Of a DNA stretch of 43,785 bases, positions 1 to 43,785 are shown piece after piece (the first letter of the stretch is position 1; every line of letters starts with the position of its first letter). The notes beneath the pieces are model-generated. The model was not told where the DNA came from and made no database searches. It worked only from the letters and a program-made list of their open reading frames with translations. Source of the stretch: an uncultured Lachnospiraceae bacterium (GTDB lineage: Bacteria; Bacillota; Clostridia; Lachnospirales; Lachnospiraceae). The translations under genes were made by a program, and so were the position numbers. The stretch lies in the NCBI GenBank assembly GCA_947588845.1, contig CANQAR010000021.1:1-43785 (forward strand), written 5' to 3'.

Positions 1-66
1 CAGCCTCCGGAGCAGTTCAGCCCTTTCAGGAAAGCTTCCGGCTCTGTCCGTTTCAGCTAAACTTAA

Positions 67-90
67 TGACATTGGGGTGTGAACTGTAAC
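67..90 (+). repeat. Fragment of a short dispersed repeat
   Basis: A 24-base stretch here recurs without mismatch at 42598-42621, almost at the other end of the window. Here it is followed by an A-rich, TACC-containing stretch that resembles the other half of the same repeat. Bases 1-207 otherwise show no convincing gene; a small reading frame over 79-336 has no ribosome site and overlaps the next gene, so it is not called. Confidence 0.6.
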
Positions 91-207
91 AAAATACCTC
101 TTGCTCCTGGCACCATCATCAGTATAGTATATTCCAGAGGCAATTACAAGAACGAGTCGGTTTGTAACTTTTTAATAAACTTTAAGAAAACTATCCGGGA
201 GGATTTG

Positions 208-236
208 TTGACAAAAGGACTTCAATCAACTATGCT
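208..236 (+). promoter_or_regulatory. Sigma-A promoter, polysaccharide block
   Basis: TTGACA at 208-213 is followed after 17 bases by TATGCT at 231-236. A transcript would start near 243 and leave a very short leader before the start codon at 260. This is the only strong promoter seen ahead of the first two genes. Confidence 0.6.
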
Positions 237-259
237 TAATACGATTGGGAGGTATAAAA

Positions 260-679
260 ATGGACGAAAGAAAACAATCGGCGGAACCGGAAGGACGCAG
301 AAAAAAACCGGAAAATCCGCTGCTTCAGACAAATAGCCAGAAAAATCAGAAAAAAGCGAATCAGGAAGTACGGGGTCGCACGGTATCCCGCAGAACACTG
401 CCGGAAAATACGGAGAAACATGCACAGGAAAGCATGCAGAAGAAAAATGTATACAAACTGCGGATTCTGACGATAATACTTGTGCTGCTGATTATAGCGC
501 TGATCGCCGCTTTTGTGTCCGAGATCGGAATATACGGAAAGCCGGACAGCAGAGCAGGGGGAAGCGCTGCAGCTGCGCCTGTACAGACAGAGCAGCAGAA
601 GACAGAATCTGCGCGGGCACAGAAAGCGGATACGAATGAGGAAGGGCCTGGAGCGGGCAGCAGCCTGGCCGGTCTGTGA
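260..679 (+). CDS. Small single-pass membrane protein, unknown function
   Basis: A 139-residue protein that I do not recognise. The start at 260 is chosen because GGGAGG lies 7 bases upstream; an in-frame TTG at 245 has no ribosome site. The first 65 residues are very hydrophilic, rich in Lys, Arg, Gln and Asn. One strong membrane helix follows at about residues 72-92, then a short Ala/Gln-rich tail that would lie outside. It ends 11 bases before the deacetylase gene, whose ribosome site overlaps this stop codon, so the two are probably translated together. A helper role in the deacetylase's surface function is a guess from position only. Confidence 0.7.
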   Translation: MDERKQSAEPEGRRKKPENPLLQTNSQKNQKKANQEVRGRTVSRRTLPENTEKHAQESMQKKNVYKLRILTIILVLLIIALIAAFVSEIGIYGKPDSRAGGSAAAAPVQTEQQKTESARAQKADTNEEGPGAGSSLAGL

Positions 680-690
680 GGAGAATACAG

Positions 691-2142
691 ATGGATGACA
701 GAGAGCTTATGACCAGAAAACGCCAGGAAAAGCATAAGAAGCAGGAACTGATTCTGAAAAGTATTATTTCCCTGCTGATTCTGATTGTTATATTTTTGGC
801 GGTTGTTCTGGTTAAGGATGCCGTGATACCGGAAATTTCGGGAAGGCTGGAGGAACGCGGCAGAGCGGAAAAAGATATGTCAGGCAGCGGAAATTCTGCG
901 GCCGGGCTGAATTCAGGGACAGAAAAGATGGCAAAGGACAGCGCTGCGCTGCTTTCAGAATCAGATTTTATGGCGTCTCAGTATGATTATGACGGCGCGG
1001 TTCAGTATCTGCAGTCACAGACGGAATACGCGTCCAGCCAGGAGATGCAGGATGCCGTGACGCGTTACCAGCAGCTGAAGGATACCTGCCAGTCTTACCC
1101 GCTGGATCAGATCACGCATGTATTTTTCCACACGATGATCCGCGATACCTCAAAGGCTTTTGACGGGGATGAAGATGAGGGCGGCTACAATCAGGTAATG
1201 ACGACGATGAGCGAGTTTGCCGCCATCATGGAAAGCATGTATGAAAAGGGTTACGTTATGGTCAGCCTTCATGACATGTGCACGGTAAATGAAGATGGGA
1301 CTGTGTCGCGCGGGGAGATTCTTCTTCCTCCGGGAAAGACTCCTTTTGTGCTGTCGCAGGATGACGTGAGTTATTACCACTACATGGACGGGGATGGTTT
1401 CGCGCAGAAACTGGTTCTCGATGAAAATGGAAACGTGAAAAATTCCTACCGGGAAGATGACGGTTCGATCTCGATCGGAGATTACGACATGGTTCCGTGG
1501 ATCGATACATTTGTCGATGAGCATCCGGATTTTTCGTATCACGGACATAAAGGAGTTATTGCTCTGACCGGATACGAGGGTGTGCTCGGCTACCGCACGG
1601 ATGAGGTCTACCGGACAAAGGAGCCTTCCCGCGTGACAGAATATCAGCAGAAATTTTTTGACGACAATCCGGATTTTGACGAGGCCGCGTGGCAGAATGA
1701 AGTGGATCAGGCAAAAGCGGTGGCGGACGCGATGAAAGCGGACGGATGGGAATTCGCGAGCCATACCTGGGGTCATATTTCTCCTCTTGCGAAAGGACTT
1801 GAGGTGACAAAGACAGATACAAAACGCTGGCTGAATAATGTGGGATCCATAGTCGGGGATACGGACATCATTATTTTCGCGTTCGGGGCGGATATCGGAA
1901 GCTGGGAGCCGTATACCAGCGACAATGAGCTGTTTGCTTATTTCAAAAAGAAAGGATTTTCCATCTTCTGTAATGTGGATTCTTCCCCGTACTGGGTTCA
2001 GTTCGGAGATACCTTTATGCGGCAGGGCCGCCGTAATCTGGATGGTTACCGCATGTATTACAATCCGGATATGGTTTCCGATCTTTTTGACGTGGACAGT
2101 GTCTGGGACAGCGCGAGACCGACTCCGGTGCCGGAAATGTGA
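691..2142 (+). CDS. Membrane-anchored polysaccharide deacetylase family protein
   Basis: A 483-residue protein starting at 691, with GAGGAG 6 bases upstream that overlaps the previous stop codon. A basic N-terminus and one membrane helix (about residues 23-44) would anchor it with the catalytic part outside. A charged spacer comes before the NodB-like deacetylase fold. The metal-site motifs are seen as S-Q-D-D near residues 222-225, replacing the usual T-F-D-D, and S-H-T-W-G-H near 357-362. Such enzymes remove acetyl groups from peptidoglycan or other N-acetylated glycans. It precedes sugar-nucleotide and glycan export genes, which supports a cell-envelope role. The substrate cannot be told from sequence. 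The large insert between the two motifs is longer than in classic NodB enzymes but is common in clostridial members. Confidence 0.85.
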   Translation: MDDRELMTRKRQEKHKKQELILKSIISLLILIVIFLAVVLVKDAVIPEISGRLEERGRAEKDMSGSGNSAAGLNSGTEKMAKDSAALLSESDFMASQYDYDGAVQYLQSQTEYASSQEMQDAVTRYQQLKDTCQSYPLDQITHVFFHTMIRDTSKAFDGDEDEGGYNQVMTTMSEFAAIMESMYEKGYVMVSLHDMCTVNEDGTVSRGEILLPPGKTPFVLSQDDVSYYHYMDGDGFAQKLVLDENGNVKNSYREDDGSISIGDYDMVPWIDTFVDEHPDFSYHGHKGVIALTGYEGVLGYRTDEVYRTKEPSRVTEYQQKFFDDNPDFDEAAWQNEVDQAKAVADAMKADGWEFASHTWGHISPLAKGLEVTKTDTKRWLNNVGSIVGDTDIIIFAFGADIGSWEPYTSDNELFAYFKKKGFSIFCNVDSSPYWVQFGDTFMRQGRRNLDGYRMYYNPDMVSDLFDVDSVWDSARPTPVPEM

Positions 2143-2171
2143 TTGAAAAAGAATTCTTTTGATGGTATACT
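2143..2171 (+). promoter_or_regulatory. Sigma-A promoter for rfbB
   Basis: TTGAAA at 2143-2148, a 17-base spacer, then TATACT at 2166-2171. It begins one base after the deacetylase stop codon and 46 bases before the rfbB start, so rfbB and downstream genes can be transcribed independently of the first two genes. Confidence 0.8.
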
Positions 2172-2216
2172 GAGTGCTGCTGTCATTTGATAAAACTGAA
2201 ATCCTGGAGGATAATC

Positions 2217-3299
2217 ATGAGAACTTATTTTGTAACCGGCGGAGCCGGTTTTATCGGTTCAAATTATATTCATTATATGTTTAAAAAGTACGGGGATGAG
2301 ATTCGCATCATCAATGTGGACAAGCTGACCTATGCGGGTAATCTTGAGAATCTCAGAGATATTGAGAACAGAGAGAACTATACGTTCATCCGCGCGGATA
2401 TCTGTGATTCGCAGACGATCAATCGGATTTTTGAGGAGAACGAGATCGACCGCGTTGTGCATTTTGCGGCGGAGAGCCATGTGGACCGCAGCATCCGCGA
2501 TCCGGAGGTGTTTGTGCGGACAAACGTTCTGGGGACTCTTGTCATGCTGAACGCGGCGAAGGCTGCCTGGGAGCTGCCGGACGGCACATTTAAGGAGGAC
2601 AAAAAGTTTCTCCACGTATCGACGGACGAGGTGTATGGTTCCCTCGAAAAAGAGGGAGAATATTTCTACGAGACGACGCCGTACGCCCCGCACAGCCCAT
2701 ATTCCGCGAGCAAGGCTTCCTCAGATATGCTGGTGAAGTCTTACATGGATACATACCGCTTCCCGGCGAACATCACGAACTGCAGCAATAATTACGGTCC
2801 GTTCCAGTTTCCGGAGAAGCTGATTCCGCTGATCATCAACAACGCGCTGCAGGGAAAGAAGCTGCCGGTGTACGGGGATGGCAAGAATGTGCGCGACTGG
2901 CTCTATGTGGAGGATCACGCGAAGGGCATCGACATGGTGCAGGAGAAAGGACGTCTTTTTGAGACGTACAACATCGGAGGGCACAACGAAAAGCAGAATA
3001 TCCAGATTATCCATATCATTCTTGATACGCTGCGGGAGATGCTGCCGGATGAGGATCCGCGCAAGGCCCACATCAGTGAAGATTTAATCACATATGTGAC
3101 GGACCGCAAGGGCCACGACAGAAGATATGCCATTGCTCCGGACAAGATCCGCGCTGAGCTCGGCTGGGAGCCGGAGACGATGTTTGAGGAAGGTATCCGC
3201 CGCACGATCAAATGGTTTTTTGAGAATGAGGAATGGATGAAGAATGTGACAAGCGGCGATTACCAGAAATACTATGAGGAAATGTATGCGCAGAGATGA
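2217..3299 (+). CDS. rfbB: dTDP-glucose 4,6-dehydratase
   Basis: A 360-residue short-chain dehydrogenase-type enzyme that converts dTDP-glucose to dTDP-4-keto-6-deoxyglucose, the second step toward dTDP-rhamnose and related sugars. The start at 2217 follows CTGGAGG by 6 bases. The NAD-binding glycine motif T-G-G-A-G-F-I-G is at residues 7-14, and the catalytic Y-S-A-S-K motif lies near residue 162. V-S-T-D-E-V-Y-G is also present, as expected for RfbB. Length is normal for the family. It is followed directly by rfbC. The companion genes rfbA and rfbD are not in this window, so the final sugar could be rhamnose or another deoxysugar. Confidence 0.95.
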   Translation: MRTYFVTGGAGFIGSNYIHYMFKKYGDEIRIINVDKLTYAGNLENLRDIENRENYTFIRADICDSQTINRIFEENEIDRVVHFAAESHVDRSIRDPEVFVRTNVLGTLVMLNAAKAAWELPDGTFKEDKKFLHVSTDEVYGSLEKEGEYFYETTPYAPHSPYSASKASSDMLVKSYMDTYRFPANITNCSNNYGPFQFPEKLIPLIINNALQGKKLPVYGDGKNVRDWLYVEDHAKGIDMVQEKGRLFETYNIGGHNEKQNIQIIHIILDTLREMLPDEDPRKAHISEDLITYVTDRKGHDRRYAIAPDKIRAELGWEPETMFEEGIRRTIKWFFENEEWMKNVTSGDYQKYYEEMYAQR

Positions 3300-3397
3300 C
3301 ATCCGGAGGGCAGATAAAACCCGGAGCTGACACCAGCGAAGCGGAAAACTCCGGAACCGGAATCTGCGGCACAGAGAAAAGGGGATCGATATATCAA

Positions 3398-3961
3398 ATG
3401 GGAAAAATAAAAGTAGAAACATGTCAGATTGACGGTCTGAAGATCATCACCCCGACAGTGTTCGGGGACGACCGCGGTTATTTTATGGAGACGTACAATT
3501 ACAATGATTTCAAAGAGGCAGGAATCGATCATGTCTTTGTGCAGGACAATCAGTCCGCGTCAAAAAAGGGCGTGCTGCGCGGTCTGCATTTTCAGGGAAA
3601 GCATCCGCAGGACAAGCTGGTGCGTGTGCTTTCAGGAGAAGTGTTCGACGCTGCGGTAGATTTAAGAGAGGGTTCTCCGACTTACGGACAGTGGTACGGA
3701 TGCATCCTGTCATCTGAGAACAAAAAGCAGTTTTTCATTCCGAAGGGATTTGCTCACGGTTTTCTTGTGCTTTCCGATTATGCAGAGTTCGCCTACAAGT
3801 GTACGGACTTCTATTATCCGGATGATCAGTGCGGTATCGCGTGGAACGATCCGCAGATTGGCGTCGCATGGCCGGTTCCGGAAGGAATGGAGCCGATTCT
3901 GTCCGAGGCGGACAGGCATCGCCTGACGCTTGCGCAGCAGAAAGGGGACTGTGCCGGATGA
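3398..3961 (+). CDS. rfbC: dTDP-4-dehydrorhamnose 3,5-epimerase
   Basis: A 187-residue cupin-fold epimerase acting after RfbB. Family motifs are visible: D-D-R-G-Y-F-M-E near residue 25, Q-D-N-Q-S-A-S near 48, L-R-G-L-H-F-Q near 60 with the catalytic His, and G-F-A-H-G-F near 120. The start at 3398 matches family length. A longer in-frame reading from 3296, which overlaps rfbB by ATGA, adds 34 residues with no family similarity. The ribosome site AAAGGGG is 14-20 bases upstream, rather far. The stop codon overlaps the next start by 4 bases. Confidence 0.93.
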   Translation: MGKIKVETCQIDGLKIITPTVFGDDRGYFMETYNYNDFKEAGIDHVFVQDNQSASKKGVLRGLHFQGKHPQDKLVRVLSGEVFDAAVDLREGSPTYGQWYGCILSSENKKQFFIPKGFAHGFLVLSDYAEFAYKCTDFYYPDDQCGIAWNDPQIGVAWPVPEGMEPILSEADRHRLTLAQQKGDCAG

Positions 3962-4776
3962 GCAGGCTGTTTACCGGGCGGAAGGAGTCTGGCAGAACTG
4001 CAAAGATGATAAAGAAGCTGGCGAAGAATGATTTCCGGACAAAATTTGCCGGTTCTTATCTGGGAATTATCTGGGCGTTTGTCCAGCCTGTCGTGACTGT
4101 GCTGGTGTACTGGTTTGTGTTCGAAATCGGATTTCGCAATCCGGACGCGGACAGCACGCTGACTGTGCCGTTTCTTCTGTACCTGGTGGCCGGCATCGTG
4201 CCGTGGTTTTTCTTTCAGGATTCCCTGACGGGCGGCACGAACTCCATGCTGGAATACAGCTATCTGGTGAAGAAGGTCGTGTTTCGGATCGACATCCTGC
4301 CGATCGTCAAGATTGTTTCCGCTATGTACGTGCATGCTTTTTTTGTGTGCTTTACGGTGCTGCTGTATCTTTTGTACGGGCATTTTCCGGATCTGTATTA
4401 CATTCAGGTCTTTTATTACAGCGGGGGACTGGCGCTTCTGGTGCTCGGATTCTGCTATGCGACGAGCGCGGTTGTCGTATTTTTCCGCGACCTGTCGCAG
4501 ATCATAGGCATCGCGCTGCAGGTGGGCGTCTGGGTCACGCCGATCATGTGGATTGCGGAGGACCGGCTGGTCAGTCATCCGGTTATACGGATGATCCTGA
4601 AGGCCAATCCGGTCTACTATGTTGTGACAGGTTATCGCGATGCGTTTATCAATAAGCACTGGTTCTGGGAGCGGCCGCTGTGGACGCTTTATTTCTGGTG
4701 CTTTACGGCCGGGATGCTGGTGTTTGGGCGGTGGATGTTCAGGCGGCTGCGCATTCATTTCGCAGATGTACTGTGA
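3958..4776 (+). CDS. ABC-2 type polysaccharide export permease (Wzm/TagG-like)
   Basis: A 272-residue integral membrane protein of the ABC-2 family that carries undecaprenyl-linked glycans across the membrane. The start at 3958 overlaps the rfbC stop codon (ATGA) and has AAAGGGG about 10 bases upstream. Short basic N-terminus, K-N-D-F-R-T-K-F-A-G-S-Y-L-G motif, then about six hydrophobic segments, including one beginning I-I-W-A-F-V-Q-P near residue 37; the NP(V)YY motif near residue 220 is typical of O-antigen and teichoic acid permeases. It pairs with the ATPase encoded 83 bases downstream. Confidence 0.92.
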   Translation: MSRLFTGRKESGRTAKMIKKLAKNDFRTKFAGSYLGIIWAFVQPVVTVLVYWFVFEIGFRNPDADSTLTVPFLLYLVAGIVPWFFFQDSLTGGTNSMLEYSYLVKKVVFRIDILPIVKIVSAMYVHAFFVCFTVLLYLLYGHFPDLYYIQVFYYSGGLALLVLGFCYATSAVVVFFRDLSQIIGIALQVGVWVTPIMWIAEDRLVSHPVIRMILKANPVYYVVTGYRDAFINKHWFWERPLWTLYFWCFTAGMLVFGRWMFRRLRIHFADVL

Positions 4777-4859
4777 AAGCATGGAGTCATCAGCTTTTAT
4801 TCATGGCAGTGCCCGCGCCGCAGGCATGAACGTTTACTGCAAGATTACGGAGGAAAGAC

Positions 4860-6281
4860 GTGGATAGGGAAACGGCGATCAGCATAGAAAATCTGTGCAA
4901 GATGTATAAACTGTACAATAAACCTTCAGACAGGCTGAAGGAAAGTCTGGGACTCACAAAGAAAAAATGCTACCGGGAGCACTATGCGCTCTCGGATATT
5001 AGTTTTGAGATAAAAAAGGGAGAGACGGTTGGGATCATCGGCACGAACGGGGCGGGCAAGTCCACGATTCTGAAGATTATCACTGGGGTGCTCAGTCCTA
5101 CAAGCGGCCGTGTCGTGACGGACGGCCGTATTTCCGCGCTCCTGGAACTGGGCGCGGGTTTTAATTATGAATATTCGGGTCTTGAAAATATCTATCTGAA
5201 TGGCACGATGATGGGATTTTCCGACGAGGAAATCGAGGAGAGGATGGACGATATTCTCTCGTTTGCGGACATCGGGGATTTCGTGCATCAGCCGGTCAAG
5301 ACGTATTCCAGCGGTATGTTTGTACGGCTGGCTTTTGCCGTCGCCATCAATATTGATCCGGAAATTCTGATCGTGGACGAAGCGCTCTCGGTGGGAGACG
5401 TGTTTTTTCAGGCAAAGTGTTACCGCAAATTTGAGGAATTTAAAAAGCAGGGAAAAACAATCCTTTTTGTGAGCCATGATCTTGGCAGCATCAGCAAGTA
5501 TTGCGACCGGGTCATTCTGCTGGATCATGGGACAAAGCTTGCGGAAGGTTCGCCCAAGGAGATGGTGGATCTGTACAAGCGCGTGATCGTACATCAGGGA
5601 CCGGAGGATCAGAAGAAGGGGACGGCTGTCCGCGACAGAGCAGCAGGAGACGCGGCCGGGAAGGACAGCGCGCAGGCCGGACTGCGTGCCGGCGCAGGGA
5701 AAAACGGTGCAGCGGCCAGTGAGAAGACAAGTTCGGAAAATGATGTGCAGACTGACATGCAGGAGACAGAGGAAGTCTCCGGTATCCGCTGGATTACTCC
5801 GCTCGAGATGAATCCGGGCGCGCTGGAATACGGTGACCGCCGCGCGGAGATGATTGGTTTCTGCCTGCTGGACAAAGACGGACTTCCGACCAATGTGATC
5901 GAAAAGGGAACGGAACTGACAATGAAAGTGCGCGTGCGCTATAATGAGGATATTGACGATCCGATCTTTGCGTACACGATCAAGGATATGCGGGGAACCG
6001 AGATTACAGGAACCAACACAATGTATGAGCGTGTCACGGTAGAGCCGCGGAAAGCAGGACAGACGGATGTGGTCACTTACGTGCAGGAGGTAAACCTGCA
6101 GGGCGGGGAATATCTGATCTCGTTTGGACTGACAGGATACCGAAACGGAGAGTTTGTTGTGTACCACAGACTGTATGACGCCTGCAGCCTGACAGTGATC
6201 TCCACAAAAAATACAGTGGGATTTTATGATATGAACGCGAAAGTATCGGTGTCGCTGGAAGAAGATAATCAGCAAATCTGA
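4860..6281 (+). CDS. Polysaccharide export ATPase with C-terminal cargo domain (Wzt-like)
   Basis: A 473-residue protein with GTG start at 4860 and GGAGGA 5 bases upstream. Residues 1-235 form an ABC ATPase: Walker A G-T-N-G-A-G-K-S-T at 61-69, signature Y-S-S-G-M at 149-153, Walker B I-L-I-V-D-E-A at 169-175 and an S-H-D switch. An Ala/Gly/Lys-rich linker of about 65 residues follows. The last 170 residues resemble the Wzt C-terminal beta-sandwich that recognises the end of the exported glycan. With the preceding permease it forms an ABC exporter. The cargo domain suggests a chain-end modification is read before export. The large gene downstream has a methyltransferase domain and could make such a cap; this is inference. 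Confidence 0.93.
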   Translation: MDRETAISIENLCKMYKLYNKPSDRLKESLGLTKKKCYREHYALSDISFEIKKGETVGIIGTNGAGKSTILKIITGVLSPTSGRVVTDGRISALLELGAGFNYEYSGLENIYLNGTMMGFSDEEIEERMDDILSFADIGDFVHQPVKTYSSGMFVRLAFAVAINIDPEILIVDEALSVGDVFFQAKCYRKFEEFKKQGKTILFVSHDLGSISKYCDRVILLDHGTKLAEGSPKEMVDLYKRVIVHQGPEDQKKGTAVRDRAAGDAAGKDSAQAGLRAGAGKNGAAASEKTSSENDVQTDMQETEEVSGIRWITPLEMNPGALEYGDRRAEMIGFCLLDKDGLPTNVIEKGTELTMKVRVRYNEDIDDPIFAYTIKDMRGTEITGTNTMYERVTVEPRKAGQTDVVTYVQEVNLQGGEYLISFGLTGYRNGEFVVYHRLYDACSLTVISTKNTVGFYDMNAKVSVSLEEDNQQI

Positions 6282-6289
6282 AGCATGGG

Positions 6290-6411
6290 AAGAAAACGGC
6301 GCCGCAGAGATGGCGGCGGATCGGTCCTGTGAAAAGTTTAAAGGATGAGAAAGAAACCAGAGCCGCGGGGATAGCGGCGGATCAGTTTTGTGAAAGATCC
6401 GGGGTACAAAG
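6290..6411 (+). repeat. Two-copy 61-bp imperfect tandem repeat with hairpins
   Basis: The gap between the exporter ATPase and the methyltransferase gene contains two diverged copies of a 61-base unit (about 6290-6350 and 6351-6411). Each copy keeps a GCCGC...GCGGC stem with a 7-base loop (6301-6317 and 6362-6378), while loop and flanks have changed. Confidence 0.6.
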
Positions 6412-6457
6412 AGAACGGAGAGGCGGATAAAAGAGAGCTGCGGAATGGAGTGTTGGC

Positions 6458-8866
6458 ATGGGAGAAAAAAGCCGGATGCAGGAAACGATTGGAAAGGTGA
6501 CGCTGGATTACCGGTTTTATCCGGGGGAGGATAAGTACAGTGACGGCGGGATCGAGGATGAGATGCTGGAGCTGGCAAAACTGTACGGCGGCAGCGATTA
6601 CAATAAAATAATTGAGGAGAAAAAAAGCTGGCCGATTCTGTATCATTTTTCCCATGTGCGCAGGAATATTGTGGAATGGCTGCCGATGACCGGGCAGGAG
6701 CGGGTGCTGGAGATCGGAGCCGGTCCGGGAGCGATCACGGGAATCCTGGCGGAGAAGGCGAAAAGTGTGACCTGCATCGATCTTTCAAAAAGACGCAGCC
6801 TGATCAATGCTTACCGCAACCGGGATCACGAGAATATTCGGATCCTGGTCGGAAATTTTCAGGATGCGGCGCGAGGGCTGGAAGAGAAGTTTGACCTCAT
6901 CACGCTGATCGGCGTGTTTGAATATGCCCAGTTTTCGATTCAGTCTCCGGATCCGTTTGTCGATTATCTGCTTGAAATCCGGCGGCTGTTGGCGCCGGGG
7001 GGCAGGGTGGTCATCGCGATTGAGAACCGTCTGGGGCTCAAGTACTGGGCCGGAGCGACGGAGGATCACACAGGAGTCTACTTCGAGGGGCTGGAGGGTT
7101 ATCCGACGACGGACTATGTGCGGACCTTTTCAAAACCGGAACTGGAGCAATTGTTTGTAAAGTCAAAATTTGCAAAATGGGAATTTTATTACCCGTATCC
7201 AGACTACAAACTGCCGGAATGCCTTTATTCCGACAGGTATCTTCCCCGAAAAGGGGAGCTGAACCGGAATGTCCGGAATTTTGACCGGCAGAGGATGCAG
7301 GTATTCAGCGAGGAGAAAGTGTATGATTCCCTTGTGGGGAGCGGGCTGTATCCGCTGTACGCAAACTCCTTTTTTGTGATCCTGACAGAGGAAGATGCCG
7401 GTTGTATGGAAAATTCGCGGAGACGAAGCGTCAGTCCGGCGGAAGGAGAAAGCAGGACTGCCGACCGGCAGGGAGTTCCTTCAGTGATTTACTCAAAATA
7501 TTCCAATGAACGGGATCAGCGGTTCCGCATCAGAACGGATATTCTGGAGTATGAGGACGGAAGCCGTGCAGTGAGAAAGACCGCGGCGGACCCGCAGGCG
7601 AAAGAACAGATCGCTTCCATCGGCAGAAAATATCAGGAGCTCGCTGAAAATCTGAAAGGAACAGGGATTCATGTGAATCACTGCGAAAGGAAAGACGGGG
7701 ACGCTTATCTGGAGTGGCTGGAAGGGCCGACGCTGGAGGAAGAACTGGACAAACTGCTCTTTGCGGGAAAGACGGATCAGATGATCAAAAAGATCCGGGA
7801 CTATTTTTCCCTGTTTGATGGAGACGATGAGGAATTTCAGGAGACGGACGGGTTTGTTCAGGTGTTTGGAGGATGTCCGTGGAACAGAAACGGAAAACAG
7901 GAACACAAGAAGGTTAAACCCGGGAATCCGCCTGGAAGGACAGGCATGCCGGACGGAAACAGAACAGCGGACAGGGGCGTGCCGGACAGCCGGAAAATGG
8001 CAGTGTCGTCGGATTTTCCGCCGCAGAGCTCCCGGAAAGTTTCGGATATCGACATGATATTTTCCAATGTGATTTGCACAGACAAGGGGTATGAGCTGAT
8101 CGATTATGAGTGGACGTTTGAATTTCCGGTTCCGGTAAAGTTTCTGAAATACCGCTGTCTCCGTTATTATATTCTAGGGAACACCCGGCGGGAAGAACTG
8201 CTGGGAAAGCAGGATCTTTACGCGGAATTTGGCATTGCGCCGCAGGAATGCCGGTGGTTTGATTCGATGGAGACCCATTTTCAGCAGTATATGCTGGGGG
8301 AATATCAGCCGGCATGGAAACTGTATGATGTGATCTCAGAGGGAATTATACAGGTGCGGCCGCTGGTGCAGGAAGCGTCTGCAAGGGAGAGGACGCAGCC
8401 TGTGGCGGTGTGGTTTGACTGTGGGAACGGATTTGCAAAGGAAAACAGCCGTCAGTACCGTCTGGCTTCCGGCATAAAAAAGAATTTGACGATTGATCTG
8501 CCCGCAGGGGCCAGAGCGCTGAAGATCAGTCTTGGCGGCGGACGGAGCGTTGTGCGGATCGGGAAGCTGGAGCAGTCGGGCAGGCCGCTTGCGTACGAGA
8601 CAGCCGGACACCGGGCCCCGAACGGAGATTATATATTCGACGACGTGGAAGCGGGATTTACAGTCCCTCGTCTGGATCAAAGCGGCCATCCGGTTGAGTT
8701 TGCGTTTTACAGGGAGCCTCTTGAGGGAATTCTGCGGGAGACGGTGCTTGCGCAGGACGGAAGAATCCGCTGGATGGAGCAGACGAAAGTGTGGAGGCTC
8801 TACAGTAAGATAAAAAAGCGGTTTGCCGGTTCTGAATCTTGCTATAATGGGCAAAAATGGATATAA
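6458..8866 (+). CDS. SAM methyltransferase fused to kinase-like domain
   Basis: An 802-residue protein starting at 6458 with GGAG 8 bases upstream. Residues 50-320 are a class I methyltransferase: the SAM-binding V-L-E-I-G-A-G-P-G at 83-91, C-I-D acidic loop about 20 residues later, and L-A-P-G-G-R-V near 178. From about residue 345 to 650 the sequence resembles a degenerate phosphotransferase: E-Y-E-D-G and an R-K near 375, E-W-L-E-G-P hinge near 427, and D-I-D-M-I-F-S-N...L-I-D-Y-E-W near 530-553, which looks like the catalytic Asp/Asn and metal Asp. The last 150 residues are unassigned. In its setting behind a Wzm/Wzt pair it may methylate or phosphorylate the end of the exported glycan. 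The methyltransferase call is firm; the kinase-like call is tentative. Its 3' end carries the asnS promoter. Confidence 0.82.
8840..8848 (+). promoter_or_regulatory. Extended -10 promoter for asnS
   Basis: TGCTATAAT matches the TGnTATAAT extended -10 form exactly. The -35 region is weak, as is usual for this promoter type. It lies inside the last codons of the methyltransferase gene, 59 bases before the asnS start, and separates asnS from the glycan block. Confidence 0.65.
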
Positions 8867-8907
8867 TCGAGAAAGCAGAGAATGAACAGAAAAGGAGAAT
8901 GAAAAAA

Positions 8908-10296
8908 ATGGACTTTACTACTGTTAGAGAACTGTACCGCGACCGCGCGGCTTATGCCGGTAAGGAGGTTACGGTCGGAGGCTGGGTACGCAGCATCCGC
9001 GACTCAAAGACGTTTGGCTTTATCGTGCTGCATGACGGTACTTTTTTTGAGACGCTTCAGATCGTATATTCGGACAAACTGGAGAATTTTGCCGAGATAT
9101 CGAAACTGAACGTGGGAGCGGCCATCATTGTGAAGGGCGTGCTCGTGGAGACGCCGAAGGCAAAGCAGCCGTTTGAAATCCAGGCGGAATCCGTTGAGGT
9201 GGAAGGCGCTTCCACGCCGGATTTCCCGATGCAGAAGAAACGCCACACGATGGAGTTTCTGCGTACGGTGCCGCATCTGCGTCCGAGGACGAACACATTC
9301 CAGGCGGTGTTCCGCGTGCGCTCTCTGATTGCCTATGCGATCCATAAGTTTTTCCAGGAGAGAGATTTTGTCTATGTCCACACGCCGATCATCACAGGCA
9401 GCGACTGTGAAGGCGCGGGCGAGATGTTCCAGGTGACGACGATGGATCTGGCGAATATTCCGAAGGACGACAAAGGAAATGTCGACTATACGCAGGATTT
9501 CTTCGGGAAGATGACGAACCTGACGGTCAGCGGCCAGCTCGACGTGGAATCATTCGTGCAGGCGTTCCGCAATGTTTACACATTCGGGCCGACATTCCGT
9601 GCGGAAAATTCCAACACAGCGCGCCATGCGGCGGAGTTCTGGATGATCGAGCCGGAGATCGCGTTCGCGGATCTGAACGATGACATGAAACTCGCGGAAG
9701 AAATGATCAAATACATTATCTCCTACGTGCTGGAACATGCGCCGGAAGAGATGAAGTTCTTTAACTCTTTTGTGGACAAGGGGCTTCTTGACCGCCTGAA
9801 TCACGTCCTGACCTCTGACTTCGGTCATGTGACTTATACGGAAGCGGTTGAGATTCTTGAGAAGAACAACGATAAATTTGAGTACAAGGTATCCTGGGGC
9901 TGCGATCTGCAGACGGAGCATGAGCGCTATCTGACTGAGCAGATCTTCAAACGTCCGGTATTTGTGACGGATTATCCGAAGGAAATCAAGGCCTTCTACA
10001 TGAAGCAGAATGAGGATGGAAAGACCGTGGCCGCGATGGACTGTCTCGTTCCGGGAATCGGAGAGATCATCGGCGGCAGCCAGAGAGAGGACGATTTTGA
10101 CAAGCTGGCGGCTCGCATTGCGGAGCTTGGGATGAAGCCGGACGATTACCGGTATTATATGGATCTGCGCAAGTACGGCACGACGCGCCATGCGGGATTT
10201 GGCCTGGGCTTTGAGCGCTGCGTGATGTATCTCACGGGCATGTCGAATATCCGTGACGTGGTTCCTTATCCGAGAACTGTGGGGAACTGCGAGTAA
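8908..10296 (+). CDS. asnS: Asparagine-tRNA ligase
   Basis: A 462-residue class II aminoacyl-tRNA synthetase that charges tRNA-Asn. The N-terminal OB fold (residues 1-110, G-G-W-V-R near 25) binds the anticodon. The catalytic domain shows motif 2 F-R-A-E-N-S near residue 230 and motif 3 G-L-G-F-E-R near 432. Of three in-frame ATGs (8857, 8899, 8908), 8908 is chosen because AAAGGAGA lies 9 bases upstream and the length equals the family norm. The Asn identity, rather than Asp, rests on overall resemblance to bacterial AsnRS and the P-R-T-x-G-N-C-E C-terminus. Confidence 0.95.
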
Positions 10297-10344
10297 GAAC
10301 GCTGCGGAAATAAGAGATGAGATCAGCAAACAGGGGGGTGACTG

Positions 10345-11040
10345 ATGAACAGCAGGATACTGGTTTTAGATGACGAGAAGGAAATTGCGGAGATCATAGC
10401 GCTGTATCTGAAAAATGAAGGCTATGAGGTGCAGGTCGTGGGGACGGGGCGGCAGGCTCTTGCGGCGATCGGGAAAGAGCAGCCGGATCTGGCCCTGCTG
10501 GATGTGATGCTCCCGGATATGGACGGTTTTAAGGTACTCCGGAAGATTCGGGAGAAGTATCGTTTTCCGGTGATCATGCTGACGGCCAAGACGGCGGACA
10601 CAGATAAGATCGAGGGACTGACGCTGGGAGCGGACGATTATATTCCAAAACCGTTCAACCCTCTTGAGATGGTCGCGCGCGTCAAGGCACAGCTGCGCAG
10701 AAGCACAAAATACAATGAACAGACGAAGACGCAGGATAATATTCTGGATTTTGCGGGACTTGTGATGAACCGGGACACGCACGGCTGCATTTATAATGAA
10801 AGGGAACTGTCCCTGACGCCGATCGAATTTGACATTCTCTGGCTGCTGTGTGAGAATCGCGGGAAGGTGATCAGCTCGGAGCAGCTTTTTGAGAGGATCT
10901 GGAAAGAAAAATATTTCAAGAACAGCAACAATACCGTCATGGTGCATATCCGTCATCTGAGAGAAAAGATGGGGGACGCACACCGGAAGAGCGATTTTAT
11001 CAAGACGGTGTGGGGCGTGGGCTACAAGGTCGAAAAATAA
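10345..11040 (+). CDS. OmpR/VanR-type response regulator
   Basis: A 231-residue DNA-binding response regulator. The receiver domain (1-120) has the acidic pair D9-D10, phosphorylation site D52 in L-L-D-V-M-L-P-D-M-D-G, and the conserved Lys in the K-P-F motif near 101. The winged-helix effector domain (about 135-230) has the typical L-T-P-I-E-F and V-W-G-V-G-Y-K motifs. A strong purine-rich GGGGGG site precedes the ATG. The kinase gene starts 15 bases after its stop. By sequence it is closest in style to VanR of vancomycin-type clusters, but no resistance ligase is nearby, so a general cell-envelope stress role is more likely. Confidence 0.9.
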   Translation: MNSRILVLDDEKEIAEIIALYLKNEGYEVQVVGTGRQALAAIGKEQPDLALLDVMLPDMDGFKVLRKIREKYRFPVIMLTAKTADTDKIEGLTLGADDYIPKPFNPLEMVARVKAQLRRSTKYNEQTKTQDNILDFAGLVMNRDTHGCIYNERELSLTPIEFDILWLLCENRGKVISSEQLFERIWKEKYFKNSNNTVMVHIRHLREKMGDAHRKSDFIKTVWGVGYKVEK

Positions 11041-11055
11041 AAGGAGTGTGGGAGC

Positions 11056-12201
11056 GTGAAGAACAGTTACAGGAAACTGAAGCGTGCGATTCTGCTCCGC
11101 ACGATGCTGATCACAGCGCTGACCGCACTGATCGGGTATGGGATTCTGATCCTGGTGGACGATATCTTTCAGGATGTGTGCGCACGGCTGATCATCCGTT
11201 TTTTCACAATGCTCGGCGCGAATTATGATATGGCAAAATATCTGTACGGGCATATCTTCGTGACGCACAAGACGCTGTTTCTGATCGGGGGCTTCTGGCT
11301 TTTGTTTCTGGTGCTTTTCTATTTTTCAATCGGGAGGATGACGGGGTATCTGAACGATATCAGCGATGAGATTGACAGTATTCTGAACGCGTCAGATGAG
11401 CCGGTCACACTGGATTCGGAACTGGAACCGATGGCGAGGAAGCTGTCGGAGCTGAAGATGAAACTGGCGCGCAGGGAGATGGAAGCGGCTGAGAGCGAGC
11501 AGAGGAAAAATGAGCTGGTCGTCTATCTGGCGCATGATCTGAAAACGCCGCTGACTTCCGTGATCGCCTATCTGACGATGCTCGACGAGCATCCGGACAT
11601 GGCGGTGGAGGAGCGCGCGAAATATACGCATATCACGCTGGAAAAGGCGGTTCGGCTGGGGGAACTGATCAATGAATTTTTTGAGATCACAAGGTTCAAT
11701 CTGCAGGATATCGTCCTGGAGAAGGAGCATCTGAATCTCTCCATTCTTCTGGAGCAGCTTGCGGATGAGAGTTACGGGATGCTCAGTGAGAAAAAAATGA
11801 CATGCGCGGTGGATGTGGAGGAAGATCTGATCGTGTACGGCGATCCGGATAAGCTTGCGCGGGTGTTTGACAACCTGCTCCGCAATGCCGCGGCGTACAG
11901 CTATGAGGGAACAGAGATTCTGATTCAGGCAAGATGCGGAGGGGAAAAGGTCACGATTGTGTTTACCAATACAGGTCCGCAGATTCCGCAGAAGAAACTG
12001 GAAATGATCTTTGAGAAATTTTACCGTGTGGACGATGCGCGGTCGAGCCGTACAGGAGGGGCCGGACTGGGGCTTGCCATTGCGCGGCAGATCGTTGAGC
12101 TGCACGAAGGGACAATCACGGCGGCAAGTGACAGCAGACATACAAGATTTATTGTCACTCTGCCAGCCGGGGAACAGAAGCAGGGCAAACAGATCGAGTA
12201 G
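11056..12201 (+). CDS. Membrane sensor histidine kinase, VanS-like
   Basis: A 381-residue kinase, GTG start with AAGGAG 9 bases upstream. Two membrane helices (about 15-35 and 74-94) flank a short extracytoplasmic loop of some 40 residues, then a linker, the HisKA domain with phospho-acceptor H160 in L-A-H-D-L-K-T-P-L, and the HATPase domain with N-box N-L-L-R-N-A-A and G-A-G-L-G-L-A-I-A-R. The short loop suggests it senses something in or at the membrane rather than a bulky ligand. It pairs with the regulator encoded just upstream. The stop codon lies inside the edge of a dispersed repeat. Confidence 0.9.
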   Translation: MKNSYRKLKRAILLRTMLITALTALIGYGILILVDDIFQDVCARLIIRFFTMLGANYDMAKYLYGHIFVTHKTLFLIGGFWLLFLVLFYFSIGRMTGYLNDISDEIDSILNASDEPVTLDSELEPMARKLSELKMKLARREMEAAESEQRKNELVVYLAHDLKTPLTSVIAYLTMLDEHPDMAVEERAKYTHITLEKAVRLGELINEFFEITRFNLQDIVLEKEHLNLSILLEQLADESYGMLSEKKMTCAVDVEEDLIVYGDPDKLARVFDNLLRNAAAYSYEGTEILIQARCGGEKVTIVFTNTGPQIPQKKLEMIFEKFYRVDDARSSRTGGAGLGLAIARQIVELHEGTITAASDSRHTRFIVTLPAGEQKQGKQIE

Positions 12202-12280
12202 GAGGCGGTTTTCCCTTCCTGCTCGCCGCGCGGTCCGTGTGCTGCGTCAGCAGCTGGTTTCCTTACACGGGCCTGTGCAT
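12192..12280 (-). repeat. Two-hairpin dispersed repeat, copy 1
   Basis: Reverse-orientation copy of the family also found at 14352, 15034, 37619 and 38764. It has a GAGTAGGA/TCCTGCTC stem and a second stem GGTCCGTG/CACGGGCC that encloses a GCTGCGTCAGC hairpin. It starts inside the last codons of the histidine kinase gene. Confidence 0.75.
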
Positions 12281-12294
12281 CAAAATATCAACAG

Positions 12295-12334
12295 AGCCTG
12301 ATAAGCGCCGGGAGTAAGACTCCCAGGCTGTTTT
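12295..12334 (+). terminator. Rho-independent terminator after the two-component pair
   Basis: AGCCT...AGGCT and GGGAGT-AAG-ACTCCC form a stacked stem, followed by GTTTT. It lies 94 bases after the kinase stop codon and before the Sir2 gene. Confidence 0.7.
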
Positions 12335-12410
12335 GGCCGGCGTCAGCTGTGCGCTGCTGCCGGAACACGGCATTTTGCGCGGAGGGCTTTACAGTAAAGG
12401 GGGAAGTTTA

Positions 12411-13133
12411 ATGGAGGACAGCAGAAAAAAATTGCAGGAGATTATATCGGAGAGCAGCAATATTGTATTTTTTGGAGGAGCGGGCGTGTCAACCGAGAGC
12501 GGAATCCCGGATTTCCGCAGTGTCGACGGACTGTATCATCAGAAGTATGATTACCCGCCGGAGACGATCCTGAGCCACTCGTTTTTTGTGCGGAACACGA
12601 AGGAATTTTACCGGTTTTACCAGGATAAGATGCTGTGCCTCGACGCGAAGCCGAACGCAGCCCATCGGAAACTGGCTGAGATGGAGGAGAAGGGAAAACT
12701 GAAGGCCGTGATCACGCAGAATATCGACGGACTTCACCAGATGGCGGGAAGCAGGGTGGTTCTGGAACTGCACGGGAGCGTTCACCGGAATTACTGCCAA
12801 AAATGTCACAAAGAATATGACGCAAGATATATGCTGGAAGCGGAGGGTATTCCGCGCTGCGAGTGCGGCGGCGTGATCAAGCCGGACGTCGTTCTGTATG
12901 AGGAGGGGCTTGACTCAAAGACAATGCAGGATTCTGTCAGGTACATCTCAGAAGCGGAAGTATTGATCATCGGGGGAACTTCCCTCGCGGTATATCCGGC
13001 GGCGGGACTGATCGATTATTTCCAGGGGAAACATCTTGTTGTGATCAACAAATCTCCGACGCCGCGAGACCGGTACGCGGATCTTCTGGTGCAGGGAAGC
13101 ATCGGCGAGATTCTTGGCGGAATCACTGTGTAA
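12411..13133 (+). CDS. cobB: NAD-dependent protein deacylase, Sir2 family
   Basis: A 240-residue sirtuin that removes acetyl or other acyl groups from protein lysines, using NAD. The start at 12411 has AAAGGGGGAA 6 bases upstream; a longer frame from 12333 has none. Visible: NAD-binding G-A-G-V-S-T-E-S-G-I-P-D-F-R at residues 24-36, T-Q-N-I-D near 102-106, catalytic H121 in L-E-L-H-G-S, zinc Cys at 129, 132, 150 and 152, and G-G-T-S-L near 197. Complete and of normal length. The second Cys pair is C-E-C, closer than the usual C-x-x-C. Its neighbours give no clue to substrates. Confidence 0.93.
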   Translation: MEDSRKKLQEIISESSNIVFFGGAGVSTESGIPDFRSVDGLYHQKYDYPPETILSHSFFVRNTKEFYRFYQDKMLCLDAKPNAAHRKLAEMEEKGKLKAVITQNIDGLHQMAGSRVVLELHGSVHRNYCQKCHKEYDARYMLEAEGIPRCECGGVIKPDVVLYEEGLDSKTMQDSVRYISEAEVLIIGGTSLAVYPAAGLIDYFQGKHLVVINKSPTPRDRYADLLVQGSIGEILGGITV

Positions 13134-13258
13134 AAAATGCGGGACTGCGATGTAAAAAAGTATCTGGCAGAACGTGTGCCTGCAGGAATATCCGGCGGAA
13201 GAGGGAAAAGGCGGGCGCAGACAGGTTTGGCCTGAAAGATGGGTAAGAGGTGACAGGA

Positions 13259-14275
13259 ATGAACAGCAGGGAAGTAAGAAGGAACAGAGTGGGAGATATT
13301 GTGCGTATTCTGCTGATGCTGATTGCGCTGGGAGTCTTCTGCTATTCAGGCTATATGCTGTATACTTTTTATATGGAATATAAGCGCGGATCGGACGAAT
13401 ATGACAACCTGGAGAGCAGTTACGCTTCCCAGGAAACAGAGGATCTGGAAGCCATTGAGGAAGCCTTTGAGAATGATGAGGCGGAGGCGGCCGCGCAGGC
13501 GGTTGAAGGCCGGGAAGTGGTAAATGTTGTGGAAAAAGGAGAACAGATTTCTCTTCCGGTTATGAATAATCCGATTGATTTTGGAAGCCTTGAAGCCGTC
13601 AATCCGGATATCAAAGGATGGCTGAGACTGAGTGCGGTCGATATCTCGTATCCTCTGGTGCAGGGAGAGGACAATGATTATTATCTCCACAAGACGTTTG
13701 AAGGAGAGGATAATATTGCAGGCTGCCTGTTCATAAATTATGAGAACGAACCGGATTTTACGGACACAAACACGGTCGTATACGGGCACAATATGAGGAA
13801 CGGCTCGATGTTTGGCAAGCTGAAACAGTTTCGGGAGGACGGCGTTTTTGAGAAGAGTAAATATTTCTGGATATTCACTCCGGATCTGATCTATCAGTAT
13901 CGTATTTTCTCGGGAATGGAAGTTGCCAAGACGGGGCTTACCTATCAGACGAAGTTCCGCGACGATGAGTACAGGAAATTTCTGAAGGTAGCGTTTGAAA
14001 ATTCCGAGCTGGACAATACCGATGTGACGGTGACAGAGGAAGACCGTGTAGTCACGCTGTCCACTTGTACCGGAGATACAGAGACGCGGTTTGTCATAAT
14101 TGGAAAACTTTCTCAGGTTTATGTGTCAAAAGGACATGAGAAGAAAGCGATGAAAATTTACAAAAGGCTGGAAAAGAAACGCAAAAAAGAACTGAAAGCA
14201 CAGATGGAGCCGGAAACAGAACCTCCGACGGAGCCTCAGCCAATCGTCTACGGCCAGGAAATTATGCTGAACTGA
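13259..14275 (+). CDS. srtB: Class B sortase
   Basis: A 338-residue membrane transpeptidase that joins secreted proteins to the cell wall or pilus. ATG at 13259 with AGAGGTG 6 bases upstream; an in-frame GTG at 13250 is less likely. One N-terminal membrane helix (about 13-36), an acidic stretch (46-95), then the sortase barrel with catalytic H177 (V-Y-G-H-N-M), C270 (L-S-T-C-T-G) and R277 (E-T-R-F). The C-terminal tail is basic and then Pro/Glu/Thr-rich, longer than in typical SrtB. No sorting-signal substrate is encoded in the window, which suggests it serves substrates elsewhere. Confidence 0.93.
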   Translation: MNSREVRRNRVGDIVRILLMLIALGVFCYSGYMLYTFYMEYKRGSDEYDNLESSYASQETEDLEAIEEAFENDEAEAAAQAVEGREVVNVVEKGEQISLPVMNNPIDFGSLEAVNPDIKGWLRLSAVDISYPLVQGEDNDYYLHKTFEGEDNIAGCLFINYENEPDFTDTNTVVYGHNMRNGSMFGKLKQFREDGVFEKSKYFWIFTPDLIYQYRIFSGMEVAKTGLTYQTKFRDDEYRKFLKVAFENSELDNTDVTVTEEDRVVTLSTCTGDTETRFVIIGKLSQVYVSKGHEKKAMKIYKRLEKKRKKELKAQMEPETEPPTEPQPIVYGQEIMLN

Positions 14276-14298
14276 ATATGGCAGGTGAAAAATAATTC

Positions 14299-14352
14299 GC
14301 GCAGGATGTGCAGAAAAAACCGTTTCGCGGCGGCACATCCTGCGCATATTTT
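14299..14352 (+). terminator. Hairpin after the sortase gene, probable terminator
   Basis: A 13-base perfect stem, GCGCAGGATGTGC at 14299-14311 paired with 14333-14345, followed by ATATTTT. It lies 24 bases after the srtB stop codon. Confidence 0.6.
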
Positions 14353-14491
14353 ATGCACAGGCCCAGGCAGGGAAAACATCTGCTGACGCAGCACCTGGGC
14401 CGCGCAGACGAGCAGGAGGAAAAGCCGCTTCCTGCTCGATCGCAGGCCCGTGTAAGGAAAATAGCTGCTGACGCGGCATGCGGGCCTTCTC
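14352..14491 (+). repeat. Two-hairpin dispersed repeat, copy 2 (one and a half units)
   Basis: Forward-orientation copy. The full unit has GGCCCAGG paired with CCTGGGCC around a GCTG-ACG-CAGC hairpin, then a GAGCAGGA...TCCTGCTC hairpin. A second half-unit follows directly (GGCCCG...CGGGCC, about 14445-14490). It reaches almost to the end of the convergent DUF2325 gene. Confidence 0.75.
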
Positions 14492-14500
14492 CCGGTATCA

Positions 14501-14788
14501 TCAGACCGCAGCGACATGTTCGCTTAAAAGCTCCTGCAGTGCAGCGGCGCTGCTGCTGTGACAGCGGAGAACCGGAATGTTGTTTCTGCGGGCCTCCTGC
14601 AGCGTACTGCGGACCATCTTGTGCGATACGGTACTGGTAAACAGAATAAACATGTCCGGACATCCCAGTTTCTTGCGGATTGCTCCGTTTTCTTTTGCGA
14701 AAATTTTCGCCCTGCATCCGTGTTTTTTGCAGATTCCCTCGTACTGACAGACCATTCCCTCATTGCCCCCGATAATTACGATACTCAT
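14501..14788 (-). CDS. DUF2325 family protein, probably metal-regulated
   Basis: A 95-residue protein of the DUF2325 family. It starts S-I-V-I-I-G-G-N-E-G and contains two lone Cys (residues 14 and 20 region), a third in L-G-C-P-D-M-F, and a fourth in V-L-R-C-H-S. The family's biochemical role is unknown to me; members often sit near ferrous iron transport or other metal genes in clostridia. The start at 14788 has GGAGG 6-7 bases upstream on the minus strand. Its two predicted promoters each carry a TTAGCT-type palindrome that resembles DtxR-family operators, so control by metal is likely. No metal transporter or regulator gene lies in the window. Confidence 0.8.
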   Translation of the reverse strand: MSIVIIGGNEGMVCQYEGICKKHGCRAKIFAKENGAIRKKLGCPDMFILFTSTVSHKMVRSTLQEARRNNIPVLRCHSSSAAALQELLSEHVAAV

Positions 14789-14810
14789 ATACTACCTCCA
14801 TAAAACCATA

Positions 14811-14828
14811 GGTTAGCTAAATCTAACC
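14811..14828. promoter_or_regulatory. DtxR-family-like operator, proximal
   Basis: GGTTAGCTAAATCTAACC, a near palindrome (arms GGTTAG/CTAACC), lies 22 bases before the DUF2325 start codon and 10 bases downstream of a TATAAT box. A nearly identical palindrome is at 14920-14937. Confidence 0.6.
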
Positions 14829-14838
14829 ATTTGTGAAA

Positions 14839-14844
14839 ATTATA
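14839..14844 (-). promoter_or_regulatory. Possible second promoter -10 for the DUF2325 gene
   Basis: TATAAT on the minus strand, placed so that transcription would start inside the operator at 14811-14828. The -35 region is weak and overlaps a GTCCTGC/GCAGGAC hairpin (14847-14864). Confidence 0.4.
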
Positions 14845-14919
14845 TGTCCTGCCTGTGCAGGACACTTCAGACAGAAAACTTTTGCAGACAGAAACTGGAA
14901 AAGGTATATCTTTTGTTAA

Positions 14920-14937
14920 AGTTAGCTATATCTAACT
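14920..14937. promoter_or_regulatory. DtxR-family-like operator, distal
   Basis: AGTTAGCTATATCTAACT, a palindrome differing from the proximal operator at its outer base pair and two central bases. It directly abuts the -10 box of the strong upstream promoter and would cover the transcription start, the usual position for a repressor. Confidence 0.65.
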
Positions 14938-14939
14938 AT

Positions 14940-14968
14940 AAGATAACATTATATTGCGGCAATGTCAA
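14940..14968 (-). promoter_or_regulatory. Main sigma-A promoter of the DUF2325 gene
   Basis: On the minus strand, TTGACA (14968-14963), a 17-base spacer, then TATCTT (14945-14940). The start point would fall in the distal operator. The leader would be about 145 bases long and contains the second operator. Confidence 0.7.
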
Positions 14969-15033
14969 GTAAAAATTTATTGAAATAAAAAGTTATGAAA
15001 TTATAGCTGTTCTGTCTGATATGGATGGATACA

Positions 15034-15122
15034 ATCGAGTAGGAGGCGGCTTTCCCTCCTGCTCGCCCACGCGGCCCAGGTGCTGCGTCAGCAGCTGGTT
15101 TCCATGACTGGGCCTGCGCATA
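15034..15122 (-). repeat. Two-hairpin dispersed repeat, copy 3
   Basis: Reverse-orientation copy of the same family as at 12192: a GAGTAGGAGG/CCTCCTGCTC stem, then GGCCCAG/CTGGGCC around GCTGCGTCAGC. It sits between the DUF2325 promoter region and the cold-shock gene terminator. Confidence 0.75.
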
Positions 15123-15155
15123 AGATAGAAAGAGGGCGGAGCAAATGCTCCGCCC
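15121..15155 (-). terminator. Terminator of the cold-shock gene
   Basis: On the minus strand GGGCGGAGC, a 4-base loop and GCTCCGCCC (15155-15134) are followed by TCTTTCTATCTT. It begins 22 bases after the stop codon of the cold-shock gene. Confidence 0.85.
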
Positions 15156-15177
15156 TTCGGCGTATCGAAACAATTGA

Positions 15178-15378
15178 TTAAAGTTTAATTACGTTCGCAG
15201 CCTGCATTCCGCGAGCGCCTTCGGTCAAATCGTAGGAAACTGCCTGTCCTTCTTCCAGGGTCTTGAATCCTTCGCCCTGAATGGCTGAGAAATGAACGAA
15301 TACGTCAGATCCATTCTCGCCTGTGATAAAGCCATACCCCTTCTCTGCATTGAACCACTTAACCGTGCCCTTATTCAC
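15178..15378 (-). CDS. cspA: Cold-shock domain RNA chaperone
   Basis: A 66-residue single cold-shock domain protein that binds single-stranded RNA and DNA and melts RNA structure. RNP1 K-G-Y-G-F-I and RNP2 V-F-V-H-F motifs are present. A GTG start at 15378 is chosen because AGGAGG lies 8 bases upstream and the length then equals the family's; an earlier GTG overlaps the ribosome site. It has a consensus promoter, a long structured leader of about 148 bases and its own terminator, the usual arrangement for cold-inducible csp genes. The symbol is generic, since paralogues cannot be told apart here. Confidence 0.95.
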
Positions 15379-15526
15379 AGCGAACACCTCCTGTTAAAAT
15401 AAATTACGTGAAATAAGATTCCGCTTAAAAAACTTCACCAGCTATTAGAGATTACAAAGAAACCTGACTATATTTTTTATAATCTGTAATAGCCAGTGAA
15501 ATATATAAACAATAAATCTTTTCAGT
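15379..15526 (-). promoter_or_regulatory. Structured 5' leader of the cold-shock mRNA
   Basis: From the predicted start point to the start codon the leader is about 148 bases and AT-rich. Bases 15436-15456 and 15478-15498 are inverted copies of each other with about four mismatches and would form a 21-base stem with a 21-base loop. Long leaders of this type stabilise csp mRNA or tune its translation in the cold in other bacteria; here this is inference. Confidence 0.6.
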
Positions 15527-15532
15527 AAATAC

Positions 15533-15561
15533 ATTATAGTCTCTTCTTATGGAGCTGTCAA
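15533..15561 (-). promoter_or_regulatory. Perfect-consensus promoter of the cold-shock gene
   Basis: On the minus strand, TTGACA (15561-15556), exactly 17 bases, and TATAAT (15538-15533). No mismatch to the sigma-A consensus, which predicts very strong expression. Confidence 0.9.
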
Positions 15562-15729
15562 GTGAAAGACACGATTTTTTTTAAGAAATATATAAAAAAA
15601 ATCGTGTAAATCAATAAAACATAATATTACTCCAGTAATTTTAATATAAAATTATGGAAACGGGACGCAAAAAGATATTATATAATATGGAGAGACATAA
15701 GTCAATCATAAATTTGCCCGAATTATCAA

Positions 15730-15758
15730 TTGCACTTTCTTTCAAAGAATGATAGAAT
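15730..15758 (+). promoter_or_regulatory. Sigma-A promoter of the small membrane protein gene
   Basis: TTGCAC at 15730-15735, 17 bases, TAGAAT at 15753-15758. It is divergent from the cold-shock promoter; the 165 bases between them are very AT-rich with no further signal that I can name. Confidence 0.65.
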
Positions 15759-15791
15759 GAAATGCGATTTTATTACAGTGTGGAGGTACAT

Positions 15792-16304
15792 ATGAAAACA
15801 TTTCTTTATGTTTTGCTGGCTGTTCTGGTTGTTCTTGTGATTGCCCTCATTGCTCTGTATTTTGTAGGACGTCGTCTCCAGAGAAAACAGGAAGCGCAGC
15901 AGCAGCAGATGGAAGCGGCGAAGCAGACAGTGACCATGCTGATCATCGATAAGAAACGGATGCCCATAAAAGATTCAGGGCTTCCGCAGATGGTGATCGA
16001 CCAGACGCCTAAAATGATGCGCCGTTCCAAACTTCCGATCGTCAAGGCGAAAGTGGGTCCCAGGATCATGACGCTTATCAGCGATGCGGCGATTTTTGAC
16101 ACGATTCCTGTGAAGAAAGAAGTGCGCGCGGTTGTCAGCGGTATCTACATTATGGAAGTAAAAGGTGTCCGCGGACCTCTTGACCCCCCGAAGAAGAAAA
16201 AGGGCTTCTTTGCGAATCTGAGGGACAAGGTTACGGGAAAGGCAAAAAAAGAAGCTGAAGCGGCGAAAAACACCTCAAAGAAAAAGAGAGGCGCAAAGGG
16301 CTGA
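15792..16304 (+). CDS. Membrane-anchored basic protein, unknown function
   Basis: A 170-residue protein that I do not recognise. The ATG at 15792 has GGAGG 6 bases upstream. An N-terminal membrane helix (about residues 4-25) is followed by a short coiled-coil-like Gln/Arg stretch, then a compact domain of about 95 residues (T-V-T-M-L-I-I-D-K-K-R to M-E-V-K-G-V-R-G-P). A very basic Lys-rich tail completes it. The orientation would leave the domain and tail inside the cell, where the tail could contact nucleic acid or phospholipid. It is a single gene with its own promoter and terminator. Confidence 0.8.
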   Translation: MKTFLYVLLAVLVVLVIALIALYFVGRRLQRKQEAQQQQMEAAKQTVTMLIIDKKRMPIKDSGLPQMVIDQTPKMMRRSKLPIVKAKVGPRIMTLISDAAIFDTIPVKKEVRAVVSGIYIMEVKGVRGPLDPPKKKKGFFANLRDKVTGKAKKEAEAAKNTSKKKRGAKG

Positions 16305-16315
16305 TGAAAAGAATG

Positions 16316-16355
16316 AAAGACAGGAGGCAGCGGATCCGCTGCCTCCTGTCTTTTT
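16316..16355. terminator. Bidirectional terminator
   Basis: A perfect 38-base palindrome (16316-16353) with AAAGACAGGAGGCAGCGG on the left arm; T-runs follow on both strands. It lies between two convergent genes and can stop transcripts from both sides. Confidence 0.92.
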
Positions 16356-16379
16356 GAAGGCAAAGGGAGAAATGAGCGT

Positions 16380-17744
16380 TTATACCTGAGTCTGGCAGGA
16401 CTTTGCCGTCTGTTTCCTGAACCGGCGGCTTTCCTCAAGAAGATATTCCTTCGTATTCAGATGAGGCTGTTCCAGTACTTTAAGGAGCAGGTGCTCCAGC
16501 AGGTGTCCCAGTTCCGGTCCGGGCGTCATCCCGTCATTGATCAGATCCGTTCCTTTCAGTTTCAGCTGTTTCATGGAGAGACAGTCCCCCTGCAGCTTGA
16601 TCTCGTTCCAGATACGGCCGACTTCTTCCAGATAATTCAGTTTGCTCTGTATTACATTCGGGTTCTGTGACAGGATATCGGCGCGTTTTACCAGCAGATA
16701 ATCGTCGAACAGATCAGGACCCATGCCAAATGCCGCGAAGCGTATGTCCTTCGCGGAAAGCTGCGGATACAGAGAATGATTTTTTACCAGATTACAGACT
16801 CTGGACAGTGTGTTATTGTCAAACTTGAGCCGTTTCATGATACGGTATGCGATCTCTTCGCTGCGGGCGGCATGTCCGTGGAAATGGTCTCTGCCGTTTT
16901 CATCGGTCACACAGACGTCCGGTTTTCCTATATCATGAAAAAGCATCGTGAGGCGCAGAACTGCGCTGGCCGGAATGTTTTCCATCGCGAGCAGGGTATG
17001 CTCGCCGGTTGTGCAGGAATGGTGCGGATTATTCTGACTCTGTACCATAAGCCGGTCGAATTCAGGCATGATGACGGATGTGATGCCTGTCTCATAAGCG
17101 AGACGGAACCAGGAAGGATGAGGAGATATCAGCAGCCGGATGATTTCCTCGCGGATTCTTTCGGCGCTGATGTGATCGAGAGAGTCGGCCATGCTGCGTA
17201 TCGCTTCCCGGACACTTTCATCGATGGAGAAGCCGAGCTGTCCTGCAAATCTCACAGCCCGCAGCATGCGCAGGGCATCTTCGCGGAACCGTTCCCCGGC
17301 GTTTCCGACGCATCGTATCACTTTGTCCTGCAGATCCTTCATGCCGCCGAAGATGTCCACAATCCCGGTTTCATGCGAATAGGCCATTGCGTTCATTGTA
17401 AAATCCCGTCTTTGCAGATCTTCATGGAGACTGGAAGTAAAAGTCACTTCTTTCGGATGGCGGGAATCCTCATAGGCTCCGTCGATCCTGTATGTGGTAA
17501 CTTCATAGCCTTCTCCATTTATCATAACAGTTACCGTGCCATGTGCGATGCCGGTATCGATCGTCCGCGCAAATAACCCCTTTATTTCCTGCGGCGATGC
17601 GGACGTTGTGATATCCCAGTCCCCCGGTGTCCTGCCCAGAACAGAATCGCGGACGCATCCGCCGACCACAAATGCCTCATATCCGGCTCCGTGAAGGACA
17701 TTGAGGATCTTTTCCGCCCGGGCAGGGATTTCTATATAGTTCAT
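16380..17744 (-). CDS. cca: CCA tRNA nucleotidyltransferase
   Basis: A 454-residue class II nucleotidyltransferase that adds or repairs the 3' CCA of tRNAs. The start at 17744 has AAAGGAGGA 6 bases upstream; the reading frame continues further but without a ribosome site. N-terminal head domain has V-V-G-G-C-V-R-D at 26-33 and the metal-binding D-W-D at 42-44. The F-T-M-N-A-M-A and R-F-x-E-D-A-L-R-M-L-R-A-V-R motifs follow, and an HD domain (L-F-H-D-I-G-K-P) lies near residue 270. The HD domain suggests the full CCA-adding type with added phosphohydrolase activity. It is transcribed toward the terminator at 16316. Confidence 0.94.
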   Translation of the reverse strand: MNYIEIPARAEKILNVLHGAGYEAFVVGGCVRDSVLGRTPGDWDITTSASPQEIKGLFARTIDTGIAHGTVTVMINGEGYEVTTYRIDGAYEDSRHPKEVTFTSSLHEDLQRRDFTMNAMAYSHETGIVDIFGGMKDLQDKVIRCVGNAGERFREDALRMLRAVRFAGQLGFSIDESVREAIRSMADSLDHISAERIREEIIRLLISPHPSWFRLAYETGITSVIMPEFDRLMVQSQNNPHHSCTTGEHTLLAMENIPASAVLRLTMLFHDIGKPDVCVTDENGRDHFHGHAARSEEIAYRIMKRLKFDNNTLSRVCNLVKNHSLYPQLSAKDIRFAAFGMGPDLFDDYLLVKRADILSQNPNVIQSKLNYLEEVGRIWNEIKLQGDCLSMKQLKLKGTDLINDGMTPGPELGHLLEHLLLKVLEQPHLNTKEYLLEESRRFRKQTAKSCQTQV

Positions 17745-17871
17745 GCTGTTCCTCCTTTCGTGCTGCCACAGTACTGTTATCATAGCATAGCTTTCAGCGG
17801 ATGAAAAGAAGAAGTAAAACGAAAGAAAGCAAAAAGAAAAAATGAAAAAAATATGTTCTGCCGGAAACGTA

Positions 17872-17901
17872 TTTACAAGGAACGCCGAAAAATGGTATAA
17901 T
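17872..17901 (+). promoter_or_regulatory. Promoter of the lipoprotein isomerase gene
   Basis: TTTACA at 17872-17877, 18 bases, TATAAT at 17896-17901, with an upstream TGG that makes an extended -10 (TGnTATAAT). It is 79 bases before the start codon. Confidence 0.75.
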
Positions 17902-17980
17902 GCAGGCTGATTTCAACTTTTAACCGGCTTGTATGCGCAGATACCGCATGGAGCCAGCACGAAGAAAGGAATAGCCGATT

Positions 17981-19207
17981 ATGAAAAAGAACATTGTTAT
18001 ATTTTTACTTGCGGGTACTTTAGGACTCTCGCTTGCAGGCTGCAGCAGTTCTTCAGAGAAGACGCAGAAGCAGGAAGAAGCGAATGTGGCAGCAGAGGAC
18101 CAGGCTGCAGGTTTTGAAGATACGGGAGATGGCGGAGCAGAGATTGAGACTGCTGACTGGGAAGAGGATTCTTATGAGACGGAGCCTCCGCTTGATCCGA
18201 TTGATCCGGCCGGGTATTTGATCAAAGATGCGGCGGATTATGTTACTCTCGGAGATTATACGGGAATTTCTCTGGAAAAAACAGTCTATGAAGTCACGGA
18301 TGACATGGTGCAGGAACGGATTGAGGAAGATCTTGGGATGTACGCGAAGGAGGTAAAGGAAGATCGTCCCGCCCAGGAGGATGATACCGTCTATGGAGAT
18401 CTTTCCTACGAAATTCAGGGAAAAGAAGAACCGTATGAAGAAGAGAATTTCTTCCTTACGATTGGCTATGAAGAATATGGAGCGGAATTCGACGAGAAGA
18501 TAATCGGCGCTTCCAGAGGGGACACGCTTGAGTTTTCGATCAGCTATCCGGAGGACAGTGAGATAATAGACTGGGCCGGGAACACGGTTGACTTCGTGTT
18601 TAAAGTGATAGGCGTTTACAGTATGGACGTGCCTGAATATACGGAGGAATTTGTTCAGGATACTCTTGGATATGCGTCCATGGAGGAATATGAAGCGTAT
18701 GTTCGGGAAACGCTTGCCGGGGAATACGAAGAGCTGAGCTATGAGGATGCGGTTGATACACTCTTTGAGGAGGCTGTCGCACGCACGGAATTTAAAGAAT
18801 ATCCGCAGGAGCTCTACGATGCCTGCAAAAAAGAGGTCCTTGGATTTTACGCCTCTTTTGGCGGAACGGATTCGGAAGAAGAGATCTATAAGATGTTCGG
18901 CATTACGGAAGAGGACATCAATGAGGAAGCCCTTGCGACGGTGAACCGCAGGCTTCTTGTAAGCGCATACTGTCTTGCGAACGAGATTGAAGTTACAGAA
19001 GACGAGTACGTATCTTATCTGGAAGAAAATGCGGCCCTTTACGGAGAGCCAAGCGCGGCTTCGTTTGAGAGCATCTACGGGCGGGATTCTCTTGTATGGA
19101 CGATGTATGAGTCAAGATTTACTGAGAAATTGTATGAACAGGCTAATATCACAGAAATCCCGTATGATCTTTCCATGGATGAGGAAGAAGAGACAGAAGT
19201 TTATTAA
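17981..19207 (+). CDS. Secreted trigger-factor-like peptidyl-prolyl isomerase, lipoprotein
   Basis: A 408-residue lipoprotein: a type II signal peptide with lipobox L-A-G-C at 18-21, then an acidic linker and a trigger-factor-like core. Starting near residue 90 (Y-V-T-L-G-D-Y-T-G), it has the N-terminal strand-helix unit, then a degenerate FKBP domain (about 135-210) in which many of the usual active-site aromatic residues are replaced, and a helical C-terminal chaperone-like half. The ribosome-binding domain of cytosolic trigger factor is absent, so it acts outside on secreted proteins. The next gene encodes a paralogue. The protein is strongly acidic. Confidence 0.82.
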   Translation: MKKNIVIFLLAGTLGLSLAGCSSSSEKTQKQEEANVAAEDQAAGFEDTGDGGAEIETADWEEDSYETEPPLDPIDPAGYLIKDAADYVTLGDYTGISLEKTVYEVTDDMVQERIEEDLGMYAKEVKEDRPAQEDDTVYGDLSYEIQGKEEPYEEENFFLTIGYEEYGAEFDEKIIGASRGDTLEFSISYPEDSEIIDWAGNTVDFVFKVIGVYSMDVPEYTEEFVQDTLGYASMEEYEAYVRETLAGEYEELSYEDAVDTLFEEAVARTEFKEYPQELYDACKKEVLGFYASFGGTDSEEEIYKMFGITEEDINEEALATVNRRLLVSAYCLANEIEVTEDEYVSYLEENAALYGEPSAASFESIYGRDSLVWTMYESRFTEKLYEQANITEIPYDLSMDEEEETEVY

Positions 19208-19399
19208 GAGCAGTGAGAAGCAAGGTGATCCGCGGCGATTGAAGGCCAGGAGGCGGCAGAGATCCGGCTGTGTCAGTTTTCAGAAAAGGGCGTGGATGGC
19301 CTTCGGTGTTTTTTGGGTCTCAGAGTCATGTTTTTCCATGGGAACATGGAACGCATGACCTTTCGGCCCGGGCATCAAAAAATAAAAGAGAGAGGAATT

Positions 19400-20695
19400 G
19401 TGAATATTATGAAGAAAAACTATCTGACAGCAGCGCTGCTGTGTTCTGTATGTATGGCAGGAGTTTCCTTTGCGGGAGCGAAAATGGTATCTGCCGAGGA
19501 GCCGGAGAAAGTAACAGAAGCTGTCACGGAAAGTCCGGAGCAGGACACGGAAGCCCAGAGCGGGCAGGAGGAGGCAGAGGTTCTGGAGGAAAGACCGGAC
19601 TATCAGGCGCTGGATTATGTGACGCTTGGAGAGTACAAGGGACTGAAGGTCGAAATTGATCCCGCAGAATTTGTGATATCAGAAGATGCTGTTGCGGACC
19701 GGATCCGGGAAGAGCTTCAGGCGGCTGATCTGTTTGATAAAATTTCCGAGGGCCAGGTGCAGGAAGGAGATATCGCGAATATTGACTATGAGGGCAAGTT
19801 GGATGGAGAAGCGTTTGAAGGAGGCACGAGCCAGGGATTTGATCTGGAGATAGGTTCTCACACGTTTATCGACGGATTTGAGGAAGGCCTGACAGGCGTG
19901 ACGGTCGGGGAAACGGTCGATCTTCCGCTGACTTTCCCGGAGTATTACGGGAATGATGAACTGGCGGGAAAAGATGTTGTATTTACCGTGACGGTGAACT
20001 CCATCAGGCGTATGCCGGAGCTGACGGATGAGCTGGCGGGTAAAGTCTCATCGAATGAGTTCAAGGATGTAGCCTCCTATCGCGCGCATGTCGAAGAAGA
20101 GCTTCAGGCGGATATGGATTCCACAAAGCGGGACCGGATTTACGGAGAGCTGCTGACGCTGATCTCGAATGTCAGCAAGGTGAATGATTATCCGGCGGAA
20201 CTGGTTGAGTACACGGCTGAGAGCATGAGATCCTATTACAAACAGTATGCGGAGGCATACGGTATGGAGTTCGCGGAATTTCTGGAGAGCTTTATGGGCA
20301 TGACGGAAGACGTGTTTGAAGAACAGGTGGATGCCGCGGTGAAGCAGAATCTCACCCAGGAGCTTCTTCTCAAAGCGATCGCCGAGACGGAGAAGCTTGA
20401 GGTTTCGGATGAAGAATTTGCGGCAGGATGCGAAAAGTACGCGGAGGAATATGGCTTTGAAACCAGTGAGGAATTTCTGGATGCATATGATGAGAAAGTA
20501 GTTCGTCTTGGTCTGCTCCAGGATAAGGTCATGGAATTCGTGCAGAACAATGCGACAATTGAGGAAATCGCGGAGACAGAAAATGAGACAGGAGCGGCCG
20601 GCGAGCCGGTAAGCGAAGCCGGTCAGTCTGCGGATGAGGCAGCTGAATCCCCAGATGAGACAAATGGGGCGGAGAACGAGACAGCCGCTGAATAA
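19400..20695 (+). CDS. Secreted trigger-factor-like peptidyl-prolyl isomerase
   Basis: A 431-residue paralogue of the preceding gene product. A signal peptide precedes the core (M-K-K-N-Y...A-G-A-K-M-V-S-A-E); no lipobox Cys is seen. The FKBP domain (about residues 120-205) is well preserved: G-D-x-x-N-I-D-Y-E-G, a G-x-x-F-E-G-G turn, I-G-S-H-T-F-I-D-G-F-E-E-G-L and L-P-L-T-F-P-E. A helical chaperone-like region and an acidic Glu/Ala-rich tail follow. The start is uncertain: GTG 19400 lies 4 bases after AGAGG, ATG 19409 lies 13 bases after it. The intergenic gap of 192 bases holds no clear signal. Likely a foldase for secreted proteins. Confidence 0.85.
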   Translation: MNIMKKNYLTAALLCSVCMAGVSFAGAKMVSAEEPEKVTEAVTESPEQDTEAQSGQEEAEVLEERPDYQALDYVTLGEYKGLKVEIDPAEFVISEDAVADRIREELQAADLFDKISEGQVQEGDIANIDYEGKLDGEAFEGGTSQGFDLEIGSHTFIDGFEEGLTGVTVGETVDLPLTFPEYYGNDELAGKDVVFTVTVNSIRRMPELTDELAGKVSSNEFKDVASYRAHVEEELQADMDSTKRDRIYGELLTLISNVSKVNDYPAELVEYTAESMRSYYKQYAEAYGMEFAEFLESFMGMTEDVFEEQVDAAVKQNLTQELLLKAIAETEKLEVSDEEFAAGCEKYAEEYGFETSEEFLDAYDEKVVRLGLLQDKVMEFVQNNATIEEIAETENETGAAGEPVSEAGQSADEAAESPDETNGAENETAAE

Positions 20696-20727
20696 CAGGC
20701 AGATCTGAAACGACAGAAAAATTCACA

Positions 20728-20768
20728 GAAAAATGGGGGGCGCGTTGGATGCTTCCCATTTTCTTTTT
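20728..20768 (+). terminator. Terminator of the isomerase pair
   Basis: AAAATGGG (20730-20737) pairs with CCCATTTT (20755-20762), followed by CTTTTTC. It lies 33 bases after the stop codon. Confidence 0.75.
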
Positions 20769-20877
20769 CTGCGCAGGAAGTGAGCTGTAAGACATACTTG
20801 TATGTCTGTCAGCGAACGCCGTGGTCAACCATGGAATGAACAAAGAGAATTCCATGGTCTGCGCCTCAGATCTCGGG

Positions 20878-20960
20878 ATTTCCGCACAAAACGTGCGGAA
20901 ATCACCTCGAACTCAGTGGTATCATGGGGGCAAAATTCCTTTTGACCCCAGCATCATGAA
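20878..20960 (+). repeat. Dispersed hairpin repeat ahead of clpB
   Basis: A perfect 10-base stem (ATTTCCGCAC, 20878-20887 with 20893-20902) is followed by a second hairpin in which GGGGGCAAAA pairs with TTTTGACCCC (20926-20949). A closely similar stretch is at 42557-42600, and part of its continuation is at 67-90. The rest of the 20769-21124 gap holds a GACATACTTGTATGTC palindrome (about 20790) and the clpB promoter. Confidence 0.65.
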
Positions 20961-20980
20961 AATAAATTTAGAAATGGGGG

Positions 20981-21008
20981 TTGCAATTTTAAAAATATGT
21001 GTTATAGT
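20981..21008 (+). promoter_or_regulatory. Promoter of clpB
   Basis: TTGCAA at 20981-20986, 16 bases, TATAGT at 21003-21008. No CIRCE and no CtsR-type heptad repeat (GGTCAAA pairs) is seen here, so the heat-shock control of clpB in this organism is not evident from sequence. Confidence 0.55.
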
Positions 21009-21124
21009 ACATGTATAACAAACGTTGCCAGACAGAGCGAAAATCCACAGAACGGAAGATTTCGGCATGACGTCGAAGACGGACAGCAACGGTCTGATCG
21101 GGCAGCGGGTGAGGAGGAGAGATT

Positions 21125-23710
21125 ATGAATATCAGCAAATTTACACAGAAGTCAATGCAGGCTGTGAATGATCTGGATAAAATTGCATATCAGTTTGGGA
21201 ATCAGGAAGTCGAGCAGGAGCATCTGCTGTATGCGCTGCTGCATCAGGAAGACAGCCTGATTGAGAAGTTGATCGAGAAGATGGAGATACAGAAGGAATA
21301 TTTTGACAACCGCGTGGAGCAGATGCTCAATGCCCGCGTGAAAGTGGCGGGAGCGCAGCCGTATGTCGGCCAGTATCTGAATCAGGCGCTTGTCAATGCG
21401 GAAGATGTGGCGAAGCAGATGGGCGATGAGTACGTTTCGGTGGAGCACCTGTTCCTGTCGCTGCTGAATCACCAGAGTCCGACGATGAAAACCCTGTGGA
21501 AGGAGTTCGGGATTACGAAAGAACGGTTTCTCCAGGCGCTCTCGACAGTGCGCGGGAACCAGCGGGTGACTTCGGACAACCCGGAGGCGACGTACGACAC
21601 ACTGAACAAATACGGGCAGGATCTCGTCGAGCGGGCGCGGAATCAGAAGCTTGACCCGGTCATCGGGCGCGACGCCGAGATCCGGAATGTGATCCGCATC
21701 CTGTCCAGAAAAACGAAGAACAACCCGGTCCTGATCGGTGAACCGGGTGTCGGAAAGACAGCCGCTGTCGAGGGTCTTGCGCAGAGGATTGTGCGCGGGG
21801 ATGTGCCGGAAGGACTGAAAGACAAAAAGATCTTTGCGCTGGATATGGGCGCGCTTGTAGCGGGCGCGAAGTACCGCGGCGAGTTCGAAGAGCGTCTGAA
21901 AGCGGTTCTTGAGGAAGTGCGCAAGAGCGAGGGCGAGATCATCCTGTTTATCGATGAGCTTCACCTGATCGTCGGCGCCGGGAAGACGGAAGGTGCGATG
22001 GACGCCGGAAACATGCTCAAGCCAATGCTGGCGCGCGGCGAGCTCCACTGCATCGGCGCGACGACGCTCGATGAGTACAGAAAATATATTGAGAAGGACG
22101 CGGCGCTCGAGCGAAGGTTTCAGCCGGTGCTCGTGGACGAGCCGACCGTCGAGGATACGATTTCAATTCTGCGTGGTCTGAAGGACCGGTATGAAGTGTT
22201 CCACGGCGTCAAGATCACGGACAGCGCTCTGGTGGCTGCCGCGACTCTGTCCCACCGCTATATCTCGGACCGTTTCCTTCCGGATAAGGCGATCGACCTC
22301 GTCGATGAGGCCTGCGCACTGATCAAGACGGAGCTGGATTCCCTGCCGAGCGAGCTGGACGAATTGCAGCGCCGCATTATGCAGATGGAGATTGAGGAAG
22401 CCGCTCTGAAAAAAGAGACGGACAAGCCGAGCCATGAGCGCCTGGAGGTGCTTCAGAGAGAACTCGCGGAGCTGCGCGATGAATTTAATTCACAGAAGGC
22501 GCAGTGGGATAATGAAAAGAAAGCTGTCGAGAATCTTTCCTCTCTGCGTGAGCAGATTGAGGCCATGAACAAACAGATTGAGCTTGCGCAGCGCAATTAT
22601 GATCTGAACAAGGCAGCGGAGCTTCAGTACGGCGAACTGCCGAAACTGCAGAAACAGCTGGCGATTGAAGAAGAGCGTGTGAACAGTCGGGAAATGTCTC
22701 TCGTGCATGAGAGCGTGACCGAGGAGGAGATCTCCCGGATCATTTCCCGCTGGACCGGTATCCCGGTCGCAAAGCTGACACAGGGCGAGCGCGCGAAGAT
22801 CCTCGCGCTTGACGAAGAACTGCACAAACGGGTCATCGGGCAGGACGACGGTGTCTCCCGTGTGACGGAAGCGATTCTGCGGTCAAAAGCCGGGATCAAG
22901 GATCCGTCCAAGCCGATTGGTTCTTTCCTGTTCCTGGGGCCGACAGGCGTCGGCAAGACGGAGCTGGCGAAGGCGCTGGCGGAAAATCTGTTCGACGATG
23001 AGCAGAACATGGTTCGTATCGATATGAGTGAGTACATGGAGAAACATTCCGTATCGAGGCTGATCGGAGCGCCTCCAGGATACGTCGGCTATGAAGAGGG
23101 CGGTCAGCTCACGGAGGCCGTCCGCAGGAAGCCGTACTCGGTTGTCCTGTTTGACGAGGTCGAGAAAGCGCATCCGGACGTGTTCAACGTGCTGCTCCAG
23201 GTGCTTGACGACGGACGTATCACGGATTCTCAGGGCCGGACGGTCGATTTCAAGAACACGATCCTGATCATGACCTCGAATATTGGTTCCGCGTATCTGC
23301 TGGACGGAATCGAGCCAGACGGCAGCATCCGTGAGGAAAGCCGGAATCTGGTTATGGAGCAGCTGCGCGCAAGCTTCCGGCCGGAATTTCTGAACCGTCT
23401 TGATGAGATCATCATGTTCCGTCCGCTGACGAAGGATAATATCGGCGGTATCGTTGACTTGATGATGAAGGATCTGAACAGACGGCTGGCGTCCCAGGAG
23501 ATCTCTCTGGAGCTTTCCCCGGCGGCGAAAGACTATATCATAGACGGCGGGTACGATCCGGTCTACGGCGCAAGGCCGCTGAAGCGGTTCCTGCAGAAGA
23601 ACGTGGAGACGATCGCGGCAAGGCTGATCCTGTCCGGAGAGGTGTCGATGGAGGATACGATTCTGATCGATCTTGAAGGCGGGGCGCTGACGGCGCGCGT
23701 GAAGAGATAA
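21125..23710 (+). CDS. clpB: ClpB disaggregase chaperone
   Basis: An 861-residue hexameric AAA+ unfoldase that rescues aggregated proteins with DnaK. The double Clp-N domain is at 1-145. The first ATPase has Walker A G-E-P-G-V-G-K-T at 205-212 and Walker B I-L-F-I-D-E-L. The long coiled-coil middle domain (about 405-525) is that of ClpB rather than ClpA or ClpC, and the second ATPase has G-P-T-G-V-G-K-T near 600 and V-V-L-F-D-E-V. A C-terminal D2-small domain follows. No ClpP-binding loop of the I-G-F type is seen, as expected. Start at 21125 follows GAGGAGGAGA. A single-gene unit. Confidence 0.97.
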
Positions 23711-23834
23711 AAATGAAAGGGTATCACAGATCCGGAACGAGAAGCAGTTCGGCTGTCAGGATATCCGGATCACTATGAATATCTGCGGATATTTCTATCC
23801 GCCGCCGCAGAAGCAGCTCGCGCAGATACTGAAT

Positions 23835-23855
23835 GAGGCCCGATGAACGGGCCTC
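23835..23855. terminator. GC-rich hairpin between clpB and the convergent TIR gene
   Basis: GAGGCCCG, 5-base loop, CGGGCCTC. T-runs are poor on both sides, so termination strength is uncertain. It is the only hairpin between two convergent genes, which supports the call. Confidence 0.5.
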
Positions 23856-23914
23856 TAAATTCTGTTCGAAAGACAGCCGGTTTTTCTGATATCCTCCGGA
23901 CAAAAATCAAATTT

Positions 23915-25882
23915 TTATTTTGGGGATGCATCTGTCATAATCTGCACGGGGGCAGTCCTTCTTTCCGTTGTTCCGTCTCCCAGCTGTCCATACCTGTTCC
24001 AGCCCCACGTCCACAGGCTCCCGTCTTCCCTGACTGCCGCAATGAGGTAGCTTCCTACTTTCGCAGATTTTACTCCGTCCATGATCTGTACCGGACTGGT
24101 CCTGGCTTCTGTTGTCCCGTCCCCCAGCTGGCCATGTCCGTTCCAGCCCCACGTCCACAGGCTCCCGTCTGTTTTGACTGCCACATTTCTGTCATTGCTT
24201 CCAAGCAGCAGGGATTCCACTTCGGTCATAACCTGTACCGGACTGCTTTTATCCTCTGTCGTTCCATCTCCCAGCTGTCCATACCTGTTCCAGCCCCACT
24301 CCCAGAGGCTTCCGTCTTCCCTGATTGCCGCGCTGCGGTTGTTATTTCCCAATCTTACGTTTTTCACTTCGGTCATGATCTGTACCGGACTGCTTTTATC
24401 CTCTGTCGTTCCGTCCCCCAGCTGACCGCACCAGTTCCGACCCCACATCCAGAGGCTTCCGTCTTCCCTGATTGCCGCACTGTGATAATTTCCAAGCCTC
24501 ACGGCTTTCACTCCGGTCATGATCTGTACCGGACTGCTTTTGTCTTCTGTCGTCCCGTCTCCCAGCTCTCCATGCTTATTCCAGCCCCACATCCACAGAC
24601 TCCCGTCTGTTTTGATTACCGCACTGCGGGTATTTCCAAGTACCACGGTCTTCACTCCGGTCATGACCTGTACCGGACTGCTTTTATCCTCTGTCGTTCC
24701 GTCCCCCAGCTCTCCATGCTTATTCCAGCCCCACATCCACAGACTTCCATCTTCTTTGACTGCCGCACTGTGATAAGCTCCCAGGTTTACGGCTTTTACC
24801 CCGGTCATGATCTGTACCGGGCTGGTTCTGGCTTCCGTCGTTCCGTCTCCCAGCTCTCCATGCTTGTTCCAGCCCCACATCCACAGACTCCCGTCTGTTT
24901 TGATCACCGCACTGCGGTTATTTTCAAGAGTCGCGGCTTTTACCCCGGTCATGATCTGTACCGGACTGGTCCTGGCTTCCGTCGTTCCGTCTCCCAGCTC
25001 TCCATACTCGTTCCGGCCCCATGTCCAGAGGCTCCCGTCTTTTCCGATTGCCGCACTGTGATAATTTCCCAGATAAACCTGCGCCACCACGAAATCCTGC
25101 CCGTTCTGGACTGCCGGTTTTTCCAAATCCTTTGTCTCTGATTCAGATTCTGATTCCGGCTCCGTCTGACGTGTATCCGAAGTTTCTGAAACGGGCATGG
25201 TTTCCGCTTCTGTTGACGCCACTGTCTGATTTTCCTTATTGATAACAGTATTCTGTGCTGTCAGGTCTGACTGATCCGCAGACGGACCCTTAGAGCCGCT
25301 CCTGCCCAGCAGGAACGCGGCGACGGCCACGATCACTACGACGCATGCCGCAAGGGGGACGACCAGCTTTTTGGAACCTGCCCCGGATGCGCTGCTGCCG
25401 GTTTTGTCCCTTTCCCCTGCCGGCGGGATGGGCGGCGTCTGGCTGCTGACAAAGGAGTCTTTCGCCACCTCTTTCAGGTTCAGGGCCTTCTTGACGGCGT
25501 TCACCAGGTCGAGCTGGTCCATCATCTCCTGCAGGTTGCCCGGCTCGAAGACCTGTATGTTCTCCAGCTGGAACCGGAACCGGCTGATCTGGTAACTGCT
25601 TATCTTGACCGGGATGATCTTTTTCCTCCCCGTAATGGCCGTTCCCAGTTCCTTTGCGACCCATACCGATTTTTCCGCATTTTCCGACAGGACCAGCACG
25701 AACACGCTGCATCCGTCCAGAGCCTTGCTGATCTCCTCGATATAATCCTCACCCGGCGCGATGCCCCCGCTGTTGGCCATCCAGCAGGAGATCCCGTTGG
25801 CCTCCAGGTTGTCTTTTATCAGCCGGGCCCACTGTATGTCCTCGCTGCTGTAGCTTATGAATACCCTCTCATTCATCTCCAT
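23915..25882 (-). CDS. TIR domain - membrane helix - RCC1 repeat protein
   Basis: A 655-residue three-part protein. Residues 4-140 are a TIR domain: V-F-I-S-Y-S-S-E-D near 7-15, C-W near 33, and E78 in W-V-A-K-E-L at the place of the catalytic Glu of NAD-cleaving TIR enzymes. One membrane helix is at 173-193, preceded by K-K, so the TIR part should be inside. After a Ser/Glu/Thr-rich stalk (195-260), eight RCC1-type repeats of about 48 residues (266-655), each with D-G-S-L-W-x-W-G and L-G-D-G-T-T, should form a beta-propeller outside. The repeats are nearly identical in DNA. The start has GAAGG 4 bases upstream. Upstream neighbours on the same strand are a DHH phosphoesterase and a RyR protein. 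I infer a sensor that links an external signal to NAD cleavage; no partner such as ThsA is seen. Confidence 0.9.
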   Translation of the reverse strand: MEMNERVFISYSSEDIQWARLIKDNLEANGISCWMANSGGIAPGEDYIEEISKALDGCSVFVLVLSENAEKSVWVAKELGTAITGRKKIIPVKISSYQISRFRFQLENIQVFEPGNLQEMMDQLDLVNAVKKALNLKEVAKDSFVSSQTPPIPPAGERDKTGSSASGAGSKKLVVPLAACVVVIVAVAAFLLGRSGSKGPSADQSDLTAQNTVINKENQTVASTEAETMPVSETSDTRQTEPESESESETKDLEKPAVQNGQDFVVAQVYLGNYHSAAIGKDGSLWTWGRNEYGELGDGTTEARTSPVQIMTGVKAATLENNRSAVIKTDGSLWMWGWNKHGELGDGTTEARTSPVQIMTGVKAVNLGAYHSAAVKEDGSLWMWGWNKHGELGDGTTEDKSSPVQVMTGVKTVVLGNTRSAVIKTDGSLWMWGWNKHGELGDGTTEDKSSPVQIMTGVKAVRLGNYHSAAIREDGSLWMWGRNWCGQLGDGTTEDKSSPVQIMTEVKNVRLGNNNRSAAIREDGSLWEWGWNRYGQLGDGTTEDKSSPVQVMTEVESLLLGSNDRNVAVKTDGSLWTWGWNGHGQLGDGTTEARTSPVQIMDGVKSAKVGSYLIAAVREDGSLWTWGWNRYGQLGDGTTERRTAPVQIMTDASPK

Positions 25883-25918
25883 TCCACCTTCCCAGGTTTT
25901 TCTCTTCAGTTGTTTGTA

Positions 25919-26062
25919 TCCTGCGTGGAGCAGGATTCAAAACTCGCTTGCGAGTTTTGCGCGCGGGATTCGGGTCTGCGTCAGCAGACATCTTCAGCTC
26001 CGAATCTCTGCGCATTCTCGCGGAGCGTATATCAGATGGGGGAATCCCGCCACTGATACGAA
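25919..26062. repeat. Cluster of palindromes between the TIR and phosphoesterase genes
   Basis: Four hairpin-forming sequences in 144 bases: ATCCTGC-N5-GCAGGAT, AAAACTCGCTTGCGAGTTTT, GTCTGCGTCAGCAGAC nested inside GATTCGG...CCGAATC, and GCGGGA-type arms near the end. None has a strong T-run. The CTGCGTCAGCAG core is shared with the two-hairpin repeat family. It separates two same-strand genes and could be a transcription or processing boundary. Confidence 0.6.
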
Positions 26063-26066
26063 TTTG

Positions 26067-27656
26067 TCACTCACCGCCTGAAGAGGCGGGAGTCATCTCC
26101 ATCTGATATAATTTTTCAAAAATATCTTCTTTCACGATGTATACATCTTTTGAGACTGTCCTGTCCGCCTCATCCATCCGTACCACGAACCAGTCTCCCG
26201 GCATCCCTGTGATGTATTTCTCGTTGTCCCACAGGGTGAACAGCTTCATCCGCCTTTCCAGCTGCCTGGCATGGACGCAGGAAGTGTCCCTGGACATGCA
26301 GGAGCGGATATAAGGGATGAACGGGCGGCCCTCCCCGGTAAGTATGTCGATAATCTTCGGCTGGTAGCCCTTCCGACTTCCCTTTGTCGGCGATTCCTCG
26401 TAATAATAAGGCTCGTCCAGTACATCGTACCGCTGCGAAAATACCTCTGCCCTGCAGGGGTAAATATCGTGCTCCACGCCTGTCATGATCATGATGTCCC
26501 GGCCAAGGTTGATCTCGAAATCTCCCTCCAGCATACGCACCAGCACGCGCGCATTGCCTGACCCGTCCTGTTCAGGGAGCAGGTCTTCGCTGCGGACATA
26601 GCCCATCCTCACCCGCTTCTTGCGGTAAATGCGCATGCCCGAAAGGTCAGGCGTATCAGTGCGGGCATCATAGATATCCGTCTCTTTAAAATAAGCTTCC
26701 ATCTTGTCTGCCAGGATTTTTCCCGCCATGGCGGCCTCTTTTTCCGGGAGAGGCAGGAAGCCCCCTGCCTTCATGGAATGCCCGCCTCCTCCGCACAGGT
26801 ACGCCGCCAGTTCATCTGCCCGCGTCCTGTTGACGCAGCAGCGTATGGACAGCTTCGCCCCTCCCGCAAGCATGCAGAACGCGATACAGGCGTCAATGCC
26901 GTCCACCTCGATCATCAGGTCGCTGATGACCCCCAGCAGATTCGGGTCGCAGGGTTCTGCCTGGATGATGGCATACCGGCGGTCCGGATGGTAATCATGA
27001 CGGCTCAGCGCCCGGTTCACCAGATCGAGGTCCTCCAGGGACATGTTGGAATTGCGGAACAGCGTAATCAGGCTTTTGCTGAACTGCAGAGAGTCCCGCA
27101 TGTCCTTGTCCGCCGGATGGGAGATCTCCTGAAGGGATCCCGTATCCGTAAAGAGTCCGTAATACAGCGCTGTGGCAAGATTCTGGTTCCGGTTGATCTC
27201 ATCCCGGCTGTACCCCGCATCCTGCAGCAGTTCCCATACAACGGTGGAACAGGAGCCATAATTACTGACGATATGCTCCAACTGGGGAGAGATATGGTTC
27301 TCATGCAGCCTGGGGGAGGGCTCGTGGTGGTCGATGACTGCCCTCGCATGGCCATCTGTCCAGCCGCACAGCTGCGGCGATGTGTTGCGCTCCCCGATCT
27401 GGCAGTCCACCGCGATCAGAAGGTCCGGTTCCGGGATGGAACTGACATGCTCCGCAGGGATTCCCAACCCCCCCATCATGAGCCTTAAGTTGCTTTTCCG
27501 TATCTCTTCCGGTCCGCCGTATACAAAGCGGGGCTGCTTCCCGTGGTCCTTCAGGTAAGTGTAGACGGCAAACCCGCTGGCCAGAGCATCCGCGTCCGGC
27601 ACATTGTGGCACTGGATCACAATGTCATCATATTCCAGGAAATCTTCCAGCCTCAT
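26067..27656 (-). CDS. DHH/DHHA1 phosphoesterase with extra C-terminal half
   Basis: A 529-residue protein. Residues 1-315 are a DHH-family phosphoesterase like NrnA: metal ligands in H-N-V-P-D-A-D-A (17-24), D84 of V-D-C-Q, D-H-H at 109-111 and D171 in F-T-D-T-G, plus the DHHA1 substrate motif G-G-G-G-H at 289-293. Such enzymes cleave short RNAs or small nucleotides (pAp, linear or cyclic dinucleotides). Residues 340-529 are additional and appear to hold two related units, one around M-T-G-V-E...Y-P-C (392-401), the other around P-G-D-W-F (486-490), which resemble PGDYG-type domains; this assignment is tentative. The ATG overlaps the RyR gene stop by 4 bases (ATGA), so the two are translationally coupled. 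Confidence 0.88.
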   Translation of the reverse strand: MRLEDFLEYDDIVIQCHNVPDADALASGFAVYTYLKDHGKQPRFVYGGPEEIRKSNLRLMMGGLGIPAEHVSSIPEPDLLIAVDCQIGERNTSPQLCGWTDGHARAVIDHHEPSPRLHENHISPQLEHIVSNYGSCSTVVWELLQDAGYSRDEINRNQNLATALYYGLFTDTGSLQEISHPADKDMRDSLQFSKSLITLFRNSNMSLEDLDLVNRALSRHDYHPDRRYAIIQAEPCDPNLLGVISDLMIEVDGIDACIAFCMLAGGAKLSIRCCVNRTRADELAAYLCGGGGHSMKAGGFLPLPEKEAAMAGKILADKMEAYFKETDIYDARTDTPDLSGMRIYRKKRVRMGYVRSEDLLPEQDGSGNARVLVRMLEGDFEINLGRDIMIMTGVEHDIYPCRAEVFSQRYDVLDEPYYYEESPTKGSRKGYQPKIIDILTGEGRPFIPYIRSCMSRDTSCVHARQLERRMKLFTLWDNEKYITGMPGDWFVVRMDEADRTVSKDVYIVKEDIFEKLYQMEMTPASSGGE

Positions 27657-27961
27657 ATATTTTCACTTCCTTTCGGGACAATTCTGTAACCCAGCTTATA
27701 GATCAGCCTCAGGACTGACAGGGCAGTCTCCCTGTCATACTCCTGCTCGCCCTCCGGCAGTTCCCCATAGGGGACCAGGCAGGGCGTCGTCCTTGCGGCA
27801 TCGTCCCGCACCGCCCCATATGTCCATCCATCCCTCATCCTTCCCAAAGCCCATGTCTCATGGACATTCTCCGCCAGCTTCTCTGTGAGGCATGCCAGGT
27901 ATGCCGGGAGCACCACTTTGCTGGTGTCTACCGGTTCAGGCATGTAATCCTTCATTCTCAT
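27653..27961 (-). CDS. Stand-alone RyR domain protein
   Basis: A 102-residue protein that is essentially one RyR domain, the module repeated in eukaryotic ryanodine receptors. Visible hallmarks: Y-M-P-E-P-V-D-T-S near the start, L-A-E-N-V-H-E-T-W-A, D-G-W-T-Y-G, V-R-D-D, P-C-L-V-P-Y and Y-D-R-E-T-A. ATG 27961 is chosen since GGAGG lies 6 bases upstream; the frame is open to 27982 and an alternative start is at 27955. Prokaryotic RyR domains have been proposed, from comparative genomics, to recognise NAD-derived nucleotides in conflict systems. It is the first gene of the minus-strand group and has its own promoter. Confidence 0.88.
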   Translation of the reverse strand: MRMKDYMPEPVDTSKVVLPAYLACLTEKLAENVHETWALGRMRDGWTYGAVRDDAARTTPCLVPYGELPEGEQEYDRETALSVLRLIYKLGYRIVPKGSENI

Positions 27962-28013
27962 CCTCTGCCTCCATTTCTGCATTTGTATAATCGCCGAAAT
28001 ATGTTCATAAATG

Positions 28014-28042
28014 AGTATAGTTTAACCTGTTGTGCCAGTTAA
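28014..28042 (-). promoter_or_regulatory. Promoter of the RyR-phosphoesterase group
   Basis: On the minus strand, TTAACT (28042-28037), 17 bases, TATACT (28019-28014). The -35 is moderate. It lies back to back with the + strand promoter at 28047, the two -35 boxes being only 4 bases apart. Confidence 0.55.
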
Positions 28043-28046
28043 AAAA

Positions 28047-28076
28047 TTGAAAAATTTCAACCGGATATGCTATCCT
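28047..28076 (+). promoter_or_regulatory. Promoter of the DUF4250 gene, with palindrome
   Basis: TTGAAA at 28047-28052, 18 bases, TATCCT at 28071-28076 with an upstream TGC (extended -10). The palindrome TTGAAAAATTTCAA (28047-28060) covers the -35 and touches the divergent promoter, so one bound protein could govern both directions. Confidence 0.6.
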
Positions 28077-28112
28077 GTTTGTAACTACACAAAACTGAAA
28101 GGGGGCATATCT

Positions 28113-28334
28113 ATGCTGAAGTTTCAGGATAATTATACCACCCTTATAGAAACTTTTGAAGACTTTATTTTGCTTACATTTACCATAATTAATAACCCGA
28201 AAATCAGGTGGATATATCAGAAAAAAGATGGTATGATAAGGGAAAAGAAAGAGATTTGGGAAGGAGGGATTTCACATGAATTTACCACAGGATCCGGTCA
28301 TGCTGCTCAGCTATGTGAATACGCAGCTGCGTGA
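28113..28334 (+). CDS. Possible small hypothetical protein, 73 residues
   Basis: A reading frame with a good ribosome site (AAAGGGGG, 7 bases before ATG 28113). The product is hydrophobic in the middle and basic at the end, with no family I recognise. Its last 59 bases overlap the DUF4250 gene in another frame, so at least that part is unlikely to be conserved. It may be a decayed gene or simply the leader of the DUF4250 mRNA. Confidence 0.3.
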   Translation: MLKFQDNYTTLIETFEDFILLTFTIINNPKIRWIYQKKDGMIREKKEIWEGGISHEFTTGSGHAAQLCEYAAA

Positions 28335-28452
28335 CAACTACAGTTCTCTGGATGAACTGTGCGCGTCGCTTGCGGTGGACAAAGCGGAGATCACCGCGAA
28401 GCTGCGGGGGATTAATTATGAGTATGATGAAGAGAAAAATGCGTTTGTGTGA
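28276..28452 (+). CDS. DUF4250 family small protein
   Basis: A 58-residue protein starting at 28276 with AAGGAGGG 5-6 bases upstream. It begins M-N-L-P-Q-D-P-V-M-L-L-S-Y-V-N-T and ends with I-N-Y-E-Y-D-E-E-K-N-A-F-V, the pattern of DUF4250 proteins that are widespread in anaerobic Firmicutes and Bacteroidetes. It looks like a small helix-turn-helix-like bundle of unknown function. It is the first sound gene downstream of the divergent promoter that also serves the RyR group. Confidence 0.85.
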   Translation: MNLPQDPVMLLSYVNTQLRDNYSSLDELCASLAVDKAEITAKLRGINYEYDEEKNAFV

Positions 28453-28459
28453 AACTGTG

Positions 28460-28602
28460 ATGGTAATATTTGAGTTTACACAGAAATTATTTCACCTAAA
28501 GCATTGTCTCAGCTGAAAGAAAATAAATATCGGGTAATTCATTTTGGACATCATCGATATACTATGATTTATCGGATAGAAGGACAAAAAATCAGATTAT
28601 GA
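28460..28602 (+). pseudogene. RelE/ParE-type toxin remnant
   Basis: From about 28486 to the stop at 28600-28602, the third frame reads I-I-S-P-K-A-L-S-Q-L-K-E followed by Y-R-V-I-H-F-G-H-H-R-Y-T-M-I-Y-R-I-E-G. These are the start and end of a RelE/ParE ribonuclease or gyrase toxin. The middle 40-50 residues are missing and the ATG at 28460 is in a different frame, so at least one deletion and one frameshift have occurred. No antitoxin gene is recognisable beside it. Confidence 0.65.
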
Positions 28603-28609
28603 ACAGATT

Positions 28610-28643
28610 GAGCAGGAGGAAATTTTTCCTCCTGCTCATTATT
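28610..28643 (+). terminator. Strong terminator hairpin
   Basis: GAGCAGGAGGAAAT paired with TTTTCCTCCTGCTC (28610-28637), then ATTATT. It starts 8 bases after the toxin remnant. Confidence 0.8.
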
Positions 28644-28822
28644 GTGAAAGCCCTGGACGGCGGCCATCGGCGGGCATGCTTGCATGCACCGGTGAATGGA
28701 CATCGGACGGGCTTTCGCTCATGATGTTGCCCGCAACGCGGGCATGGGAGTTTATTATGAAAGCTGTGAAGCAGTAAAGCAGTAAAGCAGTAAAGCAATC
28801 GGCTTTCACTCATGGCAGCGCC
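28644..28822. repeat. Hairpin array with 7-bp tandem repeats
   Basis: The gap before the MATE gene end contains GAAAGCCC...GGGCTTTC (about 28645 and 28709) enclosing GCATGCTTGCATGC, then GCCCGC-AAC-GCGGGC. It ends with about four copies of AAGCAGT-type 7-base units (28764-28798), and a second GGCTTTC-ACTCATG copy. A 73-residue reading frame on the minus strand across it looks accidental. Confidence 0.5.
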
Positions 28823-28834
28823 TGAGATTGGCGA

Positions 28835-30250
28835 CTACAGATCCCGCACCTTCTGGTCGTAAATGCGCTTCATCAGAAGCACGGAGAGCGTGATGGACGC
28901 GATCTCCGCGATCGGGAATGCCCACCACACAGCGTCAAGTCCAAACATCTTCGCAAGAAGATAGGCTGCCGGAAGCAAAACGGCAAGTTGTCTTCCGACA
29001 GATACGATCAGGCTGTAGACACCGTTTCCGAGCGCCTGGAAGACGGATCCGAAGACGATGCAGAAAGCCGCGAACAGATAACTCCAGCTGATTGTGCGCA
29101 GCGCTTTCGATCCGATATCGATCATGTTGTCGGAAGCGTTGAAGAACCGCAGCAGCGTTCCCGGAATGAACTGGAAAGCGGCAAGGCCGATCATCATCAG
29201 GATGAAAGCGAAAATGCAGCTTAAGCGGATTGTCTGGGTGATGCGCTCGCGTTTTCTTGCGCCGTAGTTAAAGGCGATGATCGGGACCATGCCATTGTTC
29301 AGGCCGAAGATCGGCATGAAGAAGAAACTCTGCAGTTTGAAGTATACGCCGAAGACCGCGGCGGCCGTGGAGGAGAACATCAGAAGAATATTGTTCATGC
29401 CGAAGGTCATCACGGAACCGATGGACATCATCAGGATAGAGGGAACGCCGACCGCGTAGATGGTTTTCACGGTCCTGGCGTCGAGGCGCATACGCTTTAA
29501 GGAAAGCTGAATATCCGTATTGTATTTGAAATTAAAGAAAATGCCAAGAAGCATCGCGACGAGCTGGCCGAACACAGTGGCGACCGCGGCGCCGGCAACG
29601 CCCATTTTCGGGAAACCAAAATATCCGAAGATCAGGATCGGGTCAAAAATGATGTTCAGAATGGCGCCTGTTCCCTGCGTGATCATGTTGAAGATCGTGC
29701 GTCCGGTGGACTGGAGCAGACGTTCCAGCATTACCTGCATGAATACGCCGAACGACAGAGTACAGATAATGCTCATATACTGAATGCCGTATTCGAGGAT
29801 CTGAGGATCATCTGTCTGCGAGGAAAAAAACAGGCGGGAACCGAAAATTCCGAACAGGCAGAATACAAGAAAGCTGAGGATTGTCAGGATGATACTGTTG
29901 TTTGCGGCCTTGTTTGCCTGCTCGTAATTCTTTTCGCCGAGACTGCGGGAGAGCAGAGCGTTGACGCCGACAGCAGTACCAGAGGCGACCGCGATCATCA
30001 GGTTCTGTACGGGGAAAGCCAGGGATACGGCCGTCAGGGCATTCTCATTGATTCTTGAGACAAAAATACTGTCGACGACATTGTACAGTGCCTGTACAAG
30101 CATGGAAATCATCATTGGAAGGGACATTGTGAACAGGAGTTTCGGGACCGGCATGATGCCCATCTTGTTTTCCTGAACCGGCGCGGAGCCGGGATTGCCG
30201 CTTTCGTTTGAAAGAGGCTTTGTCTGTGGCGTGCTGTTCTGATTTTTCAT
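28835..30250 (-). CDS. MATE family multidrug/metabolite exporter
   Basis: A 471-residue protein with about twelve hydrophobic segments, of the MATE family (MepA-like), which expels drugs or metabolites using a sodium or proton gradient. The start at 30250 is chosen because the promoter's transcript would begin near 30377, which rules out the longer frame from 30412; GAGG lies 9 bases upstream. The M-S-L-P-M-M-I-S-M-L-V-Q-A-L-Y-N-V-V-D start of helix 1 and the related motif at mid-protein (V-P-S-I-L-M-M-S) show the two pseudo-symmetric halves. The N-terminus has about 35 extra hydrophilic residues. Substrate unknown. Confidence 0.9.
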   Translation of the reverse strand: MKNQNSTPQTKPLSNESGNPGSAPVQENKMGIMPVPKLLFTMSLPMMISMLVQALYNVVDSIFVSRINENALTAVSLAFPVQNLMIAVASGTAVGVNALLSRSLGEKNYEQANKAANNSIILTILSFLVFCLFGIFGSRLFFSSQTDDPQILEYGIQYMSIICTLSFGVFMQVMLERLLQSTGRTIFNMITQGTGAILNIIFDPILIFGYFGFPKMGVAGAAVATVFGQLVAMLLGIFFNFKYNTDIQLSLKRMRLDARTVKTIYAVGVPSILMMSIGSVMTFGMNNILLMFSSTAAAVFGVYFKLQSFFFMPIFGLNNGMVPIIAFNYGARKRERITQTIRLSCIFAFILMMIGLAAFQFIPGTLLRFFNASDNMIDIGSKALRTISWSYLFAAFCIVFGSVFQALGNGVYSLIVSVGRQLAVLLPAAYLLAKMFGLDAVWWAFPIAEIASITLSVLLMKRIYDQKVRDL

Positions 30251-30383
30251 AAGCGAAAACCTCATTTCTGTAATTTTATAGTCAGCATGTGATTTGCAGG
30301 AAGCTGATTTGCCTGCAGGAGATAAGCTTTGCAAGCCAGTGACAGAATCGACAGATTCTGAGATGCAGTGTAAAGCATTAGCC

Positions 30384-30412
30384 ATTATAAAGTTAATAAA
30401 ATATATTGTCAA
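30384..30412 (-). promoter_or_regulatory. Perfect-consensus promoter of the MATE gene
   Basis: On the minus strand, TTGACA (30412-30407), 17 bases, TATAAT (30389-30384). The leader of about 125 bases contains a CAGAATC-GACA-GATTCTG hairpin near the start point and a CCTGCAGG palindrome, but I recognise no riboswitch. Confidence 0.85.
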
Positions 30413-30472
30413 TCGGAAATATTCGAGGTCTCCGTTTTACGGTATTTTTAGAAAACATTTAGATTTCCGGTA

Positions 30473-30501
30473 TTGATTTATAGGAATTGTATACTTATAA
30501 T
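30473..30501 (+). promoter_or_regulatory. Promoter of ftsH
   Basis: TTGATT at 30473-30478, 17 bases, TATAAT at 30496-30501. The start near 30508 gives a leader of about 200 bases before ftsH. I see no CIRCE or other known operator in it. Confidence 0.75.
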
Positions 30502-30706
30502 AGTATAGATTGCAGGCTCTGTAAAAAGGGAAAAGGCAGCATTTCTGCGCATATCTGAGTGTACGGAGAAGTCCTGGCGGGAGACTTTCCGAATTGCGGG
30601 GCGTTGCCGCTGGTCACGATCTGCAAAGGAGTGAACAGCAGCGACTATGTTTTCAGGGGTCGATATGTCTGCCGTGGGAGCCGAAGGATCAGATTAGGAG
30701 GAATCT

Positions 30707-33229
30707 ATGGATAATAATCAACAAAGAGATAACCGTCCCGGAGGGAATGGGGGACAGGGACCTGGAGGGCCGAACGGCAATAACAACAAAAACAGTTCGA
30801 CACTCATGGTCTTCCTGGTAGTGACTCTGCTTACACTTCTGGTGATGGGGCTGCTGAATAATGTGACCTCGGATTCAAGGTCGGTCGAGATCACATATAA
30901 TCAGTTTATCGATATGGTGGACAGCGGTGTTGTCGACAGCGTCACGATGGACAGCATGCAGATCACGATCACGCCGAAGGGGGACGCGATCTATCGGCAG
31001 GGAGTGGAGACTTACTATACGGGACGTATTGAGGATCCGGAGCTGATCGGACGTCTGCTTGACGCGGGAGTTTCGGTCAAGCAGGAGATACCGGATACGA
31101 CGACAAATATTATTTTGAATCTGGTGCTGAGCTTTGCGCCGCTGATTCTGATCTGGGTGATCTTTGCGCTCGCGATGCGCCGCATGTCGAAATCGGGCGG
31201 CGGTCTGATGGGTGTCGGAAAGAACAAGGCGCGTGTCTACGCGCAGAAGGAGACAGGAGTCCTGTTCAAGGATGTGGCAGGGCAGGATGAGGCGAAGGAA
31301 TCTTTGCAGGAGGTGGTTGATTTTCTGGAGAATCCGGGGAAATATACGACGATCGGCGCCAAGCTTCCGAAGGGCGCACTGCTCGTAGGCCCTCCGGGTA
31401 CCGGTAAGACGCTGCTTGCGAAGGCAGTTGCGGGAGAGGCAAAGTGTCCGTTCTTCTCGCTCTCCGGTTCGGATTTTGTCGAGATGTTTGTCGGCGTCGG
31501 AGCTTCCCGTGTCCGCGAATTGTTTGACGAGGCAAAGAAGAATGCCCCATGTATTATTTTTATTGATGAGATCGACGCAATCGGAAAGAGCCGTGACAGC
31601 CGGTACGGCGGCGGCAACGACGAGCGCGAACAGACATTGAACCAGCTCCTCGCGGAGATGGACGGTTTTGATACATCAAAGGGACTTCTGGTGCTTGCGG
31701 CGACGAACCGTCCGGAAGTGCTTGACCAGGCGCTGCTGCGTCCGGGCCGTTTCGACCGGCGCATCATTGTCGACAAGCCTGATCTGAAGGGCCGCGTCGA
31801 TGTGCTGAAGGTTCACGCGAAAGATGTCCATATGGATGAAACGGTTGATCTGGACGCGATCGCTCTCGCAACGTCGGGAGCCGTGGGTTCGGATCTCGCC
31901 AACATGATCAACGAGGCGGCGATCCTCGCAGTCAAGAAGGGACGCAATGCCGTGTCCCAGAAAGATCTGTTTGAGTCTGTCGAGATCGTGCTTGTCGGCA
32001 AGGAAAAGAAGGACCGCATCCTCAGCAAGGAAGAGCGCAGGATCGTTTCCTACCACGAGGTGGGACACGCGCTTGTCAGTGCCCTGCAGAAGCATTCCGA
32101 GCCGGTGCAGAAGATTACGATCGTGCCGCGCACAATGGGCGCGCTCGGCTATGTGATGAATGTCCCGGAAGAGGAGAAATTCCTCAACACAGAGAAAGAG
32201 ATCCGTGCCATGCTGGTAGAGTTCGTCGCTGGACGCGCGGCGGAGGAGATCGTCTTTGACACAGTCACGACCGGCGCGGCAAACGATATCGAAAAAGCGA
32301 CGCGGGTGGCGCGCGCGATGGTAACGCAGTACGGCATGTCAAAGCGCTTCGGCCTCATTGGACTGGAGCAGCAGGCGACGCAGTATCTGGACAACCGTCC
32401 GATTATGAACTGCAGCGATGTGACTGCAGCCGACGTTGATCAGGAAGTCATGAGTATTCTGAAAGAATCCTACGAAGAGGCGAAGCGCCTGCTGTCCGAG
32501 CACAGGAGTACGCTGGACCAGATCGCGGAATTTCTGATTACGAAAGAAACGATCACCGGCAAGGAATTCATGGAGATCTTCCGCCGGGTCGAGGGAATTG
32601 ACGAGAATGAGATATCCAAAGATAACGAGAGAATCCATGAGAAGCCGGCAGTGAAGACTGATGTGCAGGTAAATGAGGAATCTGCTGCCAGCGGGAGCGC
32701 AGTTTACAGAGGATCTGAGGATCATGGGTATGACACACGCGAAGAGTCGGCAGCAGGAAGTGCTGCAGCCCAGGAAGAACCGGCGGTTCAAAAAAGCGCT
32801 GTGTATAAGATGCCGGCAGTCGGAGGTGCATCCCAGGAAGGAATGGCAGATCACAGCAGCGTTGGGTATGGAACATCTGAGATCGGCAGTGCAGCTCAGG
32901 AAGAGGTTGTGAACCACAAAGGTGCGGTATGTGAGAAATCGGTTTCTGGAAGTGATGCGGTTCATGGAGAATTTGTGAATCACAGCGGACAACCGCAGGA
33001 AGAATCGGCTGGAATGAGCGGAAATCAGACGGAGGACGTCGAGAAAGATGACCGGGAGCCGAAAGAAGACAAGTGGAATAACAAAATACCAGATAGTGAT
33101 GTAATCCACCTGGGAGGCCCTGTGGCGGAAGATGAGACTGTGGAAACAGATGAAAAGGCAGAAGGGATTCAGAACGATATCGGAATTTCAGGGGACACAG
33201 TAATAGAATCAGATCCGGATAATAACTGA
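30707..33229 (+). CDS. ftsH: ATP-dependent zinc metalloprotease FtsH with long C-terminal tail
   Basis: An 840-residue membrane AAA+ protease that degrades damaged and regulatory membrane proteins. Helices at about 31-50 and 135-157 flank the external domain. Walker A G-P-P-G-T-G-K-T is at 228-235, Walker B F-I-D-E-I-D at 285-290, and the second region of homology lies near 333-352. The zinc motif H-E-V-G-H is at 450-454. The start follows TAGGAGG by 8 bases. The last 190 or so residues, after about 645, are unlike other FtsH proteins: an acidic, Ser/Ala/Glu-rich, loosely repetitive tail with recurring A-V-Y-K/R and A-A-Q-E-E-type blocks, where most bacterial FtsH end at 600-700 residues. Confidence 0.96.
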
Positions 33230-33280
33230 AGATCAGCAAGGTTATGATATAAATTCAATAATAAAGTTTAAATATTAAGT

Positions 33281-33323
33281 AACACCCTCAGTCATGTGCC
33301 AAATATGGCTAAGGGTGTTTTTT
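33281..33323 (+). terminator. Terminator of ftsH
   Basis: AACACCCT (33281-33288) pairs with AGGGTGTT (33312-33319), with inner CAT/ATG pairing, followed by TTTTTT. It lies 52 bases after the ftsH stop. Confidence 0.9.
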
Positions 33324-33360
33324 CTAAATAGATCAAATTTCAGAACAAGGAGAAAAACAG

Positions 33361-34128
33361 ATGATTTTTGATACACATGCACATTATGATGATGAAGCGT
33401 TCGACCCGGATCGGGACGAGCTTCTTGCAGGAATGGAAGGGGCCGGAATCGGCCGGATTATAAATGTGGGGGCCAGTCTGGACGGTGTGCAGGCAAGCCA
33501 GGACTTGGCGGAAAAGTACCCGTTCATCTACGCCGCGGCAGGCGTGCACCCTGATCATGTCGGGGATCTGAATGATGAAAAGATGCAGTGGATGTATGGC
33601 TTGTGCAAAAGAGAAAAGACGGTGGCCGTGGGAGAGATCGGCCTGGATTATTACTGGGACAAGGAATCACATGAGCTGCAGAAAAAGTGGTTTGCGGCGC
33701 AGCTTGCCATGGCGAAAGAGACAGGACTTCCGGTTATCATTCACAGCCGCGACGCGGTGCAGGATACATTTGATCTGATGAAAAAAGAACATGCCGGAAC
33801 GACCGGGGGAGTGATCCACTGTTTTTCCGCTTCGGCGCAGATGGCGAAAGAATACGTGAAATTGGGATATTACATCGGAATCGGCGGCGTGGTGACGTTT
33901 AAAAACGCGCGGGTGATGAAAGAAGTCGCCGCCGCGGTTCCGCTTGAGAAAATTCTGCTGGAGACAGACTGTCCGTATCTCGCTCCAGCCCCGCACAGAG
34001 GGAAACGCAACTCGTCCCTTCTGCTGCCGCTTGTCGTCGCGCAGATCGCACAGATTAAAGAAGTGACGCCGGAGGAAGTGGAGAGGGTGACGTATGAGAA
34101 TGCGGAGAGATTGTTTCATTCGTTGTAA
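33361..34128 (+). CDS. tatD: TatD family metal-dependent hydrolase
   Basis: A 255-residue TIM-barrel hydrolase of the TatD/YcfH type, a metal-dependent nuclease thought to act in DNA repair or turnover. Metal ligands are all present: H-x-H in D-T-H-A-H-Y near residue 6-8, Glu in G-E-I-G-L-D-Y near 92, His in I-I-H-S-R near 128, His in I-H-C-F-S near 153, and Asp in E-T-D-C-P-Y near 204. AAGGAG precedes the ATG by 8 bases. In many Firmicutes tatD is followed by rnmV and rsmA; here another gene occupies the middle place. Confidence 0.94.
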   Translation: MIFDTHAHYDDEAFDPDRDELLAGMEGAGIGRIINVGASLDGVQASQDLAEKYPFIYAAAGVHPDHVGDLNDEKMQWMYGLCKREKTVAVGEIGLDYYWDKESHELQKKWFAAQLAMAKETGLPVIIHSRDAVQDTFDLMKKEHAGTTGGVIHCFSASAQMAKEYVKLGYYIGIGGVVTFKNARVMKEVAAAVPLEKILLETDCPYLAPAPHRGKRNSSLLLPLVVAQIAQIKEVTPEEVERVTYENAERLFHSL

Positions 34129-34160
34129 TTGAAAATTAATGCAGAAAGGCGTCTGGTATA

Positions 34161-35699
34161 ATGAATATTGAAGCGATTAATTCTATTCTTACAATTGGCG
34201 AAACCGCAGCGGTAGAATTTAAGCGCTGTGGCAATGGCATTGAATCAGATGTTTACGAAACGGTATGTTCTTTCCTGAATCGTTTTGGCGGGGATATTTT
34301 CATGGGAGTTCTGGATGACGGAACCGTACTGGGGGTACCGGAAAAAGCGGCTCCGGATATGGTCAGGAACTTTATAAAGGTTGTGAGCAATCCGGATTTA
34401 CTTTCGCCTACAGTATACTTGACACCTGAAATTATCAGATACGATAAAAAACGAACGATTATTCATGTGCATGTTCTGCCAAGTGCCGAGGTTCACAGCT
34501 ATAAAAAAGTAATTTACGACAGGGTAGATGATGCGGATGTAAAAGTGACTGCTACTGGTGCAATTGCCCAGATGTATATCCGTAAGCAGAATATTTTTAC
34601 GGAGAAGAAAATTTATCCTTACGCCAGGCTGGATGATTTGCGTCTGGATTTGCTGCCCAGGATTCGGATTATGGCACAGAATCATGCCGGAGGCCGACAT
34701 CCATGGACTAACATGGAAGATCAGGAACTGTTGAAAAGCGCCGGATTGTATGGACAGGATATTGTGACTGGAGAAGAGGGCTATAATCTGGCTGCTATTA
34801 TGCTGCTGGGAAAAGATGATGTGATTTTAAATGCTGCTCCGACCTATGTGACAGATGCTCTTGTCCGCAAGGTTAATGTAGACCGGTATGATGACCGGGA
34901 AATTGTAAAAACAAATCTGGTTGAGAGCTATGACAGGCTGCTTGAATTTGGGAGAAAACATCTGCCGGACAAGTTTTTTCTGGAGGACACAGTTAATAAA
35001 AGTCTGCGAAATACGATTGTAAGAGAAATGGTCAGTAATACGTTGATGCACCGGGAATTTACAAGCAGCTATACCGCTAAGTTTGTGATTGAAAAAGAGC
35101 GGATGTATGTGGAAAACGCAAATCGTGCGTCAAAAGAAGGTTACATTACAATGGAAAACCTGGAACCAAATCCGAAAAACCCAATTATTGCGGCTTTTTT
35201 CAGAAATATCGGCTATGCAGATCAGTTAGGTTCCGGAGTGCGGAATTTGTTTAAATATACGAAGTTCTATTCTGGAAAAGAGCCGGAATTTAGAGAGAGT
35301 GATGTTTTCAGAATTATAGTTCCGCTGGATGAAGCTTATTCGTATGATTTTGATTTTACAAAAGCTGCGAATGATATTGGTCATATGAATGAAGTGAGTA
35401 ATGAGACTGAAAATACCGATAAAATGCCGATAAATGCCGATAAAGTGCCGATTAGTGCCGATAAAATGCCGATAAATGCCGATAAAGTGCCGATAAACGG
35501 TTTGTCGGCACAGCAAAAAATAATTTTCCAATTTGTTGAAGAAAAAGGACAGATTACATCTCATCAGGCAGAGTTATTACTAAAGGTAAAACAGAGACGT
35601 GCGAGAAGTATTCTTAGAGAAATGGTCGATCTGGATGTGCTGGAACGACACGGTTCTTACAGAAGTACCGTATATATTTTAAAAGAAGAAAGGAACTAG
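34161..35699 (+). CDS. AlbA_2/Schlafen-like ATP-binding protein with winged-helix C-terminus
   Basis: A 512-residue protein. Residues 1-125 are an AlbA_2 (Schlafen-type, formerly AAA_4) domain: E-F-K-R near 18, F-L-N-R-F-G-G-D-I-F-M-G-V near 39, D-G-T-V-L-G-V near 54. The middle has R-N-T-I-V-R-E-M-V-S-N-T-L-M-H-R-E near 292 and a G-S-G-V-R-N motif, as in the HATPase-like part of these proteins. The end is a winged helix (from about 447). Between them are four 7-residue repeats (D-K-M-P-I-N-A type). Such genes often serve as regulators or phage-related factors; the function is not known. It is AT-richer than its neighbours and sits between tatD and rsmA, so it was probably acquired. Its ribosome site is weak. 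Confidence 0.85.
   Translation: MNIEAINSILTIGETAAVEFKRCGNGIESDVYETVCSFLNRFGGDIFMGVLDDGTVLGVPEKAAPDMVRNFIKVVSNPDLLSPTVYLTPEIIRYDKKRTIIHVHVLPSAEVHSYKKVIYDRVDDADVKVTATGAIAQMYIRKQNIFTEKKIYPYARLDDLRLDLLPRIRIMAQNHAGGRHPWTNMEDQELLKSAGLYGQDIVTGEEGYNLAAIMLLGKDDVILNAAPTYVTDALVRKVNVDRYDDREIVKTNLVESYDRLLEFGRKHLPDKFFLEDTVNKSLRNTIVREMVSNTLMHREFTSSYTAKFVIEKERMYVENANRASKEGYITMENLEPNPKNPIIAAFFRNIGYADQLGSGVRNLFKYTKFYSGKEPEFRESDVFRIIVPLDEAYSYDFDFTKAANDIGHMNEVSNETENTDKMPINADKVPISADKMPINADKVPINGLSAQQKIIFQFVEEKGQITSHQAELLLKVKQRRARSILREMVDLDVLERHGSYRSTVYILKEERN
35418..35498 (+). repeat. 21-bp tandem repeats inside the AlbA_2-type gene
   Basis: Four in-frame units of 21 bases encode D-K-M-P-I-N-A, D-K-V-P-I-S-A, D-K-M-P-I-N-A and D-K-V-P-I-N-G. 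Units 1 and 3 are identical, and 2 and 4 resemble each other, so the array looks like a doubled 42-base unit. Changes in copy number would keep the frame. Confidence 0.9.
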
Positions 35700-35704
35700 A
35701 TCCT

Positions 35705-36574
35705 ATGGAAAAATTATCAAATCCGCAGAAGACGATCGAAGTTATCAAGAAGCATGGATTTGATTTTCAGAAAAAGTTCGGACAAAATTTTCTGATCGAC
35801 GAGCATGTGCTGGACAAAATCATTTCGGCGGCCGAGATCACGAAGGAAGATTTTGTCCTTGAGATCGGGCCCGGAATCGGGACGATGACACAGCGGCTTG
35901 CCGAGGCGGCGCGTGAGGTGGCGGCGGTCGAGATCGACCGGAATCTGATTCCCATCCTGCAGGAGACGCTGGCGGAGCACGACAATGTGACGATCATCAA
36001 CAAGGATGTTCTGAAGCTGGATATCGCGGAACTGGCGAGGGAGAAGAACGGCGGCCGCCCGATCAAGGTGGTTGCGAATCTTCCATATTATATCACGACG
36101 CCGATCATCATGAGCCTGTTTGAGAGCGGCGTCCCGCTTTCGAGCATCACGGTTATGGTGCAGAAGGAAGTCGCGCTTCGGATGCAGGCCCAGCCCGGCA
36201 CGAAGGATTATGGAGCGCTTTCGCTGGCCGTGCAGTATTACGCAGAGCCGTATCTGGCGGCGAATGTCCCGCAGAACTGCTTCATACCGAGGCCGAATGT
36301 GGGCAGCGCGGTCATCCGGCTTGCGCGGTATGCAGAACCGCCGGTGCATGTAAAGGATGAAAAGCTGATGTTCCGGCTGATTCGCGCGTCGTTCAATCAG
36401 CGCAGGAAAACGCTGCTGAACGGCCTGAAAAATTCGCCGGAGCTGTCCTTTTCCAGGGAAGAGATACTGGAGGCGCTTGCGCGCGCCGGACTGCCGGAGA
36501 ATGTCCGCGGAGAAACACTGACGCTGGAGCAGTTTGCGGCGCTTGCGGATGTGTTTGCGGATATGCAGATTTAA
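35705..36574 (+). CDS. rsmA: 16S rRNA (adenine-N6,N6) dimethyltransferase
   Basis: A 289-residue SAM methyltransferase (KsgA) that dimethylates two adjacent adenines near the 3' end of 16S rRNA during ribosome assembly. Motifs: K-F-G-Q-N-F-L-I-D near 21, E-I-G-P-G-I-G-T-M-T near 51, E-I-D near 76, and N-L-P-Y-Y-I-T-T-P near 123. The C-terminal helical domain is complete. AAAGGAA lies about 10 bases before the ATG. It starts 5 bases after the AlbA_2-type gene and may be read from the same transcript. Confidence 0.95.
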   Translation: MEKLSNPQKTIEVIKKHGFDFQKKFGQNFLIDEHVLDKIISAAEITKEDFVLEIGPGIGTMTQRLAEAAREVAAVEIDRNLIPILQETLAEHDNVTIINKDVLKLDIAELAREKNGGRPIKVVANLPYYITTPIIMSLFESGVPLSSITVMVQKEVALRMQAQPGTKDYGALSLAVQYYAEPYLAANVPQNCFIPRPNVGSAVIRLARYAEPPVHVKDEKLMFRLIRASFNQRRKTLLNGLKNSPELSFSREEILEALARAGLPENVRGETLTLEQFAALADVFADMQI

Positions 36575-36745
36575 GAGCTTTGTCGGATAGGTGCGGCAAA
36601 GAGCAGCGGTCATCTTTCTTCCATCCAGTGAAATGCTGAAGCAGAGAAAACCATTTGTCAGTCATTGCCGTATTCCTGATATAGCGTGGTACTGGCAGCC
36701 TCTGTGAAAGCGGAGCAGGAGGACACAAAAAGTTCACAAAAATTA

Positions 36746-36772
36746 TTAGCACTCGCTATTGACGAGTGCTAA
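36746..36772. promoter_or_regulatory. CIRCE operator (HrcA site)
   Basis: TTAGCACTC, 9 bases, GAGTGCTAA: a perfect match to the HrcA repressor site. It overlaps the -35 box of the hsp20 promoter. The rest of the 36575-36988 gap shows no gene. Confidence 0.96.
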
Positions 36773-36787
36773 TAAAAGTGTTATAAC
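36759..36787 (+). promoter_or_regulatory. Heat-shock promoter of hsp20
   Basis: TTGACG (36759-36764) lies in the centre and right arm of the CIRCE; 17 bases later is TATAAC (36782-36787). HrcA bound to CIRCE would block the -35 box directly. The leader is about 195 bases. Confidence 0.8.
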
Positions 36788-36988
36788 ACACATAGAACAA
36801 AGGAGAGGAAAAGCAGAGAACAGAAAGAGGTTCCGCTTCCCTGCCGGATCTCTCCGGTTCCGGTTTACAAATCACAAAAACACGCGCGGCCGCATGGAAA
36901 GATGACTGGAGATACAGTGTACGGCCAGTGCGAAATGGATGGAACAAATTCATTCACTGATTATTATAAAGAAAAGGAGAGATGACCT

Positions 36989-37462
36989 ATGTTGACACCG
37001 AGCATTTTTGGAGAGAACTTATTTGATGAATTTTTTGATGACTTTTTCAATTTCCCAACATGGGATGATAAGGCAGTGCAGAAAGCCCAGAAGAATCTGT
37101 ATGGGAACCGTGCGGCGAACATGATGAAGACGGATGTGCAGGAGCATGATGACCACTACGAGGTGGATGTAGAGCTGCCGGGCTTTAAGAAAGAGGAACT
37201 GTCGCTGGAGCTGAAGGACGGATATCTGGTGATCAGCGCGGCGAAAGGCCTGGATAAAGAGACGGAGAAGAAGAGCGGGAAATACGTCCGCAGAGAGCGC
37301 TACGCGGGCAGCCTGAGCAGAACCTTCTATGTGGGAGAGGACATTAAGCAGGAAGATATCCACGCGAAGTATGAGAACGGAGTTCTGAAGCTTCTGATTC
37401 CGAAGATGGATGCGAGGAAGCCGCAGGTGGAGGAGAAGAAGCTGATCGCAATCGAAGGATAA
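36989..37462 (+). CDS. Hsp20 small heat-shock protein
   Basis: A 157-residue alpha-crystallin-type chaperone that holds unfolding proteins without ATP. The N-terminus is Phe-rich (L-F-D-E-F-F-D-D-F-F). The crystallin domain (about 42-140) contains V-D-V-E-L-P-G-F-K-K-E, the A-x-x-x-N-G-V-L motif (here K-Y-E-N-G-V-L-K-L) and a C-terminal P-x-V/I tail region. AAAGGAGAG lies 8 bases upstream of ATG 36989. Expression is predicted to be heat-induced through HrcA. Resembles Hsp18 of clostridia. Confidence 0.95.
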   Translation: MLTPSIFGENLFDEFFDDFFNFPTWDDKAVQKAQKNLYGNRAANMMKTDVQEHDDHYEVDVELPGFKKEELSLELKDGYLVISAAKGLDKETEKKSGKYVRRERYAGSLSRTFYVGEDIKQEDIHAKYENGVLKLLIPKMDARKPQVEEKKLIAIEG

Positions 37463-37579
37463 GGATCGATTGACAGGAAAACTTCACAGTGCAGGCGTGA
37501 ATGTTTTACAGCAAATGAGAACAGTATTTGATATTTGCTGCAGAATCTGAAAATAAGCAAAAAAGAAAGAATAAAAAGG

Positions 37580-37618
37580 GCCGCTGCAATTCCTGAAAAA
37601 GGGGCTGCAGCGGCTTTT
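37580..37618 (+). terminator. Terminator of hsp20
   Basis: GCCGCTGCA (37580-37588) pairs with TGCAGCGGC (37606-37614), followed by TTTT. It lies 117 bases after the stop. Confidence 0.85.
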
Positions 37619-37682
37619 GTGCGCAGGCCCGGGCAGAGAAATCAGCTGCTGACGCAGCATACGGGCCGTGCGGCGGGCAGGA
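37619..37682 (+). repeat. Two-hairpin dispersed repeat, copy 4 (truncated)
   Basis: Only the first hairpin (GGCCCG...CGGGCC around GCTGACGCAGC) is kept; the GAGCAGGA hairpin is missing. It directly follows the hsp20 terminator. The rest of the gap to 37879 shows nothing further. Confidence 0.7.
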
Positions 37683-37879
37683 CTTGTGGCTGGATATGGA
37701 AAATTTCAGGAAAAAAATCAGGAATTAAACTGCTGGTAGAATGACATGTGAAAGCAGCAGTGTTATTATAAATTTCAGAAAGGCCGGTATGGATCAGAGA
37801 ACGGCTGGTATCGAATATATGTTTCGCGGGGATGTGCAGAAATTCAGATTTTCGCAAAGATAAATGAAGGAGGAACCGG

Positions 37880-38392
37880 ATGAAAATAACATCAGCATAC
37901 GCAAATAAGATGATCAAGGCACTTGAAGATGAAAAATCATATATTCTGGGCAAAGAGGAAAGTTCCATCCTGTACACGGCTGCTGTGGATGAGACGCCGG
38001 TTATCCCGGAATATGACTATGAAGAGACGTCTGCGGCAGTTGCGGCGATCGATGAAAAGATCTGCCGAATCAAGCATGCGCTCAACAGGAGCAATATTGC
38101 TGCCCGGATCCCGGTGAACGGCCAGGAGATGAGCGTTGACATGATCCTCATCCGGATGTCCCAGCTGAACAAAAGGAAGTCAATTCTGAACAACATGCGC
38201 CGGGAACTTCCGAAGACGAGAGTGGAATCCGGCAGATACCTGCCTAAAAAGTCAGTTCCGGAGTACCAGTACACGAACTATGATATTGACAAGGTGAAGG
38301 AGGATTACGAGAAGATTTCAGAAGAGATCATGCAGATGCAGATGGCACTTGACCGCTACAATCAGACGGAGATGTTCGAGGCGGATATCTGA
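37880..38392 (+). CDS. Small helical protein, possibly DIP1984-like
   Basis: A 170-residue cytosolic protein with GAAGGAGG 6 bases before ATG. It is mostly helical with heptad-like segments (about 55-115 and 135-165). The stretch K-H-A-L-N-R-S-N near 65 followed by a metal- or nucleotide-free helical region recalls the R-I-N-x-T-N motif of DIP1984-family proteins, but the match is too short to be sure. No signal peptide or membrane helix. It is a single gene; no neighbour explains it. Confidence 0.75.
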   Translation: MKITSAYANKMIKALEDEKSYILGKEESSILYTAAVDETPVIPEYDYEETSAAVAAIDEKICRIKHALNRSNIAARIPVNGQEMSVDMILIRMSQLNKRKSILNNMRRELPKTRVESGRYLPKKSVPEYQYTNYDIDKVKEDYEKISEEIMQMQMALDRYNQTEMFEADI

Positions 38393-38758
38393 TCTGTAAA
38401 GCTCTTTTGCATTTGATTTCTATGGGCGGTGAGCCATCACACGTTTGCGGCGCGAAGCCGGTTCTTTAGGACGTGTGTCCGGCGAACGCCGCCGGGGTGT
38501 TGATTTTTTCCGTGCAGGACTGCTAAAAGTTCTATAAATAACAGATTCCATTGGAGAATGGGTAATTGTATAAAGTCATGGATTGTTGGGTTGTTTTTTA
38601 TTTGTTGTAGGATATGGTTTAATGTTTTTATCATCCGTGTGCATATAAAAAACAGCAGACCTGCAGAAAACTTTGCGGCGCCAAGTACGGTTAGCGGCGC
38701 TGAAACAGGGCTGTGAAAAAATGGTATTGTTTATAAACCATTTTTCGCAGCCTTGTTT
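38393..38758. other. Gene-free stretch with hairpins
   Basis: No gene is supported between 38393 and 39036. The first 310 bases are AT-rich with a GC-rich knot at 38440-38505 (ACGT-arms and CCGGCG/CGCCGG). At 38703-38758 lies a long hairpin, A-A-C-A-G-G-G-C-T-G... pairing with its inverse around an AT loop and ending TTGTTT, which could act as a terminator. Confidence 0.5.
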
Positions 38759-38763
38759 CTCTC

Positions 38764-38911
38764 TGCGCAGGTCCAGGCAGGGAAACTAGCACAGACGAGC
38801 AGGAGGAAAAGCTGTCTCTTACTCGAATCACAGGCCCGCATAGGGAGATCAGCTGCTGACGCAGCACGCGGGTCGCGCGAGCAGGAAAGAAGACCACTCC
38901 CCTGCTCGATC
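38764..38911 (+). repeat. Two-hairpin dispersed repeat, copy 5 (two units)
   Basis: Two adjoining forward units. The first lacks the inner GCTGACGCAGC hairpin and goes straight to GAGCAGGAGG; the second is complete with GCCCGC...GCGGGT and the final GAGCAGG...CCTGCTC stem. It ends about 125 bases before the ClpP-like gene. Confidence 0.7.
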
Positions 38912-39036
38912 TTTGCAGAAAAAATAAATTTCTGTATGGTATCCATAGAGAAGTAATCAGGGAGGTGAGAAAAAATGTGAGGGATATCCCGGAAACTGCA
39001 AAAGAAAAAATCAGTTTTAAAGGAGGTACTACGTAA

Positions 39037-39618
39037 ATGAACGTACTTGTCAGATCGAGCAGTGGAATTACTCAGGTCCCGGTGGAATCGAAGCTTCTGA
39101 GCGACAGAAAGATTTTTATTGAAGGAGAGATCACGGAGAACACAGCGATCGAATTTGTAAAAAAGATTCTCTGGCTGAACAGTGAATCTGACGAAGTGAT
39201 CACCTGTCTGATCAACAGTCCGGGAGGGGAAATCAACAGCGGTTTGCTTATGTATGACGCGATTGTTGGTTCCAGAGCGCCTGTCAGAACGGTGTGTATG
39301 GGAAAAGCGTACAGTATGGGAGCGGTTCTGTTTGTCTGCGCGAAAAAACGGCTGATGCTTCCGAACAGTGAGCTTATGCTGCACCAGCCGCTGCTCGGCG
39401 GAAGGGTGAGCGGAAACGCGTCGAGCATCCGGAGTATTTCCGACAGCCTTCTGGAGACAAAAAGAAAGCTGAATAAACTGATCGCGCTGCATACCGGAAA
39501 ATCCGAGGAAGAGATTGATGAGGAGACAGGCTTCGACCATTATTTTTCTCCGGAGGAGGCGATTGATTTTAAACTGGCGGACAGAGTGGTTCGCTTTTCA
39601 GAACTGATGGAGGATTAA
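39037..39618 (+). CDS. Divergent ClpP-like serine peptidase
   Basis: A 193-residue ClpP-family protein with a complete catalytic triad: S93 in G-K-A-Y-S-M-G-A, H116 in L-M-L-H-Q-P and D167 in F-D-H-Y-F-S. The I-N-S-P-G-G oxyanion turn is at 59-64. The N-terminal loop region is unlike that of housekeeping ClpP, and the usual G-A-A-S-M-G is changed to G-K-A-Y-S-M-G. AAAGGAGG lies about 9 bases upstream. No Clp ATPase is adjacent; instead the next gene encodes a VirD4-like ATPase. It is therefore either a special-purpose ClpP or a peptidase working with that ATPase. The upstream bases 38961-38980 show GGAGGTGAG, a short spacer and ATG followed at once by TGA. Confidence 0.88.
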   Translation: MNVLVRSSSGITQVPVESKLLSDRKIFIEGEITENTAIEFVKKILWLNSESDEVITCLINSPGGEINSGLLMYDAIVGSRAPVRTVCMGKAYSMGAVLFVCAKKRLMLPNSELMLHQPLLGGRVSGNASSIRSISDSLLETKRKLNKLIALHTGKSEEEIDEETGFDHYFSPEEAIDFKLADRVVRFSELMED

Positions 39619-39735
39619 AAACGAAGACAGACAGAATGATTCCAGGCGATAATTTCAGATTTCAAATGGATGGACAGAGTAATTCATTTTTCGGAGATGA
39701 CGGAGGATTAAGGATGAAAGCAGACAGAGTGATTC
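39609..39735 (+). repeat. Diverged 93-bp duplication at the ClpP/ATPase junction
   Basis: Bases 39609-39642 and 39702-39735 align without gaps at about 28 of 34 positions. Both contain GGAGGATTA, a spacer and GCAGACAGA-type sequence. In the right copy ATG follows at 39714; in the left copy the matching codon is ACG (39621). Confidence 0.6.
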
Positions 39736-41015
39736 TCGGAGACGGCCCCAAATGTGTATTCAGTACGGATCCTGAAGTAACTGGTATCAATAACAATGTT
39801 CTCGTGGTCGGAGGATCCGGTTCCGGCAAGACGATGAGTATCTCGGAGCCGTTTTTGCTTGAAACGCATGAGCGGAGCATTATCGCTACGGTAACGAAAC
39901 GCCGGATCGTAAACAAATACGGCCCATTGCTGCAGAAGCGGGGATACGAAATCTGGGATCTGGATTTTGTGCATCCGGAGCGGGGCAATATCGCGTATGA
40001 TCCGCTGGATTTCATCAACAGTTACCAGGATATTACATTCGTGGCAAGAAGTATCGTGCTGGCAAATCCTAAGAAGGAGAACTCCACTGCGGATCCTTAC
40101 TGGGATGAAGCGGCTACTTCTCTCTTTGCGGCAATCATTACGTACGTACTGATATCCAGGGACAGAGCGACGTTTGGGGACGTACTGGAAATGCTGGACC
40201 ATCTTACATTCGAAGAGAGCTTCGGGCAGATCAGCACAAATTATGACAGGAAATTTGATCTTCTGGAAGAAAAAGATCCCTCCAATTTTGCAGTTTCCAA
40301 CTGGAAGAGTTTTAGAAGGCTTCCAATAAAGACGGCAAGCTGCGTCTTCGGGACCTTAAATACAACGGTTGACTCGGTATTTACACCGGAACTTCGAAAA
40401 ATGTTCCGCATGAAACAGAAAGTCGATTTTGAAAAACTGGCTTCGGCCAGAACCGCTCTGTTTGTGACATCCAGTCCGGTAAATCCCAGCCTGAACTGCT
40501 TTATCAACATGTTTTACGCTCATTCTTTCAAACAGTTATTTGAATTTGGCGAGGAACAGACCGACGGTATGCTGCCTGTACCGGTTCACCTGCTGGCGGA
40601 TGACTTTGCCACGGGATGTCCCGTTCCCATGATGCAGGAATATATAAGTATTTTCCGGGAAAAGAGAATATCGGTAACGCTGCTGATCCAGAGTGAATCT
40701 CAGCTCACTTCACTTTATGGCTCTGACGCGGCGACCACGATCATCAACAACTGTGACAGCTATGTGTTCCTGGGAAGTAATGATCTTTCAACAGCCAGAA
40801 ACATCTCAGAGAGGGCCAATAAGCCTCTGGAGGATATTCTGTATATGAAAATCGGAGATCAGATCCTTTTCCGGAGAGGATCGAAGCCGCTGATGGGAAA
40901 ACGCTATAATATTCGGGAAAATGAAATTTACAAAAAAATAACAAGACAGTATGAACGGCGTATCTCTGCCGGGAAAGGACAGGAAAGGAGAAATGCCGCT
41001 GTAGCAGGAATATAA
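39714..41015 (+). CDS. Stand-alone VirD4/TraG-like ATPase
   Basis: A 433-residue ATPase of the type IV coupling protein family (VirD4/TraG), which normally feeds DNA or protein into secretion channels. Walker A G-G-S-G-S-G-K-T is at 33-40 and the Walker B region H-L-L-A-D-D-F at 291-297. The last residue of the usual D-E pair is Asp here, which may alter hydrolysis. The family's I-Q-S-x-S-Q-L and N-C-D-S motifs follow. There are no N-terminal membrane helices, so it is probably soluble. The start at 39714 has GGAGG 7 bases upstream; an in-frame ATG at 39636 lacks a ribosome site and lies in duplicated sequence. No relaxase, VirB4 or integrase is nearby, so this is not an evident conjugative element. 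Confidence 0.85.
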   Translation: MKADRVILGDGPKCVFSTDPEVTGINNNVLVVGGSGSGKTMSISEPFLLETHERSIIATVTKRRIVNKYGPLLQKRGYEIWDLDFVHPERGNIAYDPLDFINSYQDITFVARSIVLANPKKENSTADPYWDEAATSLFAAIITYVLISRDRATFGDVLEMLDHLTFEESFGQISTNYDRKFDLLEEKDPSNFAVSNWKSFRRLPIKTASCVFGTLNTTVDSVFTPELRKMFRMKQKVDFEKLASARTALFVTSSPVNPSLNCFINMFYAHSFKQLFEFGEEQTDGMLPVPVHLLADDFATGCPVPMMQEYISIFREKRISVTLLIQSESQLTSLYGSDAATTIINNCDSYVFLGSNDLSTARNISERANKPLEDILYMKIGDQILFRRGSKPLMGKRYNIRENEIYKKITRQYERRISAGKGQERRNAAVAGI

Positions 41016-41204
41016 AAAATAAAATACCAGCCTGAGCGGGGTTGGAACCGCTTATAGTATCCCAACAGAGACCTGGCGCTGCTGAAGACGTCAGGGGATG
41101 GCAGCCTGACTGCCCCACAGAGGCAGATATGCTTTACAAAAAAGAAAGTTTCTTTTTTGAGATAATGAGTTCATCAAAAATAAACAAAACAGGAGGAAAC
41201 AGGA

Positions 41205-42035
41205 ATGACAGTCAGAAGTGTATTTATCAGTAAAGCAGAGTATCCGTTTTTTGAGGAGATTCAGGTGAAGTTTGACTGGTTCGGAGGATTTGCATTGTCG
41301 CAGAAGAGGAAATGTCAGATTGGCCTGCATGGGAATTTCCTCGCTGAATATCCGGAATACAGGCCCCTTGAGGTTTCTTCTTCTTCTTTTTCTTCGCTGG
41401 GGACGGAACTGAGCGCGATGAATCTCCGTAAGAGGACAGAGAAGGGTCTTACTTCTGTGGAGAGTGCTTTTCAGTCGTCCCGGGTCTACGAATCGGAGGA
41501 GGGAACCGTGGGACCGTTTCCGGAGTATCTGCTCCTTCCGGGTAAGGAATGTAAGAAAAAAGTGAAAGAGAAGGCAAAAGGTCTGCATTCGTATAAATAT
41601 CTTTTTGACGGGATGGAATTTTACGCCCCGGTATATCATATTTCCCAGTTCTATGATTTCCTGTATCTGAACGCCCTGCTGGAACCGGAGAATGAAAAGG
41701 TGAAGGAGAAGCTTCTGGAGGGAGGATACACGGCGTTCACGGATCTGGCCACGAAGGCGCTGAACAGCCAGGCGAGATCATGCGCGATTTTTGTGGGACT
41801 GGAACGTGCAGGCCTGACAGAAGAAGTAAAAGGATATGAGTCTTATCTGAGGCTGTTTCGGACGAAGAAAGACGGAAAGGCGACGGGAGGAGAAGCTTAT
41901 GAGAATGTACAGCTGCAAAGGAAGGGGAAGGTGGATCTGCTGTCGCCGGTGGTGCCGTGTACAATAGGAAAGGAAGAGGTTGAGAGGTACTATGAGGAGA
42001 AATGTTCGGGAATGGCAAACAGGAAGTTTGAATAA
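41205..42035 (+). CDS. NADAR family protein, DarT1-associated antitoxin type
   Basis: A 276-residue protein resembling the NADAR proteins paired with DarT1 toxins (formerly DUF6977), which remove ADP-ribose from guanosine in DNA. Pattern: F-D-W-F-G-G-F-A-L-S-Q-K-R-K at 23-36, L-G-T-E-L-S-A-M-N-L near 65, S-V-E-S-A-F-Q-S-S-R-V-Y-E near 84, F-Y-D-F-L-Y-L-N-A-L-L near 148 and Q-A-R-S-C-A-I-F-V-G-L near 189. GGAGG is 8 bases upstream of the ATG. No DarT-like toxin lies next to it, so it is an orphan antitoxin, a general repair enzyme, or the partner of a toxin elsewhere. Upstream 41016-41204 contains an AAAAAAGAAA/TTTCTTTTTT palindrome but no gene. Confidence 0.78.
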   Translation: MTVRSVFISKAEYPFFEEIQVKFDWFGGFALSQKRKCQIGLHGNFLAEYPEYRPLEVSSSSFSSLGTELSAMNLRKRTEKGLTSVESAFQSSRVYESEEGTVGPFPEYLLLPGKECKKKVKEKAKGLHSYKYLFDGMEFYAPVYHISQFYDFLYLNALLEPENEKVKEKLLEGGYTAFTDLATKALNSQARSCAIFVGLERAGLTEEVKGYESYLRLFRTKKDGKATGGEAYENVQLQRKGKVDLLSPVVPCTIGKEEVERYYEEKCSGMANRKFE

Positions 42036-42052
42036 AGGCAGTGTCAGGTAAT

Positions 42053-42505
42053 CTATGAAAATCTGGAGCCGGAAAAAAGGCTCCAGAGAATCATGAAAAT
42101 CTCAGAAGGAATGCCTGAAAAAAATCCGCTTTTGACGGAGCGCACAAATTCTTCCCGGACTTCTTGGTTGGGAATGAAAACGGATTTCCGGGAAGCGTCG
42201 TAAACGAGATATCCCAGATGAACCAGCAGCGTGAGCACATCATCCCGGCTTTTAAAAGTCGTCATGTCATTCTGAAAAGATCCGGTGTCGACTTCAAAGC
42301 ATTCGCCTCCGAGCATTATGGCGACAGCTTCTCTTAAGCCGTCCAGGTCCAGATCAATGTAGATTTGCAGCGCTTCATACATTTCCGTGCTGGTCCAGTA
42401 ACTTCTGAAGTCATTCTCGGTCAGTGCGTCCGGCAGACTGGATTCGTCCTGCTCAATACGTCCGGGATATGTTTTTTTAAGCTCTGCAAGAACTCTGGAT
42501 TCCAT
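42053..42505 (-). pseudogene. Fragment of an AAA-ATPase-like / PD-(D/E)XK family protein
   Basis: A 150-residue reading frame that matches only the middle of this 500-600 residue family: Y-W-T-S-T-E-M-Y-E near 36, D-L-D-G-L-R-E-A-V near 53, V-D-T-G-S-F-Q-N-D-M-T near 72, then L-L-V-H-L-G-Y-L and I-P-N-Q-E-V. The ATPase part that should precede it and the nuclease part that should follow are absent. Upstream sequence is a dispersed repeat, and the last 20 residues look out of frame. A related gene follows on the other strand. Whether a short product is made is unknown. Confidence 0.7.
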
Positions 42506-42556
42506 ATGAGGTACAAGGTTTTCAGGATTTCGTGAGTACGAAGTGCGGAGAAATCC

Positions 42557-42621
42557 GTGGCATCATGGGGGCAAAATACCTTTTGACCTCAGCATCATGA
42601 CATTGGGGTGTGAACTGTAAC
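42557..42621 (+). repeat. Dispersed hairpin repeat, full copy
   Basis: The stretch 42557-42600 matches 20918-20960 with about four differences (hairpin GGGGGCAAAA...TTTTGACC), and 42598-42621 is identical to 67-90. This copy shows that the two partial copies elsewhere belong to one element. It lies against the truncated 5' end of the adjoining pseudogene. Confidence 0.7.
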
Positions 42622-42710
42622 CAAATCTTCGCCTGTTTTCAGTGGTCATATGGACAATCACCGGAAAAAATATTAAAATAGGTACAAAATCAGGAAAGGA
42701 GAGCCTGAAT

Positions 42711-43785
42711 ATGCTGGTTCGTTTAAAGGAAATGGCAGACAGGTGGCAGGTTTCCCCGCGTCGGATTGCACAGTTTTGCGCGGCCGGAGAAATAAAAGGC
42801 GCCGAGAAAATGGGACGGTACTGGATGGTTCCGGAGGATGCGGCGGTTCCTGAAACGATAAAAAAGGAAAATATGTCAGCTGGGATGGCAAAGCCAAGGA
42901 CGACGAAAATTCTTCCCTGCCCGATAGGCATCACTTCTTATAAGGAGGCCGTTACAGAATGTTATTATGTTGATAAGACTTTGTTTATTAAAGATATTCT
43001 GGATGACCACAGTAAGGTTTATTTATTCACTCGTCCAAGGCGTTTTGGGAAAACTCTGATGATGGATATGGTAAAAACCTTTTTTGAGAAGACAGAAAAA
43101 GATACCTCGGTGTATTTTCAGGAAAAAATGATCTGGAATCAGGATGATGTATACAGACAGTATCAGGGAAAATATCCGGTTATTTATCTTTCCTTTAAGG
43201 ATACCCATTATGAAAAATGGGAGGATATGTATCAGGCTCTTCGGTATGTGATAAAAAAAGAATTTCGGAGACATCGGGAACTGCTGGACAGTAAAACTCT
43301 TCCGGACGAAGAAAAACAATATTTTTCCAGCATATTGAATGAAAAAGTGTCAGAAGCAGGATGTCAGAACGCACTTGGTGAACTGTCCTATATGCTTTCT
43401 TTCCATTATAAGTGTAAAGTGATTGTCATCATAGACGAATATGATACGCCGATTCAGCAGGGATATCTGAACGGATATTATAATCAGGTGACCGGTTTTA
43501 TGCGCAACTTGTTTTCAGCAGTTCTTAAAGATAATGAAAATCTGGAGTTTGGCATTCTCACGGGAGTTCTGCGTATTGCAAAGGAAAGCCTTTTCAGTGG
43601 TCTGAATAATCTGGCAGTTAATACTGTGCTGGATGAAAAATATGCTTCTTATTTTGGTTTTACAGAAGAGGAAGTTTCGACAATTGCCAATTATTACGGA
43701 AAAGCAGGTTCCCTGGAAGAACTGAGAAAATGGTATAATGGTTATCTGTTTGGCAGACAGGAAATCTACAATCCGTGGTCTGTGC
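42711..43785 (+). CDS. AAA-ATPase-like protein with fused N-terminal HTH, cut by window end
   Basis: The gene runs off the window; 358 codons are seen. AAAGGAGAG lies 7 bases before ATG 42711. Residues 1-50 look like a MerR/excisionase-type helix-turn-helix (L-K-E-M-A-D-R-W-Q-V-S...G-R-Y-W-M-V-P). The rest is an AAA-ATPase-like domain: K-P-x...Y-V-D-K-T-L-F-I near 87, Walker A R-P-R-R-F-G-K-T-L near 108, Walker B V-I-I-D-E-Y-D-T-P-I near 242, and the W-Y-N-G-Y motif near 344. Family members carry a C-terminal PD-(D/E)XK nuclease domain, expected beyond the window. They are abundant, often multi-copy genes in gut anaerobes, with unknown function. Confidence 0.85.
   Translation, partial: MLVRLKEMADRWQVSPRRIAQFCAAGEIKGAEKMGRYWMVPEDAAVPETIKKENMSAGMAKPRTTKILPCPIGITSYKEAVTECYYVDKTLFIKDILDDHSKVYLFTRPRRFGKTLMMDMVKTFFEKTEKDTSVYFQEKMIWNQDDVYRQYQGKYPVIYLSFKDTHYEKWEDMYQALRYVIKKEFRRHRELLDSKTLPDEEKQYFSSILNEKVSEAGCQNALGELSYMLSFHYKCKVIVIIDEYDTPIQQGYLNGYYNQVTGFMRNLFSAVLKDNENLEFGILTGVLRIAKESLFSGLNNLAVNTVLDEKYASYFGFTEEEVSTIANYYGKAGSLEELRKWYNGYLFGRQEIYNPWSV

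Follow-up and report, generated by a model that had tools for sequence, protein, structure and literature searches.

A TIR, DHH phosphoesterase and RyR gene cassette in a Lachnospiraceae genome: a candidate envelope-sensing, NAD-derived signalling module

The window analysed here, a stretch of 43,785 nucleotides from an uncultured Lachnospiraceae bacterium (contig CANQAR010000021.1, assembly GCA_947588845.1), carries three minus-strand genes coding for a stand-alone RyR protein, a DHH/DHHA1 phosphoesterase and a TIR-membrane-RCC1 protein, laid out as the initial annotation of the sequence had claimed (Table 1). The 4-base overlap that it gave for the RyR and DHH genes agrees with their coordinates (27653 and 27656), and the RyR start that it implied, at 27961, is the best fit, having a GGAGG just upstream; the longest open reading frame begins at 27982. 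The cassette is flanked by clpB on one side and on the other by a 58-residue gene, presumably DUF4250. In a genus mate (G152) the cassette is absent between clpB and the following small gene, a clean empty site.

Table 1. Features of the cassette and its flanks (window positions)
Feature	Positions	Strand	Evidence
Stand-alone RyR protein (PF02026), 102 aa	27653..27961	-	Pfam E 5e-32; ATG with GGAGG upstream
DHH/DHHA1 phosphoesterase, 529 aa, with an extra C-terminal half	26067..27656	-	Pfam DHH; invariant motifs
DHH protein, catalytic half, aa 1-327	26676..27656	-	Fold of pApA/c-di-AMP phosphodiesterases
DHH protein, added C-terminal half, aa 340-519, PGDYG-like	26100..26639	-	Structure models; phrog_419, phrog_4502
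DHH-TIR junction insertion, mostly dispersed genomic repeat	25925..26105	.	Repeat matches; break in L128 alignment
TIR-membrane helix-RCC1 propeller protein, 655 aa	23915..25882	-	Pfam
TIR domain, aa 4-113, Glu78 in SVWVAKE	25544..25873	-	Pfam; alignment of 34 TIR proteins
Membrane helix, aa 173-191	25310..25366	-	Kyte-Doolittle mean 3.05
RCC1 repeats, eight units, predicted outside membrane	23918..25099	-	Eight Pfam RCC1 stretches
clpB, insertion-site flank, outside system	21125..23710	+	90.8% identity to genus mate G152
58-aa gene, other insertion-site flank, outside system	28276..28452	+	65.5% identity; gene directly after clpB in G152

Pfam TIR_2 matches residues 7–96 of the 655-residue TIR protein (E 2e-22), and eight Pfam stretches match RCC1 (E 5e-84). 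Between them is a single hydropathy peak at residues 173–191, with a Lys/Arg count of 4 on the TIR side and 2 on the RCC1 side, so that one membrane helix joining the TIR to an eight-repeat RCC1, as first described, is borne out. The glutamate said to be intact, E78, is invariant among the 34 TIR proteins aligned, the window's included, and from the TIR literature we take it to be the catalytic one. RCC1 is one of several predicted ectodomains of these TIR proteins, mostly other beta-propellers: Beta-prop_THOC3 matches 21 of the 34, the protein of locus L060 has DUF6273, and that of L172 is a TIR alone. An account centred on RCC1 was dropped, since among the partners RCC1 is common to L128 only, a 94%-identical relative.

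The 529-residue DHH protein has a Pfam DHH match at E 1e-15 and a DHHA1 match that is weak in itself (E 0.077) but recurs in 64 of 65 aligned proteins at E 1, DHH being found in all 65. H17, D23, D84, D109-H110-H111, D171 and G291-G292-H293 are invariant in this alignment and D21 nearly so, and the description as a DHH/DHHA1 phosphoesterase with an added C-terminal half stands on these DHH and GGGH motifs together with Pfam DHH. The catalytic half folds like pApA/c-di-AMP phosphodiesterases and shares its motifs and fold with NrnA, GdpP, TM1595, Rv2837c and DhhP; on the NCBIfam NrnA equivalog the protein reaches 25.9 bits, far under the 350-bit cut-off. The protein differs from DHH-DHHA1 phosphodiesterases in its extra tandem module and its TIR and RyR neighbours. 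No Pfam name lies above cut-off on residues 318–529. Structure models give the C-terminal half two beta-rich units, each ending in a helix and a strand, and we read them as an internal repeat because their predicted strand order is alike; by profile comparison the repeat is weak (hhalign probability 16–25%). The half had been guessed to be PGDYG-like, for which Pfam PGDYG (PF14083) offers no match in the window protein and weak ones in 3 of the 65 (best E 0.14), while kinship to families of small phage proteins (phrog_419, E 3e-7; phrog_4502, E 8e-7) clearly favours the guess.

RyR domains are kin of domains of animal calcium channels. The window protein scores 110.4 bits on PF02026 against a cut-off of 27.4, and H34 and D76 are candidates for a catalytic dyad (H41 and D83 in the numbering of the longer frame, which begins at 27982). 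In that longer numbering H41, W44 and D83 are spaced +3/+42, as are the catalytic dyad H75/D117 of RyDEP and its adenine-bracing W78, a comparison made by residue spacing with RyDEP's own sequence left out of the alignment; the His, Trp and Asp are invariant in all 14 distinct host RyR proteins. The phosphate-binding His100 of RyDEP is absent from the window protein and from all six DHH-linked RyR proteins, which have Thr66 at this +25 position, while His stands there in 60 of 62 viral RyR rows, some of them duplicates. A 2026 preprint describes phage RyR proteins (RyDEP) that hydrolyse or sequester 2'/3'cADPR, hydrolysis being seen among the homologues tested for the DyoEdafos RyDEP only and binding in six of eight (PMC13232231). 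Because the other tested homologues did not hydrolyse, the dyad does not prove hydrolysis. The window protein is like RyDEP in its PF02026 domain and His/Trp/Asp spacing, and unlike it in being host-encoded, in an operon with a TIR gene, with Thr in place of His100.

Stand-alone RyR genes outside the window adjoin a TIR gene or a TIR-like DUF4062 gene at seven of eight loci, as against one of 82 viral RyR loci, the viral loci offering at most 5 kb per side and the majority of host loci some 10 kb. For longer RyR proteins, TIR or DUF4062 is nearby in 9 of 17 examined and in none of the other 8, a count that leaves out 21 of 43 family matches and G624. The RyR tree is poorly resolved.

Linkage of DHH and TIR genes is conserved. 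Across 40 genomes of the window's family a TIR_2 match lies within 5 kb of 20 of 42 full-length DHH loci, with 0.275 expected, and in 11 of the 20 it is the genome's sole TIR_2 match. Among the nearest named relatives (the best 80 of 442) a TIR lies near DHH in 56 within the stretch examined, and is the immediate same-strand neighbour, no more than 50 bp away, in 36, with 14 of these overlapping; these 80 lean toward the window's type, so the 40-genome count is the fairer. Over 108 judgeable distinct DHH loci, TIR is present at 74 (including L139, assigned by motif) and absent from 34, and the DHH enzyme therefore has a life outside TIR systems; at a few TIR-less loci it stands beside a GGDEF-EAL gene, as read from translations. 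A quick DHH tree implies 23 gains or losses of TIR, and the pairs show several gene orders and orientations. Where the TIR gene is convergent to DHH, as in L129, L130 and elsewhere, the two cannot lie on one transcript. Where the C-terminal half occurs without DHH a TIR is found at six of six loci (the C-half fragment G089 left out), and where the DHH half occurs without it, at none of three (of four such genes). Outside the family a TIR lies near one of four DHH loci (L333; local HMM).

RyR is the rarer partner, a stand-alone RyR gene being present at only 6 of 114 DHH loci. Within the window's clade there is none upstream of DHH at L179 or at L131, the next relative after L128, where the upstream side was covered. 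The initial annotation proposed that RyR-DHH pairs should neighbour TIR-RCC1 genes in other genomes if the three form one system. We found such pairs near TIR genes, with whole triads in five other genomes: L128, L129, L130 (Hungatella sp.), L172, and L139, whose TIR_2 match is weak (E between 0.001 and 0.01); for TIR-RCC1 itself the expectation held in L128 only. The one-system view thus withstands this test. RyR is found in the main clade and in the distant L172.

A gap of 184 bases between the DHH and TIR genes had been held up as a caution against one operon. This caution falls, because most of the gap is an inserted dispersed repeat: in L128, where RyR and DHH also overlap by 4 bp, the DHH-TIR gap is 23 bp, 11 bases stand in place of the window's 25925–26105, and the alignment is broken at 25924/26106. 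The repeat (25905–26062) has 43 matches in its own genome, itself included, and the inserted stretch extends into the final DHH codons. We lean toward the view that the cassette is an accessory operon of three genes acting as one system.

The set resembles Thoeris, which couples the TIR protein ThsB to ThsA, an effector that senses cADPR-type signals, in pairing a TIR enzyme that has a catalytic Glu with another enzyme, and in the NAD-derived signalling that would be expected. It differs in that the TIR is membrane-anchored with a propeller, a DHH protein bearing a PGDYG-like half takes the place of ThsA, and RyR is extra. A PADLOC scan of the three genes showed no ThsA-type effector among them: DHH and RyR matched no model at E 1 and the TIR gave weak ThsB matches only. 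A second comparison is with the DUF4062/Swarozyc TIR-like NADases (PMC13174449), whose family genes adjoin stand-alone RyR in L113 and L115; none of the cassette's three genes showed DUF4062, and the main text of that paper makes no mention of RyR or ryanodine. We found no description of a RyR-DHH-TIR set in the one open-access library searched, where some queries may have been too narrow.

Together the genes of this recurring set, found in gut bacteria, probably produce, detect and shut off an alarm signal derived from NAD. Our best reading (probability about 0.55) is an envelope-sensing module for TIR signalling in which DHH is a catalytic partner and the RyR protein serves as an internal eraser or sponge of the signal. 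We infer each biochemical step, the trigger and the outcome, whether phage defence or envelope signalling. The membrane protein, its propeller outside and its TIR inside, would be clustered by contact or by damage to the envelope, and the TIR, once clustered, would convert NAD+ to a signal of the ADP-ribose type, in the simplest case 2'- or 3'-cADPR, a product suggested by the intact TIR Glu and the RyR partner. The DHH protein with its tandem PGDYG-like module would be the cognate catalytic partner of the TIR; within this reading it has about even odds of being an effector switched on by the signal, and slightly lower odds of being a second turnover enzyme that degrades the signal. RyR would bind the cyclic signal or open its ring, yielding ADPR; it would thereby impose a threshold and return the system to its resting state, much as phage RyR proteins act on Thoeris signals. 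The scheme first proposed, with RyR as the sensor, survives as one system in which RyR partners TIR and DHH; its sensor step is revised toward eraser or sponge, a sensor role not being required since the phage kin are cADPR glycosidases or sponges.

A reading with a real though smaller chance is that the system serves envelope or host-surface signalling and not phage defence; the propeller would then sense a ligand outside the cell, and the cell would adjust its physiology through the nucleotide signal. PADLOC (E 1e-10), by which a defence island was sought, found only mad3, PD-T4-6 and MkoA models among 37 of the 44 listed neighbours of nine loci, and no island. A kindred C-terminal half lies in a TIR/receiver-cyclase operon, and an FHA protein (Pfam) and a kinase-like gene (by eye) lie near the L139 triad, which suits this reading too. 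The patchy presence and clean empty site argue against it, as does the integrase-like gene near the L172 triad (read from its translation), and we know of RyR function only from the phage-defence arms race.

Slightly less likely again is a module for turnover only, in which the TIR would be a plain NADase, or make a signal for a receptor elsewhere, and RyR and DHH would only erase the product, RyR opening the ring and DHH cleaving the rest. The phosphodiesterase/pyrophosphatase fold of the DHH half fits this, as does one phage RyR that hydrolyses cADPR isomers (PMC13232231), and there is precedent for such an eraser in the DHH-DHHA1 nuclease that removes the type III CRISPR messenger, known here from a title in the references of PMC7824862. 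However, a comparison by clusters brought out no recurrent third gene near DHH-TIR pairs that could serve as a receptor, and the two-unit module added to DHH would be expected of a sensor plus enzyme. That DHH is a housekeeping phosphodiesterase beside which TIR and RyR landed by chance or hitch-hiking is very improbable: the TIR-less and GGDEF-EAL loci would allow it, but it sits poorly with the excess of TIR over expectation in several orders and orientations, the repeated gains and losses, the presence of RyR in the main clade as well as in the distant L172 and the short RyR/DHH overlaps.

More speculatively, bacteria may use RyR domains natively, both to receive and to erase the cADPR that TIRs make. 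In the window a RyR glycosidase or sponge would tune a transmembrane TIR along with a DHH enzyme gated by the signal; in other Bacillota TIRs stand paired with ion channels that have a RyR tail, as the channel in L122 does, and this would foreshadow the way cADPR controls ryanodine receptors in animals. On this view the PGDYG-like half is a second cADPR-type binding module, carried by phages as small stand-alone proteins. If so, the connection of ryanodine receptors with cADPR gains a bacterial counterpart in which RyR domains are genetically tied to TIR enzymes producing signals of the cADPR type, RyR becomes a candidate off-switch within TIR signalling, and the transmembrane TIR protein, its propeller facing outward, becomes a candidate for sensing events outside the cell. 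The phage family phrog_419, so far without an assigned function, would likewise gain a function-bearing context.

The three minus-strand genes carry the domains that the initial annotation had assigned, with Pfam bearing out the RyR, DHH and TIR calls and all eight RCC1 repeats, and they lie as described there, the RyR and DHH genes overlapping by four bases; GGAGG just precedes the RyR start at 27961. We put the probability that the RyR, DHH and TIR genes form one system at about 0.85. No description of the gene set was found in the open-access literature searched (one library).

Features around the RyR, DHH and TIR genes in the window
Feature	Positions	Strand	Remarks
RyR gene	27653-27961 (longest ORF from 27982)	minus	Pfam RyR, E 5e-32
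RyR residue 66 (RyDEP H100 position)	27785-27787		Thr
DHH gene	26067-27656	minus	Pfam DHH, E 1e-15; four-base overlap with RyR gene
Dispersed repeat	25905-26062		hairpin-rich; 43 genome matches
TIR-TM-RCC1 gene	23915-25882	minus	Pfam TIR_2, E 2e-22; eight RCC1 stretches

A DHH match of some kind occurs in 154 of 250 Lachnospiraceae genomes, and TIR is found within 5 kb of DHH far more often than expected. When considering all 42 full-length DHH loci among the matches listed, from 40 genomes (113.9 Mb) in which 62 TIR_2 matches pass E 0.001 and 61 the cut-off, TIR_2 lies within 5 kb at 20 loci compared to 0.275 expected (Poisson P about 2e-30, which overstates independence, owing to the loci being related by descent). 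At 11 of the 20, the window among them, the DHH-linked TIR_2 match is the only one in its genome. Among the 80 top-ranking relatives out of 442 named ones, TIR is on the surveyed stretch in 56 and directly neighbours DHH in 50; in 36 the two genes are adjacent on one strand and no more than 50 bp apart, and they overlap in 14 of those. The TIR gene of the 56 lies downstream on the same strand in 31 and on the opposite strand in 14, or upstream on the same strand in 8 and the opposite in 3. Pooling both sets gives 114 distinct DHH proteins, 74 with TIR within 5 kb (one, L139, entered by motif), 34 without and 6 at a contig end. The TIR label changes 23 times on the DHH tree against a shuffled mean of 33.4, so the pairing is clustered, yet has been gained or lost many times. 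Outside the family, TIR is near one of four DHH loci.

The 184 bases between the DHH and TIR genes had been read as a caution against one operon, which no longer applies since the gap is largely inserted repeat: the 158 intergenic bases tested have 43 matches in the same genome (self included in the count), and in the close relative L128 (uncultured Lachnospiraceae, isolate Lapin-023; DHH 94% identical) window positions 25925-26105 correspond to 11 bases. The DHH–TIR distance there is 23 bp, and its three genes thus form one tight same-strand row. The cassette is accessory, as the empty site in the genus mate G152 demonstrates: there, clpB and the small gene behind it are no more than about 0.1 kb apart, the counterpart of that gene in the window lies 4.6 kb from clpB, past the cassette, and this one genus mate searched has no DHH and no RyR.

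RyR–DHH pairs also neighbour TIR genes in other genomes, as the single-system view had required, the full triad being present in the window, L128, L129, L130 and L172. At a further locus, L139, the RyR–DHH pair is accompanied by a convergent gene with FHA and a weak TIR_2 match. The triad DHHs, L172 excepted, fall in one supported clade of 11 rows (99*), in which the RyR protein next to TIR is instead a longer one in L136 (by Pfam) and L158 (by local HMM), and L131 and L179 have no RyR upstream. L172 lies outside this clade, which is most simply explained if RyR joined a second time. The RyR and DHH genes overlap by 4-14 bases in five of six triad-type loci (longest ORFs as drawn); RyR follows DHH in L172. 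The L172 triad (116-7085) shares its contig with an integrase-like gene, identified from its translation, and is perhaps on a mobile element.

RyR matches are found in 37 of 250 family genomes and 10 of 398 phylum genomes. For all eight stand-alone RyR genes above cut-off, window excluded, seven have TIR_2 (L112, L114, L116, L219, L220) or DUF4062 (L113, L115), described as a TIR-like NADase (PMC13174449), within about 1.8 kb; L111 has neither nearby. Among 17 longer RyR proteins examined, TIR or DUF4062 lies within about 2.2 kb in nine and is absent in eight, one of which is a second RyR protein from the genome that carries the window. Longer proteins beside TIR or DUF4062 (L122, L221, L223, L225, L136, L158) are possible cADPR-gated effectors. 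For instance, L122 (8449-12629) encodes a K+-channel pore (Ion_trans_2) with a C-terminal RyR, two bases ahead of a TIR gene whose propeller matches are weak, L221 is a TrkA_N-RyR protein, and L225 pairs AAA-RyR with TIR. The 82 viral RyR loci include one with TIR (L242) and none with DHH. In viral contigs L233 and L238 the RyR genes have neighbours that, judged from their translations, resemble nicotinamidase and PRPP synthetase, which would fit phage NAD+ repair.

The phage RyR protein RyDEP is described in a preprint as a glycosidase acting on 2'cADPR and 3'cADPR via H75 and D117, with W78 contacting adenine and H100 the phosphates; no hydrolysis was seen with the other homologues in that study, and six of eight showed binding (PMC13232231). 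The window RyR has H41, W44 and D83 (numbered from the longest ORF) at equal spacing, and the His/Asp dyad is kept in 14 of 14 distinct host RyR proteins. The position of the phosphate-binding H100 is Thr66 in the window, as in all six DHH-linked RyR proteins and L114, L219 and L220; L111, L113 and L116 have His there, L112 has Asn and L115 Asp, and among the viral rows, which include some duplicates, 60 of 62 have His. The pattern suggests that the ligand or the rate has changed, or that the protein is a binder, and not that function is lost. We consider it somewhat probable that RyR acts on the TIR product, and DHH may be a candidate effector or a candidate eraser. An anti-phage role is plausible; the neighbour genes of the cassette loci lend it no support.

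The added C-terminal half of the DHH protein tracks TIR across loci. At six loci among the matches listed where it occurs without DHH (L066, L077-L081), a TIR gene is near in all six, with a cyclase-type gene intervening or fused (only in L077 does Pfam confirm the receiver and the class III cyclase), whereas the DHH half without it (L071-L073, three of four listed) has TIR in none of three. These six loci carry a second TIR operon, of TIR, receiver plus class III cyclase, and the C-terminal half separate or fused, with an upstream gene that is GAF-like by eye. Structure prediction (pLDDT 90.7 for the whole protein, 90.6 for the half) gives, in both models, two similar strand orders in the half, each closing with a helix and strand. 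The half matches phrog_419 (E 3e-7) and phrog_4502 (E 8e-7), phage families without assigned function. Four small ORFs from other families have PGDYG matches in Pfam that stay below cut-off; three of these ORFs were compared with PHROGs, and all three match phrog_419. The half (26100-26639), with L325-L328, is kin to the small phage proteins of phrog_419, phrog_4502 and phrog_1810, which could be signal binders.

A single hydropathy peak (aa 173-191) agrees with the one membrane helix proposed between TIR and RCC1. The loci of the 80 relatives encode 47 TIR proteins longer than 600 aa, of which 44 show one such peak and three none. The flanking K/R residues, four on the TIR side against two on the RCC1 side, give a mild hint that the propeller would lie outside. 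Its units are near-alike in DNA, hence the alignment to L128 runs out of register over 23931-25073; exchange between units or a change of copy number is possible. A second RCC1 fragment, 55% identical, is found in the same genome on a short contig (L076; C236 1509-2168).
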